Source of the DNA: Apostichopus japonicus
Taxonomy: Eukaryota; Echinodermata; Holothuroidea; Aspidochirotida; Stichopodidae
DNA length: 64,000 bases
Direction of reading: 5' to 3'
NCBI RefSeq assembly: GCF_037975245.1
Contig: NC_092582.1
Span: 22,840,577-22,904,576 of the forward strand
In this document: positions 1-64,000 of the stretch, piece by piece
Position numbering within the stretch: the stretch's first letter is position 1
Layout of the letters: every line of letters begins with the position of its first letter
The notes under the pieces: model-generated
Database searches by the model: none
What the model was told of the DNA's origin: nothing
The model's input: only the letters and a program-made list of their open reading frames with translations
Translations under genes and position numbers: made by a program

Positions 1-3000
1 TCCCCCCCCCACTTCAATAAAGTTATTAAATGGAAACCAAGAGAGTGAAGCAGGAGGCCTCTCTCTTCTTGGTAATGTAAAACTAATTGGTTGAGTTAAT
101 AATTATGTTTTTTGCCAAAAATGAAGTGAAATCTGAGTTCAAAATTTGTCGATAAAGGACGATCTCAGATTTTATGCTTTACACAAAAAACTTGAGAACA
201 GATAATGAACCATCAAGATTTAAAGAGCGAGACATAGAGAGAGAGAGGGAAAATCCTCTTAAAGTTTTAGAGGCTGCATTTTATTTTGAGTATGTCACCA
301 TTTAGTGCCAGCCTCATTCACTATTGTTAAGGGATGTTTTGTTTTAAAGGGGTGTTAAAACTTTGTCTTTAAGCTCTAGACTACTAACATCATATCAGGA
401 ACACTGACATGACGATCTTAGCTCTTAAAAGAAGATTTGTGATTGAATGTTATTACATTAAACTTAATGTGTATAAATGTGATAAAAGTCTTGGTAATGA
501 ATCCCCCCCCCCTCCCCCGATTCTTTTGCTGTTCCTCCTTTCCCTGCCCCTCCCACATTAAAAAGAAATAAGCTACTTATGGTTTGGTGCAAGTTATTAA
601 TATTTAGTATGTGATGATGTGTGGTGTCACAGTGCCTCCAGAAACTGATTATATTAATTTCTTTCTAAATGTTTTCCAATGAAAGGGGAAGTCACTTTGG
701 AACAATAGAGATAAAATTCTTTATTAAACATGAGGTTAACTGAATTGTAGTAAAAAAAAGAAAATCATATTTAAGGGTAGTGTGTATCGTGTTTATATAC
801 AGTTAACTGTACATTATGGTCCTGTAAGTAAAAATCCTTTGTTCCATCTCTTGTTAAGTGTCTTAAGGTAACCCCTCCCCCACACTCCCCTCCCATCCCA
901 CCCCTCCTCCATCCCACTCACCCCCCCATCCCACCCCCTGTGCTGTCAGTATATTGTAAGCCTGCCCTAGCTGCACTAGACCTAACTGATCCCTATTTGT
1001 AAACTTAATAGTGTACCTCGTACCTTCATTCTGCAGAGGGCAGTGTTGTAAAAAATGTTTGATCTCAAACTGGGTAATTTTACTAAATTCCTACACAGTA
1101 CAGTGAATGGTGATCACACAGACAACTTGAAATGGTTTTCGTCAGGTATGTCCTCCCACAAGGCAGTGCAAGGGTTTCTCTTCACACGTGACTCACCTAT
1201 AGATGTTATTTAGTATCAACTGAGCTACAACATCCACTGAATTTAATAGTTGTACCATTAAATATTTATACATTAAATATTTAATTAACATTAAATATAC
1301 ATAAATATACAAAACATAAAAAACATTAAATAAAAAAGACATCCATGTTGCATTACAGATCTTTCGTTTGTGGGTTTCTCTCCTCCTGATTGTGTTGTTC
1401 ATGGGTATATATATACGAGCCCTATGTTTGTTAATTTTCATTAGACTTACTGTAAGCCTCCTACATGACAGCCTGTACACTACATAAACTGTATATATAT
1501 ATATATATATAGTCAGAGTTCACTATGGGGTCAATCATACCTGAACTACTGTATATATCTAATCATAGGAGAGTTGTCTGCACCCCCCCCCACTCCCCCG
1601 TGTTCCACTCTCTCGGTACCTGTTTCGTATCCAGTTTCTCTCTGCTTCCGACCATGCATGCATGCATGCGTGCTTGTCTTTGTATTCTTGTAAGTAATTA
1701 AGAATTACTGGTAACACTATCCTCAATTTCCCTTGGGTCAGGAGTAAATTAAGTATTCATGATATAATGGAATCAAAGATACGTGATAGTTTCAATGAAG
1801 AGAGCTCGCCACGAGGGACAGTTTGATGCTTATAAGCAGTTATTGGAAAATTTGCAAACCGCTCAATTTTTTTTCCTTCTTTCTGTTTTTTCTTTCCTCC
1901 GGTTTTCTCGAGTTGAGCATGCTTTCGAGATTCTTTTGGTGTGTGAGTGGTGTACTACAAGAAATCTCGTATTACACGATGGAGAATCTAGTCTTAAATG
2001 CGAAAGGAGCCTTATTCCCTTCGGAAATTAGAATTGTTCGCAGGCTTTCTTCAACGCACTAATTTTGTACAAAGTGTAATTTTTGGCAGCAGAGAGTGTT
2101 TATGGTCGGTTTGCTCAATGGTGTTTCTGCATGTTTTGAAATTGTCTTAGATCGAAGAGGTATTGCGTGATTTGGGAGTAGTACGTAAGATAAACTGGTG
2201 GATAGGCTTGGAAAGAGTTCCTAACAGAAAAACAGAAATGAGAGAATTTAAATGGTGTCTTAGTTTATTTCACTTACAAATATCTCTTTGGAATATCAAT
2301 TATTATTGTGAATGAGTAGTGGATTTAGTAGTGGATCCAGAACTATTTTAGTTTTAGTTTCTGTTTTCCTGACATACTTCATGAATATTTAGGAGTGTTA
2401 AAAACCCTTCCAAAACTTTGTTGTATTTCATGTCTTCAAAATCAATTAGAAGGTATATCACTTGTGAAATTTTCAAGGCTGGTGGTAGTTTTGGTCAGAT
2501 TTTATAATGCAAAATGTTGCAGAATTATTCATATCCAGTGTATTTTATGGTAAATATTAAAACTCTGGAGCCATGCAGTTATAATTGATGGTACCTTAAA
2601 AGAGTATTACAGCCATCTAACATATTGTCTAGACCATGTATAGGTGGTAGCACATAGATAAAACTAGGGAGCTTCCTGATTAAAACTACATAGGGGGCAG
2701 CATATTGATAAACCCTACACTGTACGTGGTGGTGGTGGTGGTACAGTAATGTGTCAACAATATTCGGTTCTAAAATTTTCTTGTCTCACAGTAGTAGCTT
2801 CTTAAATTCCTTTTTTTTGCTTTTTTGATTAAAAGGTTTTGAGACTTTCAGCTTGAAATTATAATGCATATCATCATCTGCAACTTCTCCACAATTATAT
2901 GTATATCTGATTGAGATTAGGTGGAGTTGGAGAGAGTGGTTGTGACCAGGGGGGGGGGGGGGAAGGGATAGGTGGGATGGGATGGTAAAGAAGAAACTCA

Positions 3001-3080
3001 GAAAGGGAAAGAGATATGGTTGAAGTGCTTTTGAGGATCCTTTGAATAACCTCTAGGATGTCATTTTAATTTACTTCACT

Positions 3081-3215
3081 TCTTGCCTACCTGTCTCCTC
3101 ACAACCTTGGCACCCTCATTCTACCGTGTCTAGAATGTCCTGGTAACCTTTCAACCCTGTGCGCCCTCTATGACCGTATATTGCCACTCTCATTCTACCA
3201 TTCAAATTCTACCAT
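3081..3215 (+). repeat. Dispersed repeat family A, copy 1
   Basis: About 135 bp beginning with a CTACCTGTCTCCTCACAACC-like segment and ending in CTCATTCTACCATTCAAA. Closely similar copies lie at 8092-8231, 12356-12506 and, inverted, 13146-13276. No target duplication or terminal repeat is obvious. It is probably a fragment of a longer interspersed element. Confidence 0.7.
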
Positions 3216-4249
3216 TCAAAGTGTCCGACTTGTAAATTATTCACTGAGATTTGAGAGAAACAAAGAGGCAGGGGTTGGGGGGGAGGGGAATGGAAGGGGT
3301 GGGGGAGAATGGAAGGGGTGGGAGAGGAGAGAACAAATTAGCGGATCAGTTTGAAAACTCAGTCTAGAGCAAGGCTCATTGAACAGGAATTGTAAAGTAT
3401 AACGGTAAGGAACCGCATCGACTTTATTTGGGGAAACATGACGTCTCAATTCTCGAATCTAAATAATTGATGACTTGATTAGGGTTTTCTGATGCTGGCA
3501 GCACAGAGAGCCTGAGGGAAAACGGGCGAGTTCCCTTATTTTATTAACACCAAAGTGTTCTGGTACTGAATTCTTCATTTCCTTAAAAATTAGTTTTCAC
3601 GCCTTTTTCCAGCTGTCGCTTACATTTTTGAGCATATCGAAGGCAAGCTGCCTCGGCCGGCACGGCAGTAGTTAGTTACAACTTGTTGTGCAGCCGTTAC
3701 AACCGATCGGTTGTTTTAATCAGTCCTCATTCGGGGGGAGCGCAGAGGGGCTTAAATAAGTAATGACACATTGAGGGTATTGTAACGCTGTCGACCGTGT
3801 GGGCTTCATACTTTTCTCATTTTATGACAAGAAAGGATGAAAGGTAGAAGGGTATCAGACACCAAACATTATTACAAGGAAATGAACTTTTGCTAGCGAG
3901 TTCATCTGCGAGGGAGGTGTCATCATGACTCGTCTGGAGATAGACTCGTGAGTATTATGAGTAAACAAAGCGAGGGAGACAGACAGAGCGTAAATATTTG
4001 TGAAATCTGATTGACACAAAACACATTGTGAAAGTCTTAAGAGGATGACATGTTTTATAATTTGCACACAGGGTGTTTAAATAACAAACTGACATAGTTT
4101 TTAAGTGATTGTTTTTGTTTTTCAGACTGAACTGCTTTTAGTACAGTAGTGTTGTTGAATAGTTTCTATTAAAAGTTGAGCTGAGTTTGAGATCAATGTA
4201 AGCATACAAGCTAGTCACATGTGGGTATCAGTAATCTAGACTGAATGCA

Positions 4250-4450
4250 TATCGGCATGTCTCTCTGAGTCTGCGTTCAGTCTGGACTGTAAGCATACAA
4301 GAATGTCAGTCTGAGATCAGTCTGGTCTGTAAGCGTACATGTATCTCTGATTCTGAGATCAGTCTAAACTTTAAATACACAGGAATGTCAGTCTGAGGTC
4401 AGTCTGGTCTGTAAACATACAAGCTTGTCGCTCTGAGGTCTCCATTACCA
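4250..4450. repeat. 41-bp tandem repeat
   Basis: Four to five diverged units of about 41 bp, each containing a CTGTAAGCATACAAG-like core followed by a TCAGTCTGAGATCAGTCTGG-like segment. Cores recur near 4289, 4330, 4372 and 4411. Confidence 0.7.
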
Positions 4451-4870
4451 GTGACAGTCTGTCAGAGGGACCCTCTGCTCTTGACTGTTTGATTGCTAAA
4501 TTTCCAAACCCTTCCTCCAGACTTCTTGCAATTCAGCTGCCATTGTGTTTTCACTTTCATTATTGAATAGAAAGGTTTAAAAGTCAACTACACCATCATG
4601 TTATTCAATGAATGCGTGTTAAGAAAGACATCATTTCCAAGCATGTTTTTAAAGCTTTTCAAAAACACTTGTCTGTTTCTTTTCCCTCCAGTATCTGCCT
4701 TTCCGTAAAAAATTTTCTATTCCGATTCTCTTTCTCTCCTCGGTCGCAAACCGTACCGTACAGCAATATTCACCTAAAGTACAAAAACTCGGTATTAAAG
4801 GAAAGTGATAATTTTCAACGAACTAGTAGAGATTGATTTACAGAATGAGTCAATACTTTAAGGAGTCTGT

Positions 4871-7083
4871 TCAAGGAGTCTGTTCAAAGCTCTTCATGAC
4901 GAAGTCAAAGAACGAGTCCATCTCTCTGTTGAGTTCTCGAGGGTTCTGTCAACTCTGACTGCGAAAACACAGGAAATGAAGAAACAAGTGTTATCACCAA
5001 ATACACCTTTAATAAGATTTAAACTTTACACAGCACAGTCATGGAGTCTTCCTTTAGTAAACAGTTTGCCATTTCACAACTCACCGTAGAAGCGGCCGAT
5101 GTTCTCCCGCCTCTCCCGACGACGGTCAATTATCTCCAGAGAAATCCCCTCCAAGGCTCGCAATATTTGATCTGCAGATCACAGACCAGAGTTTAAACCA
5201 GTTCAATCTACAAATTGTTAGCAGAACGAGGCAAGTCTGGCATGAAGATCACATTTTGAGTTTTTATTGAACTTTCATACACTAGTCGTCTGTTAGTGAA
5301 GGTGAGTGTTAGTAGGGTCATAGGTCACACGACAGGCCAGAGGACGTAGAGTGTTTGAAGGGTTACAAAATAAAAATAAAACACAAATCCCCCCCAGAAA
5401 AAAATCAAAAAATGCATACATATACATATACTTCAGTGTTAGGTGATTTACTAAATCTAGCCTATACTTTCTAAAGATGGGGGTACTGTGTAATAATAAC
5501 AGCGTTAAAGAGACCAAACGGTATAAAATGCCCTTGAATATATGATCTCAAGCAAACTACTTGCTGAAGAGAAGAAATTCATTAGTCAAATCTTGTCCAT
5601 TAATATCTTTATGCATCACTGTATGTGATCTGAAAATATTCCTGTTCATGCGCAGTTTGCATTAGTTTAGTGAACCTCAATGATACATTTTTGATGTGAT
5701 GATCTCAGATGAACACTGCATTTCATCAAGTTTGGAAGGGAGAGTCGGGGGGGGAGGAGAGGGGGAGAAGTCAGACCAATTTTCAGTGATGTTGAAACTG
5801 TTCCATGGAAGTGTGAAAAGCTCTGCTATGACCATGTCTCCATCCCTTCTCCCTCATCCCCTGGGTGTCAGGAGCCCTGCGACTTCTCCTGATGAGCATT
5901 CAGAGAGCTACATTCATGGCAGATGGATCCTCTGCTCTCGTTCCCGTACCTGTTCTCGACGGTCAGTAAGGCTCTGCACTTTGTCTCTATAAATTACTAT
6001 GGTCTCTGTGTACAAAAACTGCTGTGCGTACTTGTACTTGTGTACACTATATATAGTAATTTGACCATTTTACATAGCAATACCTGTATGACCATTTTAC
6101 ATAGCAATGTAACCATTTTGCATAGCATTTTGTGATGCGGTACTGGATAAATTATTCCCTGTCAGCCTGTGTCAGGAGCGGAACCAAATCAGCTGTTTCC
6201 ATAGGCATTCTGTACCATTCACAGAAACCTCAGCTGAGCGACCCTGCACCGCGGCAAGTTTAAATACGTATGTCAAGAACTGGGTTTGAGTCAGAAATCT
6301 GATTTGGGGATCGCTTATGGGGAGGGGGGTAGGTTGAAGCACTCCATCCAAAACTGCTTTGACAGGCCATTGCATATGGCATGATTTATTATGGTTATGC
6401 TACATTAAATTGGCTCATTGTCAGCCATCTTGGAAGGTCTTTATGTCTGCAAACTGTGCATGCATGGGTATATACCTATAGTACAGTACAGTACAGTACT
6501 GTACTTCCATTACCAGAACAAGTTCAATGTTCTAGTTTGCCATCTCTGATGATATCTTTAAAAGACTTTTTGAAGTACAAATTTGAATGTTCATCAGCCG
6601 AGATAACAGATTTGACATGATGATGCATTTACTGTCGTTCGTCATGTATCATCGCCTCCAATCGCCAAAGCTGCGAGAGCTCATAGATCTGCATTTCCAT
6701 GTTAAAGTAACAGACACACAAACTTATGTTAACAAAAAGGAACATGAATTTGTGTGCTTGTACAGTAGAAGGATTGAAGGGTATGCAAAGACACAGAAAG
6801 TACACACACATTTGTCGACGTCAGTCTAGTTTGATCCTAGTCGCCTCGCAGTATTTTATAAAGTCTCTTTTGCTCTTATAATATATGCAACTATCCTATC
6901 TTTGCAAGCCCAGGGCAAATCTTGAAGGATAATTTCTGGTTGTCCAAAATAGAAATGAAAGAATGTTGAAAAATCAAAGAATGCTCAATATGTACACTTG
7001 TAGGAGAGATGGGTAAACTTTGGTGAATAGAACACTAGCTTTTTGGGCCGGTAGAACTTCTCCTCTTCGGATGGATCATGGTC
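4871..7083 (-). CDS. Uncharacterised charged helical protein, 3' exons (5' end not found)
   Basis: Six candidate minus-strand exons keep one open frame: 7036-7083, 6633-6688, 5950-5986, 5777-5822, 5085-5171 and 4871-4935 (stop TGA 4871-4873). They encode about 112 residues rich in Arg, Glu and Leu. Segments include FYRPKKL, QLWRLEAMIHDER, DKVQSLTDRREQ, ALEGISLEIIDRRRERREN and a C-terminus MDSFFDFVMKSFEQTP. All phases join with GT-AG sites. The protein looks helical and possibly coiled-coil; I do not recognise the family and assign no function. Weak points: exon 5777-5822 has a poor polypyrimidine tract. The last exon has a better CAG acceptor 23 bases upstream (exon from 4958) that would give a different C-terminus. 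No initiator exon was found; it may lie inside or beyond the MAPKAP1 locus. Confidence 0.5.
6058..6130. repeat. 27-bp triplicated repeat
   Basis: Three units of ACCATTTTACATAGCAAT followed by a short variable part, in an intron of the uncharacterised minus-strand gene. Confidence 0.7.
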
Positions 7084-8091
7084 CTATGACTACTGTTCCT
7101 TGACTTCAGTATCTCCAAAGTTAGAGAGATTGGTACCAGTTTATTTAAATTAAAAACTACTTTAGGGTATTTAGCAACAATGCAATCTGATTTTTTAAAT
7201 ATAAACTACTGTATCTATGTAAGTTATGTGTGTTGATATGTCTGACGCATAGTTGGCTTATCTCTATGTATTAAGTTTGTACTCTAACTTGTGAGTTGAA
7301 TCTGAACATCCTGTTAGCAACTGTACAGTTTGTGAGTCTTCTTTGGTTTGTTTATATCAATCAGTGATCTTGCACAGAAGGTGACACTCCCCCCTCCCTC
7401 CCCCCACCCCCCCCCGCACACGATGGATGCAGCTCACTATAGGGGTGGTATAATAATCCAGTAGATCTGGTCGGTGCAAAATTCAAAGATGCACATTTAC
7501 AGTAATTATGACTGGGGGTTCTTTGCGACACACTAAATTAGAACATTGTACTACACTCCTCTCTGTTACCCGTCTCGACGCCCTACCATTGCACCTTCCC
7601 ATTCCACCTAGCCTAATGACTGGTAAACAAGTTTTGCACTTTCATTGCCGAGGTTTGCTCTGCGGCAAAGTGTTTCAGCGTCATTCATGAATTATTTATT
7701 GCCAAGTTAGAACTATTTGCATATTATTCATTGCAAGTTATGGAACTATTTGCAACTTTTTCCAACTACATGTGGAAATAACTTGCAGTGTGTATTTTAC
7801 TATCAATGCTACTTTGGCAGTCTTTCGTAGTACAAACAACCATCTCAATGTGCTATCACTCACTCTCATCTGTAGGGTTGTTTTTGAGGGCAAGAGGAGG
7901 GGGGAGGAAAGGGGGAGGGTTTAGCCAGTGACCTGGGATTGGTGAAGGGACAGTCTGATAGGCTGAGTACTGTAGATTGGAAAGTGAGACAACTGACTGG
8001 TACAGTAACTATATAGGTACAGTAACTATTATTGTCTCTAATTACTATACCCCGACCAGTACATTTTATATTTTGTATATTTACTTTGTTC

Positions 8092-8231
8092 CTCGCTTAC
8101 CTGTCTCCTCACAACCTTGACACCACATTCTACCGTGTCTAGTATGCCCTGGTAATCTTTTAACACTGTGCACCCTCAGCGACCGGCTCCTCCGGTCGTT
8201 GCCCTCCCTTCTCATTCTACCATCCAAAGTG
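8092..8231 (+). repeat. Dispersed repeat family A, copy 2
   Basis: Same 135-140 bp unit as at 3081-3215, including CTGTCTCCTCACAACCTTG and the closing CTCATTCTACCATCCAAAG. It ends about 115 bp before the first MAPKAP1 exon seen here. An inner inverted pair (GACCGGCTCCTCCGGTCG) can form a small hairpin. Confidence 0.7.
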
Positions 8232-8346
8232 TTTACACATACGTTTTATATTTTGTATATATTTGTCATTTACTTTTTTGGATTTTTTTTTATTGTTGTA
8301 CCTAAGTTATATTATTTTAGTTTGTTATAAATTTCTTTTGTTGCAG

Positions 8347-11300
8347 GATATGAGGAATTCGATGTCAACCGGGAGTCGTACGAAATCGAATCCAGTTTCG
8401 ACTACGGTTTCCGTCAACGGTCGAACACTGCCATCCGGTTGGAGAAACTGAAGCAGGACCGACAAGCCCAGAAGAAATGTCAGAGAATCCAGTGGAAGGA
8501 AGACTGTAGCTCGTTCCCGGGTAGGTTTAAAAAATTATATGCCTTGGAAAACCGAAAATGATTAATTTATTTGAGAGAGAGAGAGAGAGAGGGGTGGAGA
8601 AAGAGGTGGAGAAAATAAATTGAAAATGACAAAATGATGAAATGAATTCAGTATGTTCTTCAAACATCATCAATCTCCCAAATGTGCTAGGAAGTCAAAT
8701 AAATGGTCGGCTTTTGATGGAATATTTGAAATCTTTCTTCATATTTTGAATCAGATTGTCAAATTCAACATTCCTCAAAATTTTGGATTGATATGGAGCG
8801 GAGGGTGTCAGAATTCCAGTAAGTACTGCAAAACTGCATAGTCGTACAGTATGAGCAATTTTGCATTAATGAATATTCATTGATGTCAATTTGTTATTCA
8901 ATAAATTATCATGAAGTAGACTGCTAGCTTGGAGCTTTGCAATGTCACTTAAATCCTACCAAAAAATAAATAAAATAAAAATGTGACAGCATTGATAGGG
9001 TCATTTTGTTCTGCATAGCGCAGTGCTTAATATCAGTATTTAGTATGTATGTATGTGTGTGTATGTACATGTGTATGTGGTAATTGGTTGATTTAGATAA
9101 AAAGAATAGAATGGAATTCGAGAGGGAGGGAGAAATAGACAAAATGGTTGTGATTCCCTGCTATATCTGGGTATACATAGAATTTACCAAGGGGGTTGTA
9201 CCCAAAGGGTGATGTACCAGTTAGGGATGATGCTGTAAGACCGACAGCAGTCATTTGCCCCCCCCCCATCCACCCCATCCCCATCCACATTGAACGACTA
9301 AGTTTGAATCGTGCACAGATTGCACTGGTTGTGACAGTAAGTATTATTCGTATATTTTTTATATTTTTAATGGCAAACTTCCTAATATTTCTGCTTTTGA
9401 CTTTAATCCATCGGCTTCAGAGATTGAAACGATGTACGGTGAGTGTAACTGACAACAGTCCATCCTGAGTTTTTGAGTTCCATCTTATGGGTTCATTTCT
9501 TTCGAGGATTAAATTTTTTGCTGTTATCTGGTGTTCAAATCATATCTTTCTATATTTTCCAACTGTTTTTTTGTTTGTTTTATAATTATAAATCTATCGA
9601 CCAATTTATTCCAACTCTTTTTGCTGTTATCTGTTTCTTTCTTAATTGTTTTCTTCTTCATACAGTTTTGGCCAGTTTTATTGAAGAAGCCTTGTTTTGG
9701 GTGACGGAAGTTACTTTTGAAAAATGTAGCGATCTAAAAAAAACAAAATTTTATATCGGTGCTAGTACTGTATCGTAGTTTGTGAAGACACTATGAAACC
9801 TGTTCATTGAGGTGTCTTCCTGTTAAAATTCACTACTGATTAATTTTAATAAAATAAATTAAAACGTCTTTTGTATTGTGCCATGATTTCGTACAATATT
9901 TTAGAAGGAGAAAAGTACAGCATACTGAATTTATGATTTATTGATGATAGACTTTGACATTAGCACATTCGCTGACCTCGCATGCATACATGAGACGCAA
10001 CATGATTCAAATGTCTTTGACCAATCAGGAGAAAGAACGGTGAAGTGCCATCTTCCGATTGGTTGCTTGCCCGCAGACAGGCAATCGTCGCCGTCAAGTT
10101 GCCATATATTTGTGTGCATTTGTCGAGCATATTTCGGTGTCATTAAGAAAAAAACCCAAAAACATCTCTATCATACTCATTAAAAAGAAAATAGCATCTC
10201 AGCTCGGTTGGCAAATAATTCTCAAGTGTAAAGTAATGCACCATTTCACTCAAATATTTGTTAAATTAGAAAAGGAATTTTTACAGTTCTCTCACCTTCC
10301 ATGCACCCCACAGCTTGTAGACTTACAACATTCGAACAGCGATAGTACATTACCTACATTTCTTGAGGGAACTTGTTTTTGAAATTTTGTTTTGTTGTCA
10401 CTGCTTTGGTTGTGCGCTGTACATTCAACCCTTCCTTGCCTTTCCCACGAATTCATTATGCACGTATTATTTGTGCCGTATACTTTCTTACACGCTGTGC
10501 AGTTTTTACTTCCTTCCGTTTCGTCTCTTCAGGCCCTACAGAACAAAGTAATATCTTCTACTAAATGAAATAAGATATATACTGTGGCAGAGATCCTGCA
10601 AGATTTTTGAATGTTGCCTACCTACATTAATATAATTTTTTTTTCTGTGTGGTAGATTTTTTGGCATATTTTCTATAAGGACTTTGCCACTGTTTCTACA
10701 CCCATATTTAACAAAAACACAAGCATTGTGTGATGGGAAAATTTGTGAAACTAAGACGTTTAAATGAGCACCCCTTGGGATACCAAGCCAGTTTGGAAAA
10801 TTTTCCAGTGCTAATACCACTCTATACTGTCCTCCCATATCATGCTTCAAAGCACTCATATTGACAGTACAAACAGTTCCTAACCTTTATCTGATAAAAA
10901 CATGGTATTTATACTGCTCACATTGACACTAAAAGTGCTCTAAAGCAGGACCAGACAGTACAAGTACAGAAAAAAAGTGTCCCAACTGTGTGGGGATATC
11001 AGCCAGGACTATTTCTGAATGCTAATACCATTCTATACTGTCCTCTGATATCATGCTTCAAAGCACTCATACTGGTAGTATGAACAGTTCCTAACCTTTA
11101 TCTGATAGGAAAACCTTCAAGATATTCATACTGCTCATACTAGTACAAGTGCTTTGGAAGTGTGACATGAAAGTGCAGTAAAAATTGTCCCAGCCATTCT
11201 GGACAATTTCCCAATGCTAATAGCACTGTATACTGTCCTCTCCTCTCATGCTTCACAACACTTGTACTGACAGTATGAACAGTTCCAGACTTTTAGTTTA

Positions 11301-14300
11301 AAATAGAAACATGTCATTTATACTGTTGAGGTTACCGTTTTAATTTTCTAGCCCAACAATGATATTTCATATTAATTACACCCAATGCTTTTGTTTTTAT
11401 TCATTTTGATGTCAGTTGCTTTTTGTTCTACATGAAGACAAACCACCCTCTTGGTAAGGCAATTTCACGAATGCATACAAAACAAACATGTTCATCTGAT
11501 ACACGACTTGTTCTTAGAGAACATGAACTGTACACTGACTGCATGCAGCTTTAATATTTAACTAAATGTGTCACTGTTATTGCATATATGTTATTGCATT
11601 AATAAGCACTCACTTGGGATAATTTTTTGGCTAAGTACTGTTTTTTTTCTTTCATATCCCACTTCAGAGCACTTGCACTTGTCATTATGAGCATTACAAA
11701 TGTCATGTGTTTCTATCAGATCAAGGTTAGGAACTGTTTATACTGTCAGTACGAGTGCTTTGAAGCATGATATGGGTGGACAGTATATAGTGGTATTAGC
11801 ATTAGAATCAGATAAAGGTAGGAACTGTTTAAACTGTCAGTATGAGTGCTTTGAAGCATGATATGGGTGGACAGTATAAAGTGGTATTAGCATTAGGGAA
11901 TCGGCTGGTAATTATTTCAGCCAAAGATGAATATTCATGACTTGTTCATGTATATTAATATCTATTAAAGGCACTCATAATACAGGTTCACACTTTGCAT
12001 TCATTGTTAAGTAAAATAAGTTCAACTTTTTCTTATTTTTATTTTTGTTTGGTTAATCAGATGAAGAAGAGGATGATCTGTTCGGGAGGAAGGAGGTCAA
12101 ACCGGTCCAAAAGACACTCCGGTCGGCTCTGTCCCAGCAACTGGAGCAGTATCCGCAACAGGCTAGCAATCCGTTCTCGGAATTTGCAAAGTTCGATGGA
12201 AAGGTAGGTATCGTCACTAATAGCAGTCAATAGGAACTGTTTATACTGTCAGTATGAGTGCTTTGAAGCATGATATGGGTGGACAGTATATATTGGTATT
12301 AGCATTAATTACAGTAGGAAATTGTCCTAGAATTAACTCATACATATGTTTTTACTTCGCTCCTCGCTTATCTGTCTCCCCACAACCTTGGCACCCTCGT
12401 TCTACCGTGCCTAGAATGTCCTGGTAACCTTTCTTAACACTGTGCGCCCTCTATGACCGACCCCTCCGGTCAATGCCCCTCCTCCTTCTCATTCTACCAT
12501 TCGAATAATGATATCATACTAAAAAAATATTAAATAAATTCAATTTTTTTCTTTCTTCAAAAACATATTTACAGTACCTACATTTTAATACACTTTGTTA
12601 ATTCAAACAGTATAAGTTTGCTTTTTAAATCATTTATATTACACCAGAAAGAAAAAACACCCCAAAAGCAGAAACTCTTTGGTTATTGTCATAGGCGTAC
12701 GGGACCATTTCGGTTTGGGGGGGCAGAAACTTTTGTGCCCGAAATTTCCCGTGACACTATCTAAGCGGAGCGCCACCATCGGTTGGCGCGTAGCATACAA
12801 GAATTTTTTTGGCAAAATATGCCTCTCAGATTGCCGGAAATGGCACTTCTGAGGCCTTGCAAGTTGCATCTAGACATTCTTTATTTTATAATCTCACGTT
12901 TAGAACTTTACACTTCCCCAAAAATTTGGTAAATTAGAAGAAGAAAAAATGGTAACATCACTTTGACGGGGAAAACTAGGACAGTATATTTTTTAACTCC
13001 TATTTAAAAGGATACTTATCAGGCTGGTAAAGATCCTTGGAAGTGCAGAAGTCCTGATAGGAAACTTCTAGAGTATAAATCCAAGGTAATCCGGGCGAAT
13101 TTCGCGAAAATTTTTCTAACTCCGAAAAACACAGTGAGACACTTTGTGGGTAGAAAAATGAAGGAAGGCCATTAGGGCCAGTGAGGGTGTACAGTGTTAA
13201 AAGATTACCAGGGCATTCTAGACACGGTAGAATGCGGTGCATAGGTTGTGGGGAGACAGGTAAGTGGGTCACTCGTAAATATATAAACCAGTAAGTTTTA
13301 TAATATTAGAAGAAGAAAAAATGGTAACATCACTTTGACGGGGAAAACTAGGACAGTATATTTTTTAAGCTCCTATTTAGTTACGGTATGTATTATTTTA
13401 ACACAGTACTCAGCTACCCCCAGAAAAACATACATTTTTCAACGACACGTAGGCGGGAAAATGTCACTGTGTCGGGTGAGACTGCAATTTGTCTCACAAT
13501 AAAAGTATAAAAAATAACAAAGAATATGATAAACCTGTACTTTTAGGCTTGTAGGCACTCCCCCCCCCCCCCACCATCCAAGAAAAAGAAAATGTTTCTT
13601 ATATACACTCATGTCTGGGATGTCCAGGTATACAGTTGACTAGTTAGAAAAAAATGTTTACTACGGTTTTTTCACTTCAGAGACTGCTAATATCCATGCA
13701 TGCTTGTCACCACGATTGTGAGCGGCGTTCCCTGTTAATAATTTTGGGAGATAGTGCAAAAAGCGTGGTAGCCCAGATGAGCTGCGCTTACGGTGGTGTT
13801 ACATGGAAATATTCGGGCATCATGATGCTAAATTAAGAAAATCATTAGGCCTATATTAATATTAATGTCACAAAACAAATAACACAGAACGCTCTCCACG
13901 GAATTTTCGGGCAAAAATATGAAAAAGATTCGGGCAAGCTACTACATATTTATATATATATATTTTTTTCTCCTCTTAGGCTGCCCGAATTTTTCAGGAC
14001 TTTTGCCCGAATTTCTTGTCCTCTGGGAAATTTGGGGGGGCAGTCTGCCCCCCCGCCTCGTACGCCTATGGTTATTGTTGTTGTTGTTCTGTCTTGAAAA
14101 CTGTCTATAGAAAGAGAGTAAAACTTCTTACATCAGCCCCCCCAAGTTCTTCATCAAAAAGCCAATTTATATTTTTAAATATTTGATGCGGCCAATTTTT
14201 TCGTCGACTGGAATCATTCTGAGAAAGAAACTAGGTCTAGGTCATGCTCGATGTCCTCTCCAAATTCAACACACTTTCTGTAAGACTCTGGCTTGGAGCA

Positions 14301-17300
14301 GACGGCCGTAAAATATTACACGACGACGTCGGTCTCGGAATGACTGCAGTTATAAGCAGAGATAAAGACTCCTCAGCGCAAAATGTTCTAAAAAATAAAA
14401 AAAAAATAAAAGCGAAATTAGATGGATTGGGGGAGATCCCTTTAATATTTCGTATTTCGTCCTTGTTTCACTTCGACATCTCTACAATTAGAGGTGCGAT
14501 ATCTTTATGTTTAGCAGAAGCCCTTTAATAACTGTACTACCAAGCTCAAAGTCTGTTTCTTCAGTGCTATTAACAAAAAAAAGCTGCTATTTGGCACTTT
14601 GGTTTCTATATAAAGAAAAAGAAGGAAAATGAAAGAACAACTTGATTGTACCATGGCACAGTAGAGCTTCAGTGGTTAATTTATTTCAGTGTTTACATGT
14701 ACGTTTAAATGGTAATCGATTCATTCCGGCTTCGGTTATTAATTGATCAAATTTGATCGTAAATTTTCAGTTTTTTTTGTTACGTAGGTTCTTTGTGTTG
14801 CATTTAGTCATTGGGTAACTAGGAAAAAAAAAGGAAAAAAAAAGGGAGATGGCTTGGAAGGAGATCATTCATCAATTAAGAGAATTGTCGATGAGATTTA
14901 AACTTGTTAGGAGAAGGGGTGTGGGGGAGGGGTAGGGAGGGATAAGAGATGGGGAAGAGGGGGTAAGATTTTCACCTGGTCATATTCTTTTCTCTATACT
15001 CGGTATATAGTATATAATGAATTCAAGTGATGTCAATATAAATGTGTTTTATATTGGTTGAATGAAGATATGTGCAATGGGGGGGAGGGGAGGGGATGGA
15101 GGAGAGGCTGTGGAGGGAGGTTGAAACCCAGGATGTGCTACTATTTTGTGGTAGTTTAGACCGATAGTCCGGCATTCCCCTCCTCCCACTGCTCTTACAG
15201 TGCCTGCTGCTATAAGGTTTGGTTTTTTGTGTTCTTAACTCCCATTAATTTTAGAGAAGAAATAATATGTTGAGAAGAACAGGTTCTATGCAATCACACT
15301 GTATTAAAGGGAGTAACAGAGGTGAGGGATATTGCATGAGTAGAGTGGGGAATATAGAAAGGGTGGTAGTGGGTGGTACACAGTATGGGTGGCAGTGGGG
15401 GATGTGGTATGGGTGGTAGTGGGGGATGTGGTAAGGAGAGCAGTGGGGATATAGAAAGGGTGGTAATGGGAGATATGGAAAGGTTGATAGTGGGGTATGT
15501 GGTAAGGGTGCCAGTGGGGGATATGGAAAGGATCGCCGAGGGAGGTATGGATGCGATGGTTGTCGGAGATGTGGAAAGGAGTGGTAGTGGAGATGCGGAA
15601 AGGGATTGTAGTGGGGATGTTGAGAGGTAGAGGTGTGTCAAGAGGGGTGGTCGGTGAGAAATGGAAAGGGTGGATAGGGGGTGCCAAAAGGGGTGGTCGG
15701 TGAGAAATGGAAAGGGTGGATAGGGGGTGCCAAAAGGGGTGGTCGGTGAGAAGTGGAAAAGGTGGATGGGGGTGTCAATAGGGGGTGGTCCGTGAGCTCA
15801 GAGGAAAAGGTGGATAGGGAATGTTAAAAGGGACGGTTGAGGGAAGTGGAAAATGGATGGTAGTTCAGGATGTGAAAGGGGTGGTTGTGGAGGATGTGGA
15901 TAGGGATAAAAGTGGAGCTGTAGAAGGGATGATGTTGTGTCTATGCGCCTGAGAATAATATAAAGAACTGCCCCTATGCAAACGTTGTCAGACTGCCAAC
16001 ACTTCATGTTCGTGTGTGTGCGCTTCTGTTCTTCGCAGGCTCACATCGGATCGGGAACCAGCATCAAAAAGATTGGTATCTTCTTGGACATGTGTGAGGG
16101 GGATGCCAGGGAGTTCCCCTTGGAGATACAAGTGGTCGGCACGGCAAAGGTCAGCGAGGTCATTGGCTTGATATGCTGGCACTACAAAAACGAGGGATAC
16201 GAACCACCGTTAAGGTATGACAGAGATTCTCCCGAGGGTAGAGAAAGTAATTGATATAGAAGCAGTCAGTAGTTCCTAACAATACGTGTTGGTGAAGTAA
16301 CATTGTAAGATGCCTTGGATTTGCTAGACTAGGCTAGGTTTTATAGAATAAGCTTTGCCCTCAGGCTTCTTATCGGGCCTGAGCTTTTTCCGGGAATTCG
16401 CGGAATATCCATGTTTTCTTTTCTACCTCGGGGACAAATACTATTATCCTTACACACTGTAACATACGCAAACTGGAGCCTATACCGCAATTTTTGCAAA
16501 GTTCTGTGATTTTTTTTTTACCAAGGCTCATCACTGTCTTATACATCCTTGGTAATCAGAGGAGATCTACATGAATATTGGAAACAGCTACTTCCTGCCC
16601 GGAAAAAAGGTCTAAGTCAAAGTTCAACGAAAAGTTCTTCAATTCTTGAAGACTTTCAAACTTGTACGATATTAATCTAGTATCAAAGACACACGTAATA
16701 TAAATAGGCTACACAATATTTCTCCCCATTCCAGATAGAAAACCTGACTGAGTTTTGAGATCAATAAATTTGAGGAATTTCAATACATCGTACTACACCA
16801 GTGAGGAAGCAGATCGTTAGTCTGTGTGGTGTTATCGTTAATACCCTCCATTTACTATGGTTTATAATATCCTCATCCAATGTACACAAAAGGTCGATGT
16901 CTCTCGTACAGGACAGGCAATCAGTTAATAGGAAGTGGAAAACTCTGCTCCAAATCAGGATAGTAGAGGACAAAATATTTATTGCCACAGAGGGAAGAAG
17001 GCTTAACTCCAGATGTCTGTCAGTCTGTCTGTCTGTCTGAGGACAGTTCGGTCTAATCAAAAGGGTTAAACAACGTGTCTTTATATATATATAAACACTT
17101 GATATAGGGGGAGGGGAGAAGTCGGGGGGTGGGGGTGGGGGTGGGTTGGCCTGCAATTTTTTCAGGTCACTATTGTAACCATTTTTAAGGCAAATTTTAA
17201 GGATAATACTCGTTTCATTTCTCATTGAGATTTTTTTTTTAAATGAGTGCAAACAATATCAATGATAAAATAAAAAGACTTAAAATTTTATTCCCCATCT

Positions 17301-20300
17301 TCCCCCCACCCCCCTCCCTCTTTATTTTCTTCTTCTGCTTTTTATGGGTTATCAAGAATTGTCAAGAGCTCACTTCTCTCAGGACCGAAGGCGTCTGAAG
17401 AGGAACCTGTGAAACTCGTCAAATATTCATTGCGACGACTGGCCCAGTCATCTTCATATCTTGTTTCTGTCAATCACTCGACTCGGTCGACATCGTCGCC
17501 ATTAATATTCAAAACTTTTCACAGACAGGTCTCTGCTCCGATCATTATCACGACTGCACTTATACGGAATCGTGTTTCACCTCATTTTGTCTCTGTGAAA
17601 ATTGATACTTACATAGTCATTGCTATTATTTTCCCCGCTGCTCCAGTCGCCCCCATCTTATGTATCTTGTTGGTTTAGGGATACCTTCAGAAAACACCAT
17701 CTCGCTGGGATGCTTGCCCCCGCTGGAATTGAGGCGATTGGCTCATCTCTAAATGTGTGATAGACTTGTTAAAGTCACATTTAGGCGAGAGATTATCCAG
17801 TGTACAGTAGTCAATGTGCAGGGAGCCAAATATTATAAAGTTTTGAAACTCATGGAAGTTGTATTATCACGAAGGAAATTTTTATTGTTAATAATTTTAC
17901 AATTATATACAAAAGAAAGAACAGAAATTCCAAAAACGAAAAAGAAGAAAATGGTTTCGTAGGTTTTAAGACATAATTTGATGAACCTAAAATTATCAAA
18001 ACAAGTTTCAAAACAACTTGTTTCTATTTTGTATAATTAGGAGAATATTTCATGTACATTCAAAACACATCCAATAAGTTTTTAAAAAGTGTTAGAGTTT
18101 GGATGGAGGGAAAGATGGACGGGCGGGCTGTCAGTCTGGTGGGGGGGGGGGCGGGCGTGCTGGCCAAAACTAGTAATATTTTAAATTCATGCAACATGCT
18201 CGATGCCTTAGATTGTCTGTGTTTACCGTTGATGGTATTTTCTCTTCTGTTTCTTTATTCTCTAGAGACAGCATTGATAACTACTGTCTGATGATAGCCG
18301 AGGAGGAGGGTGAGGTGGACGATGACTTTCCTGCCCTCGATTGCAAAGAAGCCATCTCTAAATTTGGCTTCAGTACCTTGGCTCTCGTCGAGAAGGCATC
18401 GGTCCTCCCCGATAAGGAATCTCAGGAGTCCGGTAAAGATGAAGCAATAATTGTGAACATGTAAGTATAACTCATCTCATGTCAGAAACTATAGAGAGAT
18501 GGCCTTAGGCATTCACATGTGAATAGATTTGTTTAAATCTGTTGGTAACTCACATGTGAAGATATTGGATATAAGTGGGCAGTCTGGTAGAGGGGGAAAA
18601 TGATTGTGAAGATATGAGTATACTCATCTCATATTAGAAGCTATAGATAGATGGCTTAGGCATTCACATGTGAATACACTTTCATAAATCTGTTAGTAAC
18701 TCACATACGAAGATATTGGATATAAGTGGGCAGTCTGGTACAGAGGGGGCGAAAAAAAATGATTGTGAATATTTGAGTATACTCATCTCATGTAAGAAAC
18801 AATAGGGAGGTGGCTTAGGCATTCACATGTGAATAGATTTTTTTAAATCTCTCTGTAACTCACATGTGAAGATATTGGATTTAATTCGGCAGTTTGTTAA
18901 TACAGGAAAGAAATGATAGCGAACATGCGAGTAGAATCGTCTCATCTGAGAAACCGTAAGGAGACCTTTGGAACGTTGACTTCTCAGAATCGGGAGAGAC
19001 ATTATGAGACACTCATATTGTTGTCCTGCTCTGTCTTTCTTTGTCCTCAGAAAGTCCTCAGATGGAGAGTCCAAGCTTGCGATCGATAATACTCAGGTCA
19101 CTCTCCGAGAGTTGATGAACAAAGCGCTGAAACGGAGGAAGGGAATCATCCCAACGGCAGGTAGAGTCAGCTCAGTTCCGAATGTAGTAAAAATGGAAGT
19201 CACTAAACCTCACCATCATTAATGGTCTCTGCGATGAGAGATAACTGTCATGAACAACTCGCCCCACCCACCCGCCCCTCCATCATTCCCCCCAACCACC
19301 CTCCTCTAAAAGTAGATGACTCAAACCCTACCATGACGAATGGACTCTGTGACAAACAATTTAACCCATACAGCTAAGAAAAATATATCTTATTGCATGT
19401 AGCAGAGATGACAGATATTATGATCCTTCATACACACACACACTCACTCACACACAATGCCTGAAGACTTGATTTAGTCTCAATATGACATCATTGAGCC
19501 ACATGTGCTTCAAATGTTTTGATATCTTTTTTTTCTGCATTCTGCTTTTTAGAGAGACAGGTTGTGTAGTAAGAACCTTTCAACAATAGTGACACACATA
19601 TCCAAAAGATTAGTCTCAAAAAGGTCCAACTTCCTTTCCCCCCCCCCCACCCTCCTTGAAATACAGAATTTGTCATGTTGTCTTTGCACTGTGTTCACAG
19701 TGTAATTGTTTTGTGGACACATGAAGAATATTTTTAGATATCACATTGTAATCACTACATATGACCCCTTGAGAACTTTCACTCTGTAACCTTGAGGATA
19801 AAATTAGAATGATGAAAGTAAAACACGTCTGGAAAAAATGAACTGTCCAAATGAGCCATCTGCACATTTATTTATTTTTCATTTTCAAACGGTTTTTTGT
19901 TTTCTCTGTTTCCTTATGTTTTGAAAGATAAAAGTGCTTTGTTACTAACTGATCCTTTCACTTGTTAGGTCCTGATTACCTGATGGAGAAGGTTAACGAC
20001 CCAGGTGTGTCCCTGGATTTGGACGCTAAGTTGAGTTCGATTGGATGCCTGAACTTTGTGATGGTCAGAGAGCACAGTAAGTTATCACATGTGCGAAGGT
20101 TTGACTCTATTGCCATATATTTTTCATCAGGTTGTATTTTTTTGATATTCTGATTAAAATCTGGTAGTATTCATCCATTACTGGTTACCATGCAGGCCTA
20201 GAATGTCACAATTTTCTGCAACATGCTAAAAAATGCCAGTGCCAAAAAAAACCCAGTTATTTCCAATATCTTTCCTTTAGTAGTAATAGTATTCTACTAC

Positions 20301-23300
20301 AAGATTGTGGCAAAGTCTCCTCTCAAACTGTCATGGTATAATTCCCCGAGTAATGATAGACAAACCAAACATGGTCACCAAATATTAAATTTGTGGACCA
20401 TTTTCCAGAGCTAATTTATGTTTTTTTTGGGGGGGGAGGGGAAATTGGGACTGTTTCCTTTCATCCCATCCAATTGTGTTGGTCAAAATTCCTGTTAAAT
20501 TCTTTCAAGAAAGTTTTTACCATCCAAAAGGGGAGGGTAATTTCCCTTATAACTCCCCCCCATCCCCCACCTAATGACGGGCCATATCATCTGTCACTTG
20601 CTCCCCTATCCAACACTCCCTCCCTCTCTCCTCACCCAGTCAGAATGTCTGCAAAATCCCTCGTCCTCGTGGCAGGGTCTGTTGTCCTTAGAAACACGTC
20701 ATTATAGACTTCAGTGTTAGGGTTACCCCCGGTCTTCAATACATCCACTGATTATAACAGGAAGTGTACAACAAGTTGTTGGTGGCAGTTACTAATTACG
20801 CTAGTCTAAACACTGCCAGCAAATCCCCAAACGAACTGGGATACAATTTTTATAGTCTAGCTGTGACTTCCTGCAGTGATTAAACACAGCCGACCCAGTC
20901 ACCCAGAGACATTCTAAAACAATAGCGTAATTTCTCATTAACTTCTGACGGACATATCCACCGCTAAAAATAGTATGCCAGCGAATTGGATCAAGCCGAA
21001 CGGAAATTAACGAAGCTATCTTTGGCTTCAAGTGGCCATGACATGTGTTTTTATTCAGAGTAAAAAAACGCCGCAGCTAGTTTGCATCTCGTTCAGGCTA
21101 CTGAACAAACTCCAAACTTAGATTCAAAGCTGATCAAAGTAAAATTGTCCTTGCATGATCTGTTTTTTTTTCTTTTTTCACAAAGAGAATCTTAATGAGC
21201 AAGAGATTTATTAATTTAATAAATTAAACTCTTGTTTCCAACATTTCCTGACCAAGAAACTTTATCGAATAAGTATTTAATCTCACAAATAAAGAACATT
21301 TTTGCAAATTAAAAAAAAAAAATACTTGAGACTTTGACATTTTTTTTCTTCAAAAATTGTTGTAAATTTAAAATTCTTGAAAAATGGGTAATAAGTCAAG
21401 CTCATGGGTTACATATCGTATTGGGTTTATGGTATTGGAAATCGTCGGAAAAATTTATCAACATCCACTCAAAGCAGATGCATTAAGAGATGCATTAGGT
21501 CTTAGAATGAATTCATGCCAAAAACATATAATTATAATAATAATTAACAGTTATTGAGAAATGTTGTAGTTAAAAATTTATAACCTTTATATTCCGGTGG
21601 CAAAAGTCCAATGGTTAATTAAAACGTTGGGAATTTTATGCATCTTCAGGTTAAAACCACATCTTCGTAGCATTTGGTGTGACGTGAAGATGTGAATTTT
21701 TCAAAATTTGGTGGTAGTTGTGAATAGGCATCTGGCAACAGCAAACTGAATGATGTACAGCAATTCAGCTGTGAATGTTGTTTCTTGCCCCTTTTTTATA
21801 ATATTTAACATCACAGAGGAAAATAAAATTTGTACAAAAAAGTTTAAAAAATAAATCTAAATGTAGAGAATCTTGACAGCTGAGCAAGAATTCGAAATGT
21901 ATCAGGTTTCAAGAATAAATCAACAAGAATATTATAGGAAATAAAAACTTTTGAAGGACACCTGTAATTATGTCATCATAGAACACCCACTGCGATCTAC
22001 TCCAGGAAAGAATGGAGGGATTAGCTAGTCAAAATAGGTTACATTCAATCAACCAATATTCTTGATTTATGAACAACATTTGAGATTGGGGGGGGGGGGG
22101 GTGGGGTTCCAACAGCCTCTGGAATTTTTTTCCTTCTCTATATAGGCCTCATATTGTCTGCCTTTGGGAAATCCCTGGGTAGAGAAGTTCTGCCAAAAAC
22201 TTTGTATTAGTCACCATGTCCAAAAGGTAAAGCTGCAATATGCTGCTTAGCTAGGATGAATCGATACCGAACAATAGAGATTATCTCTGCTGACCTGCAG
22301 TGACTATCATGTGAAACTGAATCACACAAAAGGTTATGTACTTTGCTGCATCCCCCTCACTACCTTACTTTTGACAGGTACCTTCAGTGAATAATATTGC
22401 CCCCCGTGCTAGTATTTGTTAATATCGCATGTCGTGTGTTTTGCTTTCATACTTTTTTCCTTCATTCTCTACGTATGTTTACGATGTGTTTGCACCACGT
22501 TCACAGGTAAGAGGTCGTACGTGAAACCGAGTGAGAGATTCCGTCACGGTTCCGGCCAGGAACTCTCCTACGTCATCAGCACCCAGTATAAGTCGTTCAG
22601 GGTCAACATGTTACACAAACTGCGCCCAACCAACGAAATACAGCTCGGTAAGACTTTTTTAAGTTTATGACTAAAACACGACTTGGGCAAATATGACCAA
22701 AGTTTTTCTTACCATTATCTAGGTAACAAGCTTCCCTACTTAATGATTCCAGTCGGGGTCTTAACATTTAGTGGCCCAGACTGTTTTAATCGTGTTCGTA
22801 TTATTCATATGTTAAAGAGTTAGTTGAATAATTTAGAAACAAGCAATAGAGTTTTGCTTCATCGTACGAAATGAAGGTCGACTTAGTCAAACAAATGAAC
22901 TATATTGTTGTGTTACTTTAGTTTGGAATATCATCGAAAATAGATGTAAAAAGGCTCTTTCTCTCCAAAAGCTGTGTTAACAGAACATCATGTGGTGTGA
23001 TGTGGTATCGTCTTATGTTGTGTATGAAACGATGTATGGAATGATGTGATGTCATATTTTGTAAGGTGTGGTATGTTGTATGATATGGCATCGGATGTGA
23101 TACCATAGCATGTACAATATAATATATGATATGGTATATGATATGAAATATAATGTAATATGTGAAATGGTATGATATCATCTGATACGATATATAATAT
23201 GATAAGTGATATTGTATGATATAAGTGATATGGTATGATATATGTGATATGGTATGATATATGTGATATGATATATGTAGTTGGTATAATATCTGTGATA

Positions 23301-25600
23301 TGGTATGATATATGTTGTTGGTATAATATATGTGATATGGTATGATATGATATATGTAGTTGGTATAATATATGTGATATGGTATGATATATGTGATATG
23401 GTATGATATGGTGTTATGTGTGATATTTTGTGACATGGTATGATATATGTGATATGGTATGACATATGTGAGTTGGTATAATATATGTGATATGGTATAT
23501 TTGTGATATGTTTGATATGGTACTGTGTGATATATGTGATATGGTATGATAATGTGATATGACATGTGGTATTGTATGATATATGTGATGATATATGTTA
23601 TGATATATGTGATATGGTATGATTTGTGTGATATTGTATAATATATGCGATATAATATCTTTTGATATGATGTGGTGTGATATAGCTGGTGTATAATTCA
23701 ATGTGACATGATAAGATATATGATATGATACACAGTTTAATGAAATATCTGCTCTCTGATCTCTCATTTAAAAACAGGCATCTCGGGAGAGAAAGTGGAG
23801 ATTGACCCCGTGCAGCAGAACAAGCACACTCCAGCCAAGTTACTGACAAAACAGAAGGCCATAACCATTGAATCAGACAGAGTAGCTGCCTGCAAGATAC
23901 TGGAAGAGAAACAAGGTAGGACATTGTTAGGAAGAGAATTAGGCAGGGTAGCAGTCAGTATCGTAAGCAGATGGTCTCTGGTCATATACGTACATACAAC
24001 AAAAGCAATACCAAGCACTGTTAAAGGCACTGAAGACTCGCCCCAAACAGCGTGCGGCCATCTGAAAAGTTAACTTTTTGTTGCTTGCAAGTGACGTTTT
24101 GTTTGTGTCGCTACAAAATGCAGACAGTAATGAAACGTGATACCTTGTTATCTTTAGCTGGACCTGAGATGTCCATCGCTGTATCGTTTATACACTGTGC
24201 TGTAGGTATTGACCGTAGCTGCATGTAGTGACTGTACACTAGTGTCTAATTACCGACGGTAGCAAGGTGGGTGTGTATTTTCTGGGATCGATGGTGGTGT
24301 TTAACACTTCTGTAAAACCTCATTCGAAACTAGGTCAAATTACCGGCATTAGACGTTTCTTTTTGCGCGAGTCTTCATACCCTTTAAAGTGTTCGGTTAT
24401 CTTGTAACAGCTGATGTCTCATACCTCAAGATGGTCAGTAATAATTTCCAAACATATTTAGGCTTATTGTAAGAAACTTTGCTAACCCACTGTTAGGTAA
24501 GCCTAGCCTTGTTATCCTTTAACGTATCATCAGCAAAGTTTGTTCAGAAGTTGTTACTGCTGTTTATTTTAGTTTTTATTTTAACTAAATTAAGTAGGGT
24601 TCGGTAAATCCAGAAAGGAACCCCTCCATCCACTTTTAATAGTAATAAAGGATATGCTGCACCATTAATAGGCATTATGCGGTCTCCCAGACTACTGTAT
24701 TAAATGTTAGGTAATTAAATGTTAAATGTATTAAATGTTATTAAATGTTAGGTAATTATTAAATGTTAGGTAATTAAAGCATTGTCACACAACCAACCAC
24801 CTTAATATTATGCCTGATGTCATTATTACCATTATTAGTTTCTGGTATGCAGCCTCACATACCTTCTGTGTGTAGCGTTTGTATGTCCATCAAAAAAGAA
24901 AGCTATAAGGATGTGGTAATTAACCTAAAATGTTTTAGTAATTTTCCAGCAATTTTGTTATACAATGGGACTGCAGTTGGATTCCCAGTTGAACTTTTCC
25001 TTTTTACTGTATTTGAGATCTCGAAGGACTTTAAGAAAATTGATTTGATATCTTAATCCCTGTTGGAGAGAAAGTGAAGGAGCTCAGCTAAAAATCTGTG
25101 AAATTCCTGCTATATTTTGTCATTTTGGTTGCTTCTATGTGTAAGACAATAGTATTATGACAACCCATTCACCATGCTACCCATTCAAGTGAAACAATGA
25201 ATGAAGTGTCCCGGGATGTTTGTTTTTCATTCAGGCGTTAATGTAGCTCTTTAATTTCTTCATTATTTTTATTTTGTTTGTTTGTTATTGTTAACTTTTT
25301 AGCACAAAAGTTGTTTAGAATCAATTTAATCATATGTTGTAAGTTTTTTTTCTGTTTAATGAAACAACTTTTTGATTCATAGTGTGTGTTTTTTTTGTCT
25401 CAGGCAAAACGGTCTTCCGCTTGACGTTCAAGAGTCCTTCTCACGAGTTCAAACAGTATGACTTTGAAGCCAGCCCAGCCAAAGCCAAGGAGATAGTCAG
25501 AAGGATTAACCACATCTTAGAGCTGAGAGCCAGCGCTGTCAAGCATGACTATACACTTTGGAGGAAGAACAAATACAGTAAAAAGGGACCAAAGAGCTGA
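8347..25600 (+). CDS. MAPKAP1: SIN1 / MAPKAP1, target of rapamycin complex 2 subunit (N-terminus missing)
   Basis: SIN1 is the TORC2 scaffold that presents AKT/SGK/PKC substrates and binds Ras and membranes. Nine exons join in phase: 8347-8520, 12061-12203, 16039-16214, 18266-18460, 19051-19160, 19969-20076, 22507-22647, 23778-23915 and 25404-25600 (stop TGA 25598-25600), giving about 460 residues. Exon 1 carries [18 protein letters not shown], keeping the RxRxxT site that AGC kinases phosphorylate in human SIN1. Exons 3-5 form the CRIM domain (VIGLICWHY; the acidic [25 protein letters not shown]). Exons 6-8 match the Ras-binding domain. Exons 8-9 match the PH domain, ending in [13 protein letters not shown]. 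Human SIN1 is 522 residues, so about 60 N-terminal residues are missing. The first exon starts inside a codon, so another exon must lie upstream, probably outside the window. Confidence 0.95.
10780..11330 (-). repeat. Repeat family B, three tandem units (minus orientation)
   Basis: Three units of about 195-211 bp, each with a GCTAATACCA-like start followed by CTATACTGTCCTC, ATCATGCTTCAAAGCACTCA and CAGTTCCTAACCTTTATCTG. Anchors lie at 10810, 11021 and 11216. Within each unit the CTTCAAAGCACTCATACTG arm is followed by an imperfect reverse complement, so each unit can form a hairpin. Inverted copies follow at 11665-11905 and 12231-12317. Confidence 0.8.
11665..11905 (+). repeat. Repeat family B, two tandem units (plus orientation)
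   Basis: Two units carrying GGAACTGTTTATACTGTCAG, GAGTGCTTTGAAGCATGATA and GTGGTATTAGCATTAG. They are the reverse complement of the array at 10780-11330. Together they make a long imperfect inverted repeat in the MAPKAP1 intron just upstream of exon 12061-12203. Confidence 0.8.
12231..12317 (+). repeat. Repeat family B, single unit downstream of MAPKAP1 exon
   Basis: One plus-oriented unit with GGAACTGTTTATACTGTCAG and GTATTAGCATTA, starting 28 bp after the end of exon 12061-12203. This exon therefore sits between family B copies of opposite orientation. Confidence 0.8.
12356..12506 (+). repeat. Dispersed repeat family A, copy 3
   Basis: Contains CGCTTATCTGTCTCCCCACA, TACCGTGCCTAGAATGTCCT and CTCATTCTACCATTC. 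It is the plus-strand partner of the inverted copy at 13146-13276, 0.8 kb away. Confidence 0.7.
12933..13380. repeat. 76-bp direct duplication inside the hAT-like element
   Basis: The segment around GGTAACATCACTTTGACGGG occurs at about 12933-13008 and again at about 13305-13380, nearly identical apart from one small insertion near the end. The pair encloses about 296 bp that include the inverted family A copy. The duplication looks younger than the host element. Confidence 0.75.
13146..13276 (-). repeat. Dispersed repeat family A, copy 4 (inverted)
   Basis: Reverse complement of the family A unit, with GGCATTCTAGACACGGTAGA and GGTTGTGGGGAGACAGGTAA. It lies inside the hAT-like element between the two 76-bp duplicates. 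Confidence 0.7.
15301..15625. repeat. GT/GA-rich minisatellite
   Basis: Irregular units of 20-27 bp built on GGTAGTGGGGGATATGGAAA. Open frames on both strands across it are simply repeat translations. It lies in the MAPKAP1 intron before exon 16039-16214. Confidence 0.75.
15641..15800. repeat. 46-bp tandem repeat
   Basis: Three to four units of about 46 bp, each containing GGGGTGGTCGGTGAGAAATG followed by a GGATAGGGGGTGCCAAAA-like segment. Confidence 0.75.
18446..18935. repeat. ~155-bp tandem repeat that includes a MAPKAP1 exon end and splice donor
   Basis: Unit 1 starts in the last bases of exon 18266-18460 (AATTGTGAACAT) and runs through the donor GTAAGT. Three further units follow with donor-equivalent positions at 18615, 18773 and 18927, so the period is 154-158 bp. 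In the copies the donor hexamer has become ATGAGT, TTGAGT and GCGAGT. Shared internal blocks include GGCATTCACATGTGAATA and GAAGATATTGGATATAAGTG. The authentic donor is the only intact GT. Confidence 0.85.
22985..23740. repeat. TGATATGGTA minisatellite
   Basis: About 750 bp of imperfect tandem units built on TGATATGGTATGATATATG, filling the intron end before MAPKAP1 exon 23778-23915. A minus-strand open frame of over 200 codons here translates to repetitive Tyr/His/Ile and is not a gene. Confidence 0.85.
24025..24383 (+). mobile_element. 359-bp MITE with TTAA target sites
   Basis: The element lies between two TTAA tetranucleotides (24021-24024 and 24384-24387). Its ends are imperfect inverted repeats: left AGGCACTGAAGACTCGC, right complement AGGGTATGAAGACTCGC. 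A second copy, inverted, lies at 46366-46696. A TTAA duplication fits the piggyBac or Kolobok superfamilies. The AGG start resembles my recollection of Kolobok ends more than the usual CCC of piggyBac. It has no coding capacity. It lies in the last MAPKAP1 intron. Confidence 0.8.
24697..24780. repeat. ATTAAATGTTAGGTA short tandem repeat
   Basis: Five imperfect units of TATTAAATGTTAGGTAATTA in the last MAPKAP1 intron. Confidence 0.7.
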
Positions 25601-26174
25601 ACATATCTTTAACCTAACTAACAACCTGAACAACCTAATAACAACCTGATAACCTTAGTGGTGTTCACATCTCTCAATGTGTAGATTAGATGAAGCTCTT
25701 GTGTACTTTGTCATAACAAGAAAAAGAGTCTGGATACATAACCCGTACAAAATGGTCTAACCCAGAAGGCCATAGTGTTGTGTTACTCCGTAATTGTTGT
25801 ATGGAATGGGAGAGTGCAGGAGAATTTCTTTTGAGGGATTTTTGGGAAGATGGGTACATATCACTTACAATCTGGTCTAACGAGGTGGCCAATAGTGATG
25901 ATTTAATTAATTAGTAATTGCTTGTGTCAATTGGGAGAAATTTTCCTTTTCTCCTTATTATGACATATGAAGACTAACATTCTTCCAGAAGTCACCTCAT
26001 AACATGGATTGCCGTGATAACTTTTCCTAGTAGTGAATTACTTTGTCGAAGGAAGAGCTAAAGATGTTGTGCAACACAACGTTGATGATAGCACTGTAAT
26101 CGGATAACAGCGATTTTAGTATTACATGCGCCGTTTGTTCGGCTGACGGTCAATATGTTATTTTAACATAGACC

Positions 26175-27735
26175 TGGAGGGGTTAGAGGGAAGGGTAAGA
26201 GGGAGGGGTGTGAGGGAGGGGTTAGAGGGTGGAGAGGGGGTTTAGAGGGAGGGGTAAGAGGGAGGGGTTAGAGGGTGGGGTTAGAGGGAGGGGTTTGAGG
26301 GAGGGGTAAGAGTAAGAGGGTTAGAGGGAGGGGTAAGGGGGTGGGGAGTAGGGCTGGAGAGGGTGGGGTTAGAGGGAGGGGTTTGAGGGAGGGGTTTGAG
26401 GGTGGGGTAAGAGGGTGGGGTTAGAGGGAGGGGTAAGAGGGTGGAGAGGAGGGCTGGAGAGGAGGGTGGGGTTAGAGGGAGGGGTAAGAGGGAGGGGTTA
26501 GAGGGTGGGGTTTGAGGGAGTGGTTAGAGGGAGGGTAAGAGGGTGGGGTTAGAGGGAGGGGTTAGAGAGGGAGGGGTTAGAGGGAGGGATAAGAGGGAGG
26601 GGTTAGAGGGAAGGGTTAGAGGGTGGGGTTAGAGGGAGGGGTTTGAGGGAGGGGTTAGAGGGAGGGGTAAGAGAGAAGGGTAAGAGGGAGGGGTTAGAGG
26701 GTGGGGTTTGAGGGAGTGGTTAGAGGGAGGGTAAGAGGGTGGGGTTAGAGGGAGGGGTTAGAGAGGGAGGGGTTAGAGGGAAGGGTAAGAGGGAGGGGTG
26801 TGAGGGAGGGGTTAGAGGGTGGAGAGGGGGTTTAGAGGGAGGGGTAAGAGGGTGGGGTTAGAGGGAGGGGTAAGAGGGTGGGGAGGAGGGCTGGAGAGGG
26901 TGGGGTTAGAGGGAGGGGTTTGAGGGTGGGGTTAGAGGGAGGGGTAAGAGGGAGGGGTGAGAGGGTGGGGTTAGAGGGTGGGGTTAGAGGGAGGGGTAAG
27001 AGGGTGGAGAGGATGGTGGGGTTAGAGGGAGGGTTAGAGGGAGGGGTTAGAGGGAGGGTAAGAGGGTGGGGTTAGAGGGAGGGTAAGAGAGGGAGGGGTT
27101 AGAGGGAGGGGTTTGAGGGAGGGGTTTGAGGGAGGGGTTAGAGGAGGGTATGAGGGTGGGGTTAGAGGGAGGGGTTAGAGAGGGAGGGGTTAGAGGGAGG
27201 GGATTGAGGGTGGGGTTAGAGGGTGGGGTTAGAGGGAGGGGTTAGAGGGAGGGGTTAGAGGGAGGGGTTAGAGGGTGGGGTTAGAGGGTGGGGTTAGAGG
27301 GTGGGGTTAGAGGGAGGGGTTAGAGGGTGGGGTTAGAGGGAGGGGTTAGAGGGTGGGGTTAGAGGGTGGGGTTAGAGGGAGGGGTTAGAGGGTGGGGTTA
27401 GAGGGAGGGGTTAGAGGGTGGGGTTTGAGGGAGGGGTTAGAGGGAGGGGCAAGAGGGTGGGGTTAGAGGGAGGGGTTTGAGGGAGGGTAAAAGGGAGGGG
27501 TTAGAGGGATGGGTGTGAGGGAGGGGTTAGAGGGTGGAGGTTTAGAGGGAGGGGTTACAGGGAGGGGTAAGTGGGATGGGTTAGAGGGAGGGGTTAGAGG
27601 GTGGGGTTAGAGGGTGTGGTAAGAGGAAGGGGTAAGAGGGAGGGGTAAGTGGAAAGGGTTAGAGGGAGGGGTTAGAGGGTGGGGTTTGAGGAAGGGGTTA
27701 GAGGGAGGGGTTAGAGGGAGGGGGTGGTGGAGGAG
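26175..27735 (+). repeat. 1.56-kb G-rich minisatellite (GGGGTTAGAGGGA/T)
   Basis: Over a hundred 12-14 bp units of GGGGTTAGAGGGAGG or the GGGGTAAGAGGG and GGGGTTTGAGGG variants. The plus strand is almost free of C. Each unit has two runs of three or more G, so the plus strand could form G-quadruplexes. The core TTAGAGGG differs from the metazoan telomere repeat TTAGGG by two inserted bases. It lies about 0.6 kb after the MAPKAP1 stop and about 1.1 kb past the DSN1 stop. Confidence 0.9.
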
Positions 27736-28867
27736 GAGAGGGATCTGCTTGATTTGATATCGAGACTGTATTCATATAATCAACTTTGGAAGTACTTTTC
27801 TGCTAAATTTCATGAATGTAGAAAAGGTATTAAGTTAACATTGTATGCAAATATGCAAGTAAAAAATGTTTTTGTCCCTGGTACAATTTCACTTTGCCCT
27901 GGCACACAGTTGGAATGACAAAATGGCTGGTACTGTACCGCACTTACATTATCCTGTCCGATAATTTGACGTCCTTCAGTGCTTGTTGGCGTAAGTTTAA
28001 ATGATACAATCGACTATGAATCAGAAAACAAAGATACGTGCAATACAAAGATATGTGTAAATACAATCTCATGTTTAATTCATTTTTTTGTTCTTTAGTC
28101 TTAAAACTTATATAAATAGTTACCTTCAAGTATGAAGCCATTATTTCTAATGTGAACCTACTACTTTACAGGAAGCATCTTAATTTGCTGAGTGATAATG
28201 CAACTGTAATGCAACTGTGTCCTTCAATAACCTGAACCATTCGACTCTCCCTTGTTTCCTTTTTTGTTCTCTTTTATGCTGTTTCAACTGATAGACCAAA
28301 CTAAATACAGCTGTGATATAATTAAATTGCATCACTGCTGCTTTTCTGGAAATCTTAATAGAAGCTTCATTATGAAATAACAAATAAATTTTGATAAACA
28401 GTTTAAAGAGGGTCTCTATACCCAATAATGACAGTGGTAACACTTCCTTATCCTCCACCTTGCTTCACTTTGCTCCACCTTCCTCGACTTCCCTTTCCTC
28501 CACTCTTTTCATGGGAAAAGTTTTTTCTTGTTTTTGGTTATTGTCACTTATTGTTCACCTCAGATGCATTATTTTTATTTTCATAGTTCATCACACAACT
28601 TTGTCTACATGTTAAAGATGAAGCAAGCAAACAAAAGTGAACATTCACATAAAAATGCAATAGAAATCATATTAAAAAAACACTCCCATGCAAAATTTTA
28701 GAAAGTGCAATGAAAAATTGAATCTCAAATTTTTGCACTTTATTTCCTGAACATACTTTTTACAGAGCTATTAACTGAGCACAATTCATTGCCTGTCTAG
28801 CAGACAATAATTTTAAATAATTTTCCCCCAAACCATCCTTTCGTGGTATATAATATTTTTTTCCTCA
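27736..28867. other. Convergent spacer and DSN1 3' untranslated region
   Basis: No coding exon was seen. The distal part, below 28868, is the likely DSN1 3' UTR. A minus-strand AATAAA lies at 28739-28744, about 125 bases past the DSN1 stop. Confidence 0.5.
28739..28744 (-). terminator. Candidate polyadenylation signal for DSN1
   Basis: AATAAA on the minus strand (TTTATT on plus), about 125 bases beyond the DSN1 stop codon. It is the first canonical hexamer downstream, but no transcript end supports it. Confidence 0.45.
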
Positions 28868-31800
28868 TCACTTTCCACTTTTCTCAAGTAGTGTGCGTGG
28901 GTCGTCGATGGCCGTGAATCCTTGAACAGATTCCTTAGCTGTGAAAGCAAAAGTAGAATTAACCATCGGGCTAAAAATTTCAATGACATATTTAAGTTCA
29001 TAAATTAACAGTTTAGAAATTTGTTGCAATAATTTTTACATTAATTTCAAAAAGATTGATTTTGGACAGGTTAGATCTAACAGTTTCAGAAATGCTAATA
29101 TTCAAATGAAGTTGACCTTGTTCATTGATTCCCCAGTAAAAATTCTGTAAACAGAATTTACACTACAAACTTTTTTATCAGTCTTTATGACTGTATTATA
29201 AGCAGAATTCAACAGTTTTAGAGATTTGATTTGCTGAGAAAATAAGATTTAAATAAAAAAATAAATAAGATTCTCTGGACAAAAAAATCCAAAGTTTTAG
29301 CAATAACCAGTTAACATTTTGGAATGTTTGCAAAGCCATAATGTGTGCCTTATTTAGAAATTCCGTCAAATTTCAACTTTTTATCATAACGTTACTGTTG
29401 CCTCTGTGGATTAATGATGTAAATATTATCAAGGGAAAAAAAAACAATTTTTAGCTCGATTGCACGTAACGACATCACTTCACTCTGCGACTGCCAGATA
29501 CTTTGACAAAATATCCCCAAATCTAGAAAACCATCCCTTTGGCAAACAATCTCGTTGTTTGTCCTACAGATGTAAACAATTTCCAGCAATTTTGTCAAGG
29601 CCAAAGGGATATTCTGCTACCTGTAAGATACATATCTGCAAAATTTAAAAACCTTGATTTGTAACTTACCAAGTCTGTTAGTTTCTTGAGAGAGAAATGC
29701 GTCCATGCTTTCTTGGAATTGTTCGACCTGTTTGCACGAATTTACCAGCTGATTAACCTTAGTCAAGAGAGAAATATAGAAGGAAAGAAATATAAAATGC
29801 TCCATCAATAAAACTGAACCGCTAAAGTACACTTGTATCACATAGATGTTTAATCAGCAAGTGAGGAATTCCCTGAACTTATAGACTTTCCATATTTCAG
29901 TGATGAGGGCTAGTCTCAGTAAAAAAGGAATTGATGATCGTGGAGTTCGATCATCTCCCAGGAATTTATGTCGTGTATCCTCGGGAAAGACGTTCCTCTC
30001 ATCTCGATAAGTAACTGAGGAGATCGAGTCTGTCATGATCTATCCCGCCGGTTTTATATGCCGTTCCTGCCTAGTAAGTGAGACCAACGGCTTTATGTCA
30101 TCTCGCAGTATGATCTGCAAACCTCCCATGAACAAAAAAAAAATCTGAAAACTGGTAGAAAACAAACAATGTGCAGAAACATTACATGGATATCCTTCGA
30201 ATCATAAATGATAAAACCCTTCCTTAATCACTGAACACAAGTGATTTGTTAGAATGTTAGAAGTTTTAGTTGACTGAAGAACACTTTGTAAAACCTATAG
30301 GTATTGGGCACCAAATCTTCAGGGTTGTTTTGGGGTATCTCCCCCCCCCCGCCTCCCCACCGGTCTAACTGTCATGGGCGATAATGATTTCATACCTGTA
30401 GGGCTACGTTTTCTTGAATTTTGCCAGCTGCTGATATCATAACATCCAGGCCTGGTAGCTCTGAGAGCAGCTTTCTCTGTGTCACGCTGAGGGTCTCTGG
30501 CTCATTAACAGGCATACTTTGTGGCTCAGGTCTAGAAAGAAGAAAACAGAAGAACAGTTTGTGTGACTTTTGTGATGCCTTTGATGGATGGAAGGGGAAA
30601 AAAAAAAAATTGGTATAAGGAAAAGTTTGATATATCTGAGATTTGCACCAGCGATCTACCCCTCATCATAACTTTGGGGCCATTCCACAATCCTGATCTT
30701 CTCCCTTATCGTACCCCCTTCGGACCACTCCATGCCCATTACCTCCTCCTGGGGACATGTCATACCCACCATCTCCCCCCCTCATCTTAACCCCGGGACC
30801 ATTCCATATCCGTGAGTTCCCCCTCATTTTACCCATGGGACCATTCCACACTCCTGACCTCCCTCCCCTAGGGGGCATTCCATACCCCTGCGTTTACCCC
30901 TCATCTCACCCCTCGGACTAGTTTACACCCCTGAGTGTCTTACTTGGCTGTTGCTTCTTCTGTCCTCTGAGTATAAGATGTCAGCATCTCATCCCACTGC
31001 TTACTTTCGTCACTCAAGGTCTTAATCCTCTCGTCCAGTTGTGAGATGTGTGTCTCCATCTCCAAATTCAAAGGGTTTTCGTTCCGACTTTAGAACAAAC
31101 CAAAAAAATATATATATATATATTTATATATATAAAAGGAATAACATAAAAACTGAGAGCGTTGTGGTCAAGTGGTTAAGGCAGTGGACTTGTGATCTAA
31201 GGATTGCAGGTTCGAGGCTTGACCAGATCATTGCGTCGTGTTCTTGGGCAAGGCACTTTATCTCCTTTGCCTCTCTTCACCTATAGGTGTATAAATGGGT
31301 ACCTGTGATATAAACTGTCAGCTGGGCGCTGTTTAGCTGCTGCCATGTGGAGGGATTGTCTCTATATGTTTGACAGGTTATCGTTGACCAGGGTAATATT
31401 GTGATGCGCCTTGAGCGCCGAAGTTATCGGTGGATATGTCTGCGCTTTATAAATCTACAATATTATTATTATTATTAAACAACTATGCTGCATTTAGAGA
31501 AAGGCTGGATCTCGAGAGAGATACAATAATTTAATTAAGTTAATGAGGGAAAACAGCCAATGTTTGGTGTTTGCAGAGCTTTCGAGCAAGACTAGCTCTT
31601 CTTCAGTGCATGATCACCAAAAGTGACAAGGAGTAGCAGGAATTGAAACTATTTTATAGAGAAGAGTGTGTCCGCATGGTTGTGAAGTCAAAGCGACTTA
31701 CTGATTTCTGCTGGATTTAGCAGAAGTTTTGGAAAATCGAATAATTTTGATCCGTTCCGGATTATTTTAATCCGATTCCATGGTAATTTCAAAGGATTTG

Positions 31801-31920
31801 TTTTGGTTTATCTGGGACGGCAGATCGTTTCTGATGTTTAAACCGAATGGTGTCGTGGTCTTTAGGTTACTTCCCAGAAATTTTCTTTTCTTTCCTAGAT
31901 TTATCTGTCCAAGAATCATT

Positions 31921-31972
<52 letters not shown>

Positions 31973-34900
31973 TAAAGTCACTTACTCAGGGTGAAAGTAG
32001 AAGTGAGAATCACACAGAACTAGTAATAGCTGGTAGCGATTACAATGTACTTTGCCTTGCAAATAGTCCTAAACCAGAAGGTTGGGCATTAAGATTTACT
32101 TATGATTACAGGGAACGATTTATCCAGTATTGCATTGCAAAACTATGTTATGCAAAATGAGCAAACTGCTGTACAAGCCCAAAGATGTACAGTTATTTTT
32201 TTAAGCCCAGAAACCATAGATATTTTATACTGCTACAAAATTATAGCCATCACAAAAATTGCTACCTAAAATTTGAACACTATATAATTAATTCCCGGTA
32301 TTACACTGTAAACCCTAGAGGGGTGCATTTACCTTTCAAAACAACCATTACTCTCCAGGTTGGCCAGGCTGCAACACTTTCACAGTAGATCTGACTAGAC
32401 TATACCTAATTTGCATATAAGAATCAGGGCAGATTTAATTTTAATATAAACAACACAGTCTTAAAGTTTCCATACCTGCTACTGTAACAGGCAGATTTTA
32501 GGGTTCCATCTTCGACTAATTCTTGCAACGATTTGTGAAATTCTTCTTTCCCTGTCGGGTTTGAGAGGAAGATAAGAATTTGAAAATTTGTCATCCTTTC
32601 AAAGAAACGCCATGTTACACCAGATCTCGCACGGAGAACTTTTAGCGACATTTTCTGTATGATCAGTGGTATTAAAAATGTATGGTGTTCCAATGAGAAC
32701 TTAGGGTACAGTAACAAGGAGTATAGCTGCATGGATTCACCCCATCGAAATCGAGGGTTTGGAATGGAAACCAGTTACAGCAGATTGTGATTGAAGACAC
32801 ATTGTTCTTTAATGCATGTTGTCTAGGAGGGCTCTTATTCCATCATGGCGTTCTGTTCAACCGCATAAAGTCAGTTTAATACATACTTGCTAATATTAAT
32901 ATTGTTTGGCATGTTCATATTGTTACGAGGGCCCATTGTAGCCTAACGCTAGTCACTGCTAGTGAGAAACCTAATGTTATCATGTGGAGAGTAATTGAAA
33001 TTGCCTACGTGATAAATCAGTATTTGAGAAATTAGGTCGGGTTACCGTGTCAGAATGTTATAATACACGATTGTTCTGGTATATTCCTTATGATGACACG
33101 CTGGTCTCGGGTTAACGTCGGTTTACGTGGAATCGCGTGTAAGCTGTGCACGGCATCTTCGTGGATTCTCTGGAACGTTCGCGAGAGATGCAAAGGACTT
33201 CCGCGAAATAGAGAAACCGGGTCGCGTTGTTACTCAGGTGTCTCGGGAAAGATCTAGATGATTCTTGACATGGCGAATCGTATAAAAGCCAGCCCAGACC
33301 GGAGAGTTTCTGAGTTTCTGTACGAATACAAGCGACGACACATATTATACCATTCTACTATATATCGTCAGTGCTCAACTGCCAGTAGTTTCTGAAGGAT
33401 TGAGATATCGATACCAAGATTGATTCTACACTTCCATTCAGAAGTTTGAAGAGGACTTTGCTGTGAAAGTACAGTTTTCCAGTGTTTATTTCGGAGAAGG
33501 TGAAGAATTTCTGTCTCCGTTGAGGAAGTTCGTTACGCCAGGAGTTGGTGGCTATAAAGCTGATTTTGGACTGACTCTGGTAATATTTAGTCGGCGAGAA
33601 GTTCGACTTGTGCTTCACTCTATTGTGGCTGGAAGTCCGTCTTCTATTTTGGAGCATTGCCGGAAAGAAGGTGACTACTGTTTCTGGGATCGCGAGAAAC
33701 TTCGTCGAGGACCAGTGAATTTCGCGGTACAACGGACCGAGAATCGTCGTCATCAAGGTCGTGGCCGCTGAGGGATATCGCCGTTGGAAGAGACCAGCGT
33801 GTTTTAAAGTGTATCCTATCTTGTTAAGTTTGTGAGTAATTTTCTTTAATTCATATTTTCAAATAATTTTTCCCTGCAAATGAGGGGGATGAGGGGGAAT
33901 TTTTTAAGGCATTTAAAAAAGTATTGAGTTAGAAAAACAAAATTCTCTAAGCTTTTGTATTTTAAGAGATCTTACAGTTTGATGCAAGGTGACCATTGGG
34001 AACAATACCGATTAATTAAAACCCCCATTACCATGTTTCAAAATTGTCAAAACTTTAAAACTGTTAACAGGACATAGTCAAACCTGTTGAAAGATAAGAA
34101 AGAGGTGGTACTAACCAGTTGGTCTAAAGTTCTCCATCGTTTCCAAAATTGGAAATTCTTCGTGCAGTTTGTTCATAGTGTACTGTACAAAAGAGCAGAA
34201 ATAAGTAAAAAATTTAGAAACAAAATAATATTAGTACTCTATATTTCAAATTTTTATTTCAAACAATCAATATCTGTAAAGGTCGTCAAGAATGGTACAT
34301 CGGAATAAAATCGCAAGGAAACAACAGACCTAATTGGTTATCATTGGCTGCATTTCACTACTTCATTTAGTAACACAACTGTACTCCACTGCCCCCCCCC
34401 CCACCCACTGAAATTTGCACAGAATATTAACGTTAATTTGCAATGTAAGCCATATGCCAGGAGAGTTGGGAGCATCTGCTAGACGATGCAATCAGCTCAT
34501 AATCAACTTTGATAGTTACTCACAAAATGGCAGCTTCCCTAATATCTGTAGTCATAAGCTAGAGGCAGAGAGAGAGAGAATGGAAGCTTATTTTGTTCCC
34601 TTCACCCTGTACGGCAGCCCACTTGGATGGCCTTTATGTTGGTATGTCTTTACGCAGCAACAATAAGTAGGGACCGCGACCCCTACACAGACTTGAGGAG
34701 GGGGAGGGGGTTGACAGACCAATGTTCAGGGGTGTTAAAAGGACACAACAAGTAGAGTCATATTCAACTGTGTCCTGCAGTAAATGACAAATAGATTCAT
34801 CTTCAGCTGTGTCGGCCTACAGTATACCAAAAATAGAGTCACTCTCACCTCAAAGCAAGCTAACTTAAGAAGCCGCAGTCTCTCCTCTGGCGTCTCATCC

Positions 34901-37900
34901 ATTGGAATCTTCATATGAATCTCTGCAAGATTAATACACACCATTAGACCATCTGAATGAACGACTAGAGGATACAAATTTTATAACCGGATTCAAGCAG
35001 GATGGGGGAGGGAGGGTGGGATGAGGTAATGTCGATAAAAATAAAGGCACTCCGCAGAAAGTAGGCTAGGCTTCCGAGAGGTCATAGAGCTTAAGTCTTC
35101 AGATACCACCTACTAACACCCCTGTGGCTGCATACAATAATGGAAAACAAGGCTCCAGTATGTTAGTTAATAGTGAAACAAGTATATTGATCAAATATTA
35201 CAGGATTCTATATGAATGATGAGGAGACATACTAGCAAGAAATCAAAAATTTTTATTCTGCAAAAATTAGCCCAATTATTTCATTCCTCTCAACCATCTC
35301 ACCTCTCTCCCCCCCCCCCCCCCCTCTTCTATAAAAAAAGGTCAATATACTTCCTTGATAAAACTTGTCATTTTTTTAACCAAAACTTTATGGCAAACTT
35401 TAATAGCACTTTGGATGGATAGGGATACAAATCAGGAATTGGGGAGGAATTCAGGTGGTGGGGGGGGGGGGGAAGGAGGGTTGGGGGAGATCATAAGGGA
35501 ATAATATAACAGAGAAACTGATACAGCATTTAGAGCAAGGGGAGGATGAGAACATTTCTGATTCCTTGGCTCATGAGAACTTATCTAGACATCTAGTACT
35601 TTCTAAATTAGAATTCAAAAGATCAATCAATCATGGTAAAACAGAAAATTATCCATTAGGATCATAAGGCAAAAAAAGCTAAAGAAATCGTGCGGTTTCT
35701 TGACCTACCTGTAACCTCTGTGTTAACCACGCCGATGGATTTTCGAGAACGCCCTCTCACGAAACTCGATCTTCTTCGTTTCTTATCTGATTTAGCGTCT
35801 GTGGGTGTGTTCTAAAACAAGAGAGAAAATTATTCAGAGAGAAAATTTTAGTGACCTGACCGGTGTTTATAGTGTAAGGTCTTATTAATATTTCTGCTAT
35901 TTTTGTTGTTGCCCAGACTGTTATTTGTTTTTTCAAATGCTATTTAAACAGTCATGATCTTCTTTACAGCCAGTCTCAGCGCAGGTCTTTTCTCTTACTC
36001 ACCTGGAATATCTGAATCTGTTAGTCACTGACCAATGTGAAATTCTTATTAAAATGCAGATCATCTTAGGAATTTAGAGGGAAGAGGAATTTTAGAATTC
36101 AAAAAGAGATCATCTTAGGATATTGTTGTTCTCATATGAGCTGTAGAGGAACCACTCCAACAGTTCTTTTTTATTTTCTGTACAATAGAGTTCTATAGGG
36201 GGGGGGAGGGGGGAATGTTTGTAAATCAACAGAAAAGAACATATTTCAAATTTGGTATATATATTTCATACAAAAAAATCACAGAGATATCAAAGCATGA
36301 AAGGAACACATCCAAAGGTATACATGTAGTGCTGATAGTCGTAATTGATTATGTAATCGCCAGTAGTCCCAATTACAGTAGTCCAGATTGGAAGTTTGAT
36401 TAATCGCACTCACAACCTAAGTTGCGATATACTCGACTACAAGCTAGCACTACACATAATTTGCTTTTGACAAATAGCCTAACCTAAGTTCAAAAACAAC
36501 ACTAAAGCAGTTTGTCAGCAAATATCGCAAAAGTATACAGGTTCTCACGGTGCTACACTAACACTGTGCTGTGTTAAAAATCAGCAAGCACCTGCTCCGG
36601 TTAGATTCATGCGTTTGCTTGCCAGTAATATGCTTGTTCTGCAGTGCAACATTCAGCCCTAGCAATGTTTAATCATTGCGCAATTCCTAACTTACTAATC
36701 TTTTACGATTGCCAAAGTATTTGTAATTTCTTCAAATATGTTTACAATTACTTCATTTCTGGCCTGGTTCATATTTATCGGATGTCTGATCAAGTGTGTC
36801 GATTGCGGTGTAGTTTAATTTCAATGTGCAAAATATGTGCCTGCTATCCCGCTAGTCTAGAGCCTAGAACGTCCTTCTACAGAAAACTCTTGCATACTAA
36901 TCATCAAACTGCTAAAAGTGTTACATCTATTCATTGTTTGCATGTTTGCTTTTATGAGTGCTAGAAGTTGTCGTAGCCTCGTACATTCATTCAAAAGTTT
37001 TTGATTTACTACATGAAGGGTTTTATGAAACGTTGCAGATTGAAAATTGTTCAGTTTTTGTTTGGTAGGTGTTTAAACATGATTTAGACACCCCACGTTA
37101 AGACACAAAAGAACAAATAAAGACAGTGCACCATGGAGAAAAGATTTGTTTAGACCTTTTCTGCAATGTAAAAATGACAGTGGTGACGTCATAACTGTAA
37201 CCGAGTAATTGCAAGAAGAGCGATGCGATTAATCCACTACAAAAGAAGGAGTTGACTATAAGCACTAGTATGAATATCATGTGTTTTCTTGAAACGAACT
37301 AACGACAGATTACATACTTGTTGTTTCTGTTCTAATCTTTCTCCGTAATTTGGCTCGTACTTGGATGGCATCGTTCTTCTTCTCTTTATCAGCAATGGTG
37401 AACTAGCTTCATTGTTTTCTGATTGAAGCTGCTGCGGATGAGACTTGGCCGCAGATCTGAGAAAATAAAATCCAACCCATTTTAATGGCTTTCCAGGCTC
37501 AGTTGGATGAGTGAATTTAAATAATGGGTTAAGTATGGATTTGCGCTTGCTAGCTAGCTGATCTTCATGTCTTCTTTGATTCAAAGGTCATTGAAGAACT
37601 TCTACAAGTTACAAAGAAGTTTTTTATTTACCTCCCTTCTCCCCTCCCCAAAAATTCTTTACATAATAAAGCTTTATAGCTAACATCTCTCAAGTTCATC
37701 CGCAAGGATAAATATCAATCTAAGCAAATTCTCAGATTAAACTGTATTGCTGGGCCCAGGCTGAAAAATAGAGGATGGAGGGAAGTAGGGAAAGAAGATT
37801 TATTTCAGATAGATTTTCATGTGTAATTCACCTGATAACATATTTTATTGTAAGCTTAACAACAGATGTATGTTTGTCTATGAATATATGTGTGGAAACA

Positions 37901-38366
37901 GATTTCAATACCATAATCCTCTCAACTTGAATAAAATATCTTGTGAAATGTGTTGCTTGCACCATTATGAAAATAACAGAGTAGCCTTTAAATCTTAAGT
38001 CATGGGAATATGAGGTTAGCAAAGATCGATTAGGCCTAACTCAATTATCTGATACTGTGTCCCATAATATTTGATGATAACTAGGGAAAAGTTGCTAGGC
38101 CTAAGTTAGGCGCTACTGTATGTTAGGTAGGCTAGTTTTTGTGCAGAGAACCATAGGCATAGGCTATAGTACTACTAGCCTAGGGGGCCTAGGCCTAGGT
38201 CTATTATTTTTAACACAAGACTCAGAACTGCTTCACAAAATGTGAAGAAATTAATTCCTGGCATTGATTGATATAAGGTTATTACTTCTAGTAGTAGCAC
38301 TAGCAGTAATAGGCTAGTAGCATAAATTAAGGTGACAAACCTTGTTAGTCTTTTGCGTCCTTCCAT
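28868..38366 (-). CDS. DSN1: DSN1, Mis12 kinetochore complex subunit
   Basis: DSN1 joins MIS12, PMF1/NNF1 and NSL1 in the Mis12 complex, linking centromere CENP-C to the NDC80 complex. Ten exons join in perfect phase: 38341-38366 (ATG), 37318-37456, 35709-35811, 34849-34922, 34116-34182, 32476-32551, 30944-31087, 30396-30531, 29670-29757 and 28868-28938 (TGA). They total 924 bp, 307 residues; human DSN1 is 356. A basic stretch KKRRRSSFVRGRSRKSI holds two RRxS/RxxS-type sites like the Aurora B targets that regulate CENP-C binding. Next come ERLRLLKLACFE, ELVEDGTLKSACYSS (human-like DGTLQKCFEDS) and MLTSYTQRTEEATAK, then a helical C-terminus ending in LLEKSGK. The start is the only ATG in frame before the first donor; upstream codons contain GTG but no ATG. 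Overall similarity to DSN1 is modest, as usual for kinetochore proteins, but the collinear motif order is convincing. Confidence 0.88.
31155..31477 (+). mobile_element. tRNA-derived SINE
   Basis: About 323 bp in a DSN1 intron, antisense to the gene. The head has an RNA polymerase III A box TGGTCAAGTGG (31165-31175) and a B box GGTTCGAGGCT (31209-31219). Next comes a conserved body with TTGGGCAAGGCACTTTATC, then a tail GCGCTTTATAAATCTACAA ending in (TTA)n. Start and end are set by the tRNA-like head and the trinucleotide tail. The body resembles those of deuterostome SINE superfamilies, but I cannot name the family. Confidence 0.85.
31919..31974. repeat. (TA)n microsatellite
   Basis: About 55 bp of alternating T and A with two C interruptions, in a DSN1 intron. 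Confidence 0.9.
32921..33845 (+). mobile_element. Possible solo LTR or promoter-bearing element with TATA box
   Basis: The block is more GC-rich than its surroundings and begins TGTTACGAGG, like many Gypsy LTRs. It holds a strong TATA box TATAAAAG at 33281-33288. The heptamer TTCATAT precedes 32921 and recurs at about 33846, which could be a target duplication but may be chance. The 3' end does not show a clear CA terminus, and no second LTR, gag or pol is visible. An open frame at 33463-33771 has no recognised similarity. It lies in the DSN1 intron between exons 34116-34182 and 32476-32551. Confidence 0.35.
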
Positions 38367-40458
38367 TTTTTCTCGTGGAACTGGTACCAGAAATAACAGG
38401 TTCACAATTTTAAGAGTTTTTCATTCCGTATGTGGAAACACGATAACCTCCTAGTCCTAATCCTAAGTAGACTCTGTCCCATACAAATTGCCAAAATATC
38501 GTTGGTTGACTGAAGCAAGTGTTGACACAAATAAGTACGACACAGGAGGCGAATTGAGTGAGAGAAATTGATAACAATTCAAATTTTCAAATCTTTCCAT
38601 AGCTTTGCAATTTCGCGCCAGTCAAATGAATGACATTCAAAGAGGAGGTGTGATGTAGGTAAAGTAAAAACCCTTTCTTTCAATTCCATTCCTTTTCGTT
38701 GCTGAATATAGCAAGCAGAATGTGTTAAAATATTGCTCTGTATGACACTATGAAATGTGTTTGACCCCCGCCCCCGGCCCCCCACACACTAAAGCGTCGG
38801 AATTAACTTCCAACATTCAATGGTTATTTGAACTATGTTAAAGTTAGTAAAACTGGTGGGCATGAGTGCGGTTTCAATCCTAGCAGAATCTGCTTGTAAT
38901 TATTTTCCCTAGTGTTGTTACACACAAAATTGTTAAAATATCATTGGTTAAACCCTAAAAACATTCTGTTTCGGCCTTTCAAGTTATTTATATGAACTAT
39001 TTTGCTGTTTTCATTCCAGCATGTACTCAAAATTACAGCATACTAACGACACGTATGGACGTATCTGGCATCCGTATGGACATCGTTTTTTGGACAAAAT
39101 TTGATTTCACATCACGTCTTTTTAATAACTTTGGTCATGTAACTTTATAATATCTATTTTTATTAGATCACCTAACTATCACTGAAGAAGATTTCAGCTG
39201 TAATCTTGATCATTATTACGAAAAATAGATGATTGAATTCCTCGTACATTATCACGGTAGGCCCCTCTGTTCAAGGTTTATTGGCATTTATAACATTAGG
39301 TTCACAACGTTGGAATTTCGATCACCGAAGTCCTTATTCAGCGGTGATATGTACACATTACCTTAGTCTCATTTTCTACGGTATCTCATAAGTGCCGTCT
39401 ATATTATTAATAAACTTGAAATGTCTGTTGTTTTTCCCTTTACTAGCCTGGCTACTACATATATCCTGATAAAAGCAATTCAGCGATCCGTAGATAAACG
39501 AACAATCATGAACCAATAACTCAAACCATGAACGTCAATTAGTATTGTTCAGGTGTGTGGATGGGGTGGGGGAGGGTGAGGAAGAAATTAAAGTTTGGTC
39601 GAGTGGGAGGAGGCCGGCTGTGGTTCAATATGGATCATTGACCAATTTTCAAGGGCGTCTTCTGATTTGAGTATAGAGTTAGTAGAAAGGGAGAGGGGAT
39701 TGGTGCCAGAGCCACATCAACTATGTCTGGCAAAAACTTTATATGATGGAAGTGAGGATTATTTTAAATAGGTTTTTTAGCCTACCATATCAATACTCAG
39801 GAGTCTCAGGTAATACGAAAATGATCGGATTAGTACTAGGGAATTGGCGGGGAAAGGACTTATATATTAGAGCAGCCATGCATAGTATACGTGTCATTTG
39901 CTGTTTTGGTTTTCTAACATTTGGATCGACTCCCTCGATAGGTCCCATAGATTCAGTTGTAAAAATTATCCAATATCCTTTGAGAGCCAGGCGCGCTCTA
40001 CGAACAATCGCGAGTCATCTGGCCCAATTGTGACACTCTTGTAAATACCCCATAACTCTTTCCCGCCCTTTACATGCATTCTCCGAGACCCCATATTGAC
40101 CCCTGTCCCAGGGTTGAAATTGAAATCCTACCAACGATCATCTACTCCCCCGCTAGGTATTTTCAGCTAATAACACCTATCAATAAACCATTTACACTAC
40201 TCTTGACCAGCTTGGGGTGTTTTCTGCATTTCAGTTCATTAAGGACGGGAAGGCATTTTGTATGTGTGCGGTCAGTACTTGCCAACAACATCGGTGTATA
40301 CATTAACCTGGACCGACTATGTCAATGAGGAGACGCCCTCAAAAACATACCAACCCATGGAAGGTCATGTGAATTCATGTGTAGCACTCAACTCTCATAA
40401 TACTCCTTCAATGTATTTCCTACAACAACTAGTGTCATATCATAGCCATGGGCGGCGA

Positions 40459-41366
40459 GCGAAATTATTTTTCCCACTTCGACGCGGCCATATTAGCATA
40501 ATGGGCGTGGACTATCGGTCGTTGTTACGGCTTATTGGTCACGTCACAGACTATGCAGTGATATCTCTCGGGTGTTTGTTTGGGTGCTGAAAGTTCTCAA
40601 TTAAGTTACATGTCAGGGATTCTAGTACACGTACCAGTACAATAAATAGTATAGTACAGAGGGACATTGCTATTTAGGCATAGTTATAGCAGGGAGCTGC
40701 TACTCTAACAGTAACAGCTCCCTGGTTATAGTTAATACAGACGCAAGTGACAACTGTTTAATCAAATGGGTAGAATATTTCAAGTCCGTAACAATACCCA
40801 GTAGCGTACGTAAACTAATGATGAAAGCACGTAGGCTCCTTACTGCCGTTTAAAAGGGGGTTCATTTATAAATGAACAAATAATTTAAAATGATGGATAA
40901 AACAATATGGGGCACAATACAATACATGTATCTTTGTAGGTTTTTAGCATTGAAAGGTCAGTGGGCCTACCTGGTGTAATATGAAGTGTAATCATCAATA
41001 CCACGGGAGGTTCATTTATAACTTTTCCAGACCCTGCTCTCACGGGAGGTTCTTTTCCAAACTTTTCCAGACACGGGAGGTTCATAACACATCTAATAAA
41101 CAAACACAGTTTGATTTTGTGATGGAATTTACCTCAAGAGCTCCATAAGACCCGATTGACTGGGAGGAGCAGTCGCACATCATCATGGATCTCATGAAGT
41201 CATGTCTTAGGCCTGAGTATATTAGGCCTGAGTATATTAGCTGAGTATATTATTAAAGAGCTATATACGTAAGAGCTCGAAGTCGAAGTCACAAACTTGC
41301 CGGCCTGTGACGTATTTCATAAGCCACGCCCATGTGGCCGCGTCGAAGTGGGAAAAATAATTTCGC
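40459..41366. mobile_element. Nested long-TIR transposon (9-bp target duplication, MULE-like)
   Basis: This is a 908-bp insertion in the left end of the outer element. Its terminal inverted repeats start GCGAAATTATTTTTCCCACT and match perfectly for about 32 bases, with further similarity (ATGGGCGTGG) inside. The outer-element sequence GGGCGGCGA is duplicated on both sides (40450-40458 and 41367-41375). Long inverted repeats plus a 9-bp duplication are typical of Mutator-like elements. There is no transposase frame. The interior has short CACGGGAGGTTC repeats (about 41000-41090). Confidence 0.78.
41204..41252. repeat. TAGGCCTGAGTATAT short tandem repeat
   Basis: Three adjacent units of about 18 bp with the core CTGAGTATAT, inside the nested transposon. 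Confidence 0.7.
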
Positions 41367-44300
41367 GGGCGGCGATCCGTACTTTCGAGTGGGGGGGGGG
41401 GGGATATGACCTTGTTGACTTTCTAAGCGTATCGCCACCATGGGTTGGCGCGAAGCGTACAAGAAAATTTTGGGATTTACAAACCCTCTAGATGGCCGGA
41501 AACGGCACTTCCCGAGGTTTCCAAGCGGCATATACCGAACTTTAAAATAGGGATATCATGTCCGAAATATCTTATAATCAGGATCCAAAATACTCTTTTT
41601 TAAAATTTCGGGTGTTATTTTGGGAAAATTGCCCCTGTCAATCTTGTTTCAGGCGATAAGTTAGAATGTTCGAGAGCTCTTTTTTATTATTCGATGAAGA
41701 AAATGGCCTCATTCAGGCTATTATAGGCCTATACACATGCAATACACAATTACACATAGTTACATTCCTAGGTACCGATTGCTAGGGCACCCAGGTGAAA
41801 CGTGTATTAAGCATTACCCTGGTAACATGAGATTCTCAGCTATTCGAGGGAACATGTACGTGTGTAGGCCTACTATAGGGCCTATATGAATACTATTAGT
41901 GTGCATATATGTACTATATCAATACCGTGGGCGCAATAATACATTTTGTTATAGGGCCAATGAAGCCTACAGTCAACTATTCTTGCTTTATAAAGACGGT
42001 TTATTTGAAAAGATCGCACTGCGTTTATGGTAGGCGAGATATGAAGCTAAAAAAGAGCTGTACATTCACGATGATGCATAAATGTAGGCATGAAAATATT
42101 CTTATCCCTGGCATTTGGTGGGGGGATATGGTGTATTACATCCCCTCCACCCATTTTCATGGGGGGGATATATCCCCCCTCCCCCCCCAGGATCGCCGCC
42201 CATGATCATAGCTACCACATTCCTTGTTAGGCTACACGAACAGTGAAATCTAAAAAAGTGGTACATTTTCACTATGTAAACTGCAGTTTTTCAATTCCAA
42301 TATCGCCATTTTGAGTATTATTTTTCCCAAGAATTGAACTGCAGCTAACACGCATGCAGCATATCAGGGCAGTACACAAATGAACATAGGCATGAGAAGC
42401 AGACGACCAGGTTTGTTGTTACTTTGCAACACAAGGATCCTCAGTGCCAACAACGTGAATGAACAAGTCTTTATCATCCAAGGACTACTGACTTGACATG
42501 ATGATGATAATCCATATATGCATGATTGAATCAAAAATAAAAACACAAAAACAGAAGCAAGAAACACAGGCAGAAATATATTATTTGCTAAAATTTTTAA
42601 TACCTGTTTTGTTTGCAATGTATCGTCTCCTTGTGAGAAATCAATTTTTGTCTCGAATTTACATAAGAAAAGAAAAATCTATACTAGACCTCAATGATAC
42701 CATCCGTGTATATTCAATTACGTCATAACATTTCATAACAAAAAATTACTGCTCATGAAACCTGAGTGAAGACCTCTCCTCTCAGTGGTTACTTGCCTTG
42801 ACAGTATATGCAGAACAAGCTTTCAAATAGTTTAGATATTCTAGTATATTCTATACATATATGTATTGCAGATTGTTATATTAGGGAACTGCTACGTAGG
42901 AACTAAGTCTTTCAAAAATTCTTCCAAATCATCTTTAGGTGAAAGATTATAAACACAAAAATTGTCAAGAAGATCATTCTAAGCGACCTAATTCCTCAAA
43001 AGGAACCAGTTTACTCCCTATAGATCATATCAGTCAGAATTGGCTAACACATGAAGCCTGCCACCAGATTGGACATCCCATTTCTACCAGTGAGAAAATA
43101 TTGTGACAATTTCTGTAGATGATCAATGATGATATTGGTTGAACTGTGGTGAAAATCGATATACTGAATCCAGCTTACTGCCTGTATTATTTAATGGTCA
43201 GAAGGAAATCACCTTTTTAAAGGTTCTTTGCAGATAACCTTTGACCTCTTGGTTAGCTGAAATCAGCAATGACATCTTACAGCTAGCTCTGTTAAGTACA
43301 GTGATGTGGTATGGCCAGATGGAAATACTACTGAAAGTTTGGTTTTGGTTTGTATACTACTGATAAGTAGATGTTTGTAAGTACAGTTAAGTGTGAATTT
43401 CATATGCATGTTATTTACTATACAACTTGACTGTATAGGATACCTGCCTAGATATAACAAGTAACCATTAATGACTGAGGTCACACAGGTCTTTTAAATT
43501 GACCAAAGGCAATTAAAAACATTATGAGGTGTGGTGGTGGGGGACTGAATTAGAGGTGGCAACACAACAATTTAACGAAAGACACCAACAATTTAAGGAG
43601 GGCAAACAAATTGTGTCCTGCTAATTGTGATTTTTTTCTGCCTTTTTTACACATATAATGGCAAAGAATTATTAGCACAGCAGTCTGCACATGAATGGTG
43701 TGTCCATTATCTGTCCTTGGGTAAATATGTATAGCCCCACCATGACAGACACCAGCTCGACCAATCAGCGCAAAGTTTCATTAGCATTTCACCTTACTGT
43801 GTTGATCAATGCAAGCATTTTACTCTTCATGTCCACCTGTGTATGACCTGCGTCAGTAAGGATAATTTTTGTGATTTCCCCAGCAGCCATTATTCACAGT
43901 ACTGCCCTTCAATGAAGTATCTGGTACATCTGATAAGCATTGACTCTACCTCCATCAAACCTCACTCCAACCCTCCCCACCCCGCCCCACCATGATCCTC
44001 CCCTCTCCTCAGAATTTGTTTCATGATTGTGTCATTTTAATGACCCGTATAACATTGCCTTGTATTTATTTTTCTTGTAAAATGAAGACCAAAAAAAAAA
44101 AACAGACATTAGACTGTTTCTAAAATCTAAACCCAGCAAGTTTAATAGTTGAGTAGTAAATGAGAAGATGCACAGAGCAGCATGGTCTCTTAATGTATGT
44201 CAGTGCTTGGAACTGAACAAATGATAATTAAAGACTAGTTAGCACACAGACCATCTATTGTCATGCAAAGATCAACTCTTATATTCAGCTAAAGAGATCC

Positions 44301-44611
44301 CACTAATTACTCTAATGAGCCGAGATGAAATGCATCAAAGTTTAAAAAAAATAAAAAATGGACAAAAATATGAATTTAAAAGTGAGTTGCCGGGGAGACA
44401 AACAATTTGGTTTTTCTCATGAAAGACATCTCTTGAGGCAAAACAAAATTCAAGCAATTGGAAAAAGGAAGTTGGTGGTGGATGAGGAGAAAAATTCTAA
44501 AGATTTAATTACAGGAAAGTCTGTACTCAACAAGCTATGGATGGTATCAAGGGTAGGACAGTTGTATGGCTTCACGAATCAGAAACTTAATGTGAAAATG
44601 ATGCTTTTTTT

Positions 44612-44617
44612 TTTATT
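44612..44617 (-). terminator. Candidate polyadenylation signal for ARPC5
   Basis: Minus-strand AATAAA about 370 bases beyond the ARPC5 stop codon, next to an A-rich run. It is supported only by motif and position. Confidence 0.4.
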
Positions 44618-44989
44618 AATTCGTATTCACGGTACCAAACCATCCCAAACTGTTATTGCAGTGTTTTCCAATCTTTGATACCTTTCAAAGAAGCTACTTT
44701 TTTTCTAAATCTAGCATGCAACTTCAGCATGCGACCAGTGTACAGAGCTGTCCGTTGTAGCAAGTTACAGCATGTGGTACCTGTTATCATGATTGTCACA
44801 AGTAAACTGTAGCGTAACGAGTGATTATCGACTGAAGAATATGTCACTAAACTCGATATTAAGTATATCACAACTTAGACAACACCTAATATCTCTCTCT
44901 GTTCTCAATACATTGTTTTTTTTTGTCAAACTATGTTACAAAACCTTTCCTATAAAAAAAAACAGTGCTATATGGAGTGACTATTTGTT

Positions 44990-47900
44990 TCAGATAGACA
45001 TTCTGTCCGTTAGCACACGAAGAATTGAACCGACACCTCCAACAGCATAAGCCTGCGAAAGGAAAACAAAATCAAAGATGATAAGAAAGAATAAAGAGGT
45101 TGATTTATATCACACATTTATCTCATCAATTATGCATTAAATTATTTCAAAAGTTTGTCAACATTTTTTTTGGTCTTCAAGGTCATCACTGTTGCCCTTA
45201 AATATGCTAGAAAAGTCATATTTAATGGTCACCCAATCCTCAAACTTAAACAAGCAAGTGGTACACTACACATGATAATTATCAGTTTGTATCTTTTACT
45301 ACTCCTCAATGGCCGAGAATAATTCCGGGGATCGCAACCTCGAGACAAGTGGTTTTGAAAATTTGATGCAATTTTTTACTGCGCTGAAATTTGGGAGCAA
45401 ATGATGACTTTTAAGTAGTCCCATTTGAGACATGAATAATCATTTCCTACAGCCAGATAAATCAAATATAAATACATTTGGGTATTTTTTTTTATATTCA
45501 TATCTTCTTTCTATTGTCATTTTTCAAATATTTCAGGAATACTAAATTGCTGATTAAGCTATATCCTGTGCTGTAAAATATAATGTTTACGCTGCAATGA
45601 ATGTGGAACTTCAAAAATATGACACGAATCGGAAGAACGAAAAACCAATAAATGAACCGAAAAACGGATTAACCAATGAACAAAATGCATGGACGGGTTG
45701 AACCGTCAAACTAAGTAAGTAATGAGTATTTGCTATCCACCACAACAGAAAATTGTTCTTTTTTCAAATAAATTGGCTTGTACTGTTCTTTGATAAAGTT
45801 ACCTTTTCATGCCAGGTTAAAAGTATTCCGCAAGTATTATCCTGTGGTGTTTCAAATCCTTTGTAAATAAATTTCATTAATGTGTCCACTTCATCCTTAC
45901 TCAGAGACTGAACGCCCTTCTCAACTTCGCTGGCTTTGAAGGAGGACATGGCTCGTAATGCCAACTCAGTGACCTGTTGATGCAATCAAATCTTTAAAAT
46001 GTCAGGACATTGATGTAAAAATTCATACTTTCTGCTGGGAACTGATTGAATAAGTTGAATGTTTACATTAGTTGAAGATGGAACACGCCACTATGGTAAC
46101 TTACATCATGCTACTAAACTACTAAACTAGTTACATTTCCTTTATAACAGGACATAATTGTGTGCTTGTAGCCTTGTATTGCATGGTGTGGTATTGGGGA
46201 GGGGGCACATTAAGTATAGAGGGTAGAAATTAAACAGAGGACTATCTCATAATTTCCCAGGCAAACTACTGTATGGATCACAGCCTGTGAATATCTACTT
46301 CCCTTGCTGACTCTTGTCATTACTTATACAGTTTGTAACAAAACTTAGTGTACCCCCATCCTGAATAAGAAACGTCTAATGTCGGTAATCTGACCTAGTT
46401 TCAATTGAGGTGTTAGAGAAGTGTTAGACACCACCATCGATCCCAGAAAATACACACACAACTTGCTACTGTCGGTAATTAGACACTAGTGTACAGTCAG
46501 TAATACAGCTGCGGTCAATACCCAAGGCACAGTGTACAAATAATACAGCGATGGACAACTCAGGTCCAGCTAAAGATAACAAGGTATCACGTTTCATTAC
46601 TGTCTGCATTTTGTAGCGAAACAAACAAAATGCAAGCAACAGAAAGTTAACTTTTTCAGATGGCTGCACACGGTTTGGGGCGAGTCTTCAGTGCCTTTAA
46701 ATGATGACACAACAGGTATTTATGTATGTACAAAAAACTGGCCTGTTCTTTCAAAATGGCCAAATTCTAAAATCTCACTCGAACATTTAATTACTAAAAG
46801 TATATACTATAACTGTTGATATCACCCTTTTTCTTTTGTTATTTCTGAACATTGTTCTTTATTCCATTACCCTTTGAAAGATCTCTACCTCTCTTGTTTT
46901 CCTCCAAACCTTCCCGCCCAACCCCCCTCCCCCCTTCCCTTGGTATTTGGCTAATATTGTGGAAATTAACCCAGACTCACATCACTGTTTTAGTTGCTTG
47001 TTCAGGATAGTACTGATTCCACTATCTTAAATAAAACCAAAAGGCAAATTAATTACTTACTTTAACAGCTTTCTGTTTACTGGCTGGTGGGTTAGCAAGA
47101 ATTAGTTTCAAAGCTTCAATATTCTTTTTTGTGAAGCTTCTGTCAAGGTTTCATAATAATCATTAAAACAAAAATAGTGCAAGAAAGAAGTACAAAGGGG
47201 AAAAAATAATATCATTATAGGGAACTTACATGGTATCACTGGTTTGAAAGCTCATTGCGATCTTACTCATGTGAAGACATACTAAGACCCCACTAATAGA
47301 AATATAAATACTTAGGTGACCACAATTTTTCTAGGACACCACTCATATTGACATCATGGGTTGGAAACAACGCTGCATGTTTAAAACGAGGGGTTGTAAC
47401 TTTGGGAGCCTTAAGCTCAGAATAGTGGTGGTTCTGTGTTTCACTGGGCAACTGCCCCATTTTACTAGAATTACCTCATTGAGGAAAAAAGTATTTTGTC
47501 CAAGGCAAATATTAGAAGAAATTTAGAGAAAAACCAATGCCAAAATGCCAGGTGGTAACTTACAGTTTCATTGTTCATTTATGTTTGTTGTTCAATAACT
47601 GCTTATGTTCAAACTAACAGTAACACCATGTAAAGAATGCCAAACAGGTTAACTTGAAATTATTCTGGGCCTTTCTACAAGTACAAGTTTGGGGATATTC
47701 CCATGGGCTAGGCGAACTTTCTTTATTATCAACATGCATACTGTCAATATTGAAGGCATTTAATTTGTTGAATTCTTACGGAATATTTTACTGTAGACAA
47801 AATCATGGGCTCACATGGACCACCGAACAGTTCAAACTTATGACTCAATTTCTGACTATGAGTAAGCCTAACGTTAGGCTTAGGCTAATGCTGCACACAA

Positions 47901-48059
47901 TCACAATGTTAGGAAAGGATATGAGTTGATCAAGTTAGCCACCTCCCCTTCGTCTGGACCGCCTTGTGTTTCTTCAACAACGTCGTCTTGAAAATTATTT
48001 TCGTCAAATTCGTCTACATTTACTTTCCTAAACTTGCTTTCGCCCGTATTTTTTGCCAT
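44990..48059 (-). CDS. ARPC5: ARPC5, Arp2/3 complex 16-kDa subunit, with a U12-type AT-AC intron
   Basis: ARPC5 is the smallest Arp2/3 subunit and helps nucleate branched actin. Four exons: 47923-48059 (ATG), 47061-47130, 45803-45973 and 44990-45052 (TGA), totalling 441 bp and 146 residues (human 151). Family signatures include [71 protein letters not shown] and the C-terminus [13 protein letters not shown]. Intron 1 is not GT-AG. It starts ATATCCTTT and ends CAC, with CCTTGAC placed so that 12 bases separate the presumed branch A from the exon. This splice yields the same spacing as human between GPDEGEV and NPP. Introns 2 and 3 are ordinary GT-AG. Vertebrates have two paralogues (ARPC5, ARPC5L); this gene could be co-orthologous to both. 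Confidence 0.95.
46366..46696 (-). mobile_element. Second copy of the TTAA MITE, truncated
   Basis: Inverted relative to 24025-24383 and similar along nearly its whole length. The TTAA-AGGCACTGAAGACTCG end is intact at 46677-46700. The other end lacks the terminal GCGAGTCTTC segment and stops at GAAACGTCTAATG. It lies in ARPC5 intron 2. Confidence 0.75.
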
Positions 48060-48222
48060 GTTTTCTTCTGTCAAAGGTAGAGAAATATCAGTTTATTAAC
48101 TTCGTAACAGGTAGGCCAGTCTTCCTAGAAGTATAAAGTGCACTTCCTTATTCGAAGTTGCAAAGCAAAGTTTCCCGTCGAGCGCCATCTCTCTATCTTT
48201 TGGCCGTCTTCTCATAATCAAA
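48060..48222. promoter_or_regulatory. Shared bidirectional promoter of ARPC5 and RPL35
   Basis: Only 163 bp separate the two divergent ATG codons, so both 5' leaders and the core promoter must lie here. No TATA box is placed for either gene. CGCCATCTC (from 48183) resembles a YY1 site, common near ribosomal-protein starts. CTTTTGG from 48197 fits a TOP start of an RPL35 mRNA. Transcription starts are inferred, not shown. Confidence 0.7.
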
Positions 48223-50520
48223 ATGGTAGGCATAACATTGACGTTCGATTTCAATCCTTCTTAATCGTATTTAATTCCGAAAACCATGTGCCTAAAAAGC
48301 GTTTTAATAATGCCTAATTACCATTCGTTTATTTAAGGTTCATTTTGTTATATATTTGGTTGTATTAGAATGAAAAATGAGTTACGATTTGAAATCGCAA
48401 TACATCACTCGCTGTCCATGTCAGCTAGTATTATTGTGTGTAAGCTAGTTCGGAAATACTAGCCTATACTTCAACTAAGTCACATAGGCTCTTCGTCTTC
48501 GTCTTCGATACGGTGACACATCCGCAAAAAGGGACAATATCTCACCACACACACGTCAAGAGAGTAATTAATTAGATCTGACCCGAGTACTGATATAAGT
48601 GACAGGATTCACAGAACCACTGGAACTACTAATGAGGTCTGAAGGCAGACTATTCCAATCCCTAATTGTATTTGGAAAAAAACTATACTTATAGCAATTG
48701 GTACTGGCATACAGCTGGCAGAAATGCATATCATGCATGTTCCGACTCCTACGCAGAGGCTTTCTTAGGCAGTCAATAGGGATCTGAGCCTGACCATAGA
48801 TGCCCTTAGGCGTACCAAATTCAGACGGTCCTTGTTTTACAAAGTTAAAAATAGCCCCCCCCCCCCTCAAATGGAAATAGGCAGCATTTATGTTTTCGTG
48901 GCTCCCATTTCCCATGTCATTAAGGGAAATTCTATTCTACACTAGGCCTAGGAAACCTAGGCCAAGGCTACAACAATACAAGTTTACAACTAAGTTTGGC
49001 TAGCACTAAGTAGTAAGTAACAGGTCTAGTAGTATTACTAGTTTCATGTGTGTGCTTATTTTCCAGTGTCGAAGGGTTATATGAGAAAGCCAGGGGTATG
49101 CTAGTCTTCCAGAGTGGCATTTCTCACAAAATGTTCAGTTCTGAAAAAATGAAAGTAAACCTAGCACAACACATTTACCAGTTCACATGTCGGCTATAGG
49201 CTAGGGCCTAGTCTATGCTGCCAGTGGGACGACTGGGCATGTGCCTGCAAAGTGATCCTTGGATCTAGTTCGGATTATTGTTAATGATACATAGGATATT
49301 GTCATTTCATACAAATGCAAAACATAAGCTATATATCTAGGATGTGCTATTGCAAATTATTATAAAAGAACTGCTGCCAGATATTTTGAAGCCATCGTTT
49401 CGTTGCATTTCAGACTCGCCTGAAGGCTCATGAGTTGCGAGGGAAGAAGAAGGAGGAGTTGGAGGATCAGCTCACACAGCTGAAACAGGAACTGGCACAA
49501 CTTCGTGTTGCCAAGGTAACTGGTGGCCAGGCATCCAAGCTCTCTAAGATGTAAGTTGTTTTTCCAATTTTTACCTTGATGTTAGATAGGCCTAGATTAA
49601 GTTAGGTAGAGGTAGGGTATGGAGAATCTTATTGTACACAAATTCACACTAATCTATAAATTAGTATCAGTATATTAATGATTAAATTAAATTATTGCCT
49701 GCTTTATCTTCATCCTTGGATGCAAAGCATATATGCAACTTGAATTGACATTGTTCGGTTGTTTCATGCCTAGATCTACACACACTCTGTGCACAACTTT
49801 GCAATAGCATGATTTATAACAGTGGTGTGTGAGTCAGCATGTTTCCTCTGATTATGGCAATTTTCAAAACAGCTCTTCCGATTAATTTTTTGAAATTTTT
49901 GGTTTTGAAGACCCTGCATTGTTTCCTCTTAATTAAGAAACACCTAGCTTGCCATATTTTGTGTATATCGATACCTTGTGTATTTCGGGTGTGAAGAAAC
50001 TTCCCAAAAAGGTCCCATGCATACGAAACAGGAAATACCGATTTAAGGTTCAAGAATTATAAAACGTTATTAATAAATAGTTTAAAAAAAAATTGAGTGT
50101 TTTAGCATTTTTGTCTTTAGTTGTGTTTTCTATGTCTTGTTTTCATGTCTCTCTATATTTGTATGTAGATATATTTGTCTGCCTGAAGTAAATTTTGTAT
50201 GTGGTTTAACTTCTTGTTTCTGTGTACAGTGGACTCAAGATTTACCGTCTGAATTCCTTAAATTTCTATTCCTTTCACCCTTCCACAGACGTGTGATCCG
50301 TAAGAGTATTGCCAGGGTGTACACCGTCATGAACCAGAACCGGAAAATGAATCTGAGGAAGTTCTACAAGGACCATAAATACAAGCCTAAAGATCTCCGG
50401 CCCAAAAAGACCAGATGTTGGCGCCGTCAGCTCACCAAGAAAGAGCTCAACATGAAGACACGCAAAGAGACGAGAAGGTTGGCCAGATTTCCACCAAGGA
50501 AATATGCTGTCAGGGCATAA
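48223..50520 (+). CDS. RPL35: Ribosomal protein L35 (uL29)
   Basis: A large-subunit ribosomal protein near the exit tunnel. Exon 1 codes only for the ATG (48223-48225, followed by GTAGGC). Exon 2 is 49414-49550 and exon 3 is 50289-50520 (TAA). The total is 372 bp, 123 residues, exactly the human length. Family signatures are [67 protein letters not shown] and the C-terminus PPRKYAVRA. An exon 1 holding the initiator codon alone is, from memory, also the human arrangement. Intron 1 carries a LINE 3' fragment in antisense. I saw no convincing box C/D snoRNA in either intron, though intron 2 was read only by eye. Confidence 0.97.
48568..48915 (-). pseudogene. LINE reverse-transcriptase C-terminal fragment
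   Basis: An antisense open frame in RPL35 intron 1 ends in [19 protein letters not shown], matching the conserved [14 protein letters not shown] tail of CR1/L2/RTE-like non-LTR retrotransposon ORF2. It is followed within about 33 codons by a stop. The upstream part ([17 protein letters not shown]) keeps an ORF2-like feel. Everything 5' of it is missing, as expected of a 5'-truncated insertion. It is non-functional as a retrotransposon. Confidence 0.7.
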
Positions 50521-52567
50521 ACACAAACTCTTGATGAGCTAGAATTATCATGTACTTTCTTCATGATGTGATTGCTTTTCATTTGCTCTTTGTGAAATGG
50601 ATGGAAAAGAGAAAGTAAACATGAAAATTGTTTAGAAAAGAGAAAAGAAAATGAAAAACAATTTTTTGTCCTTATTTCAGTTTAAAGTTGAGTTTAAGTA
50701 ACTTTCCTGCTAGCACATTTTGTCTTGTTTTTTTTTTTATGGTTGTTCCTCTGTGGTGAACAGAACATCTTCCTGGATATGAAGTGAACATATATAATCA
50801 CTTAGACAACCAATGCAGCTATTTATGAAGTAAGGTATAATGGCAAACTGACTATTTAGCCCAGCACCATCACTATGGCAGCAAATCATCTTATACAGCC
50901 AGATTGTTTGGTCAGTGGAATGTTTTGTTCTATCAATTGCTGTAAAGACTTGCACAGTTCATGCACCTTCCCACACCCCTCTCTCACTCCCTTTCCCCTC
51001 TCTTACTCATACCTAGCCCTACATGTGCCCCTGCTCTTCCATCACACAGACTAGCTGGATAAGTAGGAGTACATATTGGTATCTTCACATTGTATTGTAC
51101 CTTCAGAACCTATGTAGGGAAACGAGATTGTAAATAACAACTGCCATTACTTCTGGAAAGTTGTGAAGTAAGGGGTACAATATCTCTATTAATCCTGCCA
51201 TTCTGGTCTAGTTGGATCAATATTGCCCCTTCAGGAGAGAGTTGGGGGGGGGGGGGGGATGTGGGCATTGGGAGCAGTAGCTGCAGGGAGAAGAAGAGGG
51301 ACCTACAGAGAAGGTAGGGCTGGGGAGCGGTTGCTTGTATCTTACCCAGCCCCTGTGATATATGCTATTGATCAGTTATCCCACCATGTACACTGCTTGC
51401 ACGACCTATAAGACTTTATTCAGCTAATATTCCGCATCATGTTCATATCACCGAAGTACCATGAATAGCACAAATTCCCCCCCTCGAATACTAAATAGAA
51501 GAGCCGTCTTTTGTGTACAGTACGGCTCTGGTACAATTCAGCTGTGGTAGATGTCGCTAGACGTAAATAGGATTCAGTCACGTTGATTGTGTGTGTTACA
51601 ATCTTGCATGGAGCTTGGTTGGTCTATTTGAGTTGAAAACAGAAGAAGCTTTTATGATACATGTCATCAGACTTTTTATCCCATCCGATATCTGGTAAAA
51701 TTTTCGATTAAATTTCTTTGGACGCGATTTAACTGTAACGTTTTCTATCTTTCATTAAGAAACCACACAGAGATAACTGATGCATAAGGATGTCCCGTAG
51801 GCAAGCCACATGGACGTATTTTGCGAAATAGGCCTAAGTTTAGGTCTAACGTTAGGCTCCTAGTTAGTATTTCAAACCTTAACGTACCCCAGCTGTGTTC
51901 CACAACATTTATTCTTTATTTATAAAAGCTATGTGACATAGGTCTGGAACGCATGTGTTCACAATGCAGTCAAAGAACGGTTGTTTTCAAGTCGTGTTAC
52001 AAAATGTCTATAGGCTAGATACGGTACATAAAACCATCTAGCCAAATGCATAGCCAAAGTTAGGCTAGGAGTATGACAGACTGTATTTTGTGTAAAGGAT
52101 ACTTGCTCACTTGGTTTTCTTGGTCAAAGTATTACAAGAGTCCTACAGGTTGGGATGTTTAATTTATTCTCCTAGGTTTGAAAATAGCAGAACAGTTAAA
52201 AAGAAGCCTTTCTATGCTCATGAATAAAGATTTATTTATCAAACAAACCAATTTATACTCCTAGTCTGCAGTTCACAGAAATCTACTTAAAACTACAAAA
52301 AAAAAAGTGCTACACCTAGTGTATGCCTGCATGATTCTTGCAAAGTTACAGATTCTATAAAACTGTAAAGCCTACTTTAATTCCTTGAGGTATAAATGTT
52401 GGCCTTAATTAGGTTTTACTTTGAAAACTAATGTTTGACATGGAAGCAAATCCCCCGACCCCCACCATCCCTCCCTCTCCCCCAAATCAAATTATTGTGC
52501 TACATATTCATACTGACCAAAAGTTTTCCTTTCGAAAAGAGTACCTGTGCACATGTGAAGTCAAGAA
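50521..52567. other. RPL35-MED22 spacer
   Basis: No coding exon was recognised. It contains the short RPL35 3' UTR and, towards the right end, the presumed MED22 promoter and 5' leader. A poly-G tract lies at 51244-51260. Confidence 0.5.
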
Positions 52568-54352
52568 ATGGCTCAATCGCAGCAACAACAAAGGGCATTA
52601 CCCCAGAGCAAGGAAACACTTTTGAAGAACTACCAGAGAAGACTCAAACAGGATACTCGATGCATGTTAGACAACTTCCTGGAGATACTTAAAATAGCAA
52701 AGGTTGGGATTTAATATTCAATTTTGAAGTACTCATGTCTTTTCCTTCTTTTAAAAAAGGAGGAATTATGATATCATATAAGTATTGCTTTAACACAGAA
52801 ATTTCAAAATTTGTCTATATACATAGTAAAAACATTATTTAAAGAAGAATGAGAAATTTCTAAAACTTAGTTATTTTTACAGCTCAATTGCCATGACAAC
52901 ACCACAAAATCTAATGTTGCCAGATGCATTCATCAAAGTGTTTTCATATATTAAAATGTTGTTTTTTCCAAGGGTATACAAAATTCTTTTAGGATGTAGT
53001 ATTGACCTAATGGTACAGAAAATTGATTGCACAGGTCTGTAAAACATCAAGTAATCTTGAATTTTTCCAGTTGCTTCCAATAGATTGGTTTGTAACTTCG
53101 TACACATATTTACACATACATTTATAATTGTATATATATATTTTCTGTATTGAATTCTGTTGCTAAGGTCAATCCAGATGGAAAGATACTAACCAGACAA
53201 CTGCAAGCAGAAGAAGATCAGTATGAAATGAATGTGAGGGCAGCAAACATTGTAAGTACCAACATTCAGATGTGTTAAAACCCAATACCATTCACTACAC
53301 ACAGTCCATAATCTTCTTTCCAAAAATATCTTTGCCACAAACTTCGGTCCTAAGTTTCCTTCAAAATGACATCCTCGCAGCAATTGAAGGATTACACACA
53401 AGGAAAGTGAAATACCACTTTCCATGTAAGAACTGCTTTAACACATCACACAGAGACCCTACAAACACATCACACAGAGACCCTACAAACACATCACACA
53501 GAGACCCTATTAACACATCAAACAGAGACCCTATAAACCATGATGCCTTCAGACTTGGTGATTCCGTACCATGGTTTACGTGAGAACATTCTAATTATCA
53601 AACATGCACACAAGATGATTGTACTCGATAAGCTGTTATTGAAATATTGCACCATGTTATGTGCAACAAGAGATTTCTGGACTGTGACCTCTATTTGACC
53701 TCTCATGTTGACAAAACCACCCCATGAGGGTTCTGATACCAAACAAGGGTGGATCCACACACCACATATGAAGTTCATCCAAGCTTCATTAATGTTGTAA
53801 CAAGATTTTTAGATGTTTCCCTCTGTTGACCTCAATGAAAATTGGCTGGCCTCCACAGAAAACAATAGGGTTCTTGTACTTAATAAGATGTATTTACTTA
53901 CAAAATTTGAATTTCATCTGTTATGTATTTGTGGTGTTAACAAGCCAATGTGTCACATACACCTATATATATATATATATATATACCCATACATGCTATT
54001 ACCATCATCTAGATTCATTTTCCTTTGCCAAAAATCTATAAAAACCAGATGAGAGAGCTATGCAATGAATGACCAACGTTAAATACCTTGTTTTGATATT
54101 TCCTTTCACTTTATATCATTTATCTTCCGAAAGGTTCGGGCCGGCGAATCCCTACAGAAGCTTGTATCGGACATTAAGCAGTTCCTAATCCTCAACGATT
54201 TTCCAGCTGCAAACGAATACATCGACGATAGGACAAGGTTCCTGCAGTCGCATCAGAAAGAGGTCGACAACCGGCTTGCAAACCTTCGCGACGAAGTCTC
54301 CGTCGACCTCTACGAAATAGAAGAGGAATATTATGCGTCCAAATATAAATGA
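52568..54352 (+). CDS. MED22: MED22, Mediator head-module subunit
   Basis: MED22 (Surf5) pairs with MED11 in the head of Mediator, bridging activators and RNA polymerase II in the nucleus. Three exons: 52568-52702 (ATG), 53168-53251 and 54134-54352 (TGA 54350-54352). They total 438 bp, 145 residues. Signatures in order: [74 protein letters not shown] and [15 protein letters not shown]. The C-terminus matches the short human isoform (ending YYSSRYK-like), not the 200-residue form. All exon joins are phase 0. Intron 2 holds a 24-bp tandem repeat. Confidence 0.96.
53439..53540. repeat. 24-bp tandem repeat in MED22 intron 2
   Basis: Four units of AACACATCACACAGAGACCC; the first three are nearly identical and the fourth is diverged. 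Confidence 0.85.
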
Positions 54353-57300
54353 ATATTTATGAATGGCTATGGATGTTGAGGTCAAGCCTTCCAGATGGTG
54401 GGTTGATAGTCCTGGACCGAGGAGAGGTCAACTTGGGTGAATCAGATTAGCTGATATTCTACTTGTGATGATCGAAAGTCATTTTAGTCACAGAAAATGG
54501 CTCAATAACTCCACCGACTTTCCGTAGAATCCGTATGCCACCGGCAGAACAAATCACGAAGATGGTTGATTTAATGCTAACCGAACAAGACTGAGAAGAG
54601 TGCTTGCAAGCATGTTAATATAACATTGATGGAGAAGTCCTTCTTCAAGAAACTTGACAGAAAGTTTGTTACAAGAACTCTGGCTCAAATCCAACCAGAG
54701 AAGATCATTTAGTCTTCATGTAAGTAGATTTCCCTTTTGACATAAGTGAAGACGTTCCCTATTACTATGGCGACCCACGGTTGCGGAACTTGAGGCTACA
54801 GTGTGCGTCCCCAGATGGATGTGTCCGCTACTCTAACCTGCCGACTACCACCAATGACGGCTCAAGTTGGAACCTTCAACCTACCACCAGGCTCTGGAAC
54901 CTGCCAACAGGTTGTTGCAAAAGTGGTCAATGACTTTGTAGCTCCCTCCAGTTTCGTTTGAATCTTTAATATTTCATCCTGAAATGCTTTTGACCGTGGG
55001 GCACAGCTGGGTGTGGGTTTCCTACCCACTGCAGAGGATTTGTGACAATTTTACCTCCTCCACCGCAGATTAGGCATCCACTTTGTTTCCGAACCACCAC
55101 TTGAATCTTCCTAGTAACACATGGATGAGTAGTGAAACCAATAAGATGGGGTGCTATTTTGTTCTCTTAACACATTATGTCAAATTTGTACGGATTATGA
55201 AAAACAAGAGCAATTGGTGATTCCTGGTTACAGGGTTCTACTGTAATCGAACAATCATTTCTTGCATCAGGGAATGTTGAATGTGTGTTTAGGTTTGGCA
55301 GTGAATGGTGTAATGAAAGCATGTTCAAATTACTGTCATCCTATCAGACCTTCAATTTCTGAGCCGTGCATGTTGCATTTGTACGAACGTCAAAATTTTG
55401 ATTATAATGAAATTATGTTTGTTCGTTTCCTCTCTTTGTGGAGTAAACGTTGTTATTATATTTACAATATTTTCAAATCAAGCATGAGAATATATCAGCG
55501 ATTGATCATATCAAAAAGGTGTAAAAGGATGGACTTACCTCTGAATAATTCTTAGTTATTATGCTGTATTCACCTCCCCTCCTCACTCTGATAATTATCG
55601 ATAGCAGTTACAAGCAGACTTGGTCCTATATATGAGGAGAATTGAAAAGGGAGGTTGGGGCAGGGGGTGAGGGAGAGGATTGGCCCACCACCAAGAGGAG
55701 GAAAGGTTTGGGAACTTTGGGGTACTTTGACCTCATCCACAGGAGGAAAAAGTAAAGAGACTTGGTTAGTGGTTACCTGAGACAACTTTGGAATGGAAAA
55801 TACAGACTACATATTGGGGGGGGGGGGAAGAATTCACCATGTTCCATCCCTCCCCTCCCCCCTCCCCCTGTCCTTCCTTCTTCTTACCTCCTGTAATTGG
55901 GTTAGAAAAACACTCCACAAAGTTCTCAGCAAAAAGCAGACTACCAAAAATTAACTCTTAAAACCTGTATCTCTAAAAAACCGAGTGTATTTATGACTGA
56001 TTACTTAGCTTCCACAAGCTCTGAGAAGAAAAAATACATTAACACATTTACAAATCATAAACACTATTTCTGTGGAAATTCCTTGCCAGAGCTTTCAATA
56101 ACACTTCTCAACGGTACCGTCTATATAGCTAAGTTATGTAGAAGAAAAAAAAGGAAACCTTATTTAATACATTACAAATCCTAATGCGAAGACATGCAGA
56201 GTAATACCTTGTAATGTTTACACATTCTCAAAGTTCATGCAAAGTACACAATACCAGTATTAACTTGACTCTCTCATCTAAATTGACAAGTTTTGGTATT
56301 TTCTTTGTTTTTTGTGTGTTCTGTAGCAGACTTAATTCTAATTAAACATGTGTTTGTAAGAAATTTAGAATAACACCGTTTTTTTTCTACTTGCTCGTAC
56401 TCGAGCGTAGCATCTCTAATCTACTTTTTTCTTTGAGAGAGGGCATGACAAGAAACATTCTGTTATGTTTTGATACTGAATAGTAATAAAAAACTTTAAA
56501 AAAAGATCAAACCACAGGGCTGACCAATAATACACCAGCAGATATTTCCTCCAAAAATATGCTAGAAAGTAAAATACTAGGTTATGTTCAAACTCCACAT
56601 ATTATACGTAAGTCTTCTTATTTTAACAATTTTTCTCCATTCAGGAAATAACATGGTGGGGAAAAGGGAGTATCTGAGAGCAATTTTTTAGGATTCTTAA
56701 AGATGTGGAAGCAATGTTGTAACATTAATAAAATTAAGGGGTTAGGGCAGGGGAGAGGTTCATATTATAATGAAAAAAACAACAAAATATACCATGCAAA
56801 TGGTAAACAAAAATGTGTTAAATAACATATATACATGATGCAGTTTGTACATGCCTACTCTGTCACAAAAACCCGATTTTACTTCTCCAAAACTGTACGT
56901 GGGTCTAGCATACATAAAGGGTCCTGAATATTAACCATTTGTTCCCTCTGTTTTACTGTGCATCAGCTCAAAAAAGATAAAAATAATAAAAATAATACTA
57001 TATAAGTTACAGTATATACCTCTTATCAACAAGTCAAAGCCAACTACAGAGTTAGACCATCATACCAGATAATTAAATATAGATTCATTGTAACCTGAAC
57101 TTCTTGCTAACTATTTCAAACCGTAAGGTTGTCTCCTTTTAATTCTGGTACATGGAGGATGGCACCCAAGTTTGATCATTTAACTGAATCAAATTATCCA
57201 TATCTATGTATTTGTTAAAAAATAAGAAAGAAAAATACAAACACACCTGCCAGTTTCAGCATGACCTTCATATGGTCATACAGTCATGTCTTTACTGAAA

Positions 57301-57430
57301 GTAAGTTTATAAAAGAAATCTTGATATTAAAATGCAAAATATTGAAGTGAATTAAAATGCAGCAAAGAAAATAATAATTTCAACGTTTTGGCCCTCTCCT
57401 GTTCTCTTCCCTCCAAATTTTCTTCTTTCA

Positions 57431-57580
57431 GCCAGTTGGGACAGTTTCCTAATGCTAATACCTCTCAAAACTGTCCATCCATATCATGCTTCAAAGCACT
57501 TACACTGACAGCATGAACAGTTCCTAACCTTTTATCTGATATTGATACTGCTCGTACTGACACTACGAGTGCTCTGAAGA
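57431..57580 (-). repeat. Repeat family B, distant single unit
   Basis: Minus-orientation unit with ATCATGCTTCAAAGCACTTA and CAGTTCCTAACCTTTTATCT, followed by a CGTACTGACACTACGAGTGC hairpin. It shows that family B is dispersed and not private to the MAPKAP1 intron. Confidence 0.75.
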
Positions 57581-58366
57581 AGAAGAAAAAACCTCACTTA
57601 GCAGCATACAAAGAGAGTAGCAAAATGGTCATATGATCTATGTTGACCTATGACCTGCATAAATTAGCATCAATACCTTCTGAAAAGAAATTGCACATCA
57701 AGGCTTCAGCTGTTTTGGAAATTGTAGAACATCTGTTTGTTGCTGGTATTGTCAAAATGATCAAATCCCAACCTTTTGAATACCAAGCTAATATATCTCG
57801 GTATGTTGCGGGAAAGGGAACAACATGCAGAAATCTCAGTATGTTGCTTGTAACATGATCTTGACTAGTTTTACTGTTATTCTACACAGCTGATACATAA
57901 GTGCTTGAAAAACAGAAAGAAAATAAATTGCTAAAAATGGTTTAAAAAAAAAGTTGAATGATATTGGAAGGCATTGCTATCATATCACACAATACTTCTA
58001 TGATGATCAATTATTCTACAAAGTTGCTGACCAATTCCTGAAACAAAAAGTTGTTACAATTTATTTTGCAGTATTTGATCCCCTTGAAACACTGCATTCT
58101 GTTTTGAACCTAATTTACCACTAAGCCACAGGAGTACTCACATTTTGTTGCATTCTTCACTCTGCTTGGCACAAATCTTATGTTAGAAATATTATGTAAT
58201 GGTTTCTTTGGCAAAATTACGAAAGCTATTTCTTCCAAACCAAACTTGGTTTTCTTGATAACAGGTACAAATTGTTCACTGAGACCATTAATGATTGCAG
58301 AAAAAAACAAAAAACATTAAGATCATTTTTCATATGCATCCATGCTTGGAACTAAAATTAGACTGC

Positions 58367-58662
58367 AATAGGATCACCCATATTGATCCCCTCCAAATGG
58401 ATCACCTTAAGTTATCCTCTCCAATAGGATCATACGTATTTATCCCCCCCAAAAGACCACCTTATTCATCATCTAGAAAAGGATCGTCCATATTTATCCC
58501 CTCCAATAGGATCACCGGTATTTATCCCCTCCAGAAGGATCACCCTTATTTAATCCCTCCAATAGGATCACTCTATGTTAACCTGTCTAATAGGATCATC
58601 CATGTTTATCCCCTCCAATAGGATCACCGGTACTTATCCCCTCCAAAGGATCACCCGTATCC
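58367..58662. repeat. 30-bp minisatellite (GGATCACC...TTATCCCCTCCAATA)
   Basis: About ten imperfect units of 28-31 bp with GGATCACCGGTATTTATCCC as core. It lies downstream of the XPR1 stop, possibly within its 3' UTR. Confidence 0.85.
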
Positions 58663-59895
58663 AAGCAAACAAATTCTATACTACAAACTCTTGATTTCGA
58701 TTCTGAGAATTTCATTAGAAGAATGGGATGCTTGTATAAACTCTGAAGTACAAAAAGACAAAAAAAAATAAAAAAATATCCCAGAAATGATAGCCTAACA
58801 GGGAAATAATTAACTAAGGCCACACAAATTACACAATAACTTAGGCTAACGTTACTGCAAATTTAGAAAGCTCTTTAACCACTCAACCTAGCAGGGAAAT
58901 ATTTCATTTTAATTTCATAACCGACAGGTTGGTTAAATATTGGAGATACAGGCAACCCCACCCCCCCCCCCCCCAACAAATCACCTTTGGGCAACTGGTC
59001 CTGTTCCAAAATGGAGAGATTTCTGTATATATGCGAGTGTTCACAATAACACCACTTCTAGCTAACAGGCTTAGTGTTTATTTCATAAAAAATAAAAAAT
59101 TCTAACTTATTCAGTACTACTTTGCAGCAACCAAAAATGTATTTCATAGTAAAGTATTTATTTCAAAGGGAATGTTACGATCCATCGGACATGAAACCAT
59201 CTTCATGTGACGTCTGCTTTTTAACCCTATTTAAAGTGAAAGATATACAGTTACTTTGAGCATCAAAGAAAAATTGACAAAGGCCCAAAAAAAATTTACT
59301 TTTTTAATTTAATTAAAAAAAAAAAAAAAAATCATGCACCAAAAGATAGAAAGCACATCCAGATAGCATGCTTTATTACGAAGACATGAACAAGTGAACT
59401 TTTGCATCTGGCAACAGCTGAGAGCAATTTGATTAATGTACCTGGCAACAGGGTGGAGCTGCTCTCCTTCAGTGTGTTATGTGATTGACTGAAGGAAACT
59501 TATATATGTGAGACTAAGATAACTCACTTAGACCTTCAGTGCCATGAGTAAGACTGAATCTCTTGTATAAAATTAACAAAAATAAGGATAAAGTGAAACC
59601 CCAACAGAGCACATCCTCTTTGTGATTTTAAGACGCTACAGGATTCTCTAGCACGTGACTTGATGATGCGTTACTGTGTTTCATACCCGACCCAGAACTA
59701 CTAGACAACAGAACACTAAATGGTTCACTGATATCATAAAGGTGACCAATGCTCACCAATCACTTCTTAAACAAAAACCAAGAAAATAATGAATTCGGAC
59801 AGAAAGCTTTAAGAAAATACCGGTAATTTTCTTTTGTTATTTGATTATTTTGTTATTTGATTATGTGATTATTTTGTTATTTGTTTCTTTTGTTA

Positions 59896-62800
59896 TTATA
59901 CACTATCTTCTTCCTCCTCATCCTCATCTTCTTCTGATCCTGGCTCTCTCCTCTCGGAAGAACTTCTCTCCAATCGGTGGTAGTTTGCACATCGATCGCC
60001 TACCCCAATCCTACGATGGCGGGAGTCAGAGGAGCTCCGTGGGGGCTCCTCGTCACCCAGGAGGAAGTAGACGCGGGACGTACGGTTTTCCCTAAGGCCT
60101 GACGGTGCTTCTTCGATGGTGGGGTTTTGCATAGTTAAACAGTTATTTGGAATGTGCATAGTGTCGTCACTGCAGAAAGTAGGGGAAAAAACAGAAGGTA
60201 ATTCAAAATATCCTTCCCGTTTTTATCTTCTTCGCTCTCAAGACTTTTCATGTATGCATTCAAGTTAATGGAATTTGACTTGATACAGCTTTGTCTATGA
60301 AAACCACAGCACAACGCTGATTCCTGTGAAATTTTAACCTAAAAGACCCGTCTAAATATTGCGATGTCTTTATCTGTCGTGGTTAAAATATTGACATATA
60401 TCAACATTTGAGATAATTCAGATCAAAATATGAAAGCTGCAAAGGCTTTTAACGTCAATCTATATCGAACTCAGAAGAAGAGTGATTATTATTACTTAAC
60501 ATTTTTTATTCTCAGTGTTTAGTTCATCCTCTGGTTTTTTTTTAAGGATTGCGATGAATAAGTCGTAGGGGGAGGGTGGGGTTGCAGGGGGGGGGAAGGG
60601 AAGCTCCCCTGTTCCTTAATATGAGAGAGAACTCACCATGAATTAGGAGGGGGAGGGGGTGGGGTAGGGTTGCAGGTGGGGGAAGGGAAGCTCCCCTGTT
60701 CCTTAATATGAGAGAGAACTCACCATGAATTAGGAGGGGTAGGGTGGGGTAGGGTTGCAGGTGGGGGAAGGGAAGCTTCCCTGTTCCTTTAATATGGGAG
60801 AGAACTCACCATAAATTAGGAGGGGGATGGGGTGGGGTGGGGTAGGGTTGCAGGTGGGGTAAGGGATGCTCCCCTGTTCCTTAATATGAGAGAGAACTCA
60901 CCATAAATTAGGTATCCTCTTCCTTCTTTCCCAGCTCATCTTATTTTTGGAGAGCGGTATACTGCCCTCGTCGTCCATCATGCCCTCTACCTTGACAGGA
61001 TTGTTCTCATTGCTCTTGGCTGGTTTAATCGAGATGTCCCGGACGGCTCGGAATTGGCCGCAGTTGTTCAGGTGCTCATTTTCAAGTCGAAGGAAGTTCC
61101 ACACGAACCGTCTGGCGGGAAGAAGAGGGTGGGGTGGGGTGAGGGGGGGAGGAAGAAGGAGGAAACTGATTTGAGATTGGTTATAAAGGACACTTTAATA
61201 GCTAGAAGATATCAAGGAGTAGGACAGTTGTCCATGGATATAAAAGGACACTAAAGGGAAATGAGGGACACTTAAATAAGGATATGGAGGACATTAAGGA
61301 ATATGGAGGACACTAACAAAAGGATAAGGAGGACATTAACACAAGGATATGAATGCACTAACAAACAACACGGAGGGCACAGAAACAGATATTAACAAGA
61401 AAACCAAGAGGTTTTGAGATTCCTTGGCATCTACAGTAAATATTACTGTAGGTTCATTGTGTACACTTGGTTCCGACCTTTTATGAATATTAATGTAGCA
61501 TCAACACAAATGTTGTTCCTTGCTATCAGCTCAAGTTTGATGAACAAATTGATATTTTAAAGAATTTGCTTTAAGCTCTACCACTCATTAATATTCATGC
61601 CCCCTCATTAATAGTATTGGGGTAGAATTCCGACTTGCAGCTGGAAGGTTAGGGGGTTCGACTCCTGGCCGGGTCATACTGAAGATTTGTTGAAAATCAC
61701 TCTAAGCCCCGCCCTCTCATTAATATTCATGATATTAGCACCAAAATAAATAGGGATCGTCTACTCATGATGGGTAACCTATGTACCAAGAATGAGATCA
61801 ATCCACCTTGGGATTGCTGAGAAAACCTAATTTCAAGCTTTTTTGCGAAAAACAACACTTAGCCCCGCCCCTCATGAATAATAATGAGATTGGACAAACT
61901 GTCACCATATTCATATAGAGGACTTTCCTCTTGTACCACCAAACCAAGTTCCATGAAAATTTAACTTACGGTTGCGAAGATATTGACATTTGTTGAAAAT
62001 CACTCTAAGCCCCGCCCACTCATTAATATTCATGATATTAGCACCAAAATAAATAGGGATCGTCTACTCATGATGGGTAACCTATGTACCAAGAATGAGA
62101 TCAATCCACCTTGGGATTGCTGAGAAAACCTAATTTCAAGCTTTTTTGCGAAAAACAACACTTAGCCCCGCCCCTCATGAATAATAATGAGATTGGACAA
62201 ACTGTCACCATATTCATATAGAGGACTTTCCTCTTGTACCACCAAACCAAGTTCCATGAAAATTTAACTTACGGTTGCGAAGATAATTGACATTTGTTGA
62301 AAATCACTCTAAGCCCCGCCCACTCATTAATATTCATGATATTAGCACCAAAATAAATAGGGATCGTCTACTCATGATGGGTAACCTATGTACCAAGAAT
62401 GAGATCAATCCACCTTGGGATTGCTGAGAAAACCTAATTTCAAGCTTTTTTGCGAAAAACAACACTTAGCCCCGCCCCTCATGAATAATAATGAGATTGG
62501 ACAAACTGTCACCATATTCATATAGAGGACTTTCCTCTTGTACCACCAAACCAAGTTCCATGAAAATTTAACTTACGGTTGCGAAGATATTGACATTTGT
62601 TGAAAATCACTCTAAGCCCCGCCCACTCATTAATATTCATGATATTAGCACCAAAATAAATAGGGATCGTCTACTCATGATGGGTAACCTATGTACCAAG
62701 AATGAGATCAATCTACCTTGGGATTGCTGAGAAAACCTAATTTCAAGCTTGGCGTCACACACACACAGACACACACACACACATACGCACACACACACAC

Positions 62801-63578
62801 ACATACACACGCAGTCATGACCGCATAGATTCCTACGGCTACCGCCAAGGAATCAAAAAGGACACAAGAAAAAGGGATATGAAGGACAGGGAAAGGCTAC
62901 TACAAAGGATATGGAGGCCACTATAACAAGGATATGGAGGACACTAAAAAAGAACTTGAAGGACAGACACAAAAGGATATGGAGGACACTAAAACAAGGA
63001 TATGGAGGACACTAAAACAAGGATATGGAGGACACTAAAAAAGAATATGGAGGACACTTACACAAGGATGTGAGGGATACACACAAGAACAGGATTGGCA
63101 GGCCACAGAAAAGAACACAAAGGACACAAACAAAGTATATAAAGAACAAAAACAAAGGATTTTGGAGGACACATACATAAAGACATGAGGCACACAAAAG
63201 AAAAAGAACAAGAGGACAGGAGCAAAAAGATATGGAGGGCACTAAAATGGATATAGAGGACATATTCATGTGGCTTTTCAAACTAAAGAGAGTGGCTTTG
63301 AAGTAAAACAAAAAGCAGGCAGGGGCAGGGTTTGAGCATTGGGATAAAGCAGCTCGAGGAAATAATTTCGTCCATGATGTGCATACAACTTTTAAGATGA
63401 ATTCCAAAATGGTGACCTATCTTATTAATAGATTAATACTCACTAACCTGAAAACTTCCAACACTGCAAAGATGGTAACGATCACATCAGTTTCCAAGAG
63501 ACCACTCAAATTGAAAGACAAAGCGATGGTCCAGGCAAACCGTAGAATAAAATCCTCTACCACAGCAAAGTAGTAAAC
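59896..63578 (-). CDS. XPR1: XPR1 phosphate exporter, C-terminal exons (gene continues past window end)
   Basis: XPR1 is a plasma-membrane inorganic phosphate exporter with an SPX domain, membrane helices and an EXS domain. Three minus-strand exons are present: 63448-63578, 60902-61111 and 59896-60169 (TAA 59896-59898). They encode about 204 residues in continuous phase. The first holds EDFILRFAWTI and a hydrophobic helix ending IFAVLEVF. The second holds the EXS signature RRFVWNFLRLENEHLNNCG followed by FRAVRDISI. The third is a low-complexity tail rich in Ser, Arg and Glu, ending EEDEDEEEEDSV. The EXS core is highly conserved while the tail is not, as usual. The first exon starts at a codon boundary, so upstream exons lie beyond 64000; none was seen in 63579-64000. 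Confidence 0.93.
60560..60911. repeat. ~90-bp tandem repeat that includes an XPR1 exon end and splice donor
   Basis: On the minus strand the unit contains CCTAATTTATG, the last bases of exon 60902-61111, followed by donor GTGAGT and TCTCTCTCATATTAAGGAAC. On plus, ACTCACC occurs at 60897 (authentic), 60804, 60718 and 60631, so periods are 93, 86 and 87 bp. The copy at 60804 repeats the 11 exon bases and donor without change. The two more distant copies have one base change in the exon part. Between them lie G-rich spacers. Confidence 0.88.
61231..61400. repeat. GGATATGGAGGACACTAA minisatellite, left part
   Basis: Imperfect 18-23 bp units of AAGGATATGGAGGACACTAA in an XPR1 intron. The same repeat resumes at 62855-63265, so an element has been inserted into the array. 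Confidence 0.8.
61611..61680 (+). repeat. tRNA-like SINE head fragment
   Basis: Contains a perfect polymerase III B box GGTTCGACTCC and, upstream, GGTAGAATTCC as a degraded A box. It is unlike the SINE at 31155. It is not a functional tRNA because no acceptor stem pairs. It directly abuts the satellite. Confidence 0.5.
61685..62752. repeat. 303-bp dimeric satellite, 3.5 copies
   Basis: The anchor TGTTGAAAATCACTCTAAGC recurs at 61688, 61991, 62295 and 62598 (periods 303, 304, 303), with near identity between units. Each unit is an old dimer: a half with CTAAGCCCCGCCCACTCATT and a half with CTTAGCCCCGCCCCTCATGA. The last unit stops at CAAGCTTGGCG, next to a (CA)n tract. Confidence 0.9.
62757..62815. 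repeat. (CA)n microsatellite
   Basis: About 58 bp of CA repeats with T and G interruptions, next to the satellite's broken end. Confidence 0.9.
62855..63265. repeat. GGATATGGAGGACACTAA minisatellite, right part
   Basis: Continuation of the array at 61231-61400, with best-kept units at 62975-63060. A minus-strand open frame of about 130 codons across it (63012-63407) is a by-product of the repeat. Confidence 0.8.
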
Positions 63579-64000
63579 CTGCAGAACAAAGGGAGAAAAT
63601 GAAGAATAAATTAAACATTATCTTCAGTGAGATTGAGGGTGTGGGAAAGGGTGCAGAGGGGGGGTAGAAGGGCCGGGGGGGGAGGGTAATAGTTCTACAT
63701 GATCCTTGTACCACAGAACTTGACATAACTTGTGACTGTGCATTATTACACCAATGTTTCAATTTGATGCGATACGGATTACAGAAGGTAAGATATTTCG
63801 TGAAAAGCACAGCAAGGTTCTTTGGCCGATATAGGCCGTATTTGTTAGAGGGTGGGACTTTCTATGTTATGGACAGTGATTGAAATCACATTTCATTGAC
63901 AGAAAACTATTTTTTTTTGCTTTTCACAGTTGGTTCCTACACAACTCTTTTTTTATACACCCTATTCAGGTCAAAGCATCGCTTGAAAATTTGCTATCAG
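63579..64000. other. XPR1 intron to window end
   Basis: I see no further XPR1 exon. The stretch has poly-G/C runs (63656-63690) and ordinary AT-rich intron sequence. Confidence 0.5.

Follow-up and report, generated by a model that had tools for sequence, protein, structure and literature searches.

Tandem duplications across splice donors in XPR1 and other genes of Apostichopus japonicus, and their absence at sampled acceptors

The window analysed here is a stretch of 64,000 nucleotides of the Apostichopus japonicus genome (G000:C22:22840577-22904576; 671,581,487 bases in 35 contigs); it contains exons of XPR1/SLC53A1 and MAPKAP1/SIN1, and in each of these genes a tandem array spans an exon end and its splice donor (Table 1). 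The penultimate coding exon of XPR1 is matched by human SLC53A1 chains over residues 1-65 (E 2.9e-15), and EXS-domain matches upstream on the same contig agree with this identity. The acceptor of the last coding exon (TTTCTGCAG/TGACGACAC at 60169; score 7.6) keeps the frame for 91 residues, up to the TAA, and its top local copy reaches just 19/40. Because this exon joins in phase, the first XPR1 donor is the coding donor; the reading frame and homology suggest that it is also the donor that is used.

Table 1. Features of XPR1 and MAPKAP1/SIN1 in the window (positions within the 64,000 nucleotides).
Feature	Positions	Strand	Details
XPR1 donor-spanning tandem array	60567..60912	-	period 87, 3.9 copies; copy 1 has 11 exonic nt
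XPR1 main donor GTGAGT	60896..60901	-	first intron base 60901; 9-mer ATG/GTGAGT; downstream exon in phase
XPR1 decoy donor 1	60804..60809	-	9-mer identical to main donor
XPR1 decoy donor 2	60718..60723	-	9-mer identical to main donor
XPR1 decoy donor 3	60631..60636	-	9-mer identical to main donor
In-frame TGA	60898..60900	-	reached at once on skipping the main donor; unspliced reading ...IPNLW, then stop
XPR1/SLC53A1 penultimate coding exon (RFVWNFLRLENEHLNNCG...KRIPNL)	60902..61111	-	acceptor GCCAG/A, ends TATG, phase 2; from frame, acceptor and donor, and phmmer
XPR1 last intron	60170..60901	-	732 nt, of which the array occupies 335; from donor and acceptor positions and array limits
XPR1 last coding exon (CDDTMHIPNN...EEEEDSV, TAA)	59896..60169	-	open when read in phase from the main donor
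MAPKAP1/SIN1 donor-spanning array	18446..18954	+	3.3 copies of period 159; main donor GTAAGT at 18461; GT absent from decoys

The XPR1 array (Tandem Repeats Finder [TRF] score 538, 90% matches; mean column identity in the unit alignment, 89%) is built from a unit of mostly intronic sequence. The initial annotation had described a ~90-bp unit that spans the exon end and the donor, three intronic copies with an intact GTGAGT, a first decoy that repeats the exon tail exactly and an immediate in-frame stop (TGG TGA) on reading into the intron; all of these stand, the exact repeat over the last 11 bases of the exon. The minus-strand GTGAGT hexamers start at 60901, 60809, 60723 and 60636 (spacings 92, 86 and 87) and all follow ATG; the positions 60804, 60718 and 60631 first given for the decoys are the last bases of their hexamers. 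Copies 3 and 4 differ from the exon tail by one base (TTCATG). Every decoy sits 3' of the in-frame TGA, and by these positions the use of a decoy would place the TGA at least 88 bases ahead of the last junction; under the mammalian rule, a stop that far before the last junction would invite message decay.

The exons that flank the SIN1 array encode a CRIM domain that is over its cut-off (E 4.7e-7) and the SIN1 Ras-binding domain (RBD_SIN1; 26.5 bits, E 6.5e-6), which is just below its cut-off of 27. The SIN1 donor probe matches a downstream copy with a gapped score of 56 (the null maximum for the sampled donors is 27); the ungapped 40-mer statistic that we used for counting overlooks this case (21/40), and gapped alignment catches it. 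In the three SIN1 decoys, read by eye, GT has been replaced differently each time (by AT, TT and GC), that is, the fates of the decoys in the two genes are opposite: XPR1 keeps GT in all of its decoys and SIN1 in 0/3.

We scanned 14 arrays of the window for GTRAGT. An array with a 303-bp unit (61685-62750; 3.5 copies, 99% matches) lies in an XPR1 intron, next to the 87-bp array, and is probably a recent tandem expansion; on the minus strand it has three GTRAGT sites one unit apart, but it is intronic and away from an exon. The window also contains a G-rich minisatellite with a 13-bp unit (GGAGGGGTTAGAG) and ~120 copies (26176-27723) and a 91-bp tandem pair (11715-11896) whose sequence (GTGCTTTGAAGCATGATATGG.TGGACAG) is found again on the other strand ~46 kb away (~57450-57560), probably as a member of a dispersed repeat family. 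In an upstream XPR1 intron (L002, 322-886), similar open frames follow one another in series (ILPEFSPKN...) in what looks like a degenerate tandem array.

For a wider sample, we used 173 exon matches to four protein families at 160 loci elsewhere in the genome. Among the matches listed, 77 of at least 134 were taken for kinases, 5 of at least 19 for ABC proteins, 46 of at least 79 for helicases and 45 of at least 70 for myosins; the choice was manual and favored partial matches that resembled single exons, near the tops of the lists, with near-full-length matches and some others excluded. Splice sites were predicted at the ends of the HMM matches, with weight tables; cut-offs of at least 5 for donors and at least 2 for acceptors left 154 donors and 151 acceptors, and the rest were dropped. 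The 40 bases across each predicted site were then sought as a copy within 700 bp, with a hit defined as at least 33/40 identities.

By this measure, the sequence across the site recurs in the next intron for 11 of the 154 donors, and the other 143 all score 27 or less; none of the 151 acceptors has a copy of this kind within 700 bp (best, 26/40). Gapped alignment gives the same 11 donors and no acceptors, with hits of 64-100 versus shuffled-partner maxima of 27 for donors and 28 for acceptors. The donor rate is 7.1%, about one in fourteen (95% interval 3.6-12.4%), the upper bound for acceptors is 2.4% and the difference is significant (Fisher P 0.0008; 0.0017 with the paralogous loci L016 and L017 counted once). 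The asymmetry is stable at four score thresholds (donors from 5/96 to 11/166, acceptors from 0/99 to 0/161), and it holds with mirrored probes; the median flanks are comparable (702 and 704 bp). It comprises 11 events (10 with the paralogous pair collapsed) in one genome, found in kinases (4), helicases (4) and myosins (3) with none from the five ABC matches, and the rate in families other than these four may differ. The XPR1 array is, then, one of many donor-spanning duplications in the A. japonicus genome: the recurrence that had been proposed from two genes in one window extends to 11/154 donors elsewhere, and no shuffled pairing reaches the score used. By eye and by script, we recognized about 13 donors across the window plus the flank upstream of it; two of these are spanned, so the window is ordinary at the sampled genome rate.

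Eight of the 11 cases are TRF tandem arrays that start in the exon tail, at 7-89 bases from the donor; their first units measure 31-124 bases, and they comprise 1.9-17.4 copies. In L101 a TRF array begins 17 bases past the donor and is accompanied by a 44-base copy of the exon-intron junction; in L089 and L141 two copies are separated by a gap. One more array, in L082, begins 4 bases inside the exon and has a gapped score of 38; it was kept out of the 11. For all nine exon-tail starts (the eight and L082), the distance to the donor is below one unit length; with an overhang shorter than one unit, the exon remains intact and the protein is left unchanged. The copied tails are coding and lie within or adjoin the HMM-matched part, and they contain what we take to be family motifs (e.g., WYRAPEL in kinases, HRVGRTGRA in helicases, and AHRIGQ, DWNP and ARGLD); the direction of copying is thus from exon to intron. 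The L016 and L017 kinase genes lie 3.3 Mb apart on C11 and have near-identical exon ends and a common donor-spanning 70-bp array, with at least 10.8 copies in each.

We consider it probable, on balance, that a general process that duplicates intron pieces, combined with selection, explains both the donor-spanning arrays and the asymmetry with acceptors. The process would tandemly copy pieces of intron, here of ~30-220 bp, and ignore the exon boundary; when a piece includes the exon tail and the donor, the exon would remain intact and an identical donor would be placed downstream. Among equal donors, the 5'-most, attached to the whole exon, would be committed first; the copies would be inert, near-neutral decoys, free to expand into minisatellites. 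A piece that spans an acceptor would instead add an equal acceptor upstream and, with no preference by order, splicing would be split, the protein damaged and the allele lost. For XPR1, the predicted outcome is four identical donors with the full-length protein made from the first alone. The order rule comes from reporters in human cells: in the relevant passages of that study, the first of two consensus tandem donors is predominantly used, no preference is seen between equal tandem acceptors, and both sites lie within a variable region of 147-162 nt (Mikl 2019, PMC6783452). With first-come donors and unordered acceptors, donor duplication should leave splicing unchanged and acceptor duplication should split it, so tolerance of the one and loss of the other are predicted, as seen; by analogy, the first-donor rule of human cells may apply in a sea cucumber.

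The positions at which duplications start and stop (hotspot or TRANSPARENCY) bear on two mutational alternatives. The initial annotation suggested slippage that begins at the exon-intron boundary, and a broader version makes the donor a mutational hotspot, where slippage, R-loops or breakage are seeded at the boundary and arrays grow 3'-ward. In its favor, nine arrays (L082 included) start in the last 100 exonic bases when 4.7 are expected from the intronic density, and 10 of 15 loci with a duplicated probe at +60..+110 also have a duplicated donor. However, this roughly two-fold excess is marginal (P 0.048; 0.10 with paralogs collapsed), and the ratios of exonic overhang to unit show no clustering and do not depart from uniform (KS P 0.19 for 12 independent cases). 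Duplication within the intron is no rarer than at donors: probes at +60..+110 have a copy in 13-15 of 154 cases, and the profile of duplicated 40-mers is flat over the donor, with 6.5% at the junction and 6-11% across the first 600 intronic bases, and drops to 0 by 80 bases inside the exon. Slippage begun at the boundary is thus not borne out, and we judge a donor hotspot unlikely, although the mild excess of exon-tail starts is not explained by the general process that we favor; the lack of array starts more than 100 bp inside an exon in the sample is covered only in part by its unit-length rule. At the other end of the intron, the asymmetry itself might be mutational, that is, tandem growth might be directional or shun acceptor-like pyrimidine tracts. 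Duplicated 40-mers are indeed rare in the last 120 intronic bases (2-7% at -640 to -140, 1-2 of 149 at -120 to -60 and none from -40 to +100 of the acceptor), and no array in the sample crosses or ends past an acceptor by TRF. Against this, arrays remain common as far as about -110 (at -160..-110, 9 of 151 probes are duplicated), and nine TRF arrays end within 130 bases of the acceptor, the two closest at -49 and -21, so growth toward acceptors does happen; these last two also place the barrier at the acceptor itself, a placement with few arrays behind it. The acceptor-side stretch in which duplicates are depleted is the zone of the branch point and pyrimidine tract, as selection predicts, and we hold a purely mutational origin of the asymmetry to be improbable to much the same degree as the hotspot. 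From the profiles, duplication seems to pass through the donor instead of arising there, whereas the acceptor seems to block it.

The decoys suggest another alternative to near-neutral copying, that is, that they are kept by selection, either to serve as spare donors or to offer U1 a binding platform that shields the intron from premature polyadenylation. There are up to 16 decoy copies in an array, most of which score like the main donor, and of the 81 donor copies that a probe picked out across XPR1 and the sampled arrays, 80 keep GT; however, this probe includes the donor and misses diverged copies, those of SIN1 among them. A first count of conservation (donor identity of 99.4% versus 89.6%) was made with a probe that contained the donor, on copies that share ancestry, and the claim of selection based on it was dropped, since better tests gave weaker results and SIN1 had lost GT in 3/3. 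With copies anchored on their flanks only, the donor columns are less variable than random windows of the unit (permutation P 0.0026 without the paralog); a count of variable columns, less swayed by shared ancestry, gives P 0.09. The decoy donors seem somewhat better conserved than neutral copies should be, a point against the explanation that we favor. The proposal that intact decoys could buffer loss of the main donor is not supported: in all 12 cases (XPR1 and 11 sampled) the frame meets a stop after the main donor but ahead of the first decoy, and, provided that the exon truly ends at the first donor as predicted, a decoy cannot restore the full protein in these 12. The stops are not themselves evidence of selection, since 12/12 is near chance (probability 0.12). 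Retention of the decoys by selection is, in our judgment, very unlikely. A bolder version, in which the decoys are not inert, selection keeps arrays of up to 16 intact donors as intronic U1-binding platforms, donor duplication is a widespread route to a new regulatory element and the asymmetry is a genome-scale footprint of first-come donor commitment, strikes us as quite doubtful. For the XPR1 array, a model of intron gain by tandem duplication can also be considered; in potato, as described in PMC4974935, a tandem duplication across an exon boundary at an acceptor yielded a new intron. As in the model described in that report, the array of XPR1 overlaps an exon and has the donor in its first copy. 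However, the hallmark acceptor in the last copy is absent from XPR1, where the array ends at 60567, 397 bp short of the intron end at 60170; its mostly intronic unit and the sampled acceptors (0/151 with a copy) also argue against the model, and we regard it as extremely improbable here.

If the combination of general duplication and selection is correct and ~7% of the donors of an animal precede 1-16 near-identical decoys, splicing routinely makes a hard choice correctly. The genome would then be a large natural experiment on picking one among equal donors, with duplicated acceptors as the missing counterpart, and the donor order rule would become testable outside reporters. The donor copies may lead aligners and annotators to false junction calls; false spliced alignments between repeats are described in PMC10632439, a caution for RNA reads here. 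The literature that we searched, in which prime-sign terms are unsearchable, yielded no account of tandem duplications that differ between donors and acceptors across a genome.

Among known systems, the human IFI6 (6-16, G1P3) minisatellite reportedly has a 12-bp unit and overlaps an exon end, as the first unit of the XPR1 array overlaps the 3' end of its exon by 11 bases. The IFI6 minisatellite supplies several donors, and downstream units are used in mRNA isoforms (Turri et al., 1995, as cited in PMC4526556); each unit of the XPR1 array likewise carries a donor (four ATG/GTGAGT at a period of ~87 bp). The two differ in that the downstream IFI6 donors are, by that citation, used in mRNA, whereas the XPR1 decoys lie behind an in-frame stop, as judged from the genomic sequence alone, and in that IFI6 is one gene, whereas ~7% of the sampled donors are affected in A. 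japonicus. Minisatellites that overlap exon-intron boundaries and alter gene structure are described in human segmental duplications (PMC2812944); there, introns or alternative splicing arise from array variation among recent paralogs, and the pertinent passages do not separate donor from acceptor sides. The potato case (PMC4974935, as far as its account of intron gain goes) shares tandem duplication with ours but differs in that donors are crossed in A. japonicus, with no sign of intron creation. The first-come rule, as set out in PMC6783452, is matched in two respects: the competing donors of XPR1 are equal (identical 9-mers), and duplicated acceptors are missing from the sample (0/151 versus 11/154 donors). 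The settings differ, a reporter library in human cells versus a genomic pattern with up to 16 decoys over hundreds of bases. Taken singly, a donor-spanning array looks like the IFI6 minisatellite; the frequency of such arrays and their asymmetry between donors and acceptors look new.
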